A DNA stretch of 61,325 nucleotides from an uncultured Candidatus Actinomarina sp. (lineage in GTDB: Bacteria > Actinomycetota > Acidimicrobiia > Actinomarinales > Actinomarinaceae), in contig CACODT010000007.1 in assembly GCA_902626065.1 (NCBI GenBank), forward strand, positions 1 to 61,325, in the 5' to 3' direction. Under the pieces are notes generated by a model that was not told the DNA's origin, ran no database searches, and was given only the letters and a program-made list of their open reading frames with translations. Numbering within the stretch: the stretch's first letter is position 1; every line of letters starts with the position of its first letter. The position numbers and the translations under genes are program-made. Positions 1 to 61,325 of the stretch are shown here, piece after piece.

Positions 1-294
1 TTAAATATCTTAAAAGATACCCTATCGACAAGGAAATTTTCTTATTTGACTTCCGTAAAACCTGAAGTAAATGAAGATAATAATATTACTTTGTTCGTTG
101 ATAAAGATAATGAGTTTCTTTTTGATGAGTTAAAGAAAACAACTGAAATAACTGATCTTATTAAATCCGAGGTTGCAAAACTTATGGGTCTGGAAGTAAC
201 AGTGAAGATTGAAATCAGTGAAACAGTAGTTAACAAAGAAGAAGGTGGAATCTCAGCAGCTCAAGAAATATTTGATGTTGAAGATCTTACCTAA
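1..294 (+). CDS. dnaX: DNA polymerase III gamma/tau subunit, C-terminal end (partial)
   Basis: The frame is open from base 1, so this is the 3' end of a gene that begins outside the window; the internal TTG at 46 is not its start. The visible 97 residues have the layout of the C-terminal domain of Gram-positive DnaX: a short lead-in (ILKDTLSTRKFSYL), a strand-like NITLFVDKDNEFLFDEL stretch, then a helix and a final VTVKIEI strand. DnaX builds the clamp-loader complex that places the beta clamp on DNA. The end overlaps the convergent gene at 291 by 4 bases. The call rests on domain pattern only, because the ATPase part is off the window. A different replication or repair protein is possible. 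Confidence 0.55.
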   Translation, partial: LNILKDTLSTRKFSYLTSVKPEVNEDNNITLFVDKDNEFLFDELKKTTEITDLIKSEVAKLMGLEVTVKIEISETVVNKEEGGISAAQEIFDVEDLT

Positions 295-632
295 TTATCT
301 TTAAGATTTAGTTCACTCAAGGCCATGGTTATTCTTCTTGATCCCTGGTTTTGAGCACTTTTACACAACTCAATAAAACTTCTAAGTTCACCGGTTCTAA
401 ATTTTTTCAACTCATCACCAGATGGGATATCTCCATTTCTTTCTCTTTCTAATAATTTAATTTCAATTTCTTTCGCTCTTGCTAAATACGTACTACTTAC
501 TTCAAATAAAGTATCAACCCCTTCAGTTATTGGCGGATTGATATGACCCATAAGTACACTTATATATTCATTAATCTCTTCGTGCAGTTCATCTGCCCCA
601 GATAAGCCTTTTTTTAATGGAAATTTTTGCAT
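291..632 (-). CDS. hypothetical small helical protein
   Basis: I do not recognise this 113-residue protein. It is charged, predicted largely helical, and has no signal peptide, membrane segment or cysteine pair. The central part (about residues 45-75, ending in KLLERERNGDIPSGDEL) looks like a long amphipathic helix, and the C-terminus contains QNQGSRRITMALSEL. It sits immediately downstream of murJ (its start touches the murJ stop at 632), so it is probably co-transcribed with the PHP and murJ genes. Its 3' end overlaps dnaX convergently by 4 bases. Confidence 0.6.
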   Translation of the reverse strand: MQKFPLKKGLSGADELHEEINEYISVLMGHINPPITEGVDTLFEVSSTYLARAKEIEIKLLERERNGDIPSGDELKKFRTGELRSFIELCKSAQNQGSRRITMALSELNLKDN

Positions 633-2125
633 TACTTACTTCTTATATCTATGTATTTCATTTTAATTACATTAACAGACACAATGAATGTCACACCAAT
701 AATTATTGTATATACAAATAATTTTCCAATATTGCTAATTCCTTCAATGGGGATAAATAGAAGTATAAGAAAGGTAAACACTCCAATAAACGTTGAGACT
801 ATTAGATCTTTAACAAGGTTGTTATTAAGAATTTTTTGGTTATCAATTCTTAAAGTGCTAAGTAAAACTAGTGAATACGCAAATAAAGGAATAATGATTA
901 ATATTGCATAATTGGTCTCTGACTGATTTTGGGTATTGAATATAAGTATTGTTGATAAAATAGTTGCAGCAGTTCCAATCAAAACGGGATACCAGTATTT
1001 ACTTTGTATATAGAAAGATCTAGTTACGATCTGATTGATTGACCAAGGTAGGATAGCAAATGAAACAATAGACATAATTGAACTAACTCTCACTACATCA
1101 CTGTTATCAAATGCTCCTCTTTCGTACACAAGACTTACAATTCCCTCACTATTCGTAATAAAAAGCAAAACAATTGCCAGATTTAAAATATATAAAATTG
1201 AAATTTGACGCCTAATTAAATCTCTTAGATCTTTAAATTTTTCATTCACGTATAAATTTGATAGAGTTGGAAAACTTGCGACACCTACTGCTTGTGCCAA
1301 AACACCTACCGGTAGAATTGCTACCCTCCTTGCATATCTAAATGAAGCTATTGCTCCAACGCTAAGAAATGATCCAAAAATTCGGAACAGTTGCTCGTCC
1401 ATTACTGCAATAGATTGGCCAACTATAAGTGGAAGCGATATTTTGAAATATTGTTTGAGATATTTAGAACTGGGCGTGACTAATTTTAAACTTAAACCAA
1501 CTTTTTTTAATCCAATTATCTGAACTAATATATGACCAATAAATGAACCTATGAATCCTCCAATAGCAAAACCATACACTGTTGACTCAGGTGATGAGGA
1601 ATACATCCATCCAAACAAAATTATTGAAAGATTGTAAATTACGGGAGCCAAAGCAGCATAAATAAACGCATTCTTGTAATATTGATAAGCCATCATCATC
1701 GCTCCTGAAAAAAAGAAGACTTGGCTAAAAATAATTGGAATAAAAACTTTAACAAAAAGATCAGGGTCATTAACACTAAATATATCTGCAATTTCATACC
1801 TTATAAAAAAGCAAAGAATTGAAAAAATTAAAAATACTAATGTTAAGCCACTTAGTATTGAAAGAAAATAATTATTTAAGATTTTTGGATCTTCTTTCTC
1901 AAATTTTGAAAGAAGTGGAATTAAAGTGATTGCAAGATATCCACCTGCTGATAAGTAAAACAAGAAATCGGGAATAACGAAGGCTAAATCTAAAGTATCT
2001 GTTGCAGATGATATGCCTGTCCATTTTGCAAGAAGAATCTCCCTAGCAAATCCGAAAACTCGGCTCATAAGATAAGCTATTGAAATAATTGAAATTGGAC
2101 CTAATAATTTTTTATAATTTTGCAT
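632..2125 (-). CDS. murJ: MurJ/MviN lipid II flippase
   Basis: This 497-residue polytopic membrane protein belongs to the MurJ (MviN) branch of the MOP exporter superfamily, which flips lipid II across the cytoplasmic membrane for peptidoglycan synthesis. Visible features are the family N-terminus (SRVFGFAREILLAKWTG), about 14 hydrophobic segments, the central DEQLFRIFGSFLSVGAIASF motif and ARRVAILPVGVLAQAVGVASFP, all typical of MurJ. Length is normal for a MurJ core without the C-terminal pseudokinase extension of mycobacterial MviN. The start overlaps the upstream PHP gene by 14 bases, implying translational coupling. Confidence 0.92.
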   Translation of the reverse strand: MQNYKKLLGPISIISIAYLMSRVFGFAREILLAKWTGISSATDTLDLAFVIPDFLFYLSAGGYLAITLIPLLSKFEKEDPKILNNYFLSILSGLTLVFLIFSILCFFIRYEIADIFSVNDPDLFVKVFIPIIFSQVFFFSGAMMMAYQYYKNAFIYAALAPVIYNLSIILFGWMYSSSPESTVYGFAIGGFIGSFIGHILVQIIGLKKVGLSLKLVTPSSKYLKQYFKISLPLIVGQSIAVMDEQLFRIFGSFLSVGAIASFRYARRVAILPVGVLAQAVGVASFPTLSNLYVNEKFKDLRDLIRRQISILYILNLAIVLLFITNSEGIVSLVYERGAFDNSDVVRVSSIMSIVSFAILPWSINQIVTRSFYIQSKYWYPVLIGTAATILSTILIFNTQNQSETNYAILIIIPLFAYSLVLLSTLRIDNQKILNNNLVKDLIVSTFIGVFTFLILLFIPIEGISNIGKLFVYTIIIGVTFIVSVNVIKMKYIDIRSK

Positions 2126-2990
2126 GTTTTTCTTTCATTGCCTCAATTAGTTCGTACGAAATATTTAAACGGTTACTTTCATAACCAAATCCTATATTTA
2201 TATCTGGTTTATTATCACCGTGATAATCAGAACCGCCAGATTTGAGCAAACTCATACTATTTACAATATCTTCTAAATTTTTTGAAGTTGTCTTTGAATA
2301 GCTTGAATAATACGTCTCAACTCCATCAATTCCGAGTGCTTTTAATTTTTTTAGTTTTTCAACAAAGGTATCGTTTTGCCAACTTTTTTTAAAGGAATAA
2401 TCTTTATTACTCATCAGGGTATGAGGATGTGCAAGAAACACTAAACACCGTGACTCTTTTGCGATGTCGATAACCTCATCTATTGGATTTTGATGAATTC
2501 TTGAATCTCCTATTTGACCATTTCCCAAATATTTCTGAAATGCTTCATTCAATGAACTCACGTATCCTTTTGATTTCATAAGGTTTGCAATATGGGGTCT
2601 TCCAGGTACTTTTGTCTCTAAGTCATCAAGTTCTTTTTTTTCAATCTTGATACCAACAGTATTTAATTTATCTAATATTTCATAATTTCTAATTTTCTTT
2701 TCCTCACGGATCTTTGAAAGTAATTCGAAGAGAGGGGTGTCCTTTTTTAAAAAGTAAATCAGCAAATGTATCCCTCCAAAAGGATTATTAATCTCTAAGT
2801 AATCCCAACTTACGCTCATCTCAACTCCTGGAATAATTTCAATTGATTGGTTAATTTCTACATCCGATAAAAATTCGTGATCTGTAATAGAAATGGCCTG
2901 TAATTGTTGATTGATGGCTATATCAATAATATCTTCGATCTTGTCAGTTCCATCAGAGTTTGACGAGTGAATATGGAGATCAATGCTCAT
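2112..2990 (-). CDS. PHP-domain phosphoesterase (TrpH/YciV-like)
   Basis: This 292-residue PHP-family metallo-phosphoesterase has all the metal-binding motifs in order: DLHIHSSNSDGT at the N-terminus, ITDHEF near residue 38, the PGVEMS motif, LAHPHTL in the second half, and GSDYHGD near the C-terminus. This subfamily includes RNase AM / nucleoside 3',5'-bisphosphate phosphatases of the TrpH (YciV) type, which trim short RNAs or degrade pAp. The precise substrate cannot be read from sequence. It is the first gene of the minus-strand group with murJ and the helical protein, divergent from lysC. Confidence 0.85.
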   Translation of the reverse strand: MSIDLHIHSSNSDGTDKIEDIIDIAINQQLQAISITDHEFLSDVEINQSIEIIPGVEMSVSWDYLEINNPFGGIHLLIYFLKKDTPLFELLSKIREEKKIRNYEILDKLNTVGIKIEKKELDDLETKVPGRPHIANLMKSKGYVSSLNEAFQKYLGNGQIGDSRIHQNPIDEVIDIAKESRCLVFLAHPHTLMSNKDYSFKKSWQNDTFVEKLKKLKALGIDGVETYYSSYSKTTSKNLEDIVNSMSLLKSGGSDYHGDNKPDINIGFGYESNRLNISYELIEAMKEKHAKL

Positions 2991-3046
2991 TAAATCTAGA
3001 ATACTAGCTCTGTTAAATCTTTAATAAACTCATTAGAATGTTTCAG

Positions 3047-4255
3047 ATGAATTTAATAGTACAAAAATTTGGTGGAACTAGTGTAGAAAATCCTGAAACA
3101 CTGAAAATTGTTGCGCAGAAAATAATTGATTGTAAAAAAAGTGGCAATGAAGTTGTCGTAGTTGTTTCTGCTATGGGGTCAAGTACGGACGAATTAATCG
3201 AGCTTGCAAATGAACTTTCAGATACTCCATCACCTCGAGAAATGGATATGTTGTTATCTGCAGGAGAAAGAATAACAATGTCACTGTTAGCTATGCATCT
3301 CAACAATCTTGGTTATGAATCATTTTCCTTAACAGGATCACAGGCAGGAATCACAACTACATCACGCCATGGGATGGCTGAGATTGAAAACATTTCCGGG
3401 GAAAGAGTCAAAGAGGGAATTGATGAAGGAAAAATTGTTATAGTCGCTGGATTTCAAGGAGTTAATAAAGAAACTAAAGAAATCACAACGCTTGGTAGAG
3501 GTGGGTCAGATGCAACAGCTGTTGCATTAGCTGCCGCGCTTGGGGCTGATAAGTGTGAAATTTATACAGATGTAGAAGGTGTCTTTACAGCCGATCCAAG
3601 AATAGTGGATAATGCCAGGCTTTTAAATGAGATTACTTATGAAGAAATGCTTGAAATGGCTTCATCAGGTGCGAAGGTTTTAATGGCTAGATCTGTAGAA
3701 TTTGGTAGAAGGTATAATGTACCAATAATTGTAAAGCCAACTTTTAGTAATGGTTTAGGAACAATTGTAAAGGAAAAAGTAATGGAACAAGCTATTGTCA
3801 GTGGTGTTACTCATAATGATAAAGAAATAAAATTTACATTATTTGGGGTACCGGATCAACCTGGGATTGCTGGAAAAGTGTTCGGACCTTTATCAGAAAA
3901 TGGTGTTGTTGTTGATATGATTGTACAAAATGTGTCAAAAGATTCAAAAACGGATATAAGTTTTACTGCTCCTCTTGAGCAGAAATCCAAAGTAGAAAAA
4001 ATATTAAATGATTTATCAAATGAACTAAATGCAGAAGGGGCAGATTCAGATTCAAATATTGCTAGAGTTTCCGTGATCGGAGCAGGCATGAAAGCAGAGT
4101 CTGGTATTGCATCAAAAATGTTTTCAATACTCGGTGAAAATAAAATAAATATTGCAATGATTTCAACATCTCCGATTCGAATTTCGTGCGTTGTAAATAA
4201 AGATGATATGCAAAAAGCAATAGATTCTTTACATCAGGAATTTATTGAATTTTAA
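3047..4255 (+). CDS. lysC: aspartokinase
   Basis: Aspartate kinase phosphorylates L-aspartate to start lysine, threonine and methionine (and diaminopimelate) synthesis. The N-terminal KFGGTSV nucleotide motif, the GRGGSDATAVALAAALGAD motif and EIYTDVEGVFTADPRIV are all present. The last ~150 residues form a pair of ACT regulatory domains (DQPGIAGKVF, then a second with ARVSVIGAGM), so lysine/threonine feedback is likely. I prefer the ATG at 3047 because the protein then begins MNLIVQKFGGTS like its relatives; an in-frame ATG at 3038 adds three residues. Its TAA is immediately followed by the asd ATG, so the two form one operon. Confidence 0.96.
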   Translation: MNLIVQKFGGTSVENPETLKIVAQKIIDCKKSGNEVVVVVSAMGSSTDELIELANELSDTPSPREMDMLLSAGERITMSLLAMHLNNLGYESFSLTGSQAGITTTSRHGMAEIENISGERVKEGIDEGKIVIVAGFQGVNKETKEITTLGRGGSDATAVALAAALGADKCEIYTDVEGVFTADPRIVDNARLLNEITYEEMLEMASSGAKVLMARSVEFGRRYNVPIIVKPTFSNGLGTIVKEKVMEQAIVSGVTHNDKEIKFTLFGVPDQPGIAGKVFGPLSENGVVVDMIVQNVSKDSKTDISFTAPLEQKSKVEKILNDLSNELNAEGADSDSNIARVSVIGAGMKAESGIASKMFSILGENKINIAMISTSPIRISCVVNKDDMQKAIDSLHQEFIEF

Positions 4256-5257
4256 ATGAAAATTGCAATTGTTGGAGCGACTGGCCTTGTTGGGAGAAAA
4301 ATAATTCAGCTATGCGAAGAGTATTTTGAAAAATCTGTTGAGTATCACTTATATGCTTCAAAAGATTCAGAAGGAAAAAAATTATTAGTTAATACAAAAG
4401 AAATTGCTATCAGAGAATTAACTTCTAAAAATCTTGAGTCATGTGATTTAGCATTATTTTCAGCAGGAGGAGAAAGATCTAAGGAATTTGCAAACGAGTT
4501 TGTAGACATGGGAGCATTCGTAATTGATAATTCATCAACATTTAGAATGGAAAAAACAATACCCCTTGTTGTTTATGGCATTAATGAAAATGTAATTGAA
4601 AAAAATTCTAAAATTATAGCAAACCCAAATTGCACAACTATGGCTTTAGTAATGGCATTAAAACCTCTTCATGATTGTTTTAATTTGGTAGGTATTGTTC
4701 CTGTTTCTTATCAAGCTGTTTCAGGATCTGGCAAGAGTGCTATTGAATCATTAGAAAATGAATTATCAAACTTATCAAATCCTGGTTCAGCACCAAAAAA
4801 AAATTATTATGATTCTCAAATAGCGAAAAATGTTATACCAATTGCTGGAAATATGACAGAAAATGGGTATACAGATGAAGAAATAAAATTTTCAAACGAA
4901 TCAAAAAAGATTTTAGATTTACCAGATTTAAATGTTGAGCCATCGAATGCAAGAGTTGGAGTAGATACAGGACATGGAATATTTTGTAGTGCAACATTTG
5001 AAAATAGCGTTGAAGTATCTAAAGCTATCGAGTCAATAAATTCTTTTGAAGGAGTTGAATACTGGAATGATTCTTATCCTACCCCTATTGACGCAGAGGG
5101 TAATAAAAATATTTTGGTTTCTAGGATGAGGGTTGGATTAACAAGTGACAAAATTTTAAATTTTTGGGCAGTTGGAGATAATCTTTTAAAAGGGGCAGCT
5201 CTTAATGCTGTTCAAATTGCGAAACACATAAGCAATAATGATTTCTATACCAAATAA
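4256..5257 (+). CDS. asd: aspartate-semialdehyde dehydrogenase
   Basis: This 333-residue enzyme reduces aspartyl phosphate to aspartate semialdehyde with NADPH, the step after LysC. The NADP-binding GATGLVG is at residues 7-13, the catalytic cysteine lies in NPNCTT (Cys126), and the active-site histidine region reads VGVDTGHGIFCSATFE. Length is normal. The start codon follows the lysC stop with no gap. The end overlaps the next gene (acyltransferase) by 20 bases. Confidence 0.96.
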   Translation: MKIAIVGATGLVGRKIIQLCEEYFEKSVEYHLYASKDSEGKKLLVNTKEIAIRELTSKNLESCDLALFSAGGERSKEFANEFVDMGAFVIDNSSTFRMEKTIPLVVYGINENVIEKNSKIIANPNCTTMALVMALKPLHDCFNLVGIVPVSYQAVSGSGKSAIESLENELSNLSNPGSAPKKNYYDSQIAKNVIPIAGNMTENGYTDEEIKFSNESKKILDLPDLNVEPSNARVGVDTGHGIFCSATFENSVEVSKAIESINSFEGVEYWNDSYPTPIDAEGNKNILVSRMRVGLTSDKILNFWAVGDNLLKGAALNAVQIAKHISNNDFYTK

Positions 5258-5909
5258 CGTTCCAAGAAAAAAAAGGATTTTTTTAGGACCTTTAAGCAGG
5301 AAACTACTAAAAATTTCTAAATGGGATATTACTGGAGAATTCCCAAATTATAAAAAAATTATTTTAATTGGGATTCCACATACAGCTAATAGAGATGCTT
5401 GGTATGCCCTTCTTGCAATACTAGCTTTAGATTTAAAAATAAATTTTTTTGGAGCAAGATGGATATTTACTAGACTTCCTAGTCCTTACACCTTTTCTAA
5501 AGATGTTGATAGGTTAGGAATTCCTTGGCCATTAGGATGGCTACAAAAAATTATTCTTTTAAAATTAGGTGGTATTCCAGTGTACAGAAATAAGTCGAAG
5601 GGTTTGATTAAAGGTGCAATTAAAGAATTTTCAAAGATGGATGAATATATTCTTGCAATTGCTCCTGAAGCGGGAACGGAACAAGCTAGAAAATTTAGAA
5701 GTGGGTTTTATTATTTAGCCAAAGAACTTAACATTCCTTACTTGCCTATTGAGTTAGATTTTAAAAATAGACGTTTCCATATTCAGAAGGAACAATTTGT
5801 GTCTTTGTCGTTTGAAGAAGAGTCTTTAAAAATTATCTCGCTTTTCGAAGGTGTAGGAGGAGCTTTAAGAGAATTTAAAATGCTAGAAGAAGAGGAACAA
5901 AAAGACTAA
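5238..5909 (+). CDS. 1-acyl-glycerol-3-phosphate acyltransferase family protein
   Basis: This 223-residue PlsC-type (LPLAT) acyltransferase probably acylates lysophosphatidate or a related lipid at the inner membrane. It has the acceptor motif PHTANRDAW (the NHxxxxD block of the family, H and D four residues apart) and the third family block as PEAGTEQARKFRSGFYYLA. Hydrophobic stretches (YALLAILALDL, WPLGWLQKIILLKL) suggest membrane association. The start lies inside asd (20-base overlap); its end overlaps the convergent DUF554 gene by 35 bases, which is large for a convergent pair. The exact acceptor lipid is unknown. Confidence 0.82.
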   Translation: MISIPNNVPRKKRIFLGPLSRKLLKISKWDITGEFPNYKKIILIGIPHTANRDAWYALLAILALDLKINFFGARWIFTRLPSPYTFSKDVDRLGIPWPLGWLQKIILLKLGGIPVYRNKSKGLIKGAIKEFSKMDEYILAIAPEAGTEQARKFRSGFYYLAKELNIPYLPIELDFKNRRFHIQKEQFVSLSFEEESLKIISLFEGVGGALREFKMLEEEEQKD

Positions 5910-6591
5910 GAAGATAATTTCCGACAGGAATTTTTTTTATTCCTAATAAATTTATACCAACACCAATTAATAAAACTCCACCAATTCCTGCAATTGAATC
6001 TGAGATCCATGATTCAATATTTGAATTTATTAATAAAGCGCAAAGTGTAAAAAATCCTTGATAAATTAATATTGATACTCCTGAATATACTGCACCTTTT
6101 CCACCGCTCGATGTTATAAAGATTACTAAGAAGCAATCAAGGGCAGTTTTTATTAGAAGTAACTCTAAATTTGATTCAATTACATCAAAAAAGGGACCGA
6201 TAATTGCTAAAGGTCCAGTAATTACAATCAATGTTGTTGTTAAATAACTTTCAATAAATTTTGATTGATCATTATTACCTTTCTCAAACTTAATATATAA
6301 ATAATCACCAAATTTTTTAATTCTTTCCTCAATCTTTAAAAGGTTCCCAAGAATAGCTCCTAAGATTATTGCTAAAAGAGTAAATATAAAACCTGAGACT
6401 TCAAAGTTTATGATAGTGATAGTGTTGGGGCTTTTTAATGTCTCTCTAAAACCTAAAGCTAAAACAAGTAAACCAAGTGGGAGAAGGTTTTCATCAAAGT
6501 TTTTTAACTCTTTTCTAAATACAGTTCTTGCTATTATTCCGGCAATTATTACACCAAAACCATTAATCAAAGTTCCTATTCCTGGTATCAT
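5875..6591 (-). CDS. DUF554 family membrane protein
   Basis: This 238-residue integral membrane protein has about seven hydrophobic segments and matches the DUF554 (YdfK/YqgA) pattern: an N-terminal [16 protein letters not shown], then [12 protein letters not shown], a glycine-rich [18 protein letters not shown], and the C-terminal [21 protein letters not shown] transport role is assumed for the family but the substrate is unknown. Its start overlaps dcd by 4 bases, so it is translated from the same minus-strand message. Confidence 0.82.
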
Positions 6592-7157
6592 TTTTTCTCA
6601 AAATCGTTGTGACTTTTACTAGGAGTTGGGCCTTGTTGACCTTGATATTTACTACCGTAAGTTTCGTCACCATATTTTGCTTCTGAAGGAGAATTTAAGT
6701 AATAAAAAGATATTTGCCCAATTTTCATTTCTGGATAAATTTTTATAGGCAAATTTGCAACATTCGATAGTTCAAGAGTCAAATAACCTGAAAATCCAGG
6801 ATCTACAAAACCTGCTGTTGAATGAATAAGCAAGCCGATTCTTCCCAGAGACGATTTACCTTCAAGTCTTGCCACAATTTTATTTGATAATGTTACTTTT
6901 TCATAAGTAGTTCCTAAAACAAACTCACCAGGGTGGAGTACAAAGGGTTCATCAATTGAAGCCTCTATAAGCGTAGTTAAATCTTCTTGAGGTGCTTTTG
7001 GATCTATGTGACTGTATTTATGATTTTCAAAAACTCTGAATTGTGTTCCAGCTCTTAAATCAACACTTGAAGGTTGAATAAAATTTTTTTCAAGGGGTGA
7101 TATCTCAATCCATTTATCCTCTAAAGCTTTTTTTATATCATTATCTGAAAGCATCAT
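6588..7157 (-). CDS. dcd: dCTP deaminase, probably bifunctional dUMP-forming
   Basis: This enzyme makes dUMP precursor for thymidylate by deaminating dCTP. The 189-residue protein carries LEGKSSLGR (about 98-106), [13 protein letters not shown], the LTLEL segment with the catalytic glutamate (about residue 129), and the C-terminal GQQGPTPS phosphate-closing loop. The very close fit to the mycobacterial Dcd pattern ([24 protein letters not shown]) suggests the form that deaminates dCTP and also hydrolyses the dUTP to dUMP. That bifunctionality is inferred from family. Two adjacent ATG codons (7157 and 7154) follow a GAGGA; either could be used. Confidence 0.93.
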
Positions 7158-7199
7158 TCCTCATGTTTAAAGAATATACTAACTAAAAAATTGTGATTT

Positions 7200-7400
7200 T
7201 TAGTTATTTAACAAAGAAGCTATAGTCCACACAGTTATGACAAAACCCACAGTCCCTAAAAAAATAGTTCTTGATTGATAAAATTTTTCATTATTTTTAT
7301 TTTTATTTATGAAAGCAAATAAACTTCCAGCAAACATAGCTGAACCCATACCTAACATTAAAAGTCTTATCGTTAAATCAAGAGCAAATGGGTCATTCAT
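7200..7400 (-). CDS. small two-TM membrane protein, hypothetical
   Basis: I do not recognise this protein. From the ATG at 7400 it has 66 residues (MNDPFALDL...) with two hydrophobic helices, LLMLGMGSAMFAGSLFAFI and FLGTVGFVITVWTIASLL, separated by a short charged loop (NKNKNNEKFYQSR). A longer reading from 7436 would overlap the divergent kinase start by 10 bases and adds an asparagine-rich tail, so the shorter form is preferred. Confidence 0.6.
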   Translation of the reverse strand: MNDPFALDLTIRLLMLGMGSAMFAGSLFAFINKNKNNEKFYQSRTIFLGTVGFVITVWTIASLLNN

Positions 7401-7426
7401 GACATTATTGTTATCATAATAAAATA

Positions 7427-8272
7427 ATGGATACAAAAAAAATTATTGATATATTTAATAAATTTGATATTTCATCGATTAAGGATGAAAACCAAGTTAA
7501 ATTTTCTTCATTGGGAAGTGTTACAAACTTAAACTACAAGGTAGAGATAAATGAAAAAAAATATGTTCTACGAGTTCCAGGAAAAAATCCAGATTTGATA
7601 AATAGAAATTCTGAAGGAAATAATGAACAATTAATTCAAAATCTTGATATTTCTTTACCTATAATCGCATTTGATAAAGAAACGGGTATAAAGATATCAG
7701 AATTTTATGACAATCTTTATACATGTAGCTCTTCAGACATGCTTGATAAAAAATTTAGAGATGATGCTATCGATCTACTTTTACGACTTCATGAATCAGA
7801 TTTAATATTCGAAGAAAATTTCTCTCCTTTTGAAGTTTTCAAAAAACTAGTAAATACAGAAGATAAATTCGAAAATGAATCAAAGGCTGTAGGTGAAGAT
7901 GTAGTTAAAAAACTAAAAAAGATTGGACTTAGTAGTAAGCCCTGCCATCAGGATCTTTATCATGCAAACTTTGTATATCTTGATAACAAGGCTTACTTAA
8001 TTGATTGGGAGTATTCTTCGCAAGGAGACCCTCTTTTTGATTACGCTGATTTTATATGGCAAAACGAACTCGAAGACAAGTCAGAAATAGTAAACGATAT
8101 TTATAAAAAAATTGGTATCGATGATGAAGAAACCAAAATCAAAATGGAATTATTTCAAATTTTATCAATGTTGACTTGGGGTTTTTGGGCTAAAAGAAAG
8201 TCTCCTCAAGAAAATAGAGGTTATGAAGCATTAGATTCTGCATTAAAAAAATATACAAATAAATTTTCTTAA
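7427..8272 (+). CDS. choline/ethanolamine kinase-like phosphotransferase
   Basis: This 281-residue member of the APH/choline kinase fold has an N-terminal lobe with LGSVTNLNYKVEINEKKYVLRVPG (lysine and arginine of the ATP-binding lobe), the catalytic loop CHQDLYHANFV (HxDxxxxN) and the metal-binding YLIDWEYSSQGDPLFDYAD. The DWEY motif and the residues after it are typical of choline kinases (LicA-like) rather than antibiotic phosphotransferases. The likely role is phosphorylating choline or a related amino alcohol. It is transcribed towards the bS22 gene, with 70 bases between. Confidence 0.82.
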   Translation: MDTKKIIDIFNKFDISSIKDENQVKFSSLGSVTNLNYKVEINEKKYVLRVPGKNPDLINRNSEGNNEQLIQNLDISLPIIAFDKETGIKISEFYDNLYTCSSSDMLDKKFRDDAIDLLLRLHESDLIFEENFSPFEVFKKLVNTEDKFENESKAVGEDVVKKLKKIGLSSKPCHQDLYHANFVYLDNKAYLIDWEYSSQGDPLFDYADFIWQNELEDKSEIVNDIYKKIGIDDEETKIKMELFQILSMLTWGFWAKRKSPQENRGYEALDSALKKYTNKFS

Positions 8273-8342
8273 AAGATTTAACTATATTTACTTACTTGAG
8301 TTAGAATTTCGCAGTTAGGAAAAAAGGAATAATTTTAAATTT

Positions 8343-8438
8343 ATGGGATCTTTGATTAAAAAAAGACGAAAAAAAATGTCTAAGCATAAATATAGAAAAC
8401 GTCGTAAATCAAATAGGCATAAAAAGAAGTCTGCCTAG
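8343..8438 (+). CDS. small ribosomal subunit protein bS22 (AURKAIP1/COX24 type)
   Basis: This 31-codon gene encodes a very basic peptide beginning MGSLIKKRRKKMSKHKYRK and ending in KKKSA. That is the pattern of bS22, the small 30S protein seen in mycobacterial ribosome structures, related to the AURKAIP1/COX24 domain of mitochondrial ribosomes. Its MGS(V/L)IKKRRK(R/K)MSK N-terminus is highly diagnostic and is a hallmark of Actinobacteria. The stop TAG at 8436-8438 overlaps the end of the convergent PAC2 gene by 4 bases. Automated calling usually misses it because of its size. Confidence 0.9.
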   Translation: MGSLIKKRRKKMSKHKYRKRRKSNRHKKKSA

Positions 8439-9286
8439 AACTCTCTTCCCTCGCTGTTAAGAAAATCTTCAATTTCCTCTACAAGGTTATCCTCTGAAAA
8501 GCTATCTTCAATGCTCACCTCTGCTTCTTCTAATTTAGAAACGTATTCGGCAAGATCCTGAGAATTTTCCATTGCCTTACTAATTTTTGTTTCGAATTGT
8601 TGACCTTCGGATTGAATACCAGAATCATCAATATCAACTTTGAGTATTTCAGATGTCTTATTTAATAATGCACCAATACCTTTAGGATATGCCCCAGAAC
8701 TAAGGTAATGAGGAACTGCTGCCCATAAACCTGATGTTTCCACTCCATTACTTCTTAGATCATGTCCAACAACACTAGTAATTCCAGTAGGTCCAGAATA
8801 ATTTGTAGGAAGTACATTAAACCTTGAATTGAAAGTTGGGTCATCACTCACACCAAATATTGGAACAGGTAATGTATGCGCAACTTGGCCAAAGAATGCA
8901 CCAAGAGTCACGGCTTTTTTCACTCCAAGTTCAATAAGCACATCTGATATGTTTTGAGAATATTTCTTCCACTTCATTGATGGTTCTTCACCAAAAACCA
9001 TAATTATTTCTCTTTTAAGTTTGTAATCTTCAATTGAATAAAAAGAAGTTTGAGGCCAGTGGAAGTTCCTTTCTCCGATTGCTTTCACCTCAACCACGGG
9101 TCTTCTCATTTGGTAGTTATAAAATCCTTCAGAGTTGAGCTCTGCAAAGGGCTCTACTTCATATGTTCCGCAAATATTCTCTATGCAACCACTTGCAGTG
9201 TTACCAGCGTCACTCCATCCCTCAAAAGCAAGAATTGCTACAGGATCAGATAGAAGTGGCTTTCTATACCAAACAACATCTTCCAT
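8435..9286 (-). CDS. PAC2 family protein
   Basis: This 283-residue protein matches the actinobacterial PAC2 family, named after a eukaryotic proteasome assembly chaperone. Typical landmarks are LAFEGWSDAGNTAS at the N-terminus, a central VTLGAFFGQVAHTLPVPI segment, GPTGITSVVGHDL, and GLWAAVPHYLSSGAYPKG, followed by an acidic C-terminal tail. The bacterial biochemical role is not established. It is a single-gene unit facing bS22, lying 41 bases from the copA end. Confidence 0.88.
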   Translation of the reverse strand: MEDVVWYRKPLLSDPVAILAFEGWSDAGNTASGCIENICGTYEVEPFAELNSEGFYNYQMRRPVVEVKAIGERNFHWPQTSFYSIEDYKLKREIIMVFGEEPSMKWKKYSQNISDVLIELGVKKAVTLGAFFGQVAHTLPVPIFGVSDDPTFNSRFNVLPTNYSGPTGITSVVGHDLRSNGVETSGLWAAVPHYLSSGAYPKGIGALLNKTSEILKVDIDDSGIQSEGQQFETKISKAMENSQDLAEYVSKLEEAEVSIEDSFSEDNLVEEIEDFLNSEGREF

Positions 9287-9327
9287 AAAAGAAGATTAAT
9301 ATTTAAAAAATTTTATCTTAAAAAAAA

Positions 9328-11388
9328 TTAGAGTTTTCTAGATGAATTAATTACAACAGATAAACTTGATAGAGCCATTGCTAATGCTGCCATACTTGGC
9401 ATAATATTCCCACTTACAGCTATTGGGATCATTATGACATTGTAAATGAATGCAAAGAATAAATTTTGAGCGATTCTTCTATTTGAATTTTTTGAAATAT
9501 TAAAAATGCTACCTAGCTTCTCAAGGCCACCTTTGAAAATAATTATGTCACTTACGCTTTGTGCTATTTGAGTACTTTGAGCAAAAGACAAACTTACATT
9601 CGCTTGTTGTAAAGCTGGAGAATCATTTATTCCATCTCCAACGAAACCTACTTTTTTGTTTCTTTGTTTATTTTTTATATATTCTAATTTATCTTCCGGA
9701 GATTGATCACCATACACTTTTTCTATATTTAGGTTAATTCCAATTTCTTTTACTTTTTCAGATTTGTCACCAGACAAAATTTCTAACTCATAATCTTTTG
9801 AGAGACTTTTAATTAATTCTTTATTCACAGTTTCATCTTCTACTAGCTTGACTCTATATTCTTTATCATTAATTTTTAAAATTAGATCGTTGATAAGATT
9901 ATCGACTGACTTTGTGACAGTTATATTTTTATTTTCTACGATCCCACTTACGCCAACACCTGGAGTTTCCACAAATTTCTCTACAGGTAAAAGTTCCAAA
10001 CCCTGAATTTCTGATTCTAAGAGTATGCTCTTAGCTATTGGATGGTTTGAGTTCTGTTCAACTGAAGCAAGTATTCTAAGTATTTCATCACCAGCATCCT
10101 CTCCATTATCATCTAGAATGCTTTCGATTTTAAATATTCCAGATGTTAAAGTTCCCGTCTTATCAAAAATGATTGTATCTAATTGATTAAATCTTTGAAG
10201 ATAATCAAAATTTTTAAAGATAAAGCCATTACGATTTGAAATTGATGCGGTTCTGAATAAAACAATTGGAGTTGCAAGACCTAGAGCACATGGACACGCA
10301 ACAACCAAAATTGCTATTGTTGAGCTAATTGTATCTGGAAAACTATTATCAAAAACAAGGGCCTTAATTAGAAAATTTATAAAGCTTAAAATTAATATTG
10401 AGGGTACAAAAATATTTGTAACTCTATCAACAAGGTCTTGTACTTCTGGTTTTCCTGTTTGAGCTTTTAAAATTAACTTTTCGATGTAGTTGATTGTTGT
10501 ATCGCCAGCTTTCTTTGTTACTTCAATTTCTATTTCGCTACCAAGGTTTATGGAGCCCGATATTACATTGTCACCACTTTTTTTAAGTAGTGGTACAGAT
10601 TCACCAGATATGATACTTTCATCAACCTCTGAACTTCCACGTCTAACTATTCCATCTAAAGGAGCAATCTCACCTTTTTTAATTACTATTAGTTCACCAA
10701 CATCAATTAAATCTAGAGGCTTGCGAACAAGGGTTTGATTATCGTACACATTGACATCCTTAGGAATGCTATCAATGATAGAATCAGAAATTGATATTGA
10801 CGATTTTATTGAAATTTCTTCAATAGTTTTTCCAAGAAGGATAAAACTTATAATAAAACCACCTGTTTCTAAATACATAAGCTCACCATTATTTGGTAAC
10901 ACACCGATAATAAAAGAAGATAAACTACCAATCGAAATTAAGGTGTCCATATTGAAATTAAGTATTTTTAAATTTTTTAAGGCTGACAAATGAAACTTTC
11001 TTCCAAAGAAAAAAATAATTAAAGATCCAATTCCTAATGCCAATAAATTTTGATTATTTTGAATTAAAGGATTGATTGTAAGGGTCAACAAAAGAGATAT
11101 GAGAGGTATGGAGAACTTTGTAATATTGTTTTTTTTCTCTTCACTCACTTCTTCTTTAGCAGAGTATCCGATAGATCTTATTTTTTGTATATACTCATCA
11201 GAATTTTCATCATCAGGATTTATCTCTAAGACAGCTTTTTTTAATGGAAAGTTAACAACAACATCTTTTACAGAGTCTTCTTTATTTAAGACTCTCTCTA
11301 TTCTTGCAGCACATGCTGCACATGTCATTCCCTCAACAGATAGTACTAATGTTTTTGTATCAGCTGACAACGGTGTAGCCTTGTTCAT
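9328..11388 (-). CDS. copA: copper-translocating P1B-type ATPase
   Basis: This heavy-metal ATPase pumps Cu(I) out of the cytosol. Domains in order: one N-terminal HMA domain with GMTCAAC; about eight hydrophobic segments; the phosphatase-loop ISGESVP; the membrane metal site CPC in VACPCALGLATP; the phosphorylation site DKTGTLTSG; the P1B-specific HP motif in SNHPIAKSI; and the hinge GDGINDSPAL. At about 690 residues it is on the short side for a CopA with one HMA domain. I prefer the ATG at 11388; a TTG at 11406 would add six residues. Both lie inside the end of the chaperone gene upstream, so expression is coupled. Confidence 0.94.
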   Translation of the reverse strand: MNKATPLSADTKTLVLSVEGMTCAACAARIERVLNKEDSVKDVVVNFPLKKAVLEINPDDENSDEYIQKIRSIGYSAKEEVSEEKKNNITKFSIPLISLLLTLTINPLIQNNQNLLALGIGSLIIFFFGRKFHLSALKNLKILNFNMDTLISIGSLSSFIIGVLPNNGELMYLETGGFIISFILLGKTIEEISIKSSISISDSIIDSIPKDVNVYDNQTLVRKPLDLIDVGELIVIKKGEIAPLDGIVRRGSSEVDESIISGESVPLLKKSGDNVISGSINLGSEIEIEVTKKAGDTTINYIEKLILKAQTGKPEVQDLVDRVTNIFVPSILILSFINFLIKALVFDNSFPDTISSTIAILVVACPCALGLATPIVLFRTASISNRNGFIFKNFDYLQRFNQLDTIIFDKTGTLTSGIFKIESILDDNGEDAGDEILRILASVEQNSNHPIAKSILLESEIQGLELLPVEKFVETPGVGVSGIVENKNITVTKSVDNLINDLILKINDKEYRVKLVEDETVNKELIKSLSKDYELEILSGDKSEKVKEIGINLNIEKVYGDQSPEDKLEYIKNKQRNKKVGFVGDGINDSPALQQANVSLSFAQSTQIAQSVSDIIIFKGGLEKLGSIFNISKNSNRRIAQNLFFAFIYNVIMIPIAVSGNIMPSMAALAMALSSLSVVINSSRKL

Positions 11389-11563
11389 CAAGAAGTGATT
11401 TAACAAGATCTAAACTAACTTCATTTGAAGATTCCAATGTTACATCTTTAGTTTCAATATCTACATCAACTGATTCGATGCTTTCAATATTTGATAAAGT
11501 GTTTACGATTGTACTTTTGCAATGATCACAACTTATTTCTGGAACATTAAATTTTATAGCCAT
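11360..11563 (-). CDS. copZ: copper chaperone, HMA domain (CopZ-like)
   Basis: This 67-residue single HMA domain begins MAIKFNVPEISCDHCKSTI and ends TVVS. It would carry Cu(I) to CopA or buffer it. The metal loop is S-C-D-H-C: the two cysteines are kept but the usual methionine before the first cysteine (MxCxxC) is replaced by serine, which is tolerated in some chaperones. Its 3' end overlaps copA, the classical copZ-copA arrangement. No clear copper-responsive operator was identified in the 52 bases upstream. Confidence 0.85.
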   Translation of the reverse strand: MAIKFNVPEISCDHCKSTIVNTLSNIESIESVDVDIETKDVTLESSNEVSLDLVKSLLDEQGYTVVS

Positions 11564-11615
11564 ATACAGATGTTAATTATGGATAGTTTATATTGTTAAA
11601 GTGATTTTTTTAATA

Positions 11616-11810
11616 TTAAGCAGTCTCTTGAAGAATTCTTCCTCTTACTCTCGGGTATTTAACAGGAGCATGATTGAAACAATGCTCTCTTTTGTTGTAA
11701 ATACTTAATTGAGTACTACAGGATTCTTCTTTACAAACTCTGCCCTGGTCAAAACTTTTTGAAGGTCTTATACCACCTTTAATTTGACTTGCTTTTAATC
11801 CGTCAGTCAT
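11616..11810 (-). CDS. small zinc-finger protein, paralogue 1
   Basis: This 64-residue protein of unrecognised name carries a compact putative zinc site C-x4-C-x12-C-x2-H (Cys26, Cys31, Cys44, His47) embedded in GRVCKEESCSTQLSIYNK. It then has a conserved tail with HAPVKYPRVRGR. It is about half identical to the protein at 33174-33377, so the window holds a paralogous pair. The SxYN-x4-C-x2-H pattern recalls short zinc motifs in actinobacterial proteins, and nucleic-acid binding is plausible because both termini are basic. A perfect TGTGA-N6-TCACA palindrome lies 13-31 bases upstream of its start. The function is unknown. Confidence 0.75.
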   Translation of the reverse strand: MTDGLKASQIKGGIRPSKSFDQGRVCKEESCSTQLSIYNKREHCFNHAPVKYPRVRGRILQETA

Positions 11811-11823
11811 TACATTCCTTACT

Positions 11824-11841
11824 TTGTGAATATATTCACAA
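11824..11841. promoter_or_regulatory. perfect 18-bp palindrome, CRP/FNR-type operator candidate
   Basis: The sequence TTGTGAATATATTCACAA is its own reverse complement and contains the exact TGTGA-N6-TCACA consensus used by CRP/GlxR-family regulators. It lies in the divergent gap between the zinc-finger gene (minus, start 11810) and the selenoprotein gene (plus, start 11916). It is close enough to the first to repress and about 75-90 bases upstream of the second, where activation would be possible. The regulator is not in this window. Confidence 0.6.
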
Positions 11842-11915
11842 GCATAACAAAATATTAAAAAGCGTGCAAGTTATTACAAACTTTTTATTACAGATACGTA
11901 TAGTAACATCTGATT

Positions 11916-12152
11916 ATGGAAATCAAACTAGAATTTTGTATCACTTGAAACTACACACCCCGTGCAGTTAGTACGGTCGAAGATATCATAGAAAAGTATG
12001 GTAAAAAAATTAAATCTATAGATCTAATTCCTTCAAGTGGAGGTGTGTTTGAGTTGTATTTAAATGAAAATTTAATTTATTCAAAACGAGAAACTGGTCG
12101 ACATACAAAAGAAGGTGAAATATTAGATTTAATGGAAAAAGCACTTAGTTGA
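11916..12152 (+). CDS. SelW/SelT/SelH (Rdx) family selenoprotein, Sec encoded by UGA 11946-11948
   Basis: Reading the in-frame TGA at 11946-11948 as selenocysteine gives a continuous 78-residue protein starting MEIKLEFCIT-U-NYTPRA. The CxxU redox motif (Cys8, Sec11), the following Y-x2-RA, and the later LIPSSGGVFELYLN, LIYSKRETGR and GEI blocks are the defining pattern of the Rdx thioredoxin-like family (SelW, SelT, SelH, Rdx12). These proteins are thought to act in thiol redox control. A 17-nt hairpin begins exactly 11 nt after the UGA. The gene ends at TGA 12150-12152, overlapped by the TTG start of the TSUP permease. No strong Shine-Dalgarno is visible. A weak promoter (TTACAA 11874-11879, TATAGT 11899-11904, 19-bp spacer) may serve it. 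Confidence 0.9.
11946..11976 (+). promoter_or_regulatory. UGA Sec codon plus bacterial SECIS hairpin (SelW-like gene)
   Basis: After UGA (11946-11948) come 11 unpaired bases. A 6-bp stem CCGUGC/GUACGG (11960-11965 with 11971-11976, one G-U pair) then closes a five-base loop AGUUA that carries a G-U pair of bases at its apex. The 17-nt hairpin size and the 11-nt spacing are those of the minimal E. coli fdhF SECIS bound by SelB. This is seen directly in sequence; the SelB interaction is inferred. Confidence 0.8.
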
Positions 12153-12883
12153 CATTTCCATTCGATCTTTCTTTAATTGAACTTGTTTTTATTTCAGTTT
12201 TGTTATTTGCAAGTGCAGCAATACAAGGGATCCTAGGTTTTGGTTTCGCTGTAATTTCCTCCCCAATACTTGTTCAAATTGAACCGCTTCTTGTTCCTCA
12301 GATTCTAAGCCTTCTGGCTTTACCTATGGCATATCGAATATATCAACGGGAAAAAAAAGAAGTAGATTGGAAACCATTTAAATTTTTGTTTTTAGGCAGA
12401 GTGATTGGAGGTCCCTTAGGATTACTACTTTTGATCAACTTGAATGAAAGACTTTTATCCATAAGTGTTGGAGCTATTGTTTTTTTCGCAGGGGTTGCAA
12501 CATTTAATGAATGGACTTTAGAAAGGAATAATCAAACCTCATGGATTGCTGGATCACTGTCAGGAATATTTGCAATGATTGCTGGAGTAGGAGGTCCTCC
12601 AATAGCAATTTTATACAGGGGAGCTTCTGGCAAAGAGTTCAGACCCTCCCTTAATGCTGTGTTTACTTTTGGAATAATAATAACTTTAAGCCTCCTTTTT
12701 ATTAGTGGTGAGATATATAGGGATCATATAGTTTTAATTTTATATTTAGCAATACCTGTTGCATTAGGACTAAAACTATCTTCTTCACTATTTTCAGATG
12801 TTTCTGATGCAACAATTTCAAAAGGAGTGACATACTTCTCTATAATTTCTGGATTAATTGTTATATTCAGAAATATAATTTAG
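12149..12883 (+). CDS. TSUP (TauE/SafE) family membrane permease
   Basis: This 244-residue protein has about seven to eight hydrophobic segments and the TauE/SafE hallmarks: the N-terminal GILGFGFAVISSPIL, and in the second half a repeat-like IAGVGGPPIAILY. The family exports or imports sulfur-containing anions (sulfite, sulfoacetate, sulfolactate, thiosulfate); the substrate here is unknown. It starts at TTG 12149, sharing TTGA with the selenoprotein stop, so it is translationally coupled to that gene. This links the permease to a redox selenoprotein. Confidence 0.85.
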   Translation: MTFPFDLSLIELVFISVLLFASAAIQGILGFGFAVISSPILVQIEPLLVPQILSLLALPMAYRIYQREKKEVDWKPFKFLFLGRVIGGPLGLLLLINLNERLLSISVGAIVFFAGVATFNEWTLERNNQTSWIAGSLSGIFAMIAGVGGPPIAILYRGASGKEFRPSLNAVFTFGIIITLSLLFISGEIYRDHIVLILYLAIPVALGLKLSSSLFSDVSDATISKGVTYFSIISGLIVIFRNII

Positions 12884-12921
12884 TTTTGAAATTTTAATTC
12901 GTAGTTAACATTATATAAATA

Positions 12922-14400
12922 ATGAGTACAAGAGTTTTATTTTCCGCAGCATTGTTCTTTCTGAGCTTTCCACCATTTAATTTTTGGTATTTAATATTTC
13001 CATCCCTATTTCTTTTTTACTCAGGAATTTTATTAAGTAAAAAACCATTTCTTTCAGGCTTAGTATTTGGATCTGTATCATTTGGTGTAATTCTATTTGG
13101 TATCCAATCAATTGGTTACGAAGCCTGGATTCCCCTTCTTGTTTTAATGGGTCTCTTATATGGAATTTATGGAAAGTTGTTTAGATTTATAGCAATAAAA
13201 ACTAATAATAATTTTTTTATATTGATTGGAATAATAAGTGCTTTCGATTTACTAAGAGCTTACTTCCCATTTGGTGGTTTTCCATGGGGCTCAACTTCAA
13301 CAGTTTTAATCACAGGATATAGAGATACATCGTTCAATCTCTTACCAAGTATTTTTAAAACATTTGGTCCGTCAGGGTATTCTCTAATCATTCAGTCTTT
13401 GACTCTTTTAGTTGTTTTATTTGTACTTGAAAATAAAAAGAAATATACATATTTGAAAGATTCACTAGTATTTTTTATTTTAATATTTGCACCTCTTTCA
13501 ATATTTTTACTAAACGAAAGTTTTAATTTATTAGATAAAAATAATAAATCTGAACAAATAAGTGTTGCAATTGTCCAGGGAAATAGTCCTTGTCCCGGAG
13601 CAAAAAATAAATGTAATAATGAAAGAGCAAGAATATATGAGAGTCATATAAATTTAACAAAAAGTATAAATTTAAAGCAAGATTTGATAATTTGGCCTGA
13701 AAGCTCGACTGGTTTTAATAATGATCCCTTAATTCACGACCGGGTTTTGACTGATATACAAGTGGAAGCCCAGAGGTTGAATTCTTATTTTTTAATTGGT
13801 GGAGACAGACCCATAAGAGAAGCTTATTTTGAAAATTATGGTCTATTTATTAATAATCAGGGAAAAATTGTAGATCAATATTTGAAACAACACCCAGTTC
13901 CTTTTGGAGAATACATTCCTTTTAGGAGATTTCTAGACTGGATCCCCTCTCTCTCATTAGTTCCGAGAGACATGATAAGAGGAGAACAAGAGAAAATATT
14001 TCAAATTGGATCCCATAATTTGTCCTCTGTAATTTCTTTTGAGGGATCATTCCAAAGATATATTCGAAGTAGTGTTCAGGCGGGAGCAGAGGTTATTGTA
14101 ATTCTCACAAATCAAGCAAGCTATGGAGAAAGCGGGATGTCTGATCAGTTTATATTAATGTCTCGTGCAAATGCAATTTCAAATGATAGGCCCGTCATAC
14201 ATTCTGCTATAACTGGAAAATCAGCATTCATAGATAATAATGGAAAGGTTTTATCACAAACAAATTTATTCACATCTGAAATCTTAATTGAAAATATTAA
14301 TCCAATTAACTCACAAACTCCATTTAGTTTGTTAGGTAATTACTTTAATTATTTAATAGTTGGGGTTGCATTTGTTATTTTCTTAAGAATGAGAGCTTAA
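12922..14400 (+). CDS. lnt: apolipoprotein N-acyltransferase
   Basis: This 492-residue membrane enzyme adds the third acyl chain to lipoproteins. About six N-terminal membrane segments include FGGFPWGSTS. A periplasmic nitrilase-fold domain follows with the catalytic glutamate in IIWPESSTGF and the lysine in YLKQHPVPFGEYIPF, and a final membrane helix closes the protein. The nucleophile block, usually ICYE, reads VISFEGSF, so serine stands where the catalytic cysteine is expected. Overall architecture and length fit Lnt. Activity with serine is uncertain. The window also holds an Lgt homologue at 60252 and lipoprotein substrates at 19043 and 58264. Confidence 0.88.
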   Translation: MSTRVLFSAALFFLSFPPFNFWYLIFPSLFLFYSGILLSKKPFLSGLVFGSVSFGVILFGIQSIGYEAWIPLLVLMGLLYGIYGKLFRFIAIKTNNNFFILIGIISAFDLLRAYFPFGGFPWGSTSTVLITGYRDTSFNLLPSIFKTFGPSGYSLIIQSLTLLVVLFVLENKKKYTYLKDSLVFFILIFAPLSIFLLNESFNLLDKNNKSEQISVAIVQGNSPCPGAKNKCNNERARIYESHINLTKSINLKQDLIIWPESSTGFNNDPLIHDRVLTDIQVEAQRLNSYFLIGGDRPIREAYFENYGLFINNQGKIVDQYLKQHPVPFGEYIPFRRFLDWIPSLSLVPRDMIRGEQEKIFQIGSHNLSSVISFEGSFQRYIRSSVQAGAEVIVILTNQASYGESGMSDQFILMSRANAISNDRPVIHSAITGKSAFIDNNGKVLSQTNLFTSEILIENINPINSQTPFSLLGNYFNYLIVGVAFVIFLRMRA

Positions 14401-14401
14401 G

Positions 14402-15610
14402 TTAGTTTTCAAGACCTTCATTAAAGTGCAAATTTTTCATTGCTGCAGCTTCAACAATACCATCTTGGTACGCTCTTAGATCAAACTTATGTAACACTGC
14501 TATTAAATGATCAAATATATCTGACTGGATGTTTTCATATTCGACCCAGTCTGTGGTTTTTGTAAATGTATAGATTTGTATTGGTACACCTTGGTTTGTA
14601 GGTGATAATTGTCTTACTAAAAAAGTCATGTTTTCGGTATCTAGGTTTTCATTTTGTCTCAGATAACTCTCTATATAGGCTCTAAATGTACCAATATTTG
14701 TCAGATTTCTTTGTTCTGTTATTGATTCTCCAGAAGTTAGTTCATTATTAAATGTTTCTAACTCTTGTACTTTTTTATTGAGATAATCTTTAATAGGAGC
14801 AATATTTTTTAATTTTGCAATTTCTTCAAATGTTAAAAATTTAATACTTGAAATATCAATACTTAATGATCTCATAATTCTTCTTCCACCATAATCGGAC
14901 ATCCCCCTCCAATTTTTGACTGACGTAGAGATTATTTTTGAAGTGGGTATGGTGGTAATAGTTTTATCCCAATTTTGTACTTTTACTGTGTGAAGAGCTA
15001 TGTCAATTACATCTCCGTCAGCACCATATTCTGGCACTTCTATCCAGTCACCATTATTTATGATATTGTTTTGTCCAATTTGAACTGATGCAACGAAAGA
15101 TAGAATTGTATCTTGAAACACTAATAGTAGAACTGCTGTTAACGCACCGAGTCCACTTATATAATATGTAACTGACTGTCCAGATAAAATTGCAAAAATA
15201 ATAATGAATATAAATGCGTTAAGAATAATTTTTACGATTTGAATATAACCCTTAATAGGCCTATCTTTTAATGCTTCATATTTACTTGATGCTTTATTAA
15301 ATATTGAAAGTAATTCATTTAGAGACAAACCTAAGAATGCAGCTAACAGTGAACTAATTATTCTTTGACTAATTTCACCGTCTAGTAATGCTGTTGAAAA
15401 GTCTGTAAATAATATTCCATTTAAGAAAGCAAATACAGCGACAAAAGATACTCTACTTAAAAATTTTTTTTCTAAAAAAAGATCATCAATGATAGTATTT
15501 GTTTTTTTTGCGATACGTTTAAGAAGTGGAAAAATTAGTGTTCTTAATAATATATAAATACCCAGACCGCTGCCTGCGACAATTATTAGTTTTAAATTAT
15601 CTTCTACCAT
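14402..15610 (-). CDS. mechanosensitive ion channel, MscS family (YbdG-like)
   Basis: This 402-residue protein has five hydrophobic segments followed by a MscS pore and beta domain: FQDTILSFVASVQIG, NNGDWIEVPEYGADGDVIDIALHTVKVQNWDKTITTIPTSKI, and KNWRGMSDYGGRRI. The insert after the beta domain and the length match the YbdG/miniconductance branch, which protects against hypo-osmotic shock. It ends one base from the convergent lnt stop. A strand-switched neighbour of DUF3159 lies upstream, 18 bases away. Confidence 0.9.
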   Translation of the reverse strand: MVEDNLKLIIVAGSGLGIYILLRTLIFPLLKRIAKKTNTIIDDLFLEKKFLSRVSFVAVFAFLNGILFTDFSTALLDGEISQRIISSLLAAFLGLSLNELLSIFNKASSKYEALKDRPIKGYIQIVKIILNAFIFIIIFAILSGQSVTYYISGLGALTAVLLLVFQDTILSFVASVQIGQNNIINNGDWIEVPEYGADGDVIDIALHTVKVQNWDKTITTIPTSKIISTSVKNWRGMSDYGGRRIMRSLSIDISSIKFLTFEEIAKLKNIAPIKDYLNKKVQELETFNNELTSGESITEQRNLTNIGTFRAYIESYLRQNENLDTENMTFLVRQLSPTNQGVPIQIYTFTKTTDWVEYENIQSDIFDHLIAVLHKFDLRAYQDGIVEAAAMKNLHFNEGLEN

Positions 15611-15628
15611 ATAAGCATGATACCTTAG

Positions 15629-16312
15629 TCAGAATCCTCTTTGCTGACCTTTCCAAGGTGGAGGAGTGTTGTTTTTAAACTCCTCAACGCTTGGGCCATT
15701 TAATGCTTTCAATTTATTTAAACCAATAAAATATGAAACTACTAAAAGAATTAGAGTAGTTTGGTTTGAAGTCGCCAATTTGATTATTGCAAGCACTTCA
15801 GGGTTATTAAAAAATAAAATTTGTAAACCACCTTTTGCTCCAAGAAATAGAACCCACAATACAGCAACTCGATTATAAGCTGGTTTTATTGTTGGTAGTA
15901 AATACCACTCCATAGGCCATTTTCTAAAGTACATTGATGAATAAATCGTAAATGGTTTCTTAAATACAATTGATACAAATCCTATAAATGTAATGCTTAG
16001 ATCTCTGATAATGCCTGGTAGAAAAAAACCTGATGCAGTCCCTTGAATCTGAGCAATTAATAAAGCAACTAAAGTTCCAAGAACACCATAAAATGCGAAT
16101 TTAATTTCATCTTTCTTAACCAACCTGTAGCCAAATGTCAGTGCAACCAATACGGCTGTACTTATAATCGCAATATTTAAATCGAAAAATCTGAATGTTA
16201 AAACAAAAAACACCGGAGCAAGAATTGAATCAAAAATATTATTTTGTGATTCATTTAGACCTAAAACTTCACTTTTAATTTCAGTGAATTGATTTCTTAA
16301 TTTTTTAAACAA
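15629..16312 (-). CDS. DUF3159 family membrane protein
   Basis: This 227-residue protein with about six membrane segments contains the DUF3159 landmarks SGFFLPGIIRDLSITFIGFVS and RKWPMEWYLL, and a late WVLFLGAKGGLQILFF. The family is largely confined to Actinobacteria, and its function is not known. Its start overlaps purB by 8 bases, so it belongs to the purA-purB minus-strand operon by translation. Confidence 0.78.
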   Translation of the reverse strand: MFKKLRNQFTEIKSEVLGLNESQNNIFDSILAPVFFVLTFRFFDLNIAIISTAVLVALTFGYRLVKKDEIKFAFYGVLGTLVALLIAQIQGTASGFFLPGIIRDLSITFIGFVSIVFKKPFTIYSSMYFRKWPMEWYLLPTIKPAYNRVAVLWVLFLGAKGGLQILFFNNPEVLAIIKLATSNQTTLILLVVSYFIGLNKLKALNGPSVEEFKNNTPPPWKGQQRGF

Positions 16313-17588
16313 TAGAATTTATTTTTTCTTCAAAATTTTTGTTGGTTTTTTCAATAAGAAAACTTTCTCCAATTTCCTGTAATTCTTTTTCTTCAACTTC
16401 CTCAAAATTTGTTGAAATATTTTTTATATAAGTATCTATGTTATCGATTTCAAATGATTGAGATTGCAAAAATCTATATGCTTCATCCCTTTCGATCCCT
16501 TTTGTTATTAGATATGATAGAAAAGATTGAGTTAGTAAACTGACTTTTGCTGAATTAATATTTGAACTTATTTTTTCATGGTTAATATTGATATTTTTGA
16601 ATAATTTTTCCATCTCAATTGTTGAAAAACAAATGAGATTAAAACTATCTGGAAAAATAATTCTTTCAACTGATGAATTTGATATATCCCTTTCATGCCA
16701 AAGAGAGATATTTTCTAAAGCGGTTACAACATAACCTCTGAGGATTCTTGAAATTCCCGAAATTCTCTCAGAAGTAATCGGATTTTTTTTATGTGGCATT
16801 GCGGAGGAACCTTTTTGTTCGTTTGAAAATGATTCGTGTATTTCACCTACCTCTGAACGTTGATAACCTCTTAGATTTATAGCTATACGATCATATGAAC
16901 TTGCGAGCATTCCTATGGAGCTAATTACTTCAGCATATCTATCACGGCTTACAATCTGAGAAGCAAATAGCTCTGGTTTAAGATTTAAAGTTTCTAATGA
17001 TTTTTTTTCAACATCGCTGTTAATTATGGTGTAATTCCCAACAACCCCACTTAGCTTTCCAATGCTAATATTTTCTTTTGCTCTTTCAAGACGCTCTTTA
17101 TTTCGGGATATTTCTAATAACCAGTTTGAAATTATGTTGCCTAAAAAAGTTACTTCAGCAAATACTCCATGAGTTCTTCCAACTATTTTTGTATCTTTTT
17201 CCTTTATTGCAAGATTCTTCAAAGTATTAATTAATTTATCAACTTCTTGCAGTAGAAATTTTAAGGATTCTAAAATTAACAAACTATTTGAAGTGTCAAC
17301 TACGTCTGAACTTGTAAGGCCATAATGTATCCATTCAGAATCTTGATTTACTTTATCTTGTAAGATATCAACAAATGAAGCTAAGTCATGGTTTGTTATC
17401 TTCTCTCGAGCTTCAACTTCCTCAACGGTTATATTTGCATCAAGTATTTTCTTTGATAAACCCTTAGGAACAATACCTTCCTCTTCGAGACTTTTTGTAA
17501 CAGAGGATTCAACTTTTTTCCAAGTATTTAACTTGTTTTCTTGACTCCATATATCAACTATTTCTTTTACTTCGTATCTTTTAATCAT
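16305..17588 (-). CDS. purB: adenylosuccinate lyase
   Basis: This 427-residue fumarase/aspartase-family enzyme acts twice in purine synthesis (SAICAR to AICAR, and adenylosuccinate to AMP). The family signature GSSAMPHKKNP is present at about residue 258, the HYGLTSSDVVDTS motif near residue 86 and KIVGRTHGVFAEV near residue 135. The start codon is one base from the purA stop, so the two purine genes are expressed together. Confidence 0.96.
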   Translation of the reverse strand: MIKRYEVKEIVDIWSQENKLNTWKKVESSVTKSLEEEGIVPKGLSKKILDANITVEEVEAREKITNHDLASFVDILQDKVNQDSEWIHYGLTSSDVVDTSNSLLILESLKFLLQEVDKLINTLKNLAIKEKDTKIVGRTHGVFAEVTFLGNIISNWLLEISRNKERLERAKENISIGKLSGVVGNYTIINSDVEKKSLETLNLKPELFASQIVSRDRYAEVISSIGMLASSYDRIAINLRGYQRSEVGEIHESFSNEQKGSSAMPHKKNPITSERISGISRILRGYVVTALENISLWHERDISNSSVERIIFPDSFNLICFSTIEMEKLFKNININHEKISSNINSAKVSLLTQSFLSYLITKGIERDEAYRFLQSQSFEIDNIDTYIKNISTNFEEVEEKELQEIGESFLIEKTNKNFEEKINSIV

Positions 17589-18860
17589 TTATCTAATTAT
17601 ATTTTGGTTTCTTTCTGGTCCAACAGATATATATTTAATAGGAACATCGATAAATTCTTCAATAAATTCAATATATTTTTTAGCATTTTCAGGAAGCGCA
17701 TCATATTTCCTAATTTTAGAAATGTCTTCATCCCAACCCTCGAACGATTCATAAACAGGCTCACACTCATCTAAAATTTCATCAATTAATGGATAATCTG
17801 TGATTTTTTTATCTTCAAATTTATATCCTACGCATACCTTTATTTCCTCAAGGCCACTTAAAACATCCAATTTTGTTATAAATAATTGACTTAAGGAGTT
17901 AATCCTTTTCGAATATCGTAATGAAACTAAATCTAGCCATCCACATCGTCTCCTTCTGCCAGTTACTGTTCCAAACTCAGCTCCTTTTTCAATCATGTAG
18001 TCACCAACTTCATTTTCTTGTTCAGTTATGAATGGACCAGTACCAACTCTTGATATGTAGGCTTTAGTTACGCCAACAACATGTTCAAAATTTAAAGGTC
18101 CAATTCCAGACCCAGTAGCTGCATTGCCTGCACTTGTATTCGAACTTGTTACAAAAGGATATGTTCCATGATCAATATCAAGAAGAGTGCCCTGAGCTCC
18201 TTCAAATAAGATTTCTTTATTTTCTTTTACTGAATTGGATATAAACAATGAAGTGTCCTCTGCAATTGATGAAATAAGTTCCTTGTATTTTTTATACTCG
18301 TTAACTACCTCGTCAAACTTAATGGGAGTTCCACCGTAAATTTTTTCAATAATTTGGTTTTTTTCTTCAAGGTTGTTTTTTAATCTTTCATTAAATTTAT
18401 CTTCAGATAAAAAATCTTGTATCCGGATTCCTTTTCTTTGTATCTTATCTCCATAACAAGGCCCGATACCTTTTTTAGTAGTTCCAATTTTTTTATCACC
18501 TAAACTCTCTTCAATTAATTCATCGAGAATTTTGTGGTATGGCATGATTATGTGTGCATTGTATGAAAGTTTTAATTTAGTGGTGTCTATATTTTTATTA
18601 TTTAAAGTTTCAATTTCATTTTTTAAAACTTCAAAATCAATTACACACCCTGAACCAATGACTGGAGTACATGATTCATACATCACTCCCGATGGGACCA
18701 TAGAAAGTGCAAATTTTTCATCACCTATAACAATTGTGTGACCAGCGTTATTGCCACCCTGAAAACGAACTACAAGATCAGCTTTTGATGCAAAAAAGTC
18801 TGTGACTTTACCCTTGCCTTCATCGCCCCACTGAGCGCCTAAAACAATGGTAGTTGACAA
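17589..18860 (-). CDS. purA: adenylosuccinate synthetase
   Basis: This enzyme joins IMP and aspartate using GTP in the first step from IMP to AMP. The N-terminal GAQWGDEGKGK P-loop-like motif, GNNAGHTIV, GTTKKGIGP and GTVTGRRRRCGWLD are present. I place the start at TTG 18860 because an AAGGAG Shine-Dalgarno lies five bases upstream and the protein then begins (M)STTIVLGAQWGDEGK, like its relatives. A longer reading from ATG 18899 adds 13 atypical residues. The 423-residue length is normal. Confidence 0.96.
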   Translation of the reverse strand: MSTTIVLGAQWGDEGKGKVTDFFASKADLVVRFQGGNNAGHTIVIGDEKFALSMVPSGVMYESCTPVIGSGCVIDFEVLKNEIETLNNKNIDTTKLKLSYNAHIIMPYHKILDELIEESLGDKKIGTTKKGIGPCYGDKIQRKGIRIQDFLSEDKFNERLKNNLEEKNQIIEKIYGGTPIKFDEVVNEYKKYKELISSIAEDTSLFISNSVKENKEILFEGAQGTLLDIDHGTYPFVTSSNTSAGNAATGSGIGPLNFEHVVGVTKAYISRVGTGPFITEQENEVGDYMIEKGAEFGTVTGRRRRCGWLDLVSLRYSKRINSLSQLFITKLDVLSGLEEIKVCVGYKFEDKKITDYPLIDEILDECEPVYESFEGWDEDISKIRKYDALPENAKKYIEFIEEFIDVPIKYISVGPERNQNIIR

Positions 18861-18901
18861 CTTTTCTCCTTGAATTACAACAATGGATAATACATGCATT
18901 T

Positions 18902-18931
18902 TTGACGTATAGAAAGATTTTTCTATCTAAT
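18902..18931 (+). promoter_or_regulatory. candidate sigma-70-type promoter of the amino-acid transporter operon
   Basis: TTGACG at 18902-18907 is followed after 17-18 bases by (A)TCTAAT (to 18931), a good -35 and a fair -10. This lies in the 182-base divergent gap between purA and the binding-protein gene and leaves a leader of about 100 bases. No other clear element is seen in the gap apart from the AAAGGAG ribosome site before 19043. Confidence 0.4.
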
Positions 18932-19042
18932 AATTAAATTAATTTGTAGCTAAATCAAATAAAGATTAAATTAGTACTTAGACGGGAACTCAATTACTAG
19001 TTAATCGTTTTCCTGTCTGCTTTTATATAAAAGGAGAAAACA

Positions 19043-20116
19043 TTGAGTAAAAAAGCAATCGTTTCTTTACTTGTTCTTTCCATGGTTGCTGTAGCTTGTG
19101 CTACAGATACAACTGAGGAAGTAGCAGTTGAAGAAGAACACGATCACTCAGATGAATCTACACTAGACGAAGTTCTTGAAAGAGGATTTCTTAAGTGTGG
19201 AATCAGTACTGGTGCTACCGGATTCAGTGAGCAAGCTGATGATGGATCCTTCGGTGGATTTGATGTTGATTTCTGTTACGCAGTGGCAGCTGCTGTATTC
19301 GGCGACTACAGTAAAGTCGAATTCAAGCAACTTACATCTGCAGAGAGATTCACATCTTTAGCAGCTGGTGAGGTCGATGTTCTTTTTAGAAACACAACTT
19401 GGACTCAAAGCCGTGACACAGAGTTAGGTAATGACTTCGGTCCTACAACCTACTTTGATGGTCAGCAATTACTTGGTAGAAAAGCAGACGGTATTACCGA
19501 AAGCTCTACTCTAGCTGATATTGACGGACTAAGAGTATGTACAAATGCAGGAACTACAACCGAAAAGAATATTACTGAAGGTGCAGGACTTGCTGGTGCA
19601 ACAATCGAACTTGTTACAGTTGAAGCTTTCGCAGAAGCTGTTGACAAATTCATTGCAGGTGAATGTGATATTATCACAACTGATGGTTCAGCACTTGTTG
19701 GTAGAAGAGCAGTTAATGATGCTCTAAATGACTGGGTAATTTTCCCAACATCACCAATTTCAAAAGAGCCATTAGGTCCTACATATAGATCAAATGACAG
19801 TACCTGGGCAGACGTAGTCAACTGGACAGTTTACGCTACAATCATCGCTGATGAGTATGGTGTAACTAGTGCAAACGTTGACTCTGTTGATACAGATGCA
19901 CTTCCAGAGCTTGGAAGATTATTTGGTGCAAATGATGGAGAGCTTCAAACAAAGATGGGTCTAGATGCAAAAGCATTCTATAACGTTATCAAGCAAGTTG
20001 GTAACTATGATCAAATCTACTCAAGAAACCTAAATCCATTAGGTCTCTTTAGAGAAGGTGGAGCTAACGATCGTTGGACAAACGGTGGGTTAATTTACGC
20101 ACCTCCTGCAAGATAA
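19043..20116 (+). CDS. amino-acid ABC transporter substrate-binding lipoprotein (AapJ-like)
   Basis: This 357-residue periplasmic-type binding protein of the AapJ/BztA family captures general L-amino acids. It starts at TTG 19043 behind AAAGGAG, with a signal peptide ending in a lipobox-like AVAC (Cys19), so it is probably lipid-anchored. An acidic linker rich in Glu/Asp/His/Ser follows, then family blocks RGFLKCGISTGATGFS, GFDVDFCYAVAAAVFGD, SAERFTSLAAGEVDVLFRNTTWT and LGPTYRSNDSTWADVVNW. Its codon use looks richer in C-ending codons than its neighbours, consistent with high expression. It is first in an operon with two permeases and an ATPase. Confidence 0.93.
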   Translation: MSKKAIVSLLVLSMVAVACATDTTEEVAVEEEHDHSDESTLDEVLERGFLKCGISTGATGFSEQADDGSFGGFDVDFCYAVAAAVFGDYSKVEFKQLTSAERFTSLAAGEVDVLFRNTTWTQSRDTELGNDFGPTTYFDGQQLLGRKADGITESSTLADIDGLRVCTNAGTTTEKNITEGAGLAGATIELVTVEAFAEAVDKFIAGECDIITTDGSALVGRRAVNDALNDWVIFPTSPISKEPLGPTYRSNDSTWADVVNWTVYATIIADEYGVTSANVDSVDTDALPELGRLFGANDGELQTKMGLDAKAFYNVIKQVGNYDQIYSRNLNPLGLFREGGANDRWTNGGLIYAPPAR

Positions 20117-20139
20117 TTTAATTATCTTTATATAAATGT

Positions 20140-20163
20140 AAAAGGGGCTGAAAAGCCCCTTTT
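20140..20163 (+). terminator. intercistronic GC hairpin after the binding-protein gene
   Basis: A perfect 10-bp stem AAAAGGGGCU / AGCCCCUUUU closes a GAAA tetraloop 24 bases after the binding-protein stop. Its own 3' arm supplies the short U tract. In ABC operons such a hairpin partially terminates or protects the upstream message, giving more binding protein than permease. It lies 39 bases before the permease start. Confidence 0.75.
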
Positions 20164-20201
20164 GCTTTGTAAGTCCCTTATTTATTTGATAAAATTTTAT
20201 A

Positions 20202-22001
20202 ATGAAAAGCGCTCTTAAATATTTGCTATTTTTTAGAAATGTTGTTTTTTTAAAATGGCTGAGCCAAGTAGTTTTTTTAGTTGGTTTTATAAGTATTGTT
20301 TTAAGGTATTTAGGAAACGCATCAACTAATTTTGCATCCACAAATATAGCATTCTCATGGGACTTTTTGGGAGAAACACCAGGTGTTTCTATCGCAGAAG
20401 GAATGTACACACTTCCAGTTTCTGGTTTACAGATGTTACAAGTTGGAATGTTAAATATGCTTAGAATCACAGTTACGGGAATTTTTGCAGCAACAATTCT
20501 CGGAACATTGCTTGGTATCGCAAGACTTTCAAAAAATTATATTGTTGAAAAAAGCGCAACAGGAATATTAGAAATTGTGAGGAATGTTCCTCTGTTAGTC
20601 CAAATTCTTTTTTTTCAAGCTTTAATACTTACTTTACCGAGATTAGAAGTTTCAGAAATTGGAACATATACGTTTCATGCAAGTGCAAAAGGCTTGGCAT
20701 TTCCATGGCCAAATAGAGAACCTAATGCAATTCTCTTTATGGTTTACTTTGTTTTAGTTTTATACATTGCCAACCAGATATTTAAATGGCGAGTTAGAAC
20801 TCTTGAAAAAGAAGGAAGAGAAACATACCCAACATTATGGGCTGTGGTATCTTTTATCGTACTAATTGTTATTGGTTGGTTTGGTGGTTTTAGGGTTGTT
20901 GGAGTAATTGGTCTAATTGCAGGATTTATTTCAACTGGCTTAGAAAGCGTTCCAGGAATTTTTTATCAGATTTTATTTTCATTAATTACAGTTCTAATAG
21001 GTTTCAGAGTCACAAAAAGATTTATTGATAGTAAAAAATCCGAAGAAGCACAGGGTATTTATAGTGACGATGATTATTTCAAAATAATATTTAATGTCTT
21101 GATCGTTGTTTTGCTAGTTTTTCTTTTCCTTACTTCGTTTGGAGCAGGCATTTCTAATTTTCTAGTGGGAGATGAACTTACTTACAAAGCTGATTGGGGG
21201 CTTCCACAACTTTTTCATGGTATTGAAAATAAATTATATTGGTTCCCAATGCATGATGTTGAAATTGAAAAAGAAAATGTAGAAATGAAGAAAGCAGAGA
21301 TAATTAATTGGGTAGTAGAACCAGGATCAGTAGTAGAAGTTGGAGACAAAATTGCGGACGCTTACATAATTAGAAAGCCTAATGAAGAAAAAATAGAGTA
21401 TGAAATTTTAGCTAAGTATGCAGGCACTATTGAGACACTTTATATCGAAGAAGGTAAATCACTTAAAGTTGGTGAAGAATTTTATGAAATCCAAGTAACT
21501 GATGGTGATCCTTTCACATTATCAAGACCAAGAATTGAACAAACAGGTACTACAAAATTTAAGAGATATTCCGATGACTATGGTAAAAAGTTGTCTGTCG
21601 GCTATTTTGCAACCTGGGTAGGGGTTGTCTTATACACAGCAATATTTATATCTGAAGTTGTAAGAGCTGGAATTATGGCTGTCGCAAAAGGGCAATCTGA
21701 GGCTGGACTATCATTAGGCTTCAGAAGAAGCGCACTGTTGAGACTAATTGTTATACCACAGGCAATTAGAGTAATGTTGCCTCCTATGGGTAATCAATAT
21801 TTGAACCTTGCAAAAAATACTTCATTAGGTATAGCTGTAGCTTTCCCTGAAATTGTTGCTGTAGGTCAAACTTTATACAACCAGGAGGGACAAACTTTAC
21901 CTGTATTTATTGTCTGGATGATATTTTACAGCACAGTAAGCTTGACAATTTCAAGCATTATTAATTTTTACAATAGAAAACTAAAGATTGTTGAGAGATA
22001 A
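20202..22001 (+). CDS. amino-acid ABC transporter permease (AapQ-like) with lipoyl-like insert
   Basis: This His/Glu/Gln/Arg-type permease forms half of the membrane channel. The N-terminal part (1-150) has the AapQ start with MLNMLRITVTGIFAATILGTLLGIARLS and EIVRNVPLLVQILFFQALIL. The C-terminal part (about 465-599) has the EAA coupling loop AGLSLGFRRSALLRLIVIPQ. At 599 residues it is about 200 longer than AapQ (about 400). The extra central part (about 205-460) has several more membrane segments and, at about 355-432, a stretch shaped like a biotinyl/lipoyl domain (EIINWVVEPGSVVEVGDKIAD ... AKYAGTIETLYIEEG ... VGEEFYEI) without the modified lysine motif. The next gene starts on the following base. 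Confidence 0.9.
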   Translation: MKSALKYLLFFRNVVFLKWLSQVVFLVGFISIVLRYLGNASTNFASTNIAFSWDFLGETPGVSIAEGMYTLPVSGLQMLQVGMLNMLRITVTGIFAATILGTLLGIARLSKNYIVEKSATGILEIVRNVPLLVQILFFQALILTLPRLEVSEIGTYTFHASAKGLAFPWPNREPNAILFMVYFVLVLYIANQIFKWRVRTLEKEGRETYPTLWAVVSFIVLIVIGWFGGFRVVGVIGLIAGFISTGLESVPGIFYQILFSLITVLIGFRVTKRFIDSKKSEEAQGIYSDDDYFKIIFNVLIVVLLVFLFLTSFGAGISNFLVGDELTYKADWGLPQLFHGIENKLYWFPMHDVEIEKENVEMKKAEIINWVVEPGSVVEVGDKIADAYIIRKPNEEKIEYEILAKYAGTIETLYIEEGKSLKVGEEFYEIQVTDGDPFTLSRPRIEQTGTTKFKRYSDDYGKKLSVGYFATWVGVVLYTAIFISEVVRAGIMAVAKGQSEAGLSLGFRRSALLRLIVIPQAIRVMLPPMGNQYLNLAKNTSLGIAVAFPEIVAVGQTLYNQEGQTLPVFIVWMIFYSTVSLTISSIINFYNRKLKIVER

Positions 22002-23804
22002 ATGAACTTAGATTATAAAAAATCATTAGCTTGGCTTAAAGAAAACTTATTTTCTTCGATTCCATCTTCAATACTTACGGTAGTAACAATCTATTTTGTA
22101 TTGGGTTTCTTTAGAGGGTTATTTGGTTTTGCAATGGCATCTGATAAGGATTGGTTATCTGTCTTAAACAATATGCAGCTTTATATGGTTCAAGCGTATC
22201 CGGAAGAAGATTTTATTCGAGTGTGGATATCTGTCGGGTTAGCTCTTGTTTTTGCTGGAATGTCTATAGGGTTATGGAAAAGCACGGAAGAATCGTCATT
22301 ATCTGATGTATTCTCAAAATTTCTAAGAGTAAGTTTAGCTTTTCTTTTCTTTACCGTTGTAGCACCTACATTCTCAAGTGTTACTGATAACGATGGGCTC
22401 ATCCAAACAGAAGAGTCATTTCCAATGGACACACGTTTACAACTTCTTATTCCTTCAGCAATTTTAGTTATAGTATTTTTCGTATTAAAAAATTTGAATC
22501 TTAATTACAAATTCAATAAATCAGACTTATTGTGTTTTTATTTGGCAATACCAATAGTTTTATTGTGGATTGTAAAGCTCCCCACAATACAGCTTGATAG
22601 TAGTAATCAAAGAATAATTCCTGACCCTTTAATGCCAATTGCTGATACCACAAAGATACCTTGGACCATCATTTTTGGATTATTTTTAGGTTTTTATTTT
22701 ATAGGCTCTAGATTCAAAGATTCAAAAAACATGAAGAGAACAATGTCTATATCATGGGTTCTTTTACCACTGTTTATTTTTTCATGGATTTTTAAAAAGC
22801 CAGAAATAGATCTTCCAACAATTCTTGGTCAAGATATACCAATTTTTATTGGAATCTTTCTAATTGGAGCGTTAACAATCACATTTATAAATAATCCTGT
22901 TGTCGAAAAATATTTTTCTGCTTACTTAGGGATTCTTATAGCCATTACAGGAATATCACTCTTCATCTCTATCCCTATCCTTCTAAAGTCAGCACTCTTA
23001 CTGCTTGTATTGTTCACTATTGTAATTCCGGCTGTTTCTTCGTCTTCCAAAGGGAAGAGGAATCTTATCATTGTTTGGGGGGTCTCCCTTTTTACTTTAG
23101 CTGTTTTAATTCGTGGAGGGTCATCAGATACTCAGATTATTGTTCAGCAACAAAGTATTTTTGGTGGTTTTTCTCTGACCTGGCTTCTTGCTATATTTGG
23201 TACTTATGTCTCATTTCCTTTAGGGGTTTTATTAGCACTAGGAAGAAATTCTAAGTTACCCATTGTGAGACTTGTATGTACAGGAATTATTGAGTTAACT
23301 CGTTCAGTTCCATATATAACGTGGCTGTTTTTTGCAAGTGTTACAATGGCAGTTTTCTTACCAGAGGGCGTAAATTTTGAGTTAGTTGTAAGGGTACTAA
23401 TGGTAACTGCATTTTTTAGTGGAGCATACTTTGCAGAAAATATTAGAGGAGGTCTTCAATCAATTCCAAAAGGCCAATACGAAGCTGCAGATGCAATCGG
23501 AATGAGTCCTTTTCAAAAAACTTCCTTGATTGTTATGCCTCAGGCATTGAGAGCAATAATTCCAACCCTTGTAAGTAGTGCAATTACGGCTTTTAAAGAT
23601 TCTAGTTTGGTTACAATAATTGGCTTAATCGATTTTCTCACAATTGGTAAAGTTATAATTGGAACCCAATCAATACCTGTAAATTTTGTTGGTCACGACA
23701 GGGAGAATTTATTATTCATAGCATTTTTTTACTGGATATTTACATTTACTCTATCTAGAAGAAGCATGAAAGTTGAAAAAAGATTAGGATTAGGAGAAAG
23801 ATAA
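22002..23804 (+). CDS. amino-acid ABC transporter permease (AapM-like), enlarged N-terminus
   Basis: This is the second permease of the Aap-type importer. The transporter core is C-terminal (about 385-595): TWLLAIFGTYVSFPLGVLLALGR, GIIELTRSVPYITWLFF and the EAA loop EAADAIGMSPFQKTSLIVMPQ. The first ~380 residues hold roughly ten further hydrophobic segments, against a much shorter region in typical AapM (about 360-390 residues total), so this permease is also about 200 residues larger than usual. It abuts the preceding permease and is followed after three bases by the ATPase. Confidence 0.9.
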   Translation: MNLDYKKSLAWLKENLFSSIPSSILTVVTIYFVLGFFRGLFGFAMASDKDWLSVLNNMQLYMVQAYPEEDFIRVWISVGLALVFAGMSIGLWKSTEESSLSDVFSKFLRVSLAFLFFTVVAPTFSSVTDNDGLIQTEESFPMDTRLQLLIPSAILVIVFFVLKNLNLNYKFNKSDLLCFYLAIPIVLLWIVKLPTIQLDSSNQRIIPDPLMPIADTTKIPWTIIFGLFLGFYFIGSRFKDSKNMKRTMSISWVLLPLFIFSWIFKKPEIDLPTILGQDIPIFIGIFLIGALTITFINNPVVEKYFSAYLGILIAITGISLFISIPILLKSALLLLVLFTIVIPAVSSSSKGKRNLIIVWGVSLFTLAVLIRGGSSDTQIIVQQQSIFGGFSLTWLLAIFGTYVSFPLGVLLALGRNSKLPIVRLVCTGIIELTRSVPYITWLFFASVTMAVFLPEGVNFELVVRVLMVTAFFSGAYFAENIRGGLQSIPKGQYEAADAIGMSPFQKTSLIVMPQALRAIIPTLVSSAITAFKDSSLVTIIGLIDFLTIGKVIIGTQSIPVNFVGHDRENLLFIAFFYWIFTFTLSRRSMKVEKRLGLGER

Positions 23805-23807
23805 TTT

Positions 23808-24536
23808 ATGAGCATTATTAAAACTAACGATGTAAAAAAATGGTTTGGAGACTTCCAAGCACTCAAAGGTATATCAATGGAAGTTCAAGAAGGTGAAGTA
23901 TTAGTTATTTGTGGACCATCAGGATCGGGAAAATCAACATTCATTAGATGTATTAATAGATTAGAGCAGCATCAAGAAGGTGAAATTATTGTTGACGGTA
24001 TTGAACTAACTAACGACCTTAAGAATATAGAGGCAATTAGATCAGAGGTAGGGATGGTTTTTCAAAGCTTCAATCTTTTCCCACACTTAACAGTGATGCA
24101 AAACATTACTCTTGCACCAATTTGGGTAAGAAAAAAAAGTAGAAGTGAGTCAGAAGAAAAAGCAATGGAACTTTTAAACAGAGTTGGAATTCCAGAACAG
24201 GCCTCAAAATTCCCAGGCCAACTATCAGGTGGCCAGCAACAAAGAGTTGCAATCGCTAGAGCTTTAGCAATGGAACCAAAAATAATGCTTTTTGATGAGC
24301 CAACATCGGCTCTTGACCCAGAAATGATCAAAGAAGTATTAGATGCGATGAAAGAACTAGCTTTATCTGGAATGACAATGATTGTTGTTACTCACGAAAT
24401 GGGATTCGCTAAAGAAGTTGCAGATAGGGTAATGTTATTTGATGAAGGCCTAATGGTTGAGGAAAATACTCCTACAGAATTTTTTGATAATCCACAAAAC
24501 GATAGGACAAAGCTTTTCTTGAGCCAAATTCTCTAG
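23808..24536 (+). CDS. amino-acid ABC transporter ATP-binding protein (AapP-like)
   Basis: This 242-residue ATPase powers the importer. Walker A GPSGSGKS is at 36-43, the Q-loop in [16 protein letters not shown], the ABC signature LSGGQQQR at 139-146, Walker B IMLFDEP near 159-165, and the switch histidine in VVTHEMGF (His196). [14 protein letters not shown] is the polar-amino-acid (GlnQ/AapP) subfamily form. It is the last gene of the operon; its stop overlaps the convergent peptidase gene by 4 bases. Confidence 0.95.
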
Positions 24537-25672
24537 AGTTGATCCCACAGATTTTTTTCTGCTAAATCAATAATTGTTGCACCCATTCCATAAGCTCCAT
24601 CAAATATAGCTTTATGACCACCATCTTTAATTGTAGCTGCTGCAAATTCAGGCTGATGATTGACTGCATCTCCTGAGTCGATAGATAACATTGGATGGAT
24701 AGATGGCATTGCAAATGATATATTCCCCATATCAGTTGAACCTAAACCAAGTTGTGTAGGATCTTGTAAAGGCATATCTCTACCAATATCATTACAATTT
24801 TCCATAAACAATTTGAACATAGTTTCATTATTTACAATTTCTTGATATCTAAAGTCTGGTGAAGTAACATCTGATTTACATTTTGTTGCAATAGCAGCTC
24901 CATTTACGAAATTTAAAAAATCTTGTTCAAGTTTGTTAAGACCCTCTTCATTTAAAGATCGAAGATACCACTCTGAGGAAGTATAGGATGGAATGATATT
25001 TGGTTTTAATCCTCCATCTTTAATAACTCCATGCATTCTGTCAGTTCTTAACATTTGTTGACGATATGTAGATGCATTTACAAATAGTTGTATTTGGGCA
25101 TCTAATGCATTTATTCCTTCTTCTGGAGCGCCAGCAGCATGTGCATCCTTACCAAAGAATTCAACTTTATATTGTTGGATTGTAGAAAAAGTTGGATTGG
25201 CAACATCATAGGGGCCTGGGTGGATCATCATAGAACATTCTGCATCTTCAAAAGCTCCATTGTCTAATAATATTATTTTTCCACCTCCACCTTCTTCAGC
25301 AGGTGTCCCAAGAAGTTTTACTCTAATACCTAATTGGTCGACAAGATTTCTAAGACCTAATCCCGCTCCGATAGAACAAGTTGCAATTATATTATGTCCA
25401 CAAGCATGTCCAATTTCTGGCAATGCATCATATTCAACACAAAGAACAACAAGTGGCCCGTTTTTACCAAATGTAATATCAAAAGCTGTATCAAGATTAT
25501 GAGTTGGATACGATACCTTAGGATCATATTTTTTGATAAAGTTAACAAGATATTTAGAAGTTTTAAATTCTTCAAAGCCAAGCTCTGGATTATCATACAT
25601 CCAATCATTTACTTCAATGAGATTATTGTGCAATGATTCCAATTCAGATTTAAACTGTTGTTTAATTGTCAT
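24533..25672 (-). CDS. M20 family metallopeptidase (AbgB/PM20D2-like amidohydrolase)
   Basis: This 379-residue M20 dipeptidase/aminoacylase-type hydrolase has metal-binding blocks [19 protein letters not shown] and [16 protein letters not shown], then the dimerisation domain with [19 protein letters not shown] and the late GSTDMGN. The N-terminal [20 protein letters not shown] is typical of the AbgB / PM20D2 group, which cleaves aminobenzoyl-glutamate or beta-alanyl/omega-amino dipeptides. The substrate is not determinable here. Convergence with the amino-acid transporter fits a nutritional role. It overlaps the next minus-strand gene by 4 bases. Confidence 0.88.
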
Positions 25673-26934
25673 GAGTCAAGCTTAGTAAAATATTCTAAAT
25701 TATACGAAGAGGAAACATTCCAGACTATCCAGTCTAGATTCTTATCTTCAGCAGCTCTGATATTCTCTTGAACCTCAAAATCTGAATGCCAAAAACCCTG
25801 TAGAAATGGTCTAAGTTTAACCTCTTGAACGCCTCTATTTAATGCATCATCTAAAGCAGAAGTAATGACTCCGTATGGATTTCTGTTCGGGTTTTGATAA
25901 CCAAAAGACCCTTTACTGTAGTGTGACGGGTATACCATTGGGGACAAAAAGTCTACATTCTCAATAATTGTCTCAAGATTTTGACCAATTCCTCCATCAA
26001 ATTTATTTGTTAATATAAAACCAAATACATCTGCCGAAACAAAACACCCAATACCGTTTATTTCTTCCTTAGCTTTCATTAGAAAAGTATTTATATTTTT
26101 TATTCTGTTTTCAAAGTTATTTTCTTCTTTAAAAGTCATATATTGATAGTTTGAATCTGGATATCTAATGTAATCAAATTGAATTTCATCAAAACCCAGC
26201 TGACATGCTTCTTTGGCTATATCAATTACGTAACTTCTTGCTTTTTCACTCCCAGGATCAACAAAATATTGATCATTTTGGGAATATATCTTTTTTTTAT
26301 ATGAATCAAATACTGCTTCATCTGGATAGCTCTTTGCAAATAACGGATCCTGGAAAACAACAACTCTTCCAATTAAATAAAGATCATTTTTATCTTTTAA
26401 TTTTCTTAATGTCTCGCGATCATATTTGCTTCTAATATTAGACATTTCTTCAGAAATGGTATTTGTCGTATTAAATAAAATGTGACCATTATCTGTCTTC
26501 ACATCAATGACAAGGCTATTGACATTTGTTTTATCAACAATATTCAAAATATTTTCTAACTTTGATTCATTTGTCATATGGTATCCATTGACATAAATTC
26601 CTCTAATTCCACCATGTGTTTCTTTGTACTTTGAAAATTTTTGCTTCTTAATTAAAAAAGTTATTTCTTGATTTAATACAATTAACTCATCATTTAAATC
26701 CGATATTAATTTAGCACTATACATCTGTTCTTCTTTATTGATATTTTTGCTTACGTTATCTGATTCAAAGGTTTTTATAATTTTTGAAATCTCTATATCA
26801 GTGTTTGATTTATAGACTGTTGTGTTGGTAACTATTTCATCTTTTGATATCTCATTATTGATATCTCTTGAATAGAAATTTGTAATGGCAAATGCCAAAA
26901 CAAATACAAGAAAAAAATTTGTTACCCTGTTCAT
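25669..26934 (-). CDS. putative glycoside hydrolase (DUF4015 family), membrane-anchored
   Basis: This 421-residue protein has an N-terminal hydrophobic segment (NFFLVFVLAFAITNFY) acting as signal or anchor, a coiled linker, then a TIM-barrel-like DUF4015 domain: GGIRGIYVNGYHM, NSLVIDVKTDNGHILF, LIGRVVVFQDPLFA, GFDEIQFDYIRYPDS, DFLSPMVYPSHYSKG and KLRPFLQGFW. The acidic residues in EIQFDYIRYP resemble the glycosidase active-site strand. It probably acts on an extracellular or cell-wall polysaccharide. The function is unproven in the family. Its TAA overlaps the peptidase start. Confidence 0.82.
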   Translation of the reverse strand: MNRVTNFFLVFVLAFAITNFYSRDINNEISKDEIVTNTTVYKSNTDIEISKIIKTFESDNVSKNINKEEQMYSAKLISDLNDELIVLNQEITFLIKKQKFSKYKETHGGIRGIYVNGYHMTNESKLENILNIVDKTNVNSLVIDVKTDNGHILFNTTNTISEEMSNIRSKYDRETLRKLKDKNDLYLIGRVVVFQDPLFAKSYPDEAVFDSYKKKIYSQNDQYFVDPGSEKARSYVIDIAKEACQLGFDEIQFDYIRYPDSNYQYMTFKEENNFENRIKNINTFLMKAKEEINGIGCFVSADVFGFILTNKFDGGIGQNLETIIENVDFLSPMVYPSHYSKGSFGYQNPNRNPYGVITSALDDALNRGVQEVKLRPFLQGFWHSDFEVQENIRAAEDKNLDWIVWNVSSSYNLEYFTKLDS

Positions 26935-26991
26935 TTTCTTATTTTAAGAATACTTATTAATTTCTTACAAAGCTAGTTTTATAATGTCTAT

Positions 26992-27738
26992 ATGCAAAAT
27001 TCAAGATATCAAAAAACCGAAAAATTTTACGAAATACCAGTTTTCGTTGCAGTTGTTTTATTAATACCTGTAATAATTATTGAATATAGAAATACAGAAC
27101 TAAAAGAATTTGCTAATTATCTCAATTGGGCAATATGGATTGTATTTCTATTGGAATACGTTCATTTATTAATTCTTTCTGAAAACAAAAAAGAATATAT
27201 TTTGAATCACAAGTTGGAACTTTTTATCGTTCTCGGCTCTATACCTTTTGTCCCTCAAGGATTCGAATCTTCTAGATTTTTACGTTTTGTTAGACTCCCA
27301 AGACTTCTAAGAGTATTACAGCTATTTAGACTTGCAGTCGTTGTTGCAAAATTTGGTTCAGATATAAAAGCTATTTTTAATAGCAGGGGACTTAGATCAA
27401 TTGTTTATGCAACTATATTCTTAATAATTTTCTTTGGCTTTCTTTTCTTTGTTTCTGAACCAGAAGTCGAAACTTTTAGTGATGGAATATGGTGGGCTTT
27501 AGTGACAATAACAACTGTTGGCTATGGAGATATAACTCCTTACACAACACTTGGAAGAATTGTTGCAAGCTCTCTTATGATTTTAGGTATTGGATTTATA
27601 GCAACAATCACAGCAACTGTATCTGCTTATTTTCTATCGAATTTTGGAGAGAAACAAACTACTCTTGATGATGTTCTAGCAAAGCTTGAAAAAATTGAAA
27701 ATGAAATCGAAAAGATAAAGGAAGATAAAAATGAATGA
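26992..27738 (+). CDS. voltage-gated potassium channel family protein
   Basis: This 248-residue six-helix cation channel has the selectivity filter TTVGYGDITPY (pore loop before the last helix). An arginine-rich S4-like helix (RFLRFVRLPRLLRVLQLFRLA) points to voltage sensing. The C-terminal tail (TLDDVLAKLEKIENEIEKIKED) is a short coiled coil, probably for tetramer assembly; no RCK/TrkA-N domain is attached. It ends in TGA, an ordinary stop, overlapping the next start by 8 bases. Confidence 0.9.
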   Translation: MQNSRYQKTEKFYEIPVFVAVVLLIPVIIIEYRNTELKEFANYLNWAIWIVFLLEYVHLLILSENKKEYILNHKLELFIVLGSIPFVPQGFESSRFLRFVRLPRLLRVLQLFRLAVVVAKFGSDIKAIFNSRGLRSIVYATIFLIIFFGFLFFVSEPEVETFSDGIWWALVTITTVGYGDITPYTTLGRIVASSLMILGIGFIATITATVSAYFLSNFGEKQTTLDDVLAKLEKIENEIEKIKEDKNE

Positions 27739-29419
27739 AGCACTTAATAAATTAGCAGTTGATTTTTTTGAAAATTCTCTAAATTCTTCACCGACATCTG
27801 CAATTATGCGTGGCTATACAGAATATTTTGATCAGATTGAAGAACTCACGGAAGCTCGTTTTGATCAAAATTTACAAGACTTAAATAATTTTGATAAAAG
27901 ATTGAGTGAAATTAATTTTGATGAATTATCTAACAAGGAAAAAGTCACATTTGGTATGTTAGAGTACGCTTTTACCTCAAACAAAGATTCATTACTTGAT
28001 AGAAGTTGGGAGTTTGGAGCTGGTGTATCTGGCTTCACAGGTTATTTAATTGATTACAATCAACAAATGTTCATTCCTGATTTGGAATCTGCTGATCTTT
28101 TATTAAAGAGATTAGAACTATACAATCAGTTTTTTAATCAGATATCTAAAGTTCAAAAAAAAGGTTTAGATGAAAACAGGGTTGCAACTGAAAGAAACTT
28201 ATTAAGAACAATTGATCAAATAGAAAGTTATCTAAAAACTTCATTAGAAAATGACCCTCTTCTCTTGGTAAATTTTTCTTCCGAAGTATCTCAAGGAGAT
28301 TTGAATGATTGGAAAGACAAAGCCAAATTAATTATTGAGAGCAATGTCAGACCAAGTGTTAATTTGTATCTTGAACAACTCAAAACAGAGCATTTACCAA
28401 AGGGTAGATCTGATACGAATCCAGGAATAATGTGGATTGAAGGTGGCGAGGATATTTATTTAAGAAGCTTAAGAAAATTTACAGGAAATAAGGACATTAG
28501 TGTTAAAGAAGTTCATGAAGTAGGTTTATCTGAAATTGAAAGATTAAAAAAAGAATTTTTTGAAATTGGAAAAAATGTTTTTGAAGACGTAACAACCCCA
28601 GAAGAAGTACTTTATAAAATGCAGACCGAACCATCAATGAGGTATGAAAGCAAAGAACAAATGCTTCAGATGGCAGAAGATATTATTGAGAGGGCCTATA
28701 AACCCTTGGCTGACTGGTTTACAGTATTTCCAAAAGCACCGTGTAATGTATTACCTGTGCCTGAAGAATCAGAAAAACATGCTCCGCCAGCATACTACTA
28801 TTCACCATTACCAGATGGCTCAAGAGACGGAACATACTTTTTAAATACATATAAGCCAGAAACAAAAAGCATCTTTGAGGCTGAGTCTGTAGCTTTTCAT
28901 GAGGCTATACCAGGACATCATCTTGATAGAACAATTGCAGTAGAGCTCAAAGATGTACCCGATTTTCAAAAATATGTAGCTTCTACAGCATTTGTGGAAG
29001 GGTGGGGATTATATTCTGAACAATTGGCAAACGAAATGGGTTTATATTCAAATGATATACAACAACTCGGAAGATTAGGAAATGATGCCTGGAGAGCATG
29101 CCGTCTTGTATTAGACACAGGAATGCATGGTTTAGGTTGGTCAAGAGACGAGGCTATTGAATTCTTTAGAGCAAACTCACCTATTGAAGAAATAAATTCA
29201 AATATAGAAACTGATAGGTATATTGCCTGGCCAGGACAAGCTTGTGCATACAAGATGGGCCAGCTAAAAATTGAGGAATTAAGAGAAAAAGCTGAAAAAG
29301 AAATTGGAAAAAAATTTGATATTAGATTTTTTCACGATGAAGTCTTATGTGATGGAGGGATAACTCTACCCATCTTAGAAGATAAGATTAATAATTTTAT
29401 TGAAAAATATAAAAGCTAG
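27731..29419 (+). CDS. DUF885 family metallopeptidase-like protein
   Basis: This 562-residue DUF885 protein has the zinc motif HEAIPGHHLD, a glutamate-rich FVEGWGLYSEQLANEMG that supplies the third ligand region, and the late YIAWPGQACAYKMGQLKI. These are the family's conserved blocks. Members look like gluzincin-type carboxy- or dipeptidases, but few are characterised. No signal peptide is seen, so it is probably cytoplasmic. It overlaps the potassium channel gene by 8 bases. Confidence 0.88.
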   Translation: MNEALNKLAVDFFENSLNSSPTSAIMRGYTEYFDQIEELTEARFDQNLQDLNNFDKRLSEINFDELSNKEKVTFGMLEYAFTSNKDSLLDRSWEFGAGVSGFTGYLIDYNQQMFIPDLESADLLLKRLELYNQFFNQISKVQKKGLDENRVATERNLLRTIDQIESYLKTSLENDPLLLVNFSSEVSQGDLNDWKDKAKLIIESNVRPSVNLYLEQLKTEHLPKGRSDTNPGIMWIEGGEDIYLRSLRKFTGNKDISVKEVHEVGLSEIERLKKEFFEIGKNVFEDVTTPEEVLYKMQTEPSMRYESKEQMLQMAEDIIERAYKPLADWFTVFPKAPCNVLPVPEESEKHAPPAYYYSPLPDGSRDGTYFLNTYKPETKSIFEAESVAFHEAIPGHHLDRTIAVELKDVPDFQKYVASTAFVEGWGLYSEQLANEMGLYSNDIQQLGRLGNDAWRACRLVLDTGMHGLGWSRDEAIEFFRANSPIEEINSNIETDRYIAWPGQACAYKMGQLKIEELREKAEKEIGKKFDIRFFHDEVLCDGGITLPILEDKINNFIEKYKS

Positions 29420-29424
29420 TGTAT

Positions 29425-29811
29425 TTAATTTTTTCTGAGATCTTTGTTTGATTTCTTAACAATTTCATTTTTATAACTTTTATGAATCTCTTTTTCAGAT
29501 TTGCTTCTTTTGTTTTTTTCTAATTTAATATCTTCTTTAAGTGTTTCAATTTCAATTTGCAAATCTGAGATTCTATCCCTCATTTCATAAATTATTTTTA
29601 TTCCATCTAAGTTGATACCTCTTTGTGAGAGATTTTGTATCTGTATAAGTTTATCTATGTCTTCTTGTGAGTAACGTCTTGTTCCACCACCAGTTCGATA
29701 TGGTTTTATTAAACCTTTTTCTTCGTATGTTCTTATAGTTTGTGGATGAATTCCAGATAGCGTTGAGGCAACAGAAATAAAATATATTGCTTTTGAACTT
29801 TCATTACTCAT
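29425..29811 (-). CDS. hspR: HspR, MerR-family heat-shock repressor
   Basis: This 128-residue MerR-type regulator represses the dnaK operon in Actinobacteria, using DnaK as co-repressor. The winged-helix part reads FISVASTLSGIHPQTIRTYEEKGLIKPYRTGGGTRRYSQEDIDKL, followed by LSQRGINLDGIKIIYEM and a charged coiled coil. The start at ATG 29811 is chosen because AAGGAA lies eight bases upstream; a longer reading from 29844 has no such site. Position as last gene of dnaK-grpE-dnaJ-hspR is the actinobacterial signature. Its start overlaps dnaJ by 8 bases. Confidence 0.92.
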   Translation of the reverse strand: MSNESSKAIYFISVASTLSGIHPQTIRTYEEKGLIKPYRTGGGTRRYSQEDIDKLIQIQNLSQRGINLDGIKIIYEMRDRISDLQIEIETLKEDIKLEKNKRSKSEKEIHKSYKNEIVKKSNKDLRKN

Positions 29812-30889
29812 ATAGATAGTTCCTTGGGGAATCACCAGATTCAAACTGTTCTTTGTATTTCTCTAGGTGTTTTTTAGCTGATCTAGAAAGATTTGTTGGA
29901 GCAACAATTGTGGTTTTTACATATAAATCTCCGGATCTCCTTCCTTGAGGTTTAATTCCCTCACCTCTAACTTTAAATGTCTTACCACTCGCAGTACCTG
30001 ATGGAATTTTAAGTGTTACAGAATTATCCAGCGTTGGAATTTTTATTGAAGTACCAAGGGCAGCCTCAGTAAACAAAATAGGAATTTCGAGTATTAGGTC
30101 GCTTCCATTTCTTTTGAAAAATTTATGAGGTTCAACATTTACTTGAACAAGAAGATCACCATCAGGACCTCCTGAGCTTCCAGGACCTCCATAGCCCCTT
30201 AATCTAATTACTGTACCATTATCAACACCCGCAGGAACTTTAACCTTAATTGTCTCATTTTTGATCACAAAGCCATTTGCTCTACATCGCTTACACTGTT
30301 TGTCAATAACATTTCCTTGACCCCTACATGCTTGACATGGCTGGGAAAATGAGAAGAATCCTTGATTAGATGCTGTTTGGCCAGATCCTTTACAAATATT
30401 GCAAACATGATATGAATTACCATTCTCAGATCCGTTTCCCCTACAATCTTCACACACAACTTCTTTTCTTAATGGAACATTTGTATCCAATCCTGATGCT
30501 GCGTCGTTGAAAGACACATTTATATTTGTTTGATAGCTCTGTCCTTTTCTTCTTGATGCACCACCAAACCCAAATATATCTCCAAAATTTCCAAATATAT
30601 CTCCGAGATCATCTACGTTAAAGTTTCCACCACCACTGAAACCTGAAAAACCAGAAGCACCCATTGCTCTCACCTGGTCATATTCTTGTCTTTTACTTGC
30701 GTCTGTTAGAACAGAACTTGCTTCAGAAATATCCTTAAACCTTTTTTCAGCTTCCTTATCATTCGGGTTTAAGTCTGGATGATTTTCTCGGGCTAGCTTT
30801 TTATAAGCTTTTTTAATTTCACTTATATCTGCATTTTCGCTTACACCAAGAACGGCATAAAAGTCTTTCTCTATCCAGTCTCTATTCAC
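29804..30889 (-). CDS. dnaJ: chaperone DnaJ
   Basis: This 361-residue Hsp40 has an N-terminal J domain with HPD at 37-39 and a Gly/Phe-rich linker (about 75-110). A zinc-finger domain follows with four CxxCxG-type repeats (CEDCRGNG, CNICKGSG, CQACRGQG, CKRCRANG). The C-terminal substrate-binding domains carry GDLLVQVNVEPHKFF. The J-domain start WIEKDFYAVLGVSENA is like actinobacterial DnaJ1. It overlaps grpE by 8 bases and hspR by 8 bases. Confidence 0.96.
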   Translation of the reverse strand: MNRDWIEKDFYAVLGVSENADISEIKKAYKKLARENHPDLNPNDKEAEKRFKDISEASSVLTDASKRQEYDQVRAMGASGFSGFSGGGNFNVDDLGDIFGNFGDIFGFGGASRRKGQSYQTNINVSFNDAASGLDTNVPLRKEVVCEDCRGNGSENGNSYHVCNICKGSGQTASNQGFFSFSQPCQACRGQGNVIDKQCKRCRANGFVIKNETIKVKVPAGVDNGTVIRLRGYGGPGSSGGPDGDLLVQVNVEPHKFFKRNGSDLILEIPILFTEAALGTSIKIPTLDNSVTLKIPSGTASGKTFKVRGEGIKPQGRRSGDLYVKTTIVAPTNLSRSAKKHLEKYKEQFESGDSPRNYLYE

Positions 30890-31355
30890 TTTTTACTCTT
30901 ACCATTGATGGCCTTAGGAGTTTTTCTTGTAAGGTATAACCTTTTCTTAAAACTTCTTCAATAGTTTGAGTTTCTCCATCTCCAGTGTGCTCTACAGCTT
31001 CATGAAAGTTCGGATCAAATGTCTCTCCAACACCTGGAACCTCAGTTATTTGAAGTTCAGTCATGAATTCTTGAAGAAATTTATATAAAGATTCTATTTC
31101 TTCAGTTTTATTTTTTTGATTTATGACAATTTCAAAGTTGTCTATTAGTGGAAATAAACTATTTACAAATAAAGCAATAAAGTTGAATGAAGCAGATTCT
31201 TTTTCTTTCTCAATTCTTTTTTTAAAGTTCTCAAAATCCGCCGCTAGCCTTAAATAGTCATCTTTGATTTTTTCGTATTGATCAAGTGTTACAGTATTAT
31301 TTTCTTTATTTTCTTCTAACTCTTCAGATGAAGAACCATCATCTTTATTATTCAT
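30882..31355 (-). CDS. grpE: nucleotide exchange factor GrpE
   Basis: This 157-residue exchange factor for DnaK has an acidic N-terminus ([11 protein letters not shown]), a long coiled coil with [21 protein letters not shown], and a C-terminal beta domain [16 protein letters not shown] ... [20 protein letters not shown]. All fit GrpE. It overlaps both dnaK and dnaJ by 8 bases, so the four chaperone genes are translated as a coupled block. Confidence 0.95.
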
Positions 31356-33156
31356 CTTCTTCTACAACTTCACCCTCAACAACATCTTCTTCTTCGTTTT
31401 GGTCTGAAGTCTTTTGTTGTTGAGCTTCAGCATATAGTTTTTCGGCAAATGACTGACTTGATTTTGTTAATTCATCGATTCCATTTCGTATTTCTTCAGT
31501 TGAAGCCTCTTCATTTTCAAGGATTTTAGAAAGCTTTTCTTTACTGTCAGTTATTGTTTTAATTTCTTCCTCAGTAGCTTTATCCTTGTTTTCTTCAAGC
31601 ATTTTTTCGGTGGAAGTTATTAGTCCTTCGCCTAAATTTCTTGTCTCTACCTGCTCTTTCTTTTTTGCATCTTCATTAGCATGGGTTTCAGCATCTTTGA
31701 TCATTCTATCAATCTCATCTTCTTCAAGAGCAGTACCACCAGTGATAGTAATTGCCTGTTCCTTGCCTGTTCCTAAATCTTTTGCATTTACATTGACAAT
31801 ACCATTAGCATCTATGTCAAAAGTTACCTCGATCTGAGGAATACCTTGTTTAGCTGAAGGAATATCGGTAAGTGTAAATTTCCCAAGAGATTTATTTCCA
31901 GTTGCCATCTCTCTTTCTCCTTGCAACACATGTATTTCTACTTGTGTTTGATTGTCTTCAGCAGTTGTAAATGTTTCAGATCTCTTTGTTGGTATAGTTG
32001 TATTTCTTTCAATCATCTTGGTCATTATTCCACCTTTAGTTTCTACACCAAGTGTTAACGGTGTAACGTCAAGAAGCAATACATCTTTCACGTCACCTTT
32101 TAGTACACCAGCTTGAATAGCTGCACCTGAAGCAACAACTTCATCTGGGTTCACTCCTTTGTGAGGATCTTTACCAGTAAGGGTTTTTACCATTGCTTGA
32201 ATTGAAGGCATTCTTGTTGATCCTCCTACTAAAATTACATGTTCAATATCGGATATTGATAACCCTGCATCTTTTATTGCATTAGTTACTGGCTCTTTTG
32301 TTTTTTCAACAAGATCACTAGTAATTTTCTCAAATTCGCTTCTTGATAGTTTTTCAAGTAAGTGTTGAGGTCCAGAGTCATCAGCAGTAATGAAGGGAAG
32401 GTTTATTTCAGTTTCACTTGTTGAAGATAACTCAATTTTTGCTTTCTCAGCACCTTCTTTTATTCTTTGCATTGCCATTTTGTCAGATGAAATATCGATG
32501 CCTGTAGAAGATTTAAATTTATCAACAAGCCAGTTCATAATTCTTTCATCCCAATCATCTCCACCAAGTTTTGAGTCACCAGAAGTTGATTTGACCTCAA
32601 AAACACCTTCAGATATTTCCAATACGGAAACATCAAATGTTCCACCACCTAGGTCATACACCAATATTTTTTGATCTTCACTATTTTCAAGACCATAAGC
32701 TAGTGAGGCTGCTGTTGGTTCATTAATTATCCTTAATACATTAAGACCGGCAATTTGACCGGCTTCTTTTGTAGCTTGTCTTTCTGCATCATTAAAATAT
32801 GCAGGAACAGTAATAACTGCTTCAGTTACGTCTTCACCAATATAGCTTTCAGCATCCCTTTTTAGTTTTTGGAGTATTCTCGCTGATACCTCTTGAGGCG
32901 TATAATCTTTGTTTTCAAAATTTTGTTTCCAGTTCGTTCCAACTTCCCTTTTAATAGATCTGACTGTGTTATCGGGATTTGTAATAGCTTGCCTTTTTGC
33001 GAGTTCACCAACGAGAACTTCATTATTTTTAAAGGCAACTATTGATGGAGTTGTTCTATTTCCTTCTGCATTTGTAATTACGGTTGGTTCACCACCTTCC
33101 AATACAGCAACTACGCTGTTTGTGGTTCCTAAGTCGATTCCTACTGCTTTACCCAT
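31348..33156 (-). CDS. dnaK: chaperone DnaK (Hsp70)
   Basis: This 602-residue Hsp70 has [15 protein letters not shown] at the N-terminus, [46 protein letters not shown], the linker [16 protein letters not shown], and a substrate-binding and lid region ending in an acidic [15 protein letters not shown] tail. It folds nascent and stressed proteins and probably serves as HspR co-repressor. It is second in the operon, 17 bases after the small zinc-finger gene. Confidence 0.98.
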
Positions 33157-33173
33157 AATTTTTCCTTTCTAGA

Positions 33174-33377
33174 TTAAATTTGAGGCTCTTGTTCTCTTGG
33201 AAGATGTCCTCTTACTCTTGGATAGGAGATTGGAGCGTGTAAAAAGCAATATTTTTTCTTGTTATAAACGCTTATGACTGTTTCACATGAATCAAATTCA
33301 CAAACTCTTCCAGACGTATATTTTTTTGAACGCCTAACACCAGGTTTAACTGTAGAGGCTGTCAATGTTCCACTCAT
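33174..33377 (-). CDS. small zinc-finger protein, paralogue 2 (leads the dnaK operon)
   Basis: This 67-residue paralogue of the protein at 11616-11810 has the same C-x4-C-x12-C-x2-H site in GRVCEFDSCETVISVYNK and the conserved HAPISYPRVRGH tail. It precedes dnaK by 17 bases on the same strand and has an AAAGGA ribosome site, so it is probably the first gene of the heat-shock operon. A 24-bp perfect palindrome lies 35-58 bases upstream of its start. The name and function are unknown. Zinc binding and a regulatory or RNA/DNA-binding role are inferred from the motif and basic charge. Confidence 0.75.
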   Translation of the reverse strand: MSGTLTASTVKPGVRRSKKYTSGRVCEFDSCETVISVYNKKKYCFLHAPISYPRVRGHLPREQEPQI

Positions 33378-33411
33378 AATGTCCTTTCAATCTTAGTTTA
33401 TAATTATATAT

Positions 33412-33435
33412 AATCTAAGTATATATACTTAGATT
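33412..33435. promoter_or_regulatory. 24-bp perfect palindrome, HspR (HAIR-like) operator candidate
   Basis: The half-site AATCTAAGTATA is followed directly by its exact reverse complement TATACTTAGATT. The inner CTAAGT-N6-ACTTAG resembles a reduced, AT-shifted form of the HAIR element bound by HspR (CTTGAGT-N7-ACTCAAG). It lies in the 158-base divergent gap between the chaperone operon and proC. A minus-strand TATAAT-like -10 (about 33402-33408) would put the palindrome over the -35 region, as expected for a repressor. Apart from this and AT-rich runs the gap shows nothing else. Confidence 0.55.
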
Positions 33436-33535
33436 TATATATAATATAATATATCCTTTTTTTTATGTAAACTATTTTTTAATTTTTTCTTTAAAATTGA
33501 TACTTTTAGATTCGTTCTTTGGTTGATATCATTAA

Positions 33536-34324
33536 ATGATGACTGACATAAACCTCCATATTATTGGGCTTGGTAATCTTGGACAATCTTTTTTAAACGG
33601 TTTTAACAATATTGATCATGGATTCAACATTTATTTATATGAAGAAAATAGTCAAGTTGTCAATAATTTAAATACAACATATGAAATTCAAGAAAGTATT
33701 AATGAAATTGATGATGGTGTGGTTCTATTATGTATAAAACCAAATGATTTAAATAGTTTTATAAATTTAACTAAGTCAAAAATATCTTCTGGAGTTCTTA
33801 TTGCTAGTCCTATTGCTGGAACAACAATAAGTCATTATGAAAATAATTTTGAAAATAAAATTATTAGATTGATGCCTAATTTGTCAATCAGTAATAATTC
33901 AGGGTTCATTCCTTTCACCAAAAATTATGAAGAGGATTATCTTGGTTTTATATCAAAACTTAATCTCCTTGGGGAGACACATGAGTATTCAGAGGATCTT
34001 TTTGACATTATCACAGCAATTTTTGGTAGTGGACCAGCTTGGTATTTTGAATTATCTTCAAAAATAACAGATTCAGCGGTAAATTTAGGAATGAAAAAAG
34101 AAGATGCAAAATTAATTGTTCAAAAATTAATGCTGTCTTTACCATCTCTTGTTGGAAATAATGATTTCGATCAAGTTGTTAATAATATTAAATCACCTAA
34201 TGGCACAACTGAAGCTGGCCTGAACTCTCTTGCTAATGACTCATTTGATAAAGTAATATTTAATGCAATTGAATCAGCTGTAAATCGTTCAATCGAAATT
34301 TCAAAAGATACTGACGATGAATAA
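33536..34324 (+). CDS. proC: pyrroline-5-carboxylate reductase family protein
   Basis: This 262-residue NAD(P)H-dependent reductase makes proline from pyrroline-5-carboxylate. The Rossmann start IIGLGNLGQSFLNGF, VVLLCIKPNDL, IIRLMPNLSISNNSG, the substrate loop FGSGPAWYFEL and the family signature block with SPNGTTEAGLNSL are present. It is a little divergent and lacks the usual VTSPGG spelling (KSPNGTT instead). Two adjacent ATG codons (33536, 33539) could start it. The end overlaps the next gene by 8 bases. Confidence 0.85.
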   Translation: MMTDINLHIIGLGNLGQSFLNGFNNIDHGFNIYLYEENSQVVNNLNTTYEIQESINEIDDGVVLLCIKPNDLNSFINLTKSKISSGVLIASPIAGTTISHYENNFENKIIRLMPNLSISNNSGFIPFTKNYEEDYLGFISKLNLLGETHEYSEDLFDIITAIFGSGPAWYFELSSKITDSAVNLGMKKEDAKLIVQKLMLSLPSLVGNNDFDQVVNNIKSPNGTTEAGLNSLANDSFDKVIFNAIESAVNRSIEISKDTDDE

Positions 34325-36476
34325 TGGTAAGCCAACAAAACAGGTCAATGACTACGTTTTACTATTTTCTGCTGGGGCTGCCCTATCAGTAGTCTTCTTA
34401 TGGTTAGCTAGTTACATTTTTCCAGAAGGAGAAATAATTGGGGGAAGAAGAGTTTTTGAAAATATTCCGAAATCAATTCAATATATTTTTTATATCCTTA
34501 GTGCTTCATCAATATTTATTTGTGGGTACTTATTTTCTTTACGAGCAAAAAATTGGTCAAGAGGTGTTGAAGAAAAAAGAAAAGTAAAACTATCAAAGAG
34601 AATTAATAGTTTTTTTGATGGCATACTTATGAGAACTACGCTTAGGTTTAAAGCTGCAGGACTAATGCATTCTATGATTTATCTAGGTTTTCTTGGTTTG
34701 TTTGCAGGGACCATAACCCTAGAGGTACACCATCTTATGCCTCCTTCCTTAAAATTTCTTCAGGGCACAACATATATTGTTTATTCTTTTTTGCTTGAAC
34801 TTGCTTCCTTACTTTATTTAGCTGGGTTAGCTTGGGCTTTCTACAGGAGGATATTTGGAACTGAGGATCGAATCAAAACAAAAACAAAGATGGATGATTA
34901 TCTAACATTAACTTTATTAGCTTTTATGGGTATTTCTGGACTGACAACTGAAGCTGGCAGAATTCTTGTTGAACAATTTCCAGATTATGAAAAGTGGAGT
35001 TTTATTGGATATTTCATTGCGACACTGCTTCCTTTTGAAAACGGTATTCTGTTTCATAGAATTTCATGGATTCTTCACACATTGAGTTTCTTTGTCTTTC
35101 TAATTGTTCTTCCACAATCAAAATTAAGACACATTATTACTTCACCAACAAATATGTTTTTAAGTCCAAAGGACAGACCTAAAGGTGCGATGAAAGATAT
35201 AGGAAATCTAATGGAGGCTGAAGATATTGAAACAGTTGGAGCTGAACTAATAGAAAACTTTACTTGGAAACAACTTCTAGATCTTGATGCATGTACGATC
35301 TGTGGACGATGTACATCTGTTTGTCCAGCTAATCTCACCGGGAAACCATTAGATCCAAGAGAAATAATATTAAAAGTAGGACAAGTGATGTCAGAAAGTG
35401 GGAATCCCTCAGTACCTACTACTGTATCAACACCAGTCGATCTCAAAGTAAAATCAGCTAGCGTTTTTGACAGAATAACACCTGAAGAGCTTTGGGCATG
35501 TACATCATGCAAAGCGTGTGATGAAATATGTCCTGTAAATATTGAAATCTTAGACAAGATACTTGATATGAGAAGATTCCTAGCATTAATGGCCTCCGAC
35601 TTCCCATCTGAATTAGGAAAGGCTTATGTTGCAATGGAGAATTCTTCTAATCCTTGGGGCGCGTCCCAGGAAGATAGAATGAAATGGACAGATGATCTGG
35701 AATTTGAAGTACCACTATTAGATGAAAAAAACAAAGAAGAAATTGACTATCTATATTGGATTGGTTGCGCAGGTGCTTTTGATGACAGAAATGTTCCAGT
35801 CACAAAAGCTGTAGCTACATTGTTAAGAAGAGCTGGCGTATCATATGCTGTTCTTGGTCCAAAAGAAGTTTGTACAGGTGATTCAGCAAGAAGAACAGGA
35901 AATGAATTTGTTTTTCAACAGCTTGCTATTCAAAATATTGAGACAATGAAAAACCTTGATGTTAAAAAAGTGATAACACAATGCCCTCACTGTTTCAATA
36001 CAATAGCAAATGAGTATCCACAGTTAGGAGGAAATTTTGAAGTTATTCACCATAGTCAACTACTTACCGAACTCGTGCAATCTGGGCAAATTGAAGTTGG
36101 CACAAGTGATAAGCCTCATGTGATAACATATCATGATTCTTGCTACCTAGGAAGGCATAATGACATATACACGGCACCCAGAGAAATAGTTGGATCGATC
36201 GGAGGAATAGAGATAAGAGAAATGAAAAGGCAAGGAACAAAAAGTTTTTGTTGTGGAGCTGGTGGTGGACGTATGTGGATGGAAGAAGCAACCGGTAAAA
36301 AAGTAAATATTGAAAGAGTAGAAGAAGCATTAGAAACTGGAGCCAATGAGGTAGCTGTAGCATGTCCATTTTGCTACATAATGATGGATGACGGCATGAA
36401 AGAGCTTGGACAGGGTGACAACGTGAGAGTTAGAGACGTGTCATTAATTCTGTTGGATAATTTAAGAAAAGATTAA
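34317..36476 (+). CDS. EtfD-like membrane iron-sulfur oxidoreductase (ETF:quinone)
   Basis: This 719-residue protein has an N-terminal NarI-like domain of about six membrane helices, then two 4Fe-4S motifs (CTICGRCTSVCPAN and CTSCKACDEICPVN). Two CCG heterodisulfide-reductase domains follow (CAGAFDDR ... VCTGDSARRTGN and HDSCYLGRHND ... CCGAGGGRMWMEE). This is the architecture of mycobacterial EtfD (Rv0338c), which passes electrons from ETF, reduced by acyl-CoA dehydrogenases, to the quinone pool. That role fits the acyl-CoA dehydrogenase at 45605 and the glyoxylate genes. It overlaps proC by 8 bases and the convergent small membrane gene by 4. Confidence 0.88.
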   Translation: MNNGKPTKQVNDYVLLFSAGAALSVVFLWLASYIFPEGEIIGGRRVFENIPKSIQYIFYILSASSIFICGYLFSLRAKNWSRGVEEKRKVKLSKRINSFFDGILMRTTLRFKAAGLMHSMIYLGFLGLFAGTITLEVHHLMPPSLKFLQGTTYIVYSFLLELASLLYLAGLAWAFYRRIFGTEDRIKTKTKMDDYLTLTLLAFMGISGLTTEAGRILVEQFPDYEKWSFIGYFIATLLPFENGILFHRISWILHTLSFFVFLIVLPQSKLRHIITSPTNMFLSPKDRPKGAMKDIGNLMEAEDIETVGAELIENFTWKQLLDLDACTICGRCTSVCPANLTGKPLDPREIILKVGQVMSESGNPSVPTTVSTPVDLKVKSASVFDRITPEELWACTSCKACDEICPVNIEILDKILDMRRFLALMASDFPSELGKAYVAMENSSNPWGASQEDRMKWTDDLEFEVPLLDEKNKEEIDYLYWIGCAGAFDDRNVPVTKAVATLLRRAGVSYAVLGPKEVCTGDSARRTGNEFVFQQLAIQNIETMKNLDVKKVITQCPHCFNTIANEYPQLGGNFEVIHHSQLLTELVQSGQIEVGTSDKPHVITYHDSCYLGRHNDIYTAPREIVGSIGGIEIREMKRQGTKSFCCGAGGGRMWMEEATGKKVNIERVEEALETGANEVAVACPFCYIMMDDGMKELGQGDNVRVRDVSLILLDNLRKD

Positions 36477-36790
36477 AGATTTTTTCCTAAAAAAAACTTT
36501 TTTATGTCACCCTTTGCATTATTTAGACTGTAAATAACATAAATTGCTGTAGTTAAATTTCCTAGAACAATTAAAAAAATTATCCAAAATATTGCGGGTA
36601 AAGAATTCTCTTTATAAATTATCCAAATTCCAGTAAGTATAAAACCTGAATATAAGTCAACTAGCGAAACTACCCCCCAAGGAAGTGTTGGTAATATAGA
36701 ATCAAAAAGCGATACTTGATTTTGTGCCCAAAGTATTGTCGACACCATAGCTATAGTTATGAGATAGGCTATTACTTTTGTTATAGTCAT
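36473..36790 (-). CDS. small three-TM membrane protein (DUF1475-like)
   Basis: This 105-residue protein has three hydrophobic helices (VIAYLITIAMVSTILWA, VDLYSGFILTGIWIIY, AIFWIIFLIVLGNLTTAIYVIYSL) and a short basic tail. The LPWGVVSLVDLYSGF and GNLTTAIYVIY blocks resemble DUF1475-type proteins; I hold that assignment loosely. The function is unknown. It converges on the EtfD-like gene with a 4-base overlap. Confidence 0.65.
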   Translation of the reverse strand: MTITKVIAYLITIAMVSTILWAQNQVSLFDSILPTLPWGVVSLVDLYSGFILTGIWIIYKENSLPAIFWIIFLIVLGNLTTAIYVIYSLNNAKGDIKKFFLGKNL

Positions 36791-36820
36791 ACACTAGATT
36801 TTAAAGAAGAAGAAAAGTAT

Positions 36821-37441
36821 ATGAGAAATAATAAACAAGTAATTTTTAAAATATTTAGGTTAGATAAAAATATTTATAATGAACTTGCATCAGAGATTTC
36901 AAATTTTCAGATCGCTGTAGCCATTTACGTTACAGGATTCATATTTATGGGTCTTGCTGGTTTAAGTTTTTTAAGAAATTCACTTACTTATTTAGAAGAA
37001 AATCTTGGGTTAATTATTGGCTCCCTTCCAGCGCAAAATGCCACAGAGCTAACTAATTTAATTAATGATTTTCAAAATGTATTTGAATCTCAACAAATAT
37101 TTGGCTTACTCGTAAGTTACTTACTATCTAGTTTTGTATCTGGATTTATAGGTGTAGGGTTAATTTATTTATTACTGTCTCGTTTTTTTAGAAAAGAAAC
37201 AAACTTTAGACAAATTGGAATAATTTTTGGTTTTTCAAATATTCCTGTTTTTTTAAATGGAGTAATTTTCTTTAGTAACTCAATTCCTTTGCAAATATTT
37301 ACCATTACTGGTTCTGCCATTTTTGCGTTAATTTGTCTTGGCTCAGGTCTTAAACAGGTATACCTATTAAGAAACATAGAGGCTTTCCTTCTTGTAATTG
37401 TATCTGGATTTGGCAGTTCACTTTTTTCCCAAATAATTTAA
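36821..37441 (+). CDS. Yip1-like multi-pass membrane protein
   Basis: From ATG 36821 this is a 206-residue protein beginning MRNNKQVIFKIFRLDKNIYNELA, with a soluble start and then about five hydrophobic segments, a layout like the Yip1 domain family. A longer in-frame reading from 36716 would run antisense through the start of the gene at 36790 and is disfavoured. The function is not recognisable. Its TAA at 37439-37441 is followed directly by the next ATG, so the two genes form a transcriptional pair. Confidence 0.65.
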   Translation: MRNNKQVIFKIFRLDKNIYNELASEISNFQIAVAIYVTGFIFMGLAGLSFLRNSLTYLEENLGLIIGSLPAQNATELTNLINDFQNVFESQQIFGLLVSYLLSSFVSGFIGVGLIYLLLSRFFRKETNFRQIGIIFGFSNIPVFLNGVIFFSNSIPLQIFTITGSAIFALICLGSGLKQVYLLRNIEAFLLVIVSGFGSSLFSQII

Positions 37442-38035
37442 ATGAAAGCTGCAATAATTTTAGCTGCAGGAGAATCAACAAGGATGGGTTTTCCAAAACA
37501 ATTAGCTGAGTATAAAGGTAATACAATATTGGAGACAGTGGTAGCAACAGTTTCAAGCTACATTGAAAACACAGTAGTAGTTCTAGGCCATGAAAATGAA
37601 ACTCTAACCGAAAAAATTAATTTTAAAAATAGCACAATTTTAATTAATGAAAATTGGGAAGAAGGCATTGTATCTTCAATTCGTACAGGGTTGTTCTATC
37701 TAAATAGTGCAAAAAATATTGACGGTGTTTTGATATTTATGGGGGACCAACCAGCAATTAATAATGATGTAATTAAGAAACTATTGGAAGTTCAACACGA
37801 TGAGGACGAGGTTGTTGTTCCACAATATCGATATGAAACAGGATACCCAGTATTAATACCAAGATTTTTTTGGAACAAGCTTGAACTGATAACACAAGAT
37901 GATTTAGATGGCGACGATTCAGTTTTCAAAAATTTTGAATTAATTGATTATTTTGAAACATCAGAAACAAAAATAAAAATTTTAAATTTTAATTTTTTAA
38001 AACCAACTGACTACGACGAGCAGTCTGATTTTTAG
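37442..38035 (+). CDS. MobA/MocA-like nucleotidyltransferase
   Basis: This 197-residue GT-A fold nucleotidyltransferase has the N-terminal AAIILAAGESTRMGFPKQLAEYKG (NTP-binding loop with G-x-S-x-RMG-x-PK), the metal-binding FMGDQPAI and the substrate loop PQYRYETGYPVLI. These fit the MocA/MobA group, which cytidylates or guanylates molybdopterin. Whether this one works on molybdenum cofactor cannot be told, as no other moco gene is present in the window. It starts on the base after the Yip1-like gene. Confidence 0.85.
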   Translation: MKAAIILAAGESTRMGFPKQLAEYKGNTILETVVATVSSYIENTVVVLGHENETLTEKINFKNSTILINENWEEGIVSSIRTGLFYLNSAKNIDGVLIFMGDQPAINNDVIKKLLEVQHDEDEVVVPQYRYETGYPVLIPRFFWNKLELITQDDLDGDDSVFKNFELIDYFETSETKIKILNFNFLKPTDYDEQSDF

Positions 38036-38042
38036 AGTGGGA

Positions 38043-38084
38043 AAAACTAACTAAAAATTTTCTTAGTTTTAAAAAAATTTTTTG
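38043..38084 (+). terminator. weak AT-rich stem-loop after the MocA-like gene
   Basis: AAAACTAA (38043-38050) pairs with TTAGTTTT (38063-38070) around a 12-base loop, followed by an A7T6 run. The stem has almost no GC, so it is at best a weak terminator in the 61-base gap before the DUF4332 gene. Confidence 0.25.
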
Positions 38085-38096
38085 TAAACTTTAATA

Positions 38097-38501
38097 ATGA
38101 ATTCAATTGACTCAATAAACGGTATGACTCATACGGAAGCCACAAAACTAAGAAGAGCAAGAGTCAGAACAACAGTTACATTTCTCCAGATTGCTTCTAC
38201 TCGTTCAGGAAGGGCACTCCTAACAAAGGAAACTGGAATAACATCTCCAAAACTTTTACATTGGGCAAAACGTGCCGAATTGATGAAGATAAAAAATTTA
38301 GGAAAAGACTACGCAGATCTTTTGGAAGCAGTGGGTGTTGAAAGTGTTTCTGATCTAAAAAGAAGAAATCCAGAGAGCCTTCATGAAATGATGGCAGTAG
38401 CAAATAAATCAAAAAAAATAGTTGATAGAATGCCGTCCCTTAAAAGAGTGACAAATTGGATTGATGATTCAAAAGATATTGTTATTACGGTATCTTCTTA
38501 G
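38097..38501 (+). CDS. DUF4332 (helix-hairpin-helix) protein
   Basis: This 134-residue protein has a C-terminal helix-hairpin-helix-like part: LLHWAKRAELMKIKNLGKDYADLLEAVGVESVSDLKRRNPESLHEMM, the typical DUF4332 pattern (core GxxYAxLLEAxGVxSVxxLxxR). Its basic N-terminus (KLRRARVRTTV) fits nucleic-acid contact, which is inferred. Members are widespread but uncharacterised. It stands alone between the MocA-like gene and nadE. Confidence 0.75.
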   Translation: MNSIDSINGMTHTEATKLRRARVRTTVTFLQIASTRSGRALLTKETGITSPKLLHWAKRAELMKIKNLGKDYADLLEAVGVESVSDLKRRNPESLHEMMAVANKSKKIVDRMPSLKRVTNWIDDSKDIVITVSS

Positions 38502-38526
38502 TTAACTATTTATCTATCATTATTAC

Positions 38527-40233
38527 GTGAAAACTAAAACCTTAAGAATATCTTGTGCACAATTATCTTTTCCGGTTGGTGCAATTCAAGAAAACAAAGA
38601 AAAAATTCTAAACACGCTAAAGGAAGCTGAAAAAGTACACTCCGATATTGTTCTATTTCCTGAATTGTCGCTTACTGGATATCCACCTGAAGATTTATTA
38701 CTCAGAGAAAGTTTTGTTGGAAAAAATTTTGCGGTTATGGAAGAAATTGCTGAATTTTCTGGAAAGACAAGTGGTGTCATTGGTTTTGTGGACAGAAGTT
38801 TAAGAACACAAAAAAGCGATAATGTTGATAGAAATATAACCAACGCAGCTGCAATAGTGCAGAATGGAGATGTAAAAGGAATTTATCACAAATGTTTTCT
38901 TCCAAATTATTCAGTTTTTGATGAAGCACGATATTTTGATAAGGGTTTGGATCCCTCGGCCTTGTTTTGGTATGAAAATATTGCTGTTGGAATAAATATT
39001 TGTGAAGATATTTGGATTGAAGATGGTCCGGCAGAAGAACAAGTAAAGAAAGGTGCTTCAATAATACTCAACATTAATGCATCCCCATTCGATATTAATA
39101 AAATTAATCAGAGAAAAGAAAAAGTAAAAAGTAAAGCTCAAAAACTAAAAGTACCAATAGTTTATTTAAATATGGTTGGGGGGCAGGATGAACTTGTTTT
39201 TGATGGAGGATCATTTGTCGTTGATAGAGATGGAAAGTTTTTATATTTAGCACCTCAATTCAAAGAAGATTTTTTCACATTTGATATTGATCTTGAGGTT
39301 AAGGATATAGTTTCAGATACAAATCTTTACGTAAATGAAAAGAATATTAAATTAGAAGAACTTACAAATACTACCGAAATGAATAAAGTCGAGTCAATGT
39401 ATGCTGCATTGAAACTAGGCCTTTCCGATTATGTAACAAAAAATAAATTTAATAAGGTACTTATTGGACTATCTGGTGGAATTGACTCTGCTTTAACTGC
39501 GACAATTGCTTGTGATGCATTGTCTCCAGAACATGTTATCGGTGTGGCAATGCCATCAAAATATAATCCAGAGTCATCCCTAGATGATGCCATACAGCTT
39601 GCTAAAAATCTAGGTATTGAAATTAAAGAAATAAGTATTGAAGAGACCGTTGACAATCTGAGATTATTAATTTCAAAAAATATCGATGATGATTTAAAAA
39701 ATGTAGTAGATGAAAATATTCAATCAAGAGTAAGAGGCAACTTATTAATGGCCCTGTCGAATCAATTAGATGCAATGGTCGTATCCACCGGTAACAAATC
39801 GGAGATGGCAGTTGGTTATGCAACTCTATATGGAGATCTTGTTGGCGGGTTTGCTTTACTAAAGGATGTTTATAAAGCAGATGTTTATAATTTAGCAAGA
39901 TATAGAAATTCTATATCAGAGGTAATTCCGCAAAACACAATTGATAAAGAACCAAGTGCTGAGTTAAGCGAAAATCAATTTGATTCAGATTCTCTTCCAA
40001 ATTATGACACTTTGGACAAAATAATAAAACTTTATATAGAAGAAGACTATTCATCGGAGAAGATAATAAGCACGGGAATTGACAAAGATGTAGTGTACGA
40101 CGTATTAGAAAAAATTGATCGAAATGAGTATAAAAGAAATCAAGTTGCACCTGGTGTAAAATTAACAAACAGAGCTTTTGGCAAAGATAGAAGAATGCCA
40201 ATTACAAATACGTATAAACGAGACAAAAGTTAA
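38527..40233 (+). CDS. nadE: glutamine-dependent NAD+ synthetase
   Basis: This 568-residue two-domain enzyme performs the last step of NAD synthesis. The N-terminal nitrilase-type glutaminase has its Glu in LFPELSLTGYPPEDLLL, Lys in YHKCFLPN and Cys in GINICEDIW. The C-terminal synthetase has the ATP loop IGLSGGIDSALTATIACDAL, VSTGNKSEMAVGYATLYGD and GGFALLKDVYK. The start is GTG 38527. The aminotransferase gene follows after two bases. Confidence 0.95.
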   Translation: MKTKTLRISCAQLSFPVGAIQENKEKILNTLKEAEKVHSDIVLFPELSLTGYPPEDLLLRESFVGKNFAVMEEIAEFSGKTSGVIGFVDRSLRTQKSDNVDRNITNAAAIVQNGDVKGIYHKCFLPNYSVFDEARYFDKGLDPSALFWYENIAVGINICEDIWIEDGPAEEQVKKGASIILNINASPFDINKINQRKEKVKSKAQKLKVPIVYLNMVGGQDELVFDGGSFVVDRDGKFLYLAPQFKEDFFTFDIDLEVKDIVSDTNLYVNEKNIKLEELTNTTEMNKVESMYAALKLGLSDYVTKNKFNKVLIGLSGGIDSALTATIACDALSPEHVIGVAMPSKYNPESSLDDAIQLAKNLGIEIKEISIEETVDNLRLLISKNIDDDLKNVVDENIQSRVRGNLLMALSNQLDAMVVSTGNKSEMAVGYATLYGDLVGGFALLKDVYKADVYNLARYRNSISEVIPQNTIDKEPSAELSENQFDSDSLPNYDTLDKIIKLYIEEDYSSEKIISTGIDKDVVYDVLEKIDRNEYKRNQVAPGVKLTNRAFGKDRRMPITNTYKRDKS

Positions 40234-40235
40234 AA

Positions 40236-41063
40236 ATGTATTTAATAAACGGTGAAGAAGTAACTAAAGAAGAATTTAATATACCTGTCGAAAATTTAGC
40301 AATATGGCGAGGAGATGGAATTTTTGAGGCTATTGCAATACATAAAGGGTATTTGTTCGGACTTGATAAACATATAGAAAGATTTGCAAAATCAGCTGAG
40401 AAAATGTTTTTTGAAAATATAAATTTTGAGGAAATAAAAGAGAACCTCGTTTCGATTGCATCAAATTATGACAGTGGATATATGAGAGTAATTATTGGAA
40501 GAGGTTCTGATAAAGATAAAAGTGATGTTTTTATTTTCTATCAAGAGTTAATTATCTTTCCAGAAAGTTTTACACTGCAATCACAAAAAGCACATTGGCA
40601 TGCTGGGGGTGATTTTGATATTCACGAGGTAAAAAACATTGGTTCAAAATCTATTTCTTATGCAATGAACTTAAATCAAACTAGATTAGCTGAAAGAAAC
40701 GGTTTCACTGATTCCCTATTGTTAAACAAAGATGGATTTGTACTTGAGGGTCCAACATTTTGTGTAGGCTGGATATTAGATAGTACAATTTATGTACCTG
40801 ATCTAGAGCTCGGTATTTTAGACTCAATTACTCGAAGTTCACTTATTGAAATATCCAATGAGATGGATCTTGATTTGAAAGTTGACAGAATTCATATCAA
40901 TGATATTTACAATGTTGATACAGTATTTGCACTTTCAACAGCTAAACATGCGATATTTGTCAATAAGATCGATCATCAAGTTTACAATGAGGATCCTCTT
41001 CTAGAAAAAATAAAAAACTCATTTATTGAATTTATTGATAAAGAAAGAAAATTGAATAAGTAA
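40236..41063 (+). CDS. class IV aminotransferase / aminodeoxychorismate lyase
   Basis: This 275-residue fold-type IV PLP enzyme has an N-terminal RGDGIFEAIAIHKGYLFGLDKHIERF, the PLP lysine in GSKSISYAMNLNQTRLAE, the glutamate motif TDSLLLNKDGFVLEGP, and a late ELGILDSITRSSL. It could be branched-chain aminotransferase, D-amino-acid aminotransferase or the PabC lyase of folate synthesis; the short length and the LGILDSITR block do not settle this. It ends 14 bases before the selD TTG start, whose ribosome site lies in that gap. Confidence 0.85.
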   Translation: MYLINGEEVTKEEFNIPVENLAIWRGDGIFEAIAIHKGYLFGLDKHIERFAKSAEKMFFENINFEEIKENLVSIASNYDSGYMRVIIGRGSDKDKSDVFIFYQELIIFPESFTLQSQKAHWHAGGDFDIHEVKNIGSKSISYAMNLNQTRLAERNGFTDSLLLNKDGFVLEGPTFCVGWILDSTIYVPDLELGILDSITRSSLIEISNEMDLDLKVDRIHINDIYNVDTVFALSTAKHAIFVNKIDHQVYNEDPLLEKIKNSFIEFIDKERKLNK

Positions 41064-41077
41064 AAAAGGAGGTTCAT

Positions 41078-42100
41078 TTGAGATTAACTGAATACTCTCA
41101 CGGTGCTGGTTGAGCATGCAAACTCTCACCTAGTGAGCTTGCTCAAGTTTTGACGCAATTTAAAAATCATAATGCTACAAAGTCTCCTAACATTTTAGTC
41201 GGGTTGGATAATCCTGATGACGGAGGAGTAATTGAAGTTGGAAATCAAAAGATAATTCAAACAGTTGATTTTTTTACTCCCATTCTCGATAACCCTTATG
41301 ACTGGGGTAGAGTAGCAGCAGCAAATGCATTGTCAGATGTTTATGCAATGGGGGGAGAGCCACTCTCAGCTTTGCAATTAGTTTGTTGGCCACGCAACGA
41401 TATAAGTTTTGACATACTATCCGAAGTCATCAAAGGAGGTCTTGATACGATGGAAGAAGCAAATTGTAAAATTATTGGTGGCCACAGTATCGATGACAAA
41501 GAACCAAAATATGGATTCTCGATTACAGGAATAATCAAAGATAAAATTTTTAAGAATAACGAAATTTTCAATGGTGATAAACTCTTTTTAACAAAACCAA
41601 TCGGAACTGGAATTATTACAACTGCAATAAAAAAAGGTATTGCTTCGGAAGAAAGTATAAAATTAGTAACCGAAATAATGACAAATCTAAATAATAGATC
41701 TAGAGATTTTTCAATAAAAAATAAAGCTAGTGCAATCACAGACATTACTGGATTTGGCTTATTAGGTCATCTATACGAAATGATAAAGAATACAGATTTA
41801 TCAGCAAAAATAAAGTTTGATAATGTTCCCCTTATTGAGGATATCCATGAATATTTAGATAATGGTATTTATCCATCTGGAAGCTTACGAAATTACGATT
41901 ATCTGAAAGACAAAGTAGTTACAGATTTAGATGAAGAATCTATAAAAATATTGTGTGACGCACAAACTAATGGGGGATTCTTAATTGCAATTCCAAATAA
42001 TGAAAATCTAATTTTTTCAGATGACTTACGTCTTGGTCATAATATATGGGAAATTGGTGAAATAAATTCTGAATATAATGAGAAGATAAATATTATTTAA
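41078..42100 (+). CDS. selD: selenophosphate synthase, itself a selenoprotein (Sec12, UGA 41111-41113)
   Basis: SelD makes selenophosphate from selenide and ATP, the selenium donor for selenocysteyl-tRNA. The gene starts at TTG 41078, five bases after a strong AGGAGG (41067-41072), and reads (M)RLTEYSHGAG-U-ACKLSPSELAQVL, with the catalytic Cys/Sec position encoded by in-frame TGA. The rest has ILVGLDNPDDGGVIEVG, the substrate loop TVDFFTPILDNPYDWGRVAAANALSDVYAMGG, IIGGHSIDD and ITDITGFGLLGHL. The full length is 340 residues. Gene callers starting at 41150 would lose the active site. A SECIS-like hairpin begins 11 nt after the UGA. It follows the aminotransferase gene and precedes a hydrolase by three bases. 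Confidence 0.95.
41111..41144 (+). promoter_or_regulatory. UGA Sec codon plus SECIS-like hairpin in selD
   Basis: UGA 41111-41113 is followed by 11 bases, then a perfect 5-bp stem CUCAC/GUGAG (41125-41129 with 41133-41137) around CUA. An outer GAGCA/UGCUC pairing (41112-41116 with 41140-41144) extends the structure back into the UGA itself. The 11-nt spacing equals that in the SelW-like gene and in E. coli fdhF. The apical loop shows no clear GU unless the closing pair opens, so it is weaker than the first SECIS. Confidence 0.65.
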
Positions 42101-42103
42101 AAG

Positions 42104-43024
42104 ATGATAAAAACAATCGCAAAAGTTTTCGCATTTACTTCAATCTTTAAAAATTTAGTTTTAACTCAAAAAAGTAAAACAGAAGGGATAACACAATTAC
42201 ACCCTATAAAGATTCCAGGAAGAACTATTTTTGTTCGTGAAAAAGAATACTTCATAAGAGAAAACATTATCGATGGTACGGTACCAATTGTTTTTCTTCA
42301 TAGCTGGGGGACAGATTCACTTGGCAGTTGGTTTAATGTGTTACCAAAAATAAAGAATAAAAACTCATTTGTAACAATTGATTTTAAAAATCATGGTAGA
42401 TCTGATGCGAGCTGGGAGAGATGGAGCGTTGAAGAAAATGCAGATATAGTTATCAGTATTCTTGAGGAATTAAATATAACAAAATTTAATTTGGTTGGTT
42501 GGTCTATGGGAAGTGCGGTAGCGCTTACAATATCCAGAAAAATTCCAAAAAATGTAAATAAGATGGTTTTGATAACACCCTTTAGTTGGATAGAAGGTGA
42601 AAGGTACAAAGATAATTTTTTATTTAAGTTACTTGTTGGTGGAGTAAGAATTAGAGAAAGATTATTTCCAAATAAGAATCCTCAGTCTAAATTTTCCTTT
42701 CTTAAAAAATCAAATGCTTTAAAAAATGAGTTTACAGATTGGGCTTGGAATAATCTTCATCGTTCAAAAGATGATTTCATATATGGAGATGGAGGGAGGC
42801 ATGTTGTAGCTTTTGACTCTCGAGAATGGTTAAGCAATATTGAAACTGAAACTTTAGCAATTATCGGCGGAAAAGATAGTCTTGTACCTCAAAAATCTTC
42901 AGAAGAAGTGATAACAAAAATGAAAAATATTGAATCCATCACATTTAATAATGCTTATCACGGAATACCGTGGACACATGATGAAGAATTATTTGATGAG
43001 CTCGTAAAATTTTTAAATTTATGA
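42104..43024 (+). CDS. alpha/beta hydrolase
   Basis: This 306-residue alpha/beta hydrolase has the oxyanion region IVFLHSWGTDSLGSWFNVLP, the nucleophile elbow GWSMGSA, an acid in IGGKDSLVPQ and a histidine in NAYHGIPW. It has no signal peptide beyond a short hydrophobic N-terminus, so it is probably an intracellular esterase, C-C hydrolase or thioesterase of unknown substrate. It lies three bases after selD and overlaps the glycosyltransferase by 4, so it shares the selD message, though nothing links it to selenium. Confidence 0.85.
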   Translation: MIKTIAKVFAFTSIFKNLVLTQKSKTEGITQLHPIKIPGRTIFVREKEYFIRENIIDGTVPIVFLHSWGTDSLGSWFNVLPKIKNKNSFVTIDFKNHGRSDASWERWSVEENADIVISILEELNITKFNLVGWSMGSAVALTISRKIPKNVNKMVLITPFSWIEGERYKDNFLFKLLVGGVRIRERLFPNKNPQSKFSFLKKSNALKNEFTDWAWNNLHRSKDDFIYGDGGRHVVAFDSREWLSNIETETLAIIGGKDSLVPQKSSEEVITKMKNIESITFNNAYHGIPWTHDEELFDELVKFLNL

Positions 43025-44151
43025 AAAACGTTTTATTTATTGCACCAACGAATTATCAATTACCAATAACTGACAACTTAGAAAAAAAGTTCATCACATT
43101 AAGTGAAATATGCAATGTTTCCGTATTAGCTTTTTCAGATAGGAATATTTTTTTGAGTGAAAGTTATGGTAATTTTTACTTCCATAAAAAAATAAAAAAT
43201 AGATTTCTAAACTATTTCAAAATTATTCAAATTGCAATTTTTACTACACATCAAATTATAAAAAAAGAAAATATAGATATAGTATGTTTCCAAGATCCAG
43301 TCTCTTCATTTTTTTCAATCTTATTTTTAAAAGCTCGAGGAATAAATGTAAAAATAATAGTAGAAACACATGGTGACTTTATAGAAACTTTGAGTTTGGA
43401 AAAAAATTTAATTTTTCCAAACCTATACAAGAAACTATTTTTAATTATGGCAAAATATTCTATTGATAAGTCAGATAAAATAAGAGCAGTCTCATCCTCA
43501 ACTGAAAATCAAGTATTGAGTATTGATTCTTCAAAAAGTGTAGTTAGGTTTCCTGCATGGGTTAACTTTAAAGACTTTGAGAATGTTAAAGCTAATCTAA
43601 ATACAGACAATAAATTCAATATATTGTTTATTGGAAGTGTTACAGATAGAAAAAAGCCTCATATGATAATTGATGCAATTTTTAAACTAAATGACCAAAA
43701 CCTACATTTATCTATTGTGGGTCCTACTCCAAATGATAAATATTTAACTGAACTTAAACAGATAATCAGAGAATATGATCTTGAAACACAGGTTTCGTTT
43801 GAAGGCCAGGTAGATAGAGATAAAGTAAAAGAATTTTATTCTAGTTCAAATTTGATGATTCTTCCTTCTGTATCTGAAGGTTTGGCTCGAGTTATTTTTG
43901 AATCACAGGTATCTTCATGTCCCGTATTAGTCACCGATGCTCCAGGGATGGGAGACATAGTTATCGACGGCCAAACTGGTTATGTTTTTGAAAGTAATAA
44001 TCTGGAAAGTCTTTCATCAAAAATTGAATTTATCAAAAATAATTATGAAGAAGTTTCTGCAGTTGGAAAAAACGCTAAAGACTTTATATTATCGAATTAT
44101 TCTGAGGATAATTTCAAATTTAGTTTCAAAAAGCTTTTTGATACTGTCTAA
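43021..44151 (+). CDS. glycosyltransferase family 4
   Basis: This 376-residue GT-B glycosyltransferase has an N-terminal acceptor domain and a C-terminal GT1-type domain with NILFIGSVTDRKKPHMIIDA, LSIVGPTPNDKYLTEL, and the donor-binding LPSVSEGLARVIFESQVSSCPVLVTDAPGMGDIV (the E-x7-E motif). It probably builds a cell-surface glycan or glycolipid. The sugar and acceptor are unknown. It overlaps the hydrolase by 4 bases. Confidence 0.88.
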   Translation: MKNVLFIAPTNYQLPITDNLEKKFITLSEICNVSVLAFSDRNIFLSESYGNFYFHKKIKNRFLNYFKIIQIAIFTTHQIIKKENIDIVCFQDPVSSFFSILFLKARGINVKIIVETHGDFIETLSLEKNLIFPNLYKKLFLIMAKYSIDKSDKIRAVSSSTENQVLSIDSSKSVVRFPAWVNFKDFENVKANLNTDNKFNILFIGSVTDRKKPHMIIDAIFKLNDQNLHLSIVGPTPNDKYLTELKQIIREYDLETQVSFEGQVDRDKVKEFYSSSNLMILPSVSEGLARVIFESQVSSCPVLVTDAPGMGDIVIDGQTGYVFESNNLESLSSKIEFIKNNYEEVSAVGKNAKDFILSNYSEDNFKFSFKKLFDTV

Positions 44152-44189
44152 TAACCAAAACTGTCCATGCAACTTGCTATTCTTGTAAC

Positions 44190-45215
44190 ATGGAAATTTT
44201 ATTTTTAGCAATAATTGCTATTCTTTCGGTAATTATTTTATATTTTGTTACAAAAAAAGATAATTCTGACGAAGAGAAAAATGAAGAATATTTAATCAAA
44301 GGAATTGTAAGTGAAATTATAGAAAATGAAGAATCACAAATTTATAAATTATTAAATAAATCAGATCAAACTGTAAAAGATTTTCTGGAAAAAACTGGTG
44401 AAATAAAAAGTTCTATTTCAGGAGTTGATCAGCAAACTCGTAATTTAATTTCAGTATTAAATAATAACCAAAGCAGAGGGCAGTGGGCAGAATTTCAAGT
44501 TGAAGATTTATTAGGAATAATGGATTACAAAGCTGGGATTCATTATGAAACACAAAAAATTATGAAAAGTGGAACCAAACCTGACTTCACTTTTTATTTA
44601 CCAGACAATAAGACAATAAATATGGACTCAAAATTTCCATTAACTATATATATGGAAATCGCAAAACTTAATAGAGATTTAGAAAACGAGACTTTAGACG
44701 AAATTGCAAAACGTGAAATAACAGAATCAATAAAGAATAAAAATAAAGAATTTTTAGATAAAGCTATAAAAACAAAAATTGATGAGACAGCTACAAGAGA
44801 GGGATATATTTCACCAGATGAAGATACAGTTGATTTTGTTTTGATGTACATACCACTCGAGAACTTGTACCACTTTCTCTTAACTTCTGTCATTGGAGCA
44901 TCTAAAATTCCAGTTATAGAATATGCTTTTTCTAAGAAAGTTATATTAGTAAGCCCACAAACCCTTATGGCTTATCTTGAAACGATTAGACACTCAATGA
45001 AACTTTTTAGCTTACAAACTGATACAAAGAATATTTTGTCCTCTCATGAAAAAATAAAGAGCGAGATTAGAAAATTTATTGATTCATTTGACGACGTAAC
45101 AAAAAGATTAGATCAAACTGTTCAGTCATTTGAAACATTGAAAACTACAAGAGTAAATAAGCTTGAAAAGTCATTTGATGAACTTGATGAAGTAAATAAG
45201 AGACTTGATAATTAA
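44190..45215 (+). CDS. rmuC: DNA recombination protein RmuC
   Basis: This 341-residue protein is shorter than E. coli RmuC (about 475) but retains an N-terminal membrane helix (LFLAIIAILSVIILYFV), a coiled-coil stretch, and the nuclease-like RmuC core: SRGQWAEFQVEDLLGIM, TKPDFTFYLPDNKTINMDSKFPL, VDFVLMYIPLENLYHFLL and KKVILVSPQTLMAYLETI. RmuC limits inversions at short repeats, and its endonuclease fold is inferred in the family. It ends in a 4-base convergent overlap with the CoA-binding gene. Confidence 0.9.
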   Translation: MEILFLAIIAILSVIILYFVTKKDNSDEEKNEEYLIKGIVSEIIENEESQIYKLLNKSDQTVKDFLEKTGEIKSSISGVDQQTRNLISVLNNNQSRGQWAEFQVEDLLGIMDYKAGIHYETQKIMKSGTKPDFTFYLPDNKTINMDSKFPLTIYMEIAKLNRDLENETLDEIAKREITESIKNKNKEFLDKAIKTKIDETATREGYISPDEDTVDFVLMYIPLENLYHFLLTSVIGASKIPVIEYAFSKKVILVSPQTLMAYLETIRHSMKLFSLQTDTKNILSSHEKIKSEIRKFIDSFDDVTKRLDQTVQSFETLKTTRVNKLEKSFDELDEVNKRLDN

Positions 45216-45604
45216 TAATTAGAAGATAATCTTGTTACAACCATGATGCATTTGTCATCAATAAAATTTTTTTCTTTACTATGTAAAAAAGTAGATATCT
45301 CTGTACTTTCTGCACCGGGTTGATACCAAAAATTATCATATCCTTTTTGTACAAGATCTAAAGTAGTTTTTATACCTTCATTTGGAGGAATAACGAAATT
45401 GATAATTGACGGTTTAGATTCAATTAGATCCACACTTTTATATGATTTTATCCCTTCAATTTTTTGTTCTTTATTGTTTACTGGTATTACTTTATGACCT
45501 TTGTCTAATAAATCTAATAATATTTTGTTCCCATATTTTCTTGGATCATTTGATGCACCAACAAGTGCGATTACATTTTTTTTGTTATTTAGTAACTCGA
45601 TCAA
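45212..45604 (-). CDS. CoA-binding domain protein (YccU-like)
   Basis: This 130-residue Rossmann-type CoA-binding protein contains VIALVGASNDPRKYGNKILLDLLDKGHKVIPVNN and INFVIPPNEGIKTTLDLVQKGYDNFWYQPGAES, the YccU pattern. It may sense or bind acyl-CoA; the partner is unknown. It abuts the acyl-CoA dehydrogenase on the same strand (start at 45604, dehydrogenase ends 45605), a suggestive pairing. Confidence 0.85.
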   Translation of the reverse strand: MIELLNNKKNVIALVGASNDPRKYGNKILLDLLDKGHKVIPVNNKEQKIEGIKSYKSVDLIESKPSIINFVIPPNEGIKTTLDLVQKGYDNFWYQPGAESTEISTFLHSKEKNFIDDKCIMVVTRLSSNY

Positions 45605-47395
45605 TTAAAAGTTATCAGCCTTCATAGCATATAGATCGTCTTTACCGGCTTTTACTGCTGAAGCATAACCCGAGGTTAACGGTAGGAGTTGTTCAATATA
45701 AAACTTAGAAAGTGTTAATTTGTCAGAGTAAAACTCATCGTTAGTTTCTTTAAACTTTTTATTTGCCAACATAGCAGCTTTCCCCATGTAATATCCACCC
45801 AAAACTTGACCAAACATTTTTAGATATGGAGATGCTGCAGCACTGGCATCAACAAGCTCACCTTCCAGCATTCTAGAACCAAGCCAGAGAGTTACTTCTG
45901 ATAAATTAGAGACTTCTTTTTCAAGTTTTTCGGCCATAGAAGCTATAACTTCGTCATCTTTCTTCATTTCTTCTATTATTTTATTTACATCCCCCAATAA
46001 TCTTTGCATAGCTTGACCATTGTCTAGAGGTAGTTTTCTAAACATTAGGTCTAAAGCTTGAATTCCATTTGTACCTTCGTATATTGGAGCTATTCTTGAA
46101 TCTCTCAAATATTGAGCTACACCGGTTTCTTCAACATAACCCATGCCTCCATAAACCTGTATAGCCATTGATGACAGTTCAACTCCTAAATCTGAGATCC
46201 ACGCTTTTGTAATTGGTGTTAATATTCCACAACGTTCTTCACCATACGCTTTCATCTCATCATCTTCAGCAAAGTATTCTACATCAAGCATTAGTTGATT
46301 GTCGTACATCATATATCTCATAGCATCGACATAAGATTTAATTGTCATAAGCATTCTTCTAACATCTGCATGGTCAATAATTGTCGAGTTTTTGGCGTCT
46401 TCCTTAGACATTCCAACTGGTCTACCTTGAACCCTATCTCTTGCGTATTGAGCAGCACCTTGAAGGGATCCAGAAGCGCAAGCTAAACCTTGACCACCAA
46501 CCCAAACTCTAGCTTCATTCATCATCGTAAACATATAATTAAGACCTCTATTTTCTTCACCAACCAGATATCCAATAGATTCGTTATATTCCATGACACA
46601 AGTTGGACTTGCATGAATACCCAACTTTTCTTCAATTGAAATACAATTTACGTTGTTGTTCTCTCCAAGAGAGCCATCTTCATTGACAATCATTTTTGGA
46701 ACAATAAACATTGAGATGCCCTTTGTTCCTTCAGGTGATCCAGGCACCTTTGCAAGTACTAAATGGATAATGTTATCTGTCATGTCATGTTCTCCAAACG
46801 TAATCCAAACTTTTGTCCCAGTAATTTTGTATGACCCATCATCCTGAGGTTCAGCTTTTGTTGTTATTGTTCCAAGATCAGAACCAGATTGTGGCTCACT
46901 GAGGTTCATCGTTCCTGTCCATTCTCCAGAAACTAATTTTGGTAAAAACTTTTCTTTCTGTTCTTCACTACCGTGAAAATTAATTGCTGAAATAGCTCCA
47001 GCACTTAATCCAGGTGCTAATCCAAATGCAAGATTTGCAGTACTCAAAATTTCCAGGGTTCCTCCAGATAAAGCGATAGGCATTCCACCACCACCAATTT
47101 CTGACGGAAGAGAAATGGAAGCCCATCCAGCTTCCGCAAATCTTTTATATGCATCTACAAATTCAGGAGGCATAGATACTTTACCATTTTCGATAGTTGC
47201 ACCTTGTTGATCTCCTATTGCATTTATTGGTGCTAAAACTTCTTCAGCAAATTTTGCACATTCTTCCATTGTTGGAACAACAATATCTTCGGAAAAATCG
47301 CTAAATGCTGGTATTTTTCCAATAACATCATAAGTGTCCACTACTTCGTATCCAAACACTATATCTTTTATTGGGGCTTTGTATGCGACAGCCAT
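45605..47395 (-). CDS. acyl-CoA dehydrogenase (FadE5-like, long form)
   Basis: This 596-residue flavin dehydrogenase belongs to the long acyl-CoA dehydrogenase type with an extra C-terminal domain (mycobacterial FadE5-like). Blocks include MNLSEPQSGSDLGTITTKA, ITGTKVWITFGEHD, EEKLGIHASPTCVMEY, RVWVGGQGLACASGSLQGA, YGGMGYVEETGVAQYLRD and the catalytic-glutamate segment RIAPIYEGTNGIQALDL. It catalyses the first step of beta-oxidation, passing electrons to ETF and then to the EtfD-like protein at 34317. It is transcribed with the CoA-binding gene. Confidence 0.92.
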   Translation of the reverse strand: MAVAYKAPIKDIVFGYEVVDTYDVIGKIPAFSDFSEDIVVPTMEECAKFAEEVLAPINAIGDQQGATIENGKVSMPPEFVDAYKRFAEAGWASISLPSEIGGGGMPIALSGGTLEILSTANLAFGLAPGLSAGAISAINFHGSEEQKEKFLPKLVSGEWTGTMNLSEPQSGSDLGTITTKAEPQDDGSYKITGTKVWITFGEHDMTDNIIHLVLAKVPGSPEGTKGISMFIVPKMIVNEDGSLGENNNVNCISIEEKLGIHASPTCVMEYNESIGYLVGEENRGLNYMFTMMNEARVWVGGQGLACASGSLQGAAQYARDRVQGRPVGMSKEDAKNSTIIDHADVRRMLMTIKSYVDAMRYMMYDNQLMLDVEYFAEDDEMKAYGEERCGILTPITKAWISDLGVELSSMAIQVYGGMGYVEETGVAQYLRDSRIAPIYEGTNGIQALDLMFRKLPLDNGQAMQRLLGDVNKIIEEMKKDDEVIASMAEKLEKEVSNLSEVTLWLGSRMLEGELVDASAAASPYLKMFGQVLGGYYMGKAAMLANKKFKETNDEFYSDKLTLSKFYIEQLLPLTSGYASAVKAGKDDLYAMKADNF

Positions 47396-47434
47396 ATTCT
47401 ATTTTAAACCCATATCCTAAATTTAATAAAATTG

Positions 47435-48280
47435 TTAGCGAGGTTTTATTTCAACTAGTTCAGCTACTTCTCTAATCTTTTCCAATGATGGTATCTGATT
47501 AGTTCCAGCAACAATTGCACCTGAAGCACAGGCACCTTTTACACTTTCAACTATGTTTTCGATACCAAAAGCAGCAATATACGCAGCTGTCGCATCACCT
47601 GCTCCCGTGGAATTTTTTGTTTTGAATTCAGGGGGTGTAATTTCAAGAACCCCATCTTTATTTATCAACCTTGCTGGCAAATTTGATGAAGTTAAGAGTA
47701 TCCAGTCAACTAAATTATTATTTAGTAAATTATTTGCTTCAATTACATCAATTTCATCTTTACTAACAACAAGGAAGTTGATTTTATAGGTAATTTCTTC
47801 TTGGTAGCCAGCTTGCGTGATAAATATTTCATCATTAATATTTTCTAAATTTTTTTTTATGAAAGGTATAGAATATCTATCAACCATGAGAGAATCGTAT
47901 TTATTCAAATCTTCGATGTTGCTCCAAGTACAAAAATCATAACCTGAAGATATTATGGTTCTTTCTCCATTTTTATCAACGTAAATTGAACAGCTTGGGG
48001 TGTGATGATCTTTTTTTAAAACTTTTTTATGATCTATTTCTAGGCTATCTAAATAATTTGAAAGGTATTTCCCAAACTCGTCATTTCCAATGCTATTTCC
48101 AGCAACAGATACATTTATATTCCAATTTGATATATTTTCAGCACTATTAATTGCAGTTCCACCGGGACGAATTTTGTATTCACTACTTCTAATATCTCCT
48201 CCAACTTTTGGAAGGCTATCGACAAAATAAATTAAATCAGGATTCAAAGTTCCGTAGGAGAGAATATTGTTAAATGCCAT
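47435..48280 (-). CDS. PfkB-family carbohydrate kinase
   Basis: This ribokinase-type kinase has an N-terminal GGTAINSAENISNW in place of the GG...N signature and a C-terminal NSTGAGDATAAYIAAFG (the GAGD anion hole with catalytic aspartate). The start at ATG 48280 (MAFNNILSYGTLNPDLIYF) is preferred; an upstream in-frame reading from 48322 adds 14 residues that look atypical. The sugar substrate is unknown. It is divergent from the ferritin-like gene at 48353. Confidence 0.85.
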   Translation of the reverse strand: MAFNNILSYGTLNPDLIYFVDSLPKVGGDIRSSEYKIRPGGTAINSAENISNWNINVSVAGNSIGNDEFGKYLSNYLDSLEIDHKKVLKKDHHTPSCSIYVDKNGERTIISSGYDFCTWSNIEDLNKYDSLMVDRYSIPFIKKNLENINDEIFITQAGYQEEITYKINFLVVSKDEIDVIEANNLLNNNLVDWILLTSSNLPARLINKDGVLEITPPEFKTKNSTGAGDATAAYIAAFGIENIVESVKGACASGAIVAGTNQIPSLEKIREVAELVEIKPR

Positions 48281-48352
48281 GGTTATTACTTTAGTATTTA
48301 TTCTATTGTTAAAATTTATCATATAAACAAGAACTTACTTAAATATAGATTC

Positions 48353-48760
48353 ATGAATGTAAAAACTTTAAATACAAAAATAGATCAATTTGTTTCCGAT
48401 ACAATAAATTTTTTGAACAATATTCAAGTTTATCACTGGCAAACTCAATCATATTCGGAGCACGAAGCTTTAGGTGAATTCTACGAAAGTCTTACAAAGT
48501 TAAATGACAAATTTGTTGAATCATGGCAGGGAAATCAGAATACAAGATTAAGATTTAGTGAAGGCCCATATTCATTAGAGAACTATTTTTCAAAAGAAGA
48601 AACAAAAAATAAAATTACAGAATACAAGAATCAAGTATCCGAAATTTCAAAATTTGTATCACAACTAAACGAGACAAATGAATTTGATGATATCGAAAAT
48701 ATTCTAGAAGAAATCTCTGAAGTTAACAGCAGAACACTTTATCTATTAAGTTTGAATTAA
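48353..48760 (+). CDS. DUF5856-like ferritin-fold protein, phage-type family
   Basis: This 135-residue, all-helical protein has IQVYHWQTQSYSEHEALGEFYESLTKLNDKFVESWQGN near residues 22-60, a pattern I associate with DUF5856-type proteins found mostly in marine T4-like phages and large viruses. The His-x(n)-Glu and Asp residues on two helices resemble a Dps/ferritin-like site, which would imply iron or DNA protection. The assignment is by motif. No other phage gene is nearby. It stands between divergent and unrelated genes. Confidence 0.65.
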   Translation: MNVKTLNTKIDQFVSDTINFLNNIQVYHWQTQSYSEHEALGEFYESLTKLNDKFVESWQGNQNTRLRFSEGPYSLENYFSKEETKNKITEYKNQVSEISKFVSQLNETNEFDDIENILEEISEVNSRTLYLLSLN

Positions 48761-48803
48761 TTTATAAGTCCCTTATTCTTAAATTATTACTTAAAAGGAC
48801 AAA

Positions 48804-49169
48804 ATGAAAGTAGCTTATATTTTAAACACTCCAAATGCAGCTAACTATAAAGTTGGTGAAATGATTCTTCCTCAACTAGAAAATGATGCTCATGGAGTCG
48901 ATGTTGTTGGTATATTCTTTTTTGACGACAACACTATGCTTTTACAAAAAGGGAACCCAAAAGGTGAAAGACTTGCAAAAATTGCAGCTGAAAAAGGCAT
49001 GCTATTAATGATGTGTGATCAATGTGCAAATCAGAGAGGCTTAGCGTCTGAAAATCCAGAGGGAGGATATTCCGTACAAGGAACTGTTGATGGAGTAGCT
49101 GTTGGTTGTTTCCCAGATCTTTATGGAGCGCTTTCGGGAAATATGCCAGATCAGGTCATTTCTCTATAG
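48804..49169 (+). CDS. DsrE-like sulfur-relay protein with CDQC motif
   Basis: This 121-residue protein has a DsrE/F-like alpha-beta fold: VAYILNTPNAANYKVGEMILPQLE, DVVGIFFFDDNT, and the redox block LLMMCDQCANQRGLA followed by VAVGCFPDLYGALS. The CxxC could carry sulfur (or selenium) as in DsrE-type sulfurtransferases, but this is inference. A ribosome site AAAAGGA precedes its ATG. Its TAG shares one base with the GTG start of the zinc-ribbon gene, so the two are coupled. Confidence 0.8.
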   Translation: MKVAYILNTPNAANYKVGEMILPQLENDAHGVDVVGIFFFDDNTMLLQKGNPKGERLAKIAAEKGMLLMMCDQCANQRGLASENPEGGYSVQGTVDGVAVGCFPDLYGALSGNMPDQVISL

Positions 49170-49378
49170 TGGAACAAAAGTCTTGGTATTGCCCAAAATG
49201 CCAAAACTTAACTTACGTTGAAGACACCATAACTACAACTGGTGGCAATTTTTCAAGATTTCTAAACGTTCAGAATAAAAGATTTTTGACAATAACATGT
49301 CAAAAATGCACTTACACTGAATTTTATAAAACTGATGTAAAAGGATGGGAAAAAGTTTTGGACTTTTTTGGGAATTAA
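49169..49378 (+). CDS. zinc-ribbon nucleic-acid-binding-type protein (DUF2082-like)
   Basis: From GTG 49169 this is a 69-residue protein, (M)EQKSWYCPKCQNLTYVED ... FSRFLNVQNKRFLTITCQKCTYTEFYK. The two CxxC pairs (CPKC and CQKC) bind one zinc; the GGNFSRFLNVQNKRF linker is the DUF2082 hallmark. A longer reading from 49106 would sit inside the DsrE-like gene. The start overlaps that gene's stop by one base. The end overlaps the convergent SDR by 4 bases. Confidence 0.82.
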   Translation: MEQKSWYCPKCQNLTYVEDTITTTGGNFSRFLNVQNKRFLTITCQKCTYTEFYKTDVKGWEKVLDFFGN

Positions 49379-50220
49379 GCTTGAATCCAGTCTTCAGGAT
49401 TATCGTCTACAAAAAAATCTGAAACGAGTTTTGATTCAGGATCAATGGCGTAATTAGAAAAGTCTTTGATTCCCTCTTCTTCAAGCACATCTTGATCCAA
49501 GCAAAAATTACCCGTAAATGTTTTAGAATCTCTTTTTAACACAGCGTATGCTGCATCAGCATAAATAGTCGGCTTCCTAGAGCCTTTTATCAATTCTTCT
49601 CCTATAACATTTCTAACCGCTGCAGTATCGAGTGATGTACGTGGCCATAAACAATTAGAAGCTACTCCAAATTTTCCTAATTCTTCAGCTAGTCCATGAG
49701 CAATCAGACTCATTCCATACTTTGCAGTAGTGTATGCCAACGTCATACCAAACCATTTTCTATCAATATCTAGTGGAGGAGACAGAGTCAAAATATGAGG
49801 ATTTTGTCCTTCTTTTAAATGAGGAATAGATTTTTGACTTAAAAGAAAAGTACCTCTTACATTAATACCATGCATCAGATCATATCTTTTCATAGGTGTG
49901 TTAACGGTATCTGTTAAATGAATCGCACTCGCATTGTTTATACATATATCAATTCCACCAAATTTCTCAACAGTCTCACTTACTGCATTTTCAACTTGTT
50001 CTTCAAATCTTATATCACAAACAATTGGTAGAGCATTTCCACCAACAGACTCTATCTCTTCTGCAGCGGAGAATATTGTTCCTGGAAGTTTAGGATGAGG
50101 TTCTGTTGTTTTTGCTAAAATTGCGATATTCGCTCCATCTTTACCAAGTACTTTCGCAATCTCAAGACCAACACCTCTTGAACCACCGCTCATAATTATT
50201 GTTTTATCTTTAAATGACAT
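49375..50220 (-). CDS. short-chain dehydrogenase/reductase
   Basis: This 281-residue classical SDR has an N-terminal cofactor site IIMSGGSRGVGLEIAKVLG (here SGGSRGVG), NNASAIHL, and a catalytic block with serine in LTLSPPLDI and the Y-x3-K motif in AYTTAKYGMSLIAHG. The extra C-terminal segment resembles the hydroxysteroid-dehydrogenase-like / AtuG group, often found with acyl-CoA degradation. The substrate is unknown. It is the last gene of the minus-strand set aceA-aceB-SDR, three bases after aceB. Confidence 0.88.
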   Translation of the reverse strand: MSFKDKTIIMSGGSRGVGLEIAKVLGKDGANIAILAKTTEPHPKLPGTIFSAAEEIESVGGNALPIVCDIRFEEQVENAVSETVEKFGGIDICINNASAIHLTDTVNTPMKRYDLMHGINVRGTFLLSQKSIPHLKEGQNPHILTLSPPLDIDRKWFGMTLAYTTAKYGMSLIAHGLAEELGKFGVASNCLWPRTSLDTAAVRNVIGEELIKGSRKPTIYADAAYAVLKRDSKTFTGNFCLDQDVLEEEGIKDFSNYAIDPESKLVSDFFVDDNPEDWIQA

Positions 50221-50223
50221 AAT

Positions 50224-51795
50224 CTAATCTATCAAATTATAAGCAGGTAAAGTCAAAAATTCTTCAAAATTGCTATCAAAAATTAAATTTTTAAATAAGT
50301 CTGTTGCTTCATCAAGTTTAGAAGTTTCATCTTGGAGTATTCTTATTTTTTCTACCTCGTCTGTAATTAAAACATCTATATATTCTTTTTCTATTTTTTG
50401 TTTATCATTTGTACTAGATTTATTATTTAGCCACTGCCATAATTGGGATCTAGAAATCTCAGCCGTGGCAGCATCTTCCATTAAGTTGAATAAAGCAGCT
50501 GCACCTTGACCGAGTAGCCAAGATTGGATATATAAAATACCAACTCTTATATTTGTTCTGATACCTTCTTCTGTAATTGTTCCATCAGATATAGTAAAGT
50601 CTTGAAGCATATCTTCAGAAACAATCGGCCCTGTCGGAACATAGTCAATTTGATTGTCTTTACCATTCAGACTGTTTTGAAATACATCTTTGCATAATTG
50701 AACTAAATCAGGATGTGCAACCCATGATCCATCGAATCCCATATTAACTTCTCTTTCTTTGTCCCTTTTGACTTGGTCAAAAGCTTGCTCAGTTACTTCC
50801 GGATCCCTTCTGTTTGGTATGAATGCAGACATTCCTCCTATTGCATGCGCACCTCTTTTGTGGCAACTTTGAACAAGTAATTCTGTGTATGCTTTCATAA
50901 ATGGAACGGTCATTGTGATTTGTGATCTATCAGGAAAATTTATACCTGGTATTTCTCTATGTTTCTTTATTGCACTAAAAATGTAGTCCCACCTTCCAGC
51001 ATTCATACCAAGAGAATGTTCTTTTAGACTAAATAAAATCTCTTCAATTTCAAAAGAAGCCGAGATTGTTTCAAGTAAAACAGTTGCTCTTATTGTTCCT
51101 CTTGGCAAATCTAGTTCATCCTCAGAAAATGTGAATATGTCATCCCAAAGTTTGGACTCTAGACTATTTTCTAATTTTGGAATATAAAAATATGTTCCTA
51201 TACCATTGTCTAGTCTTAATTTAGAATTATGAAAGGCGTACAAAGCAAAATCTAAAAAAGCACCTGATATTGGATTCCCCTCAATTAAAAAGTTTTTTTC
51301 ATTTAAATGAAGTCCTCTTGGTCTTACAAAAAGACTGGTTTTACTCTCTGCATTTAGAGAGTAGGTCTTTTTGTTTTTTGGATCAACAAATTCCAGATCC
51401 CTCAAATTAGCATCAAGTAAATTCACTTGTCCATCCATAATGTTTTTCCAAGTTGGAGAAGTGGAGTCTTCAAAATCTGCCATGAAAACATCTGCTCCTG
51501 AGTTCAAAGCATTAATTATCATTTTTCTATCTACAGGTCCGGTTATCTCAACATTTCTATTTGCGACGTCATCAGGAGGTGGAGTAACAGTCCATTCTTT
51601 TTCTCTTATTTCCTTATTTTCTGGGAAAGACAATCTATTACCAGATGAAATTGAGTCTTGAATTCTTTTACGATTTTCTAAGATTTGTTGGCGAGTATCC
51701 TCAAACTTATTGCAGATCTTCTCTAAAAAATCTAAGGCTTCATTTGTTAATATGTTTTGATATTCGGGTTGTTTATTTTTATCAATTTCAATCAT
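50224..51795 (-). CDS. aceB: malate synthase A
   Basis: This 523-residue enzyme condenses glyoxylate with acetyl-CoA, the second glyoxylate-shunt step. It has VFMADFEDSTSPTWKNIMDGQVNL near residues 100-125, RPRGLHLNEKNFLIEG, IRATVLLETISASFEIEEIL, LGMNAGRWDYIFSAIK and GMSAFIPNRRDPEVTEQA, all AceB-type (not the larger GlcB). It follows aceA with a one-base overlap (stop/start at 51795), so the two shunt enzymes are produced together. Confidence 0.96.
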   Translation of the reverse strand: MIEIDKNKQPEYQNILTNEALDFLEKICNKFEDTRQQILENRKRIQDSISSGNRLSFPENKEIREKEWTVTPPPDDVANRNVEITGPVDRKMIINALNSGADVFMADFEDSTSPTWKNIMDGQVNLLDANLRDLEFVDPKNKKTYSLNAESKTSLFVRPRGLHLNEKNFLIEGNPISGAFLDFALYAFHNSKLRLDNGIGTYFYIPKLENSLESKLWDDIFTFSEDELDLPRGTIRATVLLETISASFEIEEILFSLKEHSLGMNAGRWDYIFSAIKKHREIPGINFPDRSQITMTVPFMKAYTELLVQSCHKRGAHAIGGMSAFIPNRRDPEVTEQAFDQVKRDKEREVNMGFDGSWVAHPDLVQLCKDVFQNSLNGKDNQIDYVPTGPIVSEDMLQDFTISDGTITEEGIRTNIRVGILYIQSWLLGQGAAALFNLMEDAATAEISRSQLWQWLNNKSSTNDKQKIEKEYIDVLITDEVEKIRILQDETSKLDEATDLFKNLIFDSNFEEFLTLPAYNLID

Positions 51796-53081
51796 TAAAA
51801 TTGTTCTTCTTCAGTTGAACCATCAAGTGCAAGTGTAGAAGCATCCCCACCTGAAATAATGGTTGAAATTTTATCAAAGTATCCAGCTCCAACCTCTCTT
51901 TGATGTTTTACTGATGTAAACCCTTTTTCTTCTAGTGAAAATTCTTTTTCTTGGAGTTCTACATATGAAGACATATTTCCACCCTTGTAGTTTGAAGCTA
52001 GTTCGAACATGGATGTATTTAATGCATGAAAACCAGCTAAAGTAATAAATTGAAATTTGTATCCAAAAGAATTTAATTGCTCCTGAAATGTTGCAATTTC
52101 ATTTTCATTTAATGAAGCCTTCCAATTAAATGAGGGTGAACAGTTATATGCCATAAGCTTTCCAGGAAATTTTTCGTGAATCGCGTCTGCAAAATCTTTT
52201 GCAAATCCAAGATCTGGTTTTGCTGTTTCACACCATACAAGATCTGAATAAGGCGCATATGACAGTGCTCTTGAAATTGCAGATTCTGGACCATTTTTAA
52301 CTCTATAAAAGCCTTCAGCAGTTCTTTCCCCCGTAACAAACTTCCCATCAATCTCATCAATATCGCTTGTTAGTAAATTAGCTCCAAGAGCATCTGTCCT
52401 AGCAATAATTATTAGAGGAACTCCTAAAGTATCTGCTGCTAATCTCGCAGATGTCAAAGTTTTAATATGTTGACTTGTAGGTACTAGAACTTTACCCCCC
52501 ATATGTCCACATTTTTTCTCAGCGGCTAATTGATCTTCAAAATGTACTGCCGCTACGCCAGCCTCTATAAATTTTTTAGTTAATTCAAAAACATTTAATG
52601 CACCACCAAAACCTGCTTCACCATCTGCAATTATTGGAAGAATATAGTTCGTATCTTTAATTCCATCAGTTTTATCAACTTGTTCTGCTCGAAGTAGAGC
52701 ATTATTAATTTTTTTAGCAAGTAATGGAGCACTATTACTCGGATAGAGAGATTGATCAGGATATGTAGTGTCGCCTAAATTAGAATCAGCAGCTACTTGC
52801 CAGCCACTCAAATAAATAGCTTCTAAACCAGCTTTTGCCATCTGCACTGCTTGATTTCCAGAAAGTGCTCCCAGTGCAGAAATCCATTCATCTTTTCTAT
52901 TTAGCAAATTCCAGAGATTTATTGATCCATTTTTTGATAAGGAGTATTCGATATTTATAGAGTTTCTCAGAGATACAACATCGTCAGCTGAAAAATTTCT
53001 TTTTGTATGAGCCCATCTTTCATTAGCATTCCACTCATTCTCTAATAAAGAAGGGTCTAGATGATTTGTATTATTTGTCAT
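51795..53081 (-). CDS. aceA: isocitrate lyase
   Basis: This enzyme splits isocitrate into succinate and glyoxylate. It contains the catalytic [10 protein letters not shown] motif, [30 protein letters not shown], and [17 protein letters not shown]. The start at ATG 53081 ([17 protein letters not shown]) matches the family; an upstream ATG at 53102 would add seven residues and lies inside the small gene upstream. Length is 428 residues. It works with aceB to use acetyl-CoA from fatty acids or acetate. Confidence 0.96.
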
Positions 53082-53292
53082 AGAAACTCTCATAAATGTC
53101 ATCTTTTGTTTGTTTTAGTTTTTTTGCAACATTTCGATAAGTTTCTACCAATCCAATCTTTTTGAGAAAATTATAAGGAGCCCTGAAAATTTTGTCCTCA
53201 AATGATAAAAAGTTATTCACGAATTTAGATTTCTTTTTTTCATTATTACTTTCGTAATATTCTTCATCGTAGAATGTATTTTCATCAATCAT
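53071..53292 (-). CDS. small charged hypothetical protein upstream of aceA
   Basis: From ATG 53292 this is a 73-residue protein with a strongly acidic, Tyr-rich N-terminus ([21 protein letters not shown]), a short hydrophobic middle and a basic C-terminus ([17 protein letters not shown]). I do not recognise it. A GAAAGG ribosome site at 53300-53305 supports this start; a reading from 53322 would run through a terminator. It overlaps aceA by 11 bases, so it probably belongs to the aceA operon. Confidence 0.5.
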
Positions 53293-53305
53293 TTTTTTTC
53301 CTTTC

Positions 53306-53331
53306 AAAAAAAATCCGGGCAATTTGCCCGG
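53306..53331 (-). terminator. rho-independent terminator or attenuator before the aceA operon
   Basis: On the minus strand CCGGGC/GCCCGG (53326-53331 with 53315-53320) forms a GC stem around a five-base loop, followed by AT8 (A/T at 53314, T-run 53306-53313). It lies 14-39 bases upstream of the small gene at 53292 and 119 bases after the stop of the membrane gene at 53450. It could terminate that gene's message or act as an attenuator for aceA-aceB. No riboswitch fold was recognised. Confidence 0.7.
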
Positions 53332-53449
53332 TCATCAAAATGCATATGACTGGGCTATTTATGTATAGTCCACCACTTTTACAGCATTTAAATTTATCAT
53401 GAAAATAATATAGCAGTGATTAAAAATTAGTGCGCTGTATTTTCTTAAT

Positions 53450-54583
53450 TTAGTTTTGACTAGCCGCAACACTAGCAATTATCACAGTTAATGTAACGAC
53501 ACCAGCAGCAGCAATTAAAACTTCATTTCTTGTAATTTTTATTTTTGGTGCCGAGCTCATTACCGAAGCAAATAACAATATAGCTGCTGATATTATGAGT
53601 GCAAAAAGAGGTGCATAATCATGAAAATTTATGAATACCTGTGATATTAGGACAGAGATTGCACCACCAAATACTATTGCACCAAGTGGAATCATTATTG
53701 ATCCCGTAACTCTGTTCCTGATTATATTGGCTTCTTTTAACTCATAGATGTCCAAGCCTTTCGGAATTCCCAAAAGAATGCCAATTACAGAGATTAAGGC
53801 CTGGGAAAATGTCGAAAAGATTACAATTCTCCAAAAAGACCCAATTACAGGAATTAAATAGGTCGTTAAATCTTCCTCAAGAATTGGTTCTATCACCTGT
53901 CCAATATTTGATGTGATTACAAAACCTATGGATGATCCAAAAATTAAACCAAGCCCAATTCCAAGAAAAACAGATTCCCTATCATTAGTAAGTATTCCAA
54001 ATCCTTCGTAATTCTTTTCAAGTATTTTTCTAAGATTTAACGAATTAATAATTGCAAAAAATGTAGTAGTTATTGCAATGTTAAAAATATATGATGTCGG
54101 CGTGTAGTTTGAAATTAAATTTAATGTCTCTGCTTCAAGAATCAACCCATCATATAGATAGGAACTCACCACGAAAGCTTGAATAAATCCGACAACGATA
54201 CCAAATATTGAACCATATTGTATAGATCTGAATATTTTTGTTACAAGTTGAGCAGGGGGAGCAATATCTTCGGGAATAAGGTCTACCACTGTTTCAACAG
54301 GTGCTTCTTCAACAACAGTTTCAACAGGTGCCTCTTCAACCTCGGCTTCAATAGGTGTCTCCTCAACTACGGTTTCAACAGGTGTCTCTACAACGGCTGT
54401 CTCAGTGGAAGACGATTCTGGAGGTGATGCGCTTACGGCTGGAGCTTCTCCAGTAGACCAACTACTTAAAATAACATCAACGTCTACTCCATTTGCTTGG
54501 GCTCTTGCCTGAGCAGATCTTGATACCAGCTCTTGAGGAACTCCTGTGGAGTTACTAATTTCTTCTACAAGTTTTACATCCAT
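53450..54583 (-). CDS. multi-pass membrane protein with repeated acidic Pro/Val/Glu linker
   Basis: This 377-residue protein has a helical N-terminal module (LVEEISNSTGVPQELVSRSAQARAQANGVDVDVILSSW), then four 9-residue repeats TPVETVVEE-type at about 67-102, and about nine membrane segments. The N-terminal GVPQEL...RAQANGVDVDVI pattern is seen in actinobacterial membrane proteins; its function is unknown. It is next to the cytochrome oxidase cluster and may be an assembly or membrane-tethering factor, but that is guesswork from position. Confidence 0.6.
   Translation of the reverse strand: MDVKLVEEISNSTGVPQELVSRSAQARAQANGVDVDVILSSWSTGEAPAVSASPPESSSTETAVVETPVETVVEETPIEAEVEEAPVETVVEEAPVETVVDLIPEDIAPPAQLVTKIFRSIQYGSIFGIVVGFIQAFVVSSYLYDGLILEAETLNLISNYTPTSYIFNIAITTTFFAIINSLNLRKILEKNYEGFGILTNDRESVFLGIGLGLIFGSSIGFVITSNIGQVIEPILEEDLTTYLIPVIGSFWRIVIFSTFSQALISVIGILLGIPKGLDIYELKEANIIRNRVTGSIMIPLGAIVFGGAISVLISQVFINFHDYAPLFALIISAAILLFASVMSSAPKIKITRNEVLIAAAGVVTLTVIIASVAASQN
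54278..54385 (-). repeat. 27-bp (9-residue) tandem repeat in the membrane gene
   Basis: Four imperfect 27-bp units encode TPVETVVEE, TPIEAEVEE, APVETVVEE and APVETVVDL, residues 67-102 of the 53450-54583 protein. The region forms an extended acidic linker. Such in-gene repeats change copy number readily. Confidence 0.85.
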
Positions 54584-54601
54584 GATTGAATAATCTAGAT
54601 T

Positions 54602-55378
54602 TTAATCAGAAGAGACACTTCTAACCACATCATCAAACGTTTTTTCGGTTTTATGCCATTTCATCCATATTGATAATATTGATACCCATAAGATTAGACC
54701 ACCACCTAGTTTTAATATGAGGCCGCCAAGTACTTGATCATTTAAAGTTGAAATATTAAAAATATTATCTATTCCAACATATGCAGAATAGAGTGGCTCG
54801 GTGCCAAATGCTAAAAAGCTTGCAGGTACTGTTGGTAGTAATGATTGAAGAAAAAGATAACCAATGCTTGCTGCTGAGCTCATTCTTCTAATATCATCTG
54901 AAAATCCAATTACTGGAACCCACATATTTAGAGATACCAAAAGCATTATTGAGTGAACAAAAAAATGAAAAACGTGATTTGTCACCATTAAATTTACAAC
55001 TGTGCTCCAATGCATTCCAACCATCACAAAATTGAATAAAAAGAAAGCGACCACAGGCTTACTAGTTATTTTAAGTAATGATAGGAACGGCTTTACTGAT
55101 AATAATTTTTTTTGTGAATTGTGAAGACCCAATAGTAGTAAAGGTGGTGATACCAATGCTAAAACGAGGTGCTCAACAGAATGAACGGAAAAAAGGTATT
55201 TCTCACCGATATCATGAAGTGGCCAATCTGTAAAAAGCCATAGAATAAATAAACCTGAATACCAAAATCTTCTCTTGGGTCTTTTGATTTCATTATTGTC
55301 AGTCGTATATTCAAAAAAGATAATTAGGGACAGTATCAGTGCCCATACATCAGGATGTGGATGCCACTCAATACTCAT
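54602..55378 (-). CDS. caa3-type cytochrome oxidase assembly factor CtaG family
   Basis: This 258-residue membrane protein with about seven helices resembles the caa3_CtaG family: WHPHPDVWALILSLIIFFEY, LFTDWPLHDIGEKYLFSVHSVEHLVLALVSPPLLLLGL and a C-terminal FVHSIMLLVSLNMWVPVIG. Histidine-rich HPHP and HSVEH motifs fit copper handling. It helps insert copper into the oxidase. It ends the ctaC-D-E-F set, one base after subunit IV. Confidence 0.87.
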   Translation of the reverse strand: MSIEWHPHPDVWALILSLIIFFEYTTDNNEIKRPKRRFWYSGLFILWLFTDWPLHDIGEKYLFSVHSVEHLVLALVSPPLLLLGLHNSQKKLLSVKPFLSLLKITSKPVVAFFLFNFVMVGMHWSTVVNLMVTNHVFHFFVHSIMLLVSLNMWVPVIGFSDDIRRMSSAASIGYLFLQSLLPTVPASFLAFGTEPLYSAYVGIDNIFNISTLNDQVLGGLILKLGGGLILWVSILSIWMKWHKTEKTFDDVVRSVSSD

Positions 55379-55678
55379 TTAAAAAAAATTTCCTACTGCT
55401 CTTTCAATCATTACAATTGCAAATAAAATGAGCGCTAGTATCATTCCACCGGCAAAAAATTTATTAATTAAACTATTTTCATATCGTAGATGCATAAACC
55501 AGCCAACCACAATTACAAACTTACCAACAGCCAGTATTACAAGCAAGGGTGCTGCAAGTGCACCAACCACATCTTCTGTGTAATACAAAGCGACCTCAAT
55601 AGCCGTAAGTATGGCAAGTATTATGGCTATTTGAACATATTTAGTTGGAGTAGGGTGTTCTTTATGAGTTTCTGACAT
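55379..55678 (-). CDS. cytochrome c oxidase subunit IV family protein
   Basis: From ATG 55678 this is a 99-residue, three-helix protein (MSETHKEHPTPTKYVQIAIILAILTAIEVALYYTED), typical of the prokaryotic subunit IV that stabilises the oxidase. A longer reading from 55714 lies in the ctaE end and is not preferred. Its start shares one base with the ctaE stop, an operon-coupled arrangement. Confidence 0.85.
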   Translation of the reverse strand: MSETHKEHPTPTKYVQIAIILAILTAIEVALYYTEDVVGALAAPLLVILAVGKFVIVVGWFMHLRYENSLINKFFAGGMILALILFAIVMIERAVGNFF

Positions 55679-56262
55679 TAGATAAGATATACTACCGTAA
55701 ATAAAACTATCCAAACAATATCAACGAAGTGCCAATACAGTGCGATAAATTCTAAATTCATTCCGTCGTTTAAAGAAAGCCCTTTTTGTCTTTGGCCAAT
55801 GCCCCATAACGCCAATAACAACACAACCCCAATAAACACGTGAAGACCGTGAAAGCCTGTTAATACATAGAATGTAGAGCTAAAAATATTTGTAGAAAGT
55901 TCAAATCCTTTATGATAAAACTCTGTGAATTCATAAATCTGGCCGGCAAGAAAAACAGCACCCAACATCGCTGTAGCTAGTAGCCATACTCTAGTTTTTT
56001 CTTGATCGTTCATCTCTAAAGCATTATGAGCAAGAACCATTGTCAAGGAGCTCATTAATAGGACAAAAGAACTAACTGATGTGAATGGAATATCATAAAC
56101 ATCTGTTAGCTTCATACCCGGAAAGTCTCTTCCCTTAAAAATTAAAAAGGTAGTGATTAAAGTTCCAAAAAATAAAATCTCCGTAGATAAAAATATCCAC
56201 ATACCAAGTTTTCTAGTCTCGACACCTGTAGGCTCATGAGGATATGCGTGTGCATCACTCAT
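55678..56262 (-). CDS. ctaE: cytochrome c oxidase subunit III
   Basis: This is oxidase subunit III. From ATG 56262 it is 194 residues with five helices: ETRKLGMWIFLSTEILFFGTLITTFLIF, SSLTMVLAHNALE, GFHGLHVFIGVVLLL and WHFVDIVWIVLFTVVYLI, including the family histidine/glutamate residues near the cardiolipin side. The start overlaps ctaD by 8 bases. A reading from 56283 adds seven residues and is disfavoured. Confidence 0.93.
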   Translation of the reverse strand: MSDAHAYPHEPTGVETRKLGMWIFLSTEILFFGTLITTFLIFKGRDFPGMKLTDVYDIPFTSVSSFVLLMSSLTMVLAHNALEMNDQEKTRVWLLATAMLGAVFLAGQIYEFTEFYHKGFELSTNIFSSTFYVLTGFHGLHVFIGVVLLLALWGIGQRQKGLSLNDGMNLEFIALYWHFVDIVWIVLFTVVYLI

Positions 56263-58267
56263 TGGTAGGGGATTCCTCCTCATTCACTGAGTCCTCTTCA
56301 GTGTTCACTAAATCTTCTTCAGCACTTTCGAATTCTTCCTCAAGTGGCTCCGTACCCCATCCAAAACCACCAATTAACAAAAGTATTACTCCAATAAGTG
56401 CTAATGGTATAGATTTATAGATTACAGCGTAGCCTAAGAATGGAAGCCCAAAGGCTAATATCAATGGAAAGTATGAAGGACTAGGTAAATGAATTTCTTC
56501 ATCTGGATTAAAACCTTCCTCTTCAAGCTGGATTAATAAGTCATCAGCCGTATCTTTTCTTACTGCTCTCCCATCTTCATCTTCACCGTATTTTTGGTAC
56601 CAAAAGTCATCTAAAGATTTTACTTCTGGGGCTTTAGAAAAGTTCCACACTGGAGTTGGGGATGGGGTTATCCACTCTAATGTTCTTGCATCCCATGGAT
56701 CAAATGGTGCTTTCTCTCCTTTTCTTCTTGAATACATCCAATTTGCCATAAACACAAGAATTGCTACCGCAAGGATAAATGCACCTATAGTTACAATTAA
56801 ATTCCAAAATCCAAGATTAGTTTCTTCAGCGTAGACCCATGTTCTTCTGACCTGTCCTTGAAGGCCTAGCCAATGCATAGGGCCAAATGTGAGATTAAAT
56901 CCAATAATCATTAACCAAAAGTGAATCTTACCCAATGCTTCGTTGTACATTCTTCCCCAAACTTTTGGAAACCAATAATATAAACCTGAAAAAATACCAA
57001 AGAGAGCACCTCCAAAAAGTACATAATGAAAATGTGCAACAATGTAGTAGGTATCGGTTTGTTGTGTGTCTGCTGGAACAACCGAGTGTGTAACACCACT
57101 CAAACCGCCAATTACAAACATCCCTATAAAACCAAGTGCAAACAACATTGGAGTATTAAGAGTCAGCTTTCCACCCCAGATTGTTCCAAGCCAATTAAAT
57201 ATTTTTACCCCAGTTGGAACAGCAATAATCATAGTTGATAATCCAAATCCTGCCTGTGCAACTGGGCTAATTGCAGATGCAAACATATGGTGTGCCCATA
57301 CCCCAAAACCTATAAAAGCAATTCCAAAACCAGCAAAAACTATTGCAGGATATCCAAAAAGTGGTTTTCTTGAAAATGTTGGTAGCACCTCAGATACTAT
57401 TCCAAAAGCTGGAAGTATAAGTATGTACACTTCAGGATGACCAAACAACCAAAACAGATGTTGCCATAAAACCGGATCTCCTCCACCTTCTGTAAGGAAG
57501 AAAGTTGTACCAAATTGTCTATCAAATGTTACAAAAAATAAAGCGATAGCAATTATAGGTAGTGAAAATGCAAGTAAAAATGAAACCGCAAAAGTCATCC
57601 ATGTAAATACTGGCATCCTCATTAATCTCATGCCTTTTGTTCGCATATTTAATATTGTTGTAATGAAGTTAAATGCTGAAACTAAAGAAGCAATACCTAA
57701 AATTTGCAAGCCTATCGCCCAGTAGTCCATTGCAGTACCGGGTGAGTATTTTAAACCAGCATTTGGTTGGTACCCAAACCAACCTCCATTTGGTGCTGAA
57801 GCCAATCTACTTACTTCTTCATCCAGATATCCTCCTTCCGGTGCACCAGCAGTTCCAAATAAAAAAGTTGAATACAAGAAAAGCCCACCTGCAATAAATA
57901 TCCAAAAAGATAATGCATTTAATCTAGGAAAAGCAACATCTCTAGCACCTATTTGTAGTGGAAGTAAGTAGTTAAAAAAAGCTGCACTAATTGGCATAAT
58001 TGCTAAAAAAATCATTGTTGTCCCATGCATCGTAAACATTGCATTGTATTCTGCGGCACTTAAAAAATTATTATCAGGCTGTGAAAGTTGGATTCTAAGT
58101 AAAAGTGCCTCTAAACCCCCTACAAGAAGAAAGAAAAATGCTGCATAACCGTACATAATTCCTATTCTTTTATGATCTACGGTCGTGATCCAGCTCCAGA
58201 TTCCTTCTTCAGAAGAGGGCCTCGAAAATATATTTTTTTGTTTCTTTGGTTGTATAATCTTTGTCAT
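56255..58267 (-). CDS. ctaD: cytochrome c oxidase subunit I
   Basis: This catalytic heme-copper subunit has about 12 core helices, heme and CuB ligands in HGTTMIFLA and HLFWLFGHPEVYILILP, and VAHFHYVLFGG. At 670 residues it carries a C-terminal extension with two more helices (FPLILAFGLPFLGYAVIY, LALIGVILLLIGGFGWGTEPLEEEF) and a very acidic tail. The oxidase reduces oxygen to water and pumps protons, the end of the electron chain in this aerobic cell. It overlaps ctaC by 4 bases and ctaE by 8. Confidence 0.97.
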   Translation of the reverse strand: MTKIIQPKKQKNIFSRPSSEEGIWSWITTVDHKRIGIMYGYAAFFFLLVGGLEALLLRIQLSQPDNNFLSAAEYNAMFTMHGTTMIFLAIMPISAAFFNYLLPLQIGARDVAFPRLNALSFWIFIAGGLFLYSTFLFGTAGAPEGGYLDEEVSRLASAPNGGWFGYQPNAGLKYSPGTAMDYWAIGLQILGIASLVSAFNFITTILNMRTKGMRLMRMPVFTWMTFAVSFLLAFSLPIIAIALFFVTFDRQFGTTFFLTEGGGDPVLWQHLFWLFGHPEVYILILPAFGIVSEVLPTFSRKPLFGYPAIVFAGFGIAFIGFGVWAHHMFASAISPVAQAGFGLSTMIIAVPTGVKIFNWLGTIWGGKLTLNTPMLFALGFIGMFVIGGLSGVTHSVVPADTQQTDTYYIVAHFHYVLFGGALFGIFSGLYYWFPKVWGRMYNEALGKIHFWLMIIGFNLTFGPMHWLGLQGQVRRTWVYAEETNLGFWNLIVTIGAFILAVAILVFMANWMYSRRKGEKAPFDPWDARTLEWITPSPTPVWNFSKAPEVKSLDDFWYQKYGEDEDGRAVRKDTADDLLIQLEEEGFNPDEEIHLPSPSYFPLILAFGLPFLGYAVIYKSIPLALIGVILLLIGGFGWGTEPLEEEFESAEEDLVNTEEDSVNEEESPTNE

Positions 58268-59280
58268 TTCAAAGTTCCTAGATATTCTATTAAAGCTTCA
58301 ATTTCTCTCTCAGTCAATTCTAGATTAGGCATGAAAGTACCTGGTTTTATCTTTGCTGGATTTGCCAGCCATTCTGTAAGATTTTCTGCATTATTTTTTA
58401 GAGCAGCTCCTGCAAAGACATTTCTAATTGCAAAATGAGTTAAATTTGGCGCAATTCTTTCACCCTGTACATCCCAAACACCACCAATGACGTGGCACTG
58501 CGTGCAGCCGGCATTCAAATAAACTTGTTGTCCTTCATAAGCTAAAGATTCTTGATCAAGATCGTTTGCTGCATTTTTTTGTTCGTTAATTACCCAAGCA
58601 TCGAAATCAGATTGTGAAAGTGATAAAACCCTACCTCTCATTTTTGAATGACTGAGACCACAATACTCTCCACATTGCGCCCAAAATTCTTCAGCATTAT
58701 CAGCATGTAAATTTAGATAAGTCTTTTGTCCAGGTACCAAGTATCTCTTTCCGTTCAATTTTGGAACCCAATAATTGTGAAGAACATCGTTTGACCACAT
58801 TTCTAATCTAATTGGAGTGTCTTCTGGAATAACAAGTACATTTGCCGTTGTTATTCCATAATCAGGATATTTATACTCAAACCACCATTGGTGTCCTATC
58901 ACTTCAATTTTCAATGCATTTTCAGGTTCCCTTGCTAAATCAAAAATAGTTCTTACAGTAGGCACAGCAATAGATGCCAAAATTATTACTGGGATCACTG
59001 TCCAAATAATTTCTAGAACACTATTTCCGTGGATTTGCTTAGGCTCAGGCTTTTCAGGCGAATCTTTAAAGTAAAATACAGAAAATAGTAATGCCCCTTG
59101 GACTATGAAGAAAATAACAACTGCAATCCAAAATGTTAACCAAAATAATTCATCAATTGTTCTCGCATATGGACCAGCAGGGCTAAGTGAGTCTAATGGA
59201 GCATTTTCAATACATGCAGTGATAAATAAAAAACTGCATAGCATAAAGTGTTTTGGTTTTAAAAATTTCTTTATACGCAT
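58264..59280 (-). CDS. ctaC: cytochrome c oxidase subunit II with fused cytochrome c (caa3 type)
   Basis: This 338-residue subunit II begins with a lipoprotein-like signal (LCSFLFITAC, Cys about 23), two helices, and a cupredoxin CuA domain with the ligand block AQCGEYCGLSHSKM and WWFEYKYPDYG. A cytochrome c domain is fused at the C-terminus: the heme site is NAGCTQCHVIGG and the axial methionine region GTFMPNLELTEREIEALIEYL. The fusion defines a caa3-type oxidase that can take electrons directly from the bc complex. It is first in the oxidase operon, divergent from ctaB. Confidence 0.96.
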   Translation of the reverse strand: MRIKKFLKPKHFMLCSFLFITACIENAPLDSLSPAGPYARTIDELFWLTFWIAVVIFFIVQGALLFSVFYFKDSPEKPEPKQIHGNSVLEIIWTVIPVIILASIAVPTVRTIFDLAREPENALKIEVIGHQWWFEYKYPDYGITTANVLVIPEDTPIRLEMWSNDVLHNYWVPKLNGKRYLVPGQKTYLNLHADNAEEFWAQCGEYCGLSHSKMRGRVLSLSQSDFDAWVINEQKNAANDLDQESLAYEGQQVYLNAGCTQCHVIGGVWDVQGERIAPNLTHFAIRNVFAGAALKNNAENLTEWLANPAKIKPGTFMPNLELTEREIEALIEYLGTLK

Positions 59281-59368
59281 AAATTATCTAGTCAATTATT
59301 AAGAATAGCGTCTAGACCCCAAATAGGGTAATTATAAGTTAAAGTCTGGCCCTCATTACTATATCAAT

Positions 59369-60250
59369 ATGAAGTCAAATGAAGCCTCATATATAAAAAG
59401 CTATCTTAAGCTTTCAAAATTACGAGTCATAGAGCTATTGCTAGTAACAACTGTACCCTCCATGGTTATTTCGATATACGGCATGCCTCCAATATCTCTG
59501 GTAATTTACACATTAATTGGTGGAACTTTATTGGCAATTAGTGCAAATGTTATGAATCAAGTATTCGAAGTAGAAACAGATAGACTCATGAAGAGAACTG
59601 CCGATAGGCCGATTGTCACAGGTGAGGTTACTAAAGCAAATGGAGTGCTCTATTCTATTTTTACAGGCTTAGTCGGTTTTTTAATTTTATATTTTTTAGC
59701 AACTCCGCTTTCATCTTATATTGCAATAGCTGCAAACCTCTTTTATGTTTTTATATATACATTGATTCTCAAGCCCAGAACTAACCAGAATATTGTTATT
59801 GGAGGAGCCTCCGGAGCAGCTCCAGTCTTAATTGGTTGGACGGCTACGGGTACAGAACTTGAAACAGGACCTTGGGTATTATTCTTACTTGTTTTCATGT
59901 GGACTCCAGCCCATTTTTGGGCACTATCGATTGAGAATAAATCTGATTACAAGAATGCACAATTTCCAATGCTGCCAATCCAAGAGAGTTATAAAAGGAC
60001 ATGTATCTTTATTGGAATTTACAGTTGTTCAACTGTATTGATATCCTTAGTGGCCGCACCAATTCTTCAATTGGGCATTGTTTATCTATTCGTATCAATA
60101 TTTTTTGGTATTAATTTAATGTACAAAGCATTTAATTTGTATACAGGAAAAATAAAACCATTAAATTATTTTGTATTTTCTAACACCTACTTGGCTGTTA
60201 TATTCATAAGTATTGTGGCAGATGTATTTTGGACATTAAGGAATATTTAA
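59369..60250 (+). CDS. ctaB: heme O synthase (protoheme IX farnesyltransferase)
   Basis: This 293-residue UbiA-family prenyltransferase makes heme O for the oxidase. It has nine hydrophobic segments, the first Asp-rich motif in NQVFEVETDRLMKRTADRPI and the second in WALSIENKSDYKNAQFPMLPI. Length is normal. Its start is 88 bases from the divergent ctaC, so the oxidase cluster and heme-modifying gene flank a shared promoter region (59281-59368), in which I saw only a weak CCCAAATAGGG element. Confidence 0.93.
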   Translation: MKSNEASYIKSYLKLSKLRVIELLLVTTVPSMVISIYGMPPISLVIYTLIGGTLLAISANVMNQVFEVETDRLMKRTADRPIVTGEVTKANGVLYSIFTGLVGFLILYFLATPLSSYIAIAANLFYVFIYTLILKPRTNQNIVIGGASGAAPVLIGWTATGTELETGPWVLFLLVFMWTPAHFWALSIENKSDYKNAQFPMLPIQESYKRTCIFIGIYSCSTVLISLVAAPILQLGIVYLFVSIFFGINLMYKAFNLYTGKIKPLNYFVFSNTYLAVIFISIVADVFWTLRNI

Positions 60251-60251
60251 A

Positions 60252-61076
60252 TTGATTGATTCATTTCTATCTATAACTTACCCTCCAATTCCCATAACAA
60301 AGATTGGACCAGTATTTTTTTCATTACACGGTGTTTTTGCTGCAATTGGATTTTATTTTGGAGCAAATCACGCTATTAAGCTAGCTGAAAAAGATGGAGC
60401 CAATTCAGAACTTTTTTCAGATGGTTTAACATGGGCAATCTTTGGTGCAATATTAGGTGCGAGATTTTTTACAATACCTGCTCACATAGGCGAAACCGGC
60501 TATGGTCTGGATGATATTTTTACATTAGCTGGTAGCTATTCAATTATGGGAGGAATGGCAGGCGGTATAATTGCTGCTTTCTACAGAATTCAAATAGTTG
60601 GAAAAGAAAGCTTTAAAAGATATGGTGATTATGCAGCAACTGGATTAATACTAGGAACTGTAATTGGACGTATTGGCGATTTGGCGATAGTCGAACATCT
60701 AGGAAGAAAAACAAACTTTTTTTTAGGCTATGAAATATTACCTGGATACGATGTTGCTCCACAACATAATGGTCTTGAGTGTGCAGAGCCGCTTACAACA
60801 TGTGGAACCTATCATCATGTAGCAATGTATGACATGCTATTGGCATTAGTAGTTTTTTATGTATTTATGAATTTAAAAAAACGTTACCAATTTGGACCTG
60901 GTTCCTGGATGGGATTATGGGCGATTTGGTACGGAGTACAAAGATCGATTTTAGATACATTGAGATTCGGTATGGGTGACGCAACAATTGGTTCATTTAC
61001 TTGGAATCAAGTTGGAGGTTTGTTGTTGGCATTATTGGGATTTTTGTATTTTCAGAAAAATAAAAATTTAAAATAA
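60252..61076 (+). CDS. lgt: prolipoprotein diacylglyceryl transferase, divergent
   Basis: This 274-residue, about seven-helix Lgt-type protein transfers diacylglycerol to the lipobox cysteine. Visible blocks are GPVFFSLHGVFAAIGFYFG, GAILGARFFTIPAH, the GRIGDLAIVEHLG segment (GRIGN in classical Lgt, so Asn is Asp here) and the late GVQRSILDTLRFG with an arginine. The histidine before the central GG of E. coli Lgt is not conserved (IMGGMAGG). It starts at TTG 60252 one base after ctaB. It pairs with lnt at 12922 and with lipoprotein substrates. Confidence 0.82.
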   Translation: MIDSFLSITYPPIPITKIGPVFFSLHGVFAAIGFYFGANHAIKLAEKDGANSELFSDGLTWAIFGAILGARFFTIPAHIGETGYGLDDIFTLAGSYSIMGGMAGGIIAAFYRIQIVGKESFKRYGDYAATGLILGTVIGRIGDLAIVEHLGRKTNFFLGYEILPGYDVAPQHNGLECAEPLTTCGTYHHVAMYDMLLALVVFYVFMNLKKRYQFGPGSWMGLWAIWYGVQRSILDTLRFGMGDATIGSFTWNQVGGLLLALLGFLYFQKNKNLK

Positions 61077-61325
61077 GCTAAAAATAAATCCAAAATAAGC
61101 AGTAATAAAAAGAATCCCCACAGGAATATTTCTTTTTATAACGTATCTTGTTAAAAGCACTGCAAGAAAAGATACAAAATACATCAGAAACATTTGATAG
61201 TCAATATTTGAGCTAATTTCGCCAGGTTCAAATATAATTGCGGATCCCCCAACGAGACCAATATTAAATAAATTAGATCCAAAAACATTACCCATAATCA
61301 AATCAGGTTTCTTTAATCTAGCTGC
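61068..61325 (-). CDS. sodium/calcium exchanger family protein, C-terminal part (partial)
   Basis: The frame runs to the last base, so only the C-terminal ~85 residues are present, starting AARLKKPDLIMGNVFGSNLFN. That is the alpha-2 repeat of the CaxA/YrbG cation/calcium antiporter family (xxLxxGNxxGSNxxN), followed by three hydrophobic helices. The N-terminal half is beyond the window. The end overlaps lgt convergently by 9 bases. Confidence 0.85.
   Translation of the reverse strand, partial: AARLKKPDLIMGNVFGSNLFNIGLVGGSAIIFEPGEISSNIDYQMFLMYFVSFLAVLLTRYVIKRNIPVGILFITAYFGFIFSLF

Follow-up and report, generated by a model that had tools for sequence, protein, structure and literature searches.

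Does the TGA at positions 11946-11948 of this Candidatus Actinomarina contig end a short peptide, or does it specify selenocysteine (Sec)? In the window, that is, the whole 61,325-nt stretch that was analyzed, a forward-strand frame at 11916-12152 encodes 78 residues followed by a terminal TGA (12150-12152), and it is open solely when TGA 11946-11948, its codon 11, is read through. The sequence-only reading had proposed a hidden SelW/Rdx selenoprotein gene with a CxxU motif formed by Cys8 and Sec11, over an interval that takes in the terminal TGA. The frame, the family match and the translation bear out both gene and motif: the protein, with U at position 11, reads MEIKLEFCITUNYTPRAVSTVEDIIEKYGKKIKSIDLIPSSGGVFELYLNENLIYSKRETGRHTKEGEILDLMEKALS, and its C8-I-T-U11 motif (C8xxU11) lies directly after the first strand (residues 2-8 in the predicted model). 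A CxxU motif right after the first strand occupies the position of thioredoxin-like redox sites. Ordinary gene finders would overlook this gene, selW, with its one 'stop' codon read as selenocysteine.

The PF10262 (Rdx) match spans the TGA with an E value of 3.1e-17 and 63 bits (cut-off 22.6 bits) and runs the whole length of the family (profile positions 2-73 of 74); a search of the gene's own genome likewise returns a match with one TGA inside. The protein also passes TIGR02174 (CXXU_selWTH; 49.2 bits, cut-off 34.2). With Cys substituted for Sec, it covers the whole of NF041051 (SelTWH_Campy) at 77.7 bits versus an equivalog cut-off of 88, and is therefore not filed as a SelTWH_Campy equivalog within the SelT/SelW/SelH group. 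Its best sequence relative among solved SelW-related proteins is 2fa8 (E 7.9e-8). An AlphaFold model built from 14 homologs has a mean pLDDT of 95.5, and a Foldseek search with this model gives 2fa8 as the best solved structure (TM 0.85-0.91), with mouse SelW (2npb) at TM 0.63; the predicted fold is thus thioredoxin-like, as in these two proteins. Compared with the Cys-type Rdx proteins of Agrobacterium (Atu0228, 2fa8), Neorhizobium and Halobacterium, the predicted model has the same fold as 2fa8 and an aligned active site, whereas the second motif position is Cys in those proteins and Sec in Actinomarina. The protein is probably a selenenyl-sulfide thiol oxidoreductase, and we infer a redox activity for it.

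A premature TGA after a short first open part is also what would be left by decay, that is, by mutation of TGC to TGA in a Cys-type Rdx gene from which only a 10-residue peptide is still made. The distribution of the TGA speaks against such a pseudogene. The Rdx gene was found in 37 of 42 genomes of the genus, with exactly one TGA in each of the 37 copies, and class-wide in 154 of 395 genomes, nearly all copies among the matches listed having one TGA; one class copy (G045) has no stop inside. The five genus genomes without an Rdx match are 66 to 83% complete, and the missing gene likely reflects this incompleteness, although gene loss is possible. In named public genomes, the TGA occupies the Sec position at 80 of 80 loci from Actinomarina, Chloroflexota, Neomarinimicrobiota and Bacillaceae, these being the best 80 of 504 matches and hence a biased sample. 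Homologs from Halobacterium and Neorhizobium align across the TGA with Cys (TGC) at U11, so that the in-frame UGA falls where relatives have Cys or Sec, as in a bacterial selenoprotein. Downstream of the UGA, dN/dS against genus relatives is 0.07 to 0.34, and on this measure the part beyond the TGA is under purifying selection. Together with the covarying RNA hairpin and the full Sec machinery described below, genus-wide conservation under such selection refutes the pseudogene, to which we attach almost no credence.

Several of the loci collected for this comparison have features of their own. In Thermomicrobium roseum (NC_011961.1; 1055-1237 of locus L195) the annotated Rdx CDS begins downstream of the in-frame TGA, which leaves the deposited protein without its redox site. 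On the 690-kb plasmid NZ_CP089998.1 of Cytobacillus spongiae, selD and selA flank a Sec-type selW (1001-1216 of locus L198) that is absent from the annotation, possibly as a mobile Sec cluster. NYXO01000052.1 (L081, labeled Euryarchaeota) and NZKG01000031.1 (L090, labeled Marinoscillum) have the Actinomarina gene order and high identity, and are probably mislabeled or mis-binned. A phage origin of the Rdx gene was considered and rejected, since no relative was found in phage records or viral contigs; plasmid records held just distant relatives, with less than 60% identity.

Insertion of Sec at a bacterial UGA calls attention to the RNA that follows it. A 17-nt hairpin, CCGUGC-AGUUA-GUACGG, had been placed 11 nt after the UGA and called an ideal bacterial SECIS. 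We located it at 11960-11976 on the forward strand, separated from UGA 11946-11948 by 11 nt, and it is the minimum free energy structure of the local RNA at -8.2 kcal/mol. Its position, fold and covariation sustain the description, but its energy is ordinary (z -0.73, with 45 of 200 shuffles folding equally well), and energy alone was rejected as evidence for a SECIS. The significance of the hairpin comes instead from position and homology. A strict scan for SECIS-like hairpins took in both strands of the window; of 2,559 TGA triplets, 8 were positive, and TGA 11946 is the sole one of these eight with at least 50 open codons downstream. A laxer scan, covering the window and three other stretches of the genome, returned TGA 11946 and one other, at window position 10004. 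No Rfam family reached its gathering score in the window, and near the selW gene there were chance matches alone. The TGA at 10004 lies opposite a P-type ATPase gene.

We compared the 6-bp stem over 45 distinct sequences, drawn from Actinomarina and further members of the class. Of the 270 cells, 269 (99.6%) are paired and 13 are changed on both sides; the covariation score is higher than that of every one of 500 shuffles, and slid versions of the stem alignment are at most 49% paired. In the outer pair, which exchanges among C-G, U-A and G-C, the third position of a Pro codon pairs with the first position of a Val, Ile or Leu codon farther downstream, so that the codons are coupled within the genus as CCC-GTN, CCT-ATN and CCG-CTN. 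The protein sequence demands no such coupling, and an RNA helix, not coding alone, therefore accounts for the link. The loop is NGUNN in 36 of 36 distinct hairpins from Actinomarina and the rest of the class. The element is thus a hairpin directly downstream of the UGA, with the G of a GU in its loop and a conserved structure, as expected of a bacterial SECIS. The short SECIS hairpin of E. coli fdhF follows its UGA at about 11 nt and has GU in its apical loop; the Actinomarina hairpin is like it in spacing and loop, differs from it in sequence, and, unlike it, has no bulged U that we could see. At most loci from other phyla (L108, L111-L144, L146-L154) the NGU of the loop lies 21 nt after the UGA, versus 17 nt here. 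Those loops (AGUNU, CGUGC) are of the same kind but lie 4 nt farther from the UGA and over different codons, which suggests that the RNA element has moved with respect to the protein sequence. In the two Cys-type Rdx genes checked, from Halobacterium and Neorhizobium, no such hairpin folds at the equivalent place.

The nearest named relatives of the genome (G000; 1.02 Mb in 20 contigs) are Candidatus Actinomarina/OCS155 genomes, in agreement with the streamlined marine actinobacterium that had been presumed as host, and it holds selA, selB, selC and selD. Either of two outcomes had been named as grounds to discard the selenoprotein reading, namely no homolog with Cys or Sec aligned at the TGA, or a genome lacking selA/selB/selC; neither is the case. 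SelA scores 378 bits against TIGR00474 (cut-off 267.9). SelB, which adjoins SelA, spans the whole of TIGR00475 and has the C-terminal SelB-wing_3 domain, at 214.6 bits and thus below the NCBIfam equivalog cut-off of 242.25 bits. The tRNA-Sec, with anticodon UCA, scores 71 bits and is reported by ARAGORN as SeC (tca). Among the 42 genus genomes, Rdx was found in 37, selD in 40, tRNA-Sec in 40 and selA (above cut-off) in 34; all eight genomes that are at least 90% complete have every one of the four. A general reassignment or suppression of UGA, for instance to Trp, would open the selW frame without any selenocysteine, and this openness is its sole support. We rejected this explanation and consider it extremely improbable, because TGA is the ordinary terminal stop of selW itself, tRNA-Sec (UCA), selA and selB are present, and codon 11 aligns with Cys in relatives.

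Searches of the genome for further selenoproteins were made for single families only (Rdx, SelD, AhpC-TSA and CMD/AhpD). The selenophosphate synthetase gene, selD, at 41078-42100 (+) of the window has an in-frame TGA at 41111-41113, as the U of GAGU in the GAGUACK motif; it matches TIGR00476 at E 1.1e-111 with one TGA, and at E 4e-113 when read through. Each of the 40 genus genomes in which selD occurs has one TGA in its best selD match, and selD is itself a selenoprotein gene. A hairpin is present downstream, but its register varies among genomes, and we do not base the case on it. The CMD/AhpD search gave one match with one in-frame TGA, at about 31716 of contig C2 (1624-1626 of locus L203), in the context SISNECEYUIRAHLYDL, where CEYU is a CxxU motif, and a hairpin UCUCC-GGUC-GGAGA follows the UGA. 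On a single-genome basis, this AhpD-like gene is a candidate third selenoprotein of the genome. The AhpC-TSA peroxiredoxin genes of the genome have no TGA inside.

The family, the predicted fold, the CxxU motif, the covariation of the SECIS, selA/B/C/D, conservation in the genus and an invariant overlap with the next gene (see below) can all be read from the DNA, and we infer Sec insertion in the cell. SelB, carrying Sec-tRNA(Sec), would bind the hairpin that follows UGA11 at 11 nt, and Sec would be placed at this codon; the product would be a thioredoxin-like protein of 78 residues whose redox site is Cys8-x-x-Sec11. Counted against this are the SelB score under its equivalog cut-off, the ordinary energy of the hairpin and the five genus genomes without an Rdx match. 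With these points weighed, we regard it as nearly certain that this Candidatus Actinomarina genome has a working SelW-like (Rdx) selenoprotein gene with Sec inserted at UGA11.

Among marine selenoproteins, the SelW-like family is already known as the most common, and the Actinomarina gene is another member of a known family. It shares with the SelW-like family of the Sargasso Sea and GOS data (pfam05169/Rdx PF10262; PMC1088965, PMC2398784) the CxxU motif, a short thioredoxin-like protein, a bacterial hairpin beside the UGA and a marine habitat. Those genes, 427 of them in GOS (PMC2398784), come from shotgun metagenome data, whereas the Actinomarina gene is seen, together with its machinery and neighbors, in one genome and across its genus. 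By text search, these reports make no mention of actinobacteria, and the main Actinomarinales genome paper makes no mention of selenium (PMC7771536). Within the partial coverage of our literature search, we found nothing that joins selenocysteine with Actinomarina, and an earlier report is possible. Newly added here are the host, the full Sec machinery, the conserved pairing and the conserved permease overlap. In a global ocean survey, the selenoprotein families named as most frequent are SelW-like (11.3% of marine selenoprotein genes), AhpD-like (9.5%) and SelD (9.1%) (PMC9402790), and candidates for all three occur in this one streamlined genome. This makes Actinomarina, a tiny bacterium abundant in the ocean, a plausible host for some of the selenoprotein genes that have for a long time been known solely as metagenome fragments. 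That a 1-Mb genome keeps four biosynthesis genes to serve just a few proteins bears on the survival of Sec under streamlining.

The selW-like gene is the first of an overlapping pair. A TauE/TSUP permease (12149-12883, +; PF01925 E 1.1e-23) has a TTG start that overlaps the selW stop in the tetranucleotide TTGA (12149-12152). This overlap occurs in 35 of 35 Actinomarina loci (the window, L075-L107 and L109) and, among the loci compared, is limited to Actinomarina; the TTGA is invariant though the last selW codon varies (AGT, GGT, GAT) and permease identity falls to about 60%. Compact genomes commonly have stop/start overlaps of four bases, and upstream of the TTG there are AT-rich hexamers, TTTAAT for example. 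Both would fit a permease that is translated independently, by an internal promoter or direct initiation at TTG, so that the selenoprotein is real and the overlap has no regulatory meaning. We lean slightly toward this explanation, even though it leaves an unchanging TTGA beside a variable codon and a diverged permease; moreover, in the 35 loci no SD-like motif before the TTG and no in-frame upstream start was found, and alternative starts downstream are scattered and inconsistent among loci. The same observations would suit coupled translation, in which ribosomes finishing selW arrive at TTGA and can start again on the permease. Permease translation that depended on ribosomes from selW would depend on decoding of UGA11 and hence on selenium. 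We tentatively put forward, as a rather doubtful proposal, that UGA11 acts as a selenium gate for a two-gene operon throughout Actinomarina, with reinitiation at TTGA only after Sec decoding; if so, permease synthesis would track selenium supply across Actinomarina. A sulfur or selenium oxyanion that has a connection with the SelW-like protein might be what the permease carries, either out of the cell or into it; our partial coverage of the literature yielded no report linking TauE/TSUP with selenium in bacteria. At one locus (L077, about 5234-5436) the permease match starts about 200 nt late, probably because the genome concerned has a frameshift or was misassembled there.

Upstream of selW, a TATAGT hexamer at 11899-11904 (+) is a probable -10 element: the 35 Actinomarina loci have TATAGT or TATGAT at a similar distance, about 11 nt, before the ATG, and no Shine-Dalgarno motif was seen by eye at the selW start. 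Such a short distance to the ATG suggests that the selW transcript may be nearly leaderless. On the reverse strand at 11616-11810 of the window lies a 64-residue Cys-containing ORF, which has no match in Pfam or NCBIfam and is 92 to 98% identical across Actinomarina, where its neighbors are often 45 to 80% identical. In many other class members (L051, L054, L058, L059, L064, L066, L067, L071 and L073), an amidohydrolase-like gene lies downstream of selW in convergent orientation.
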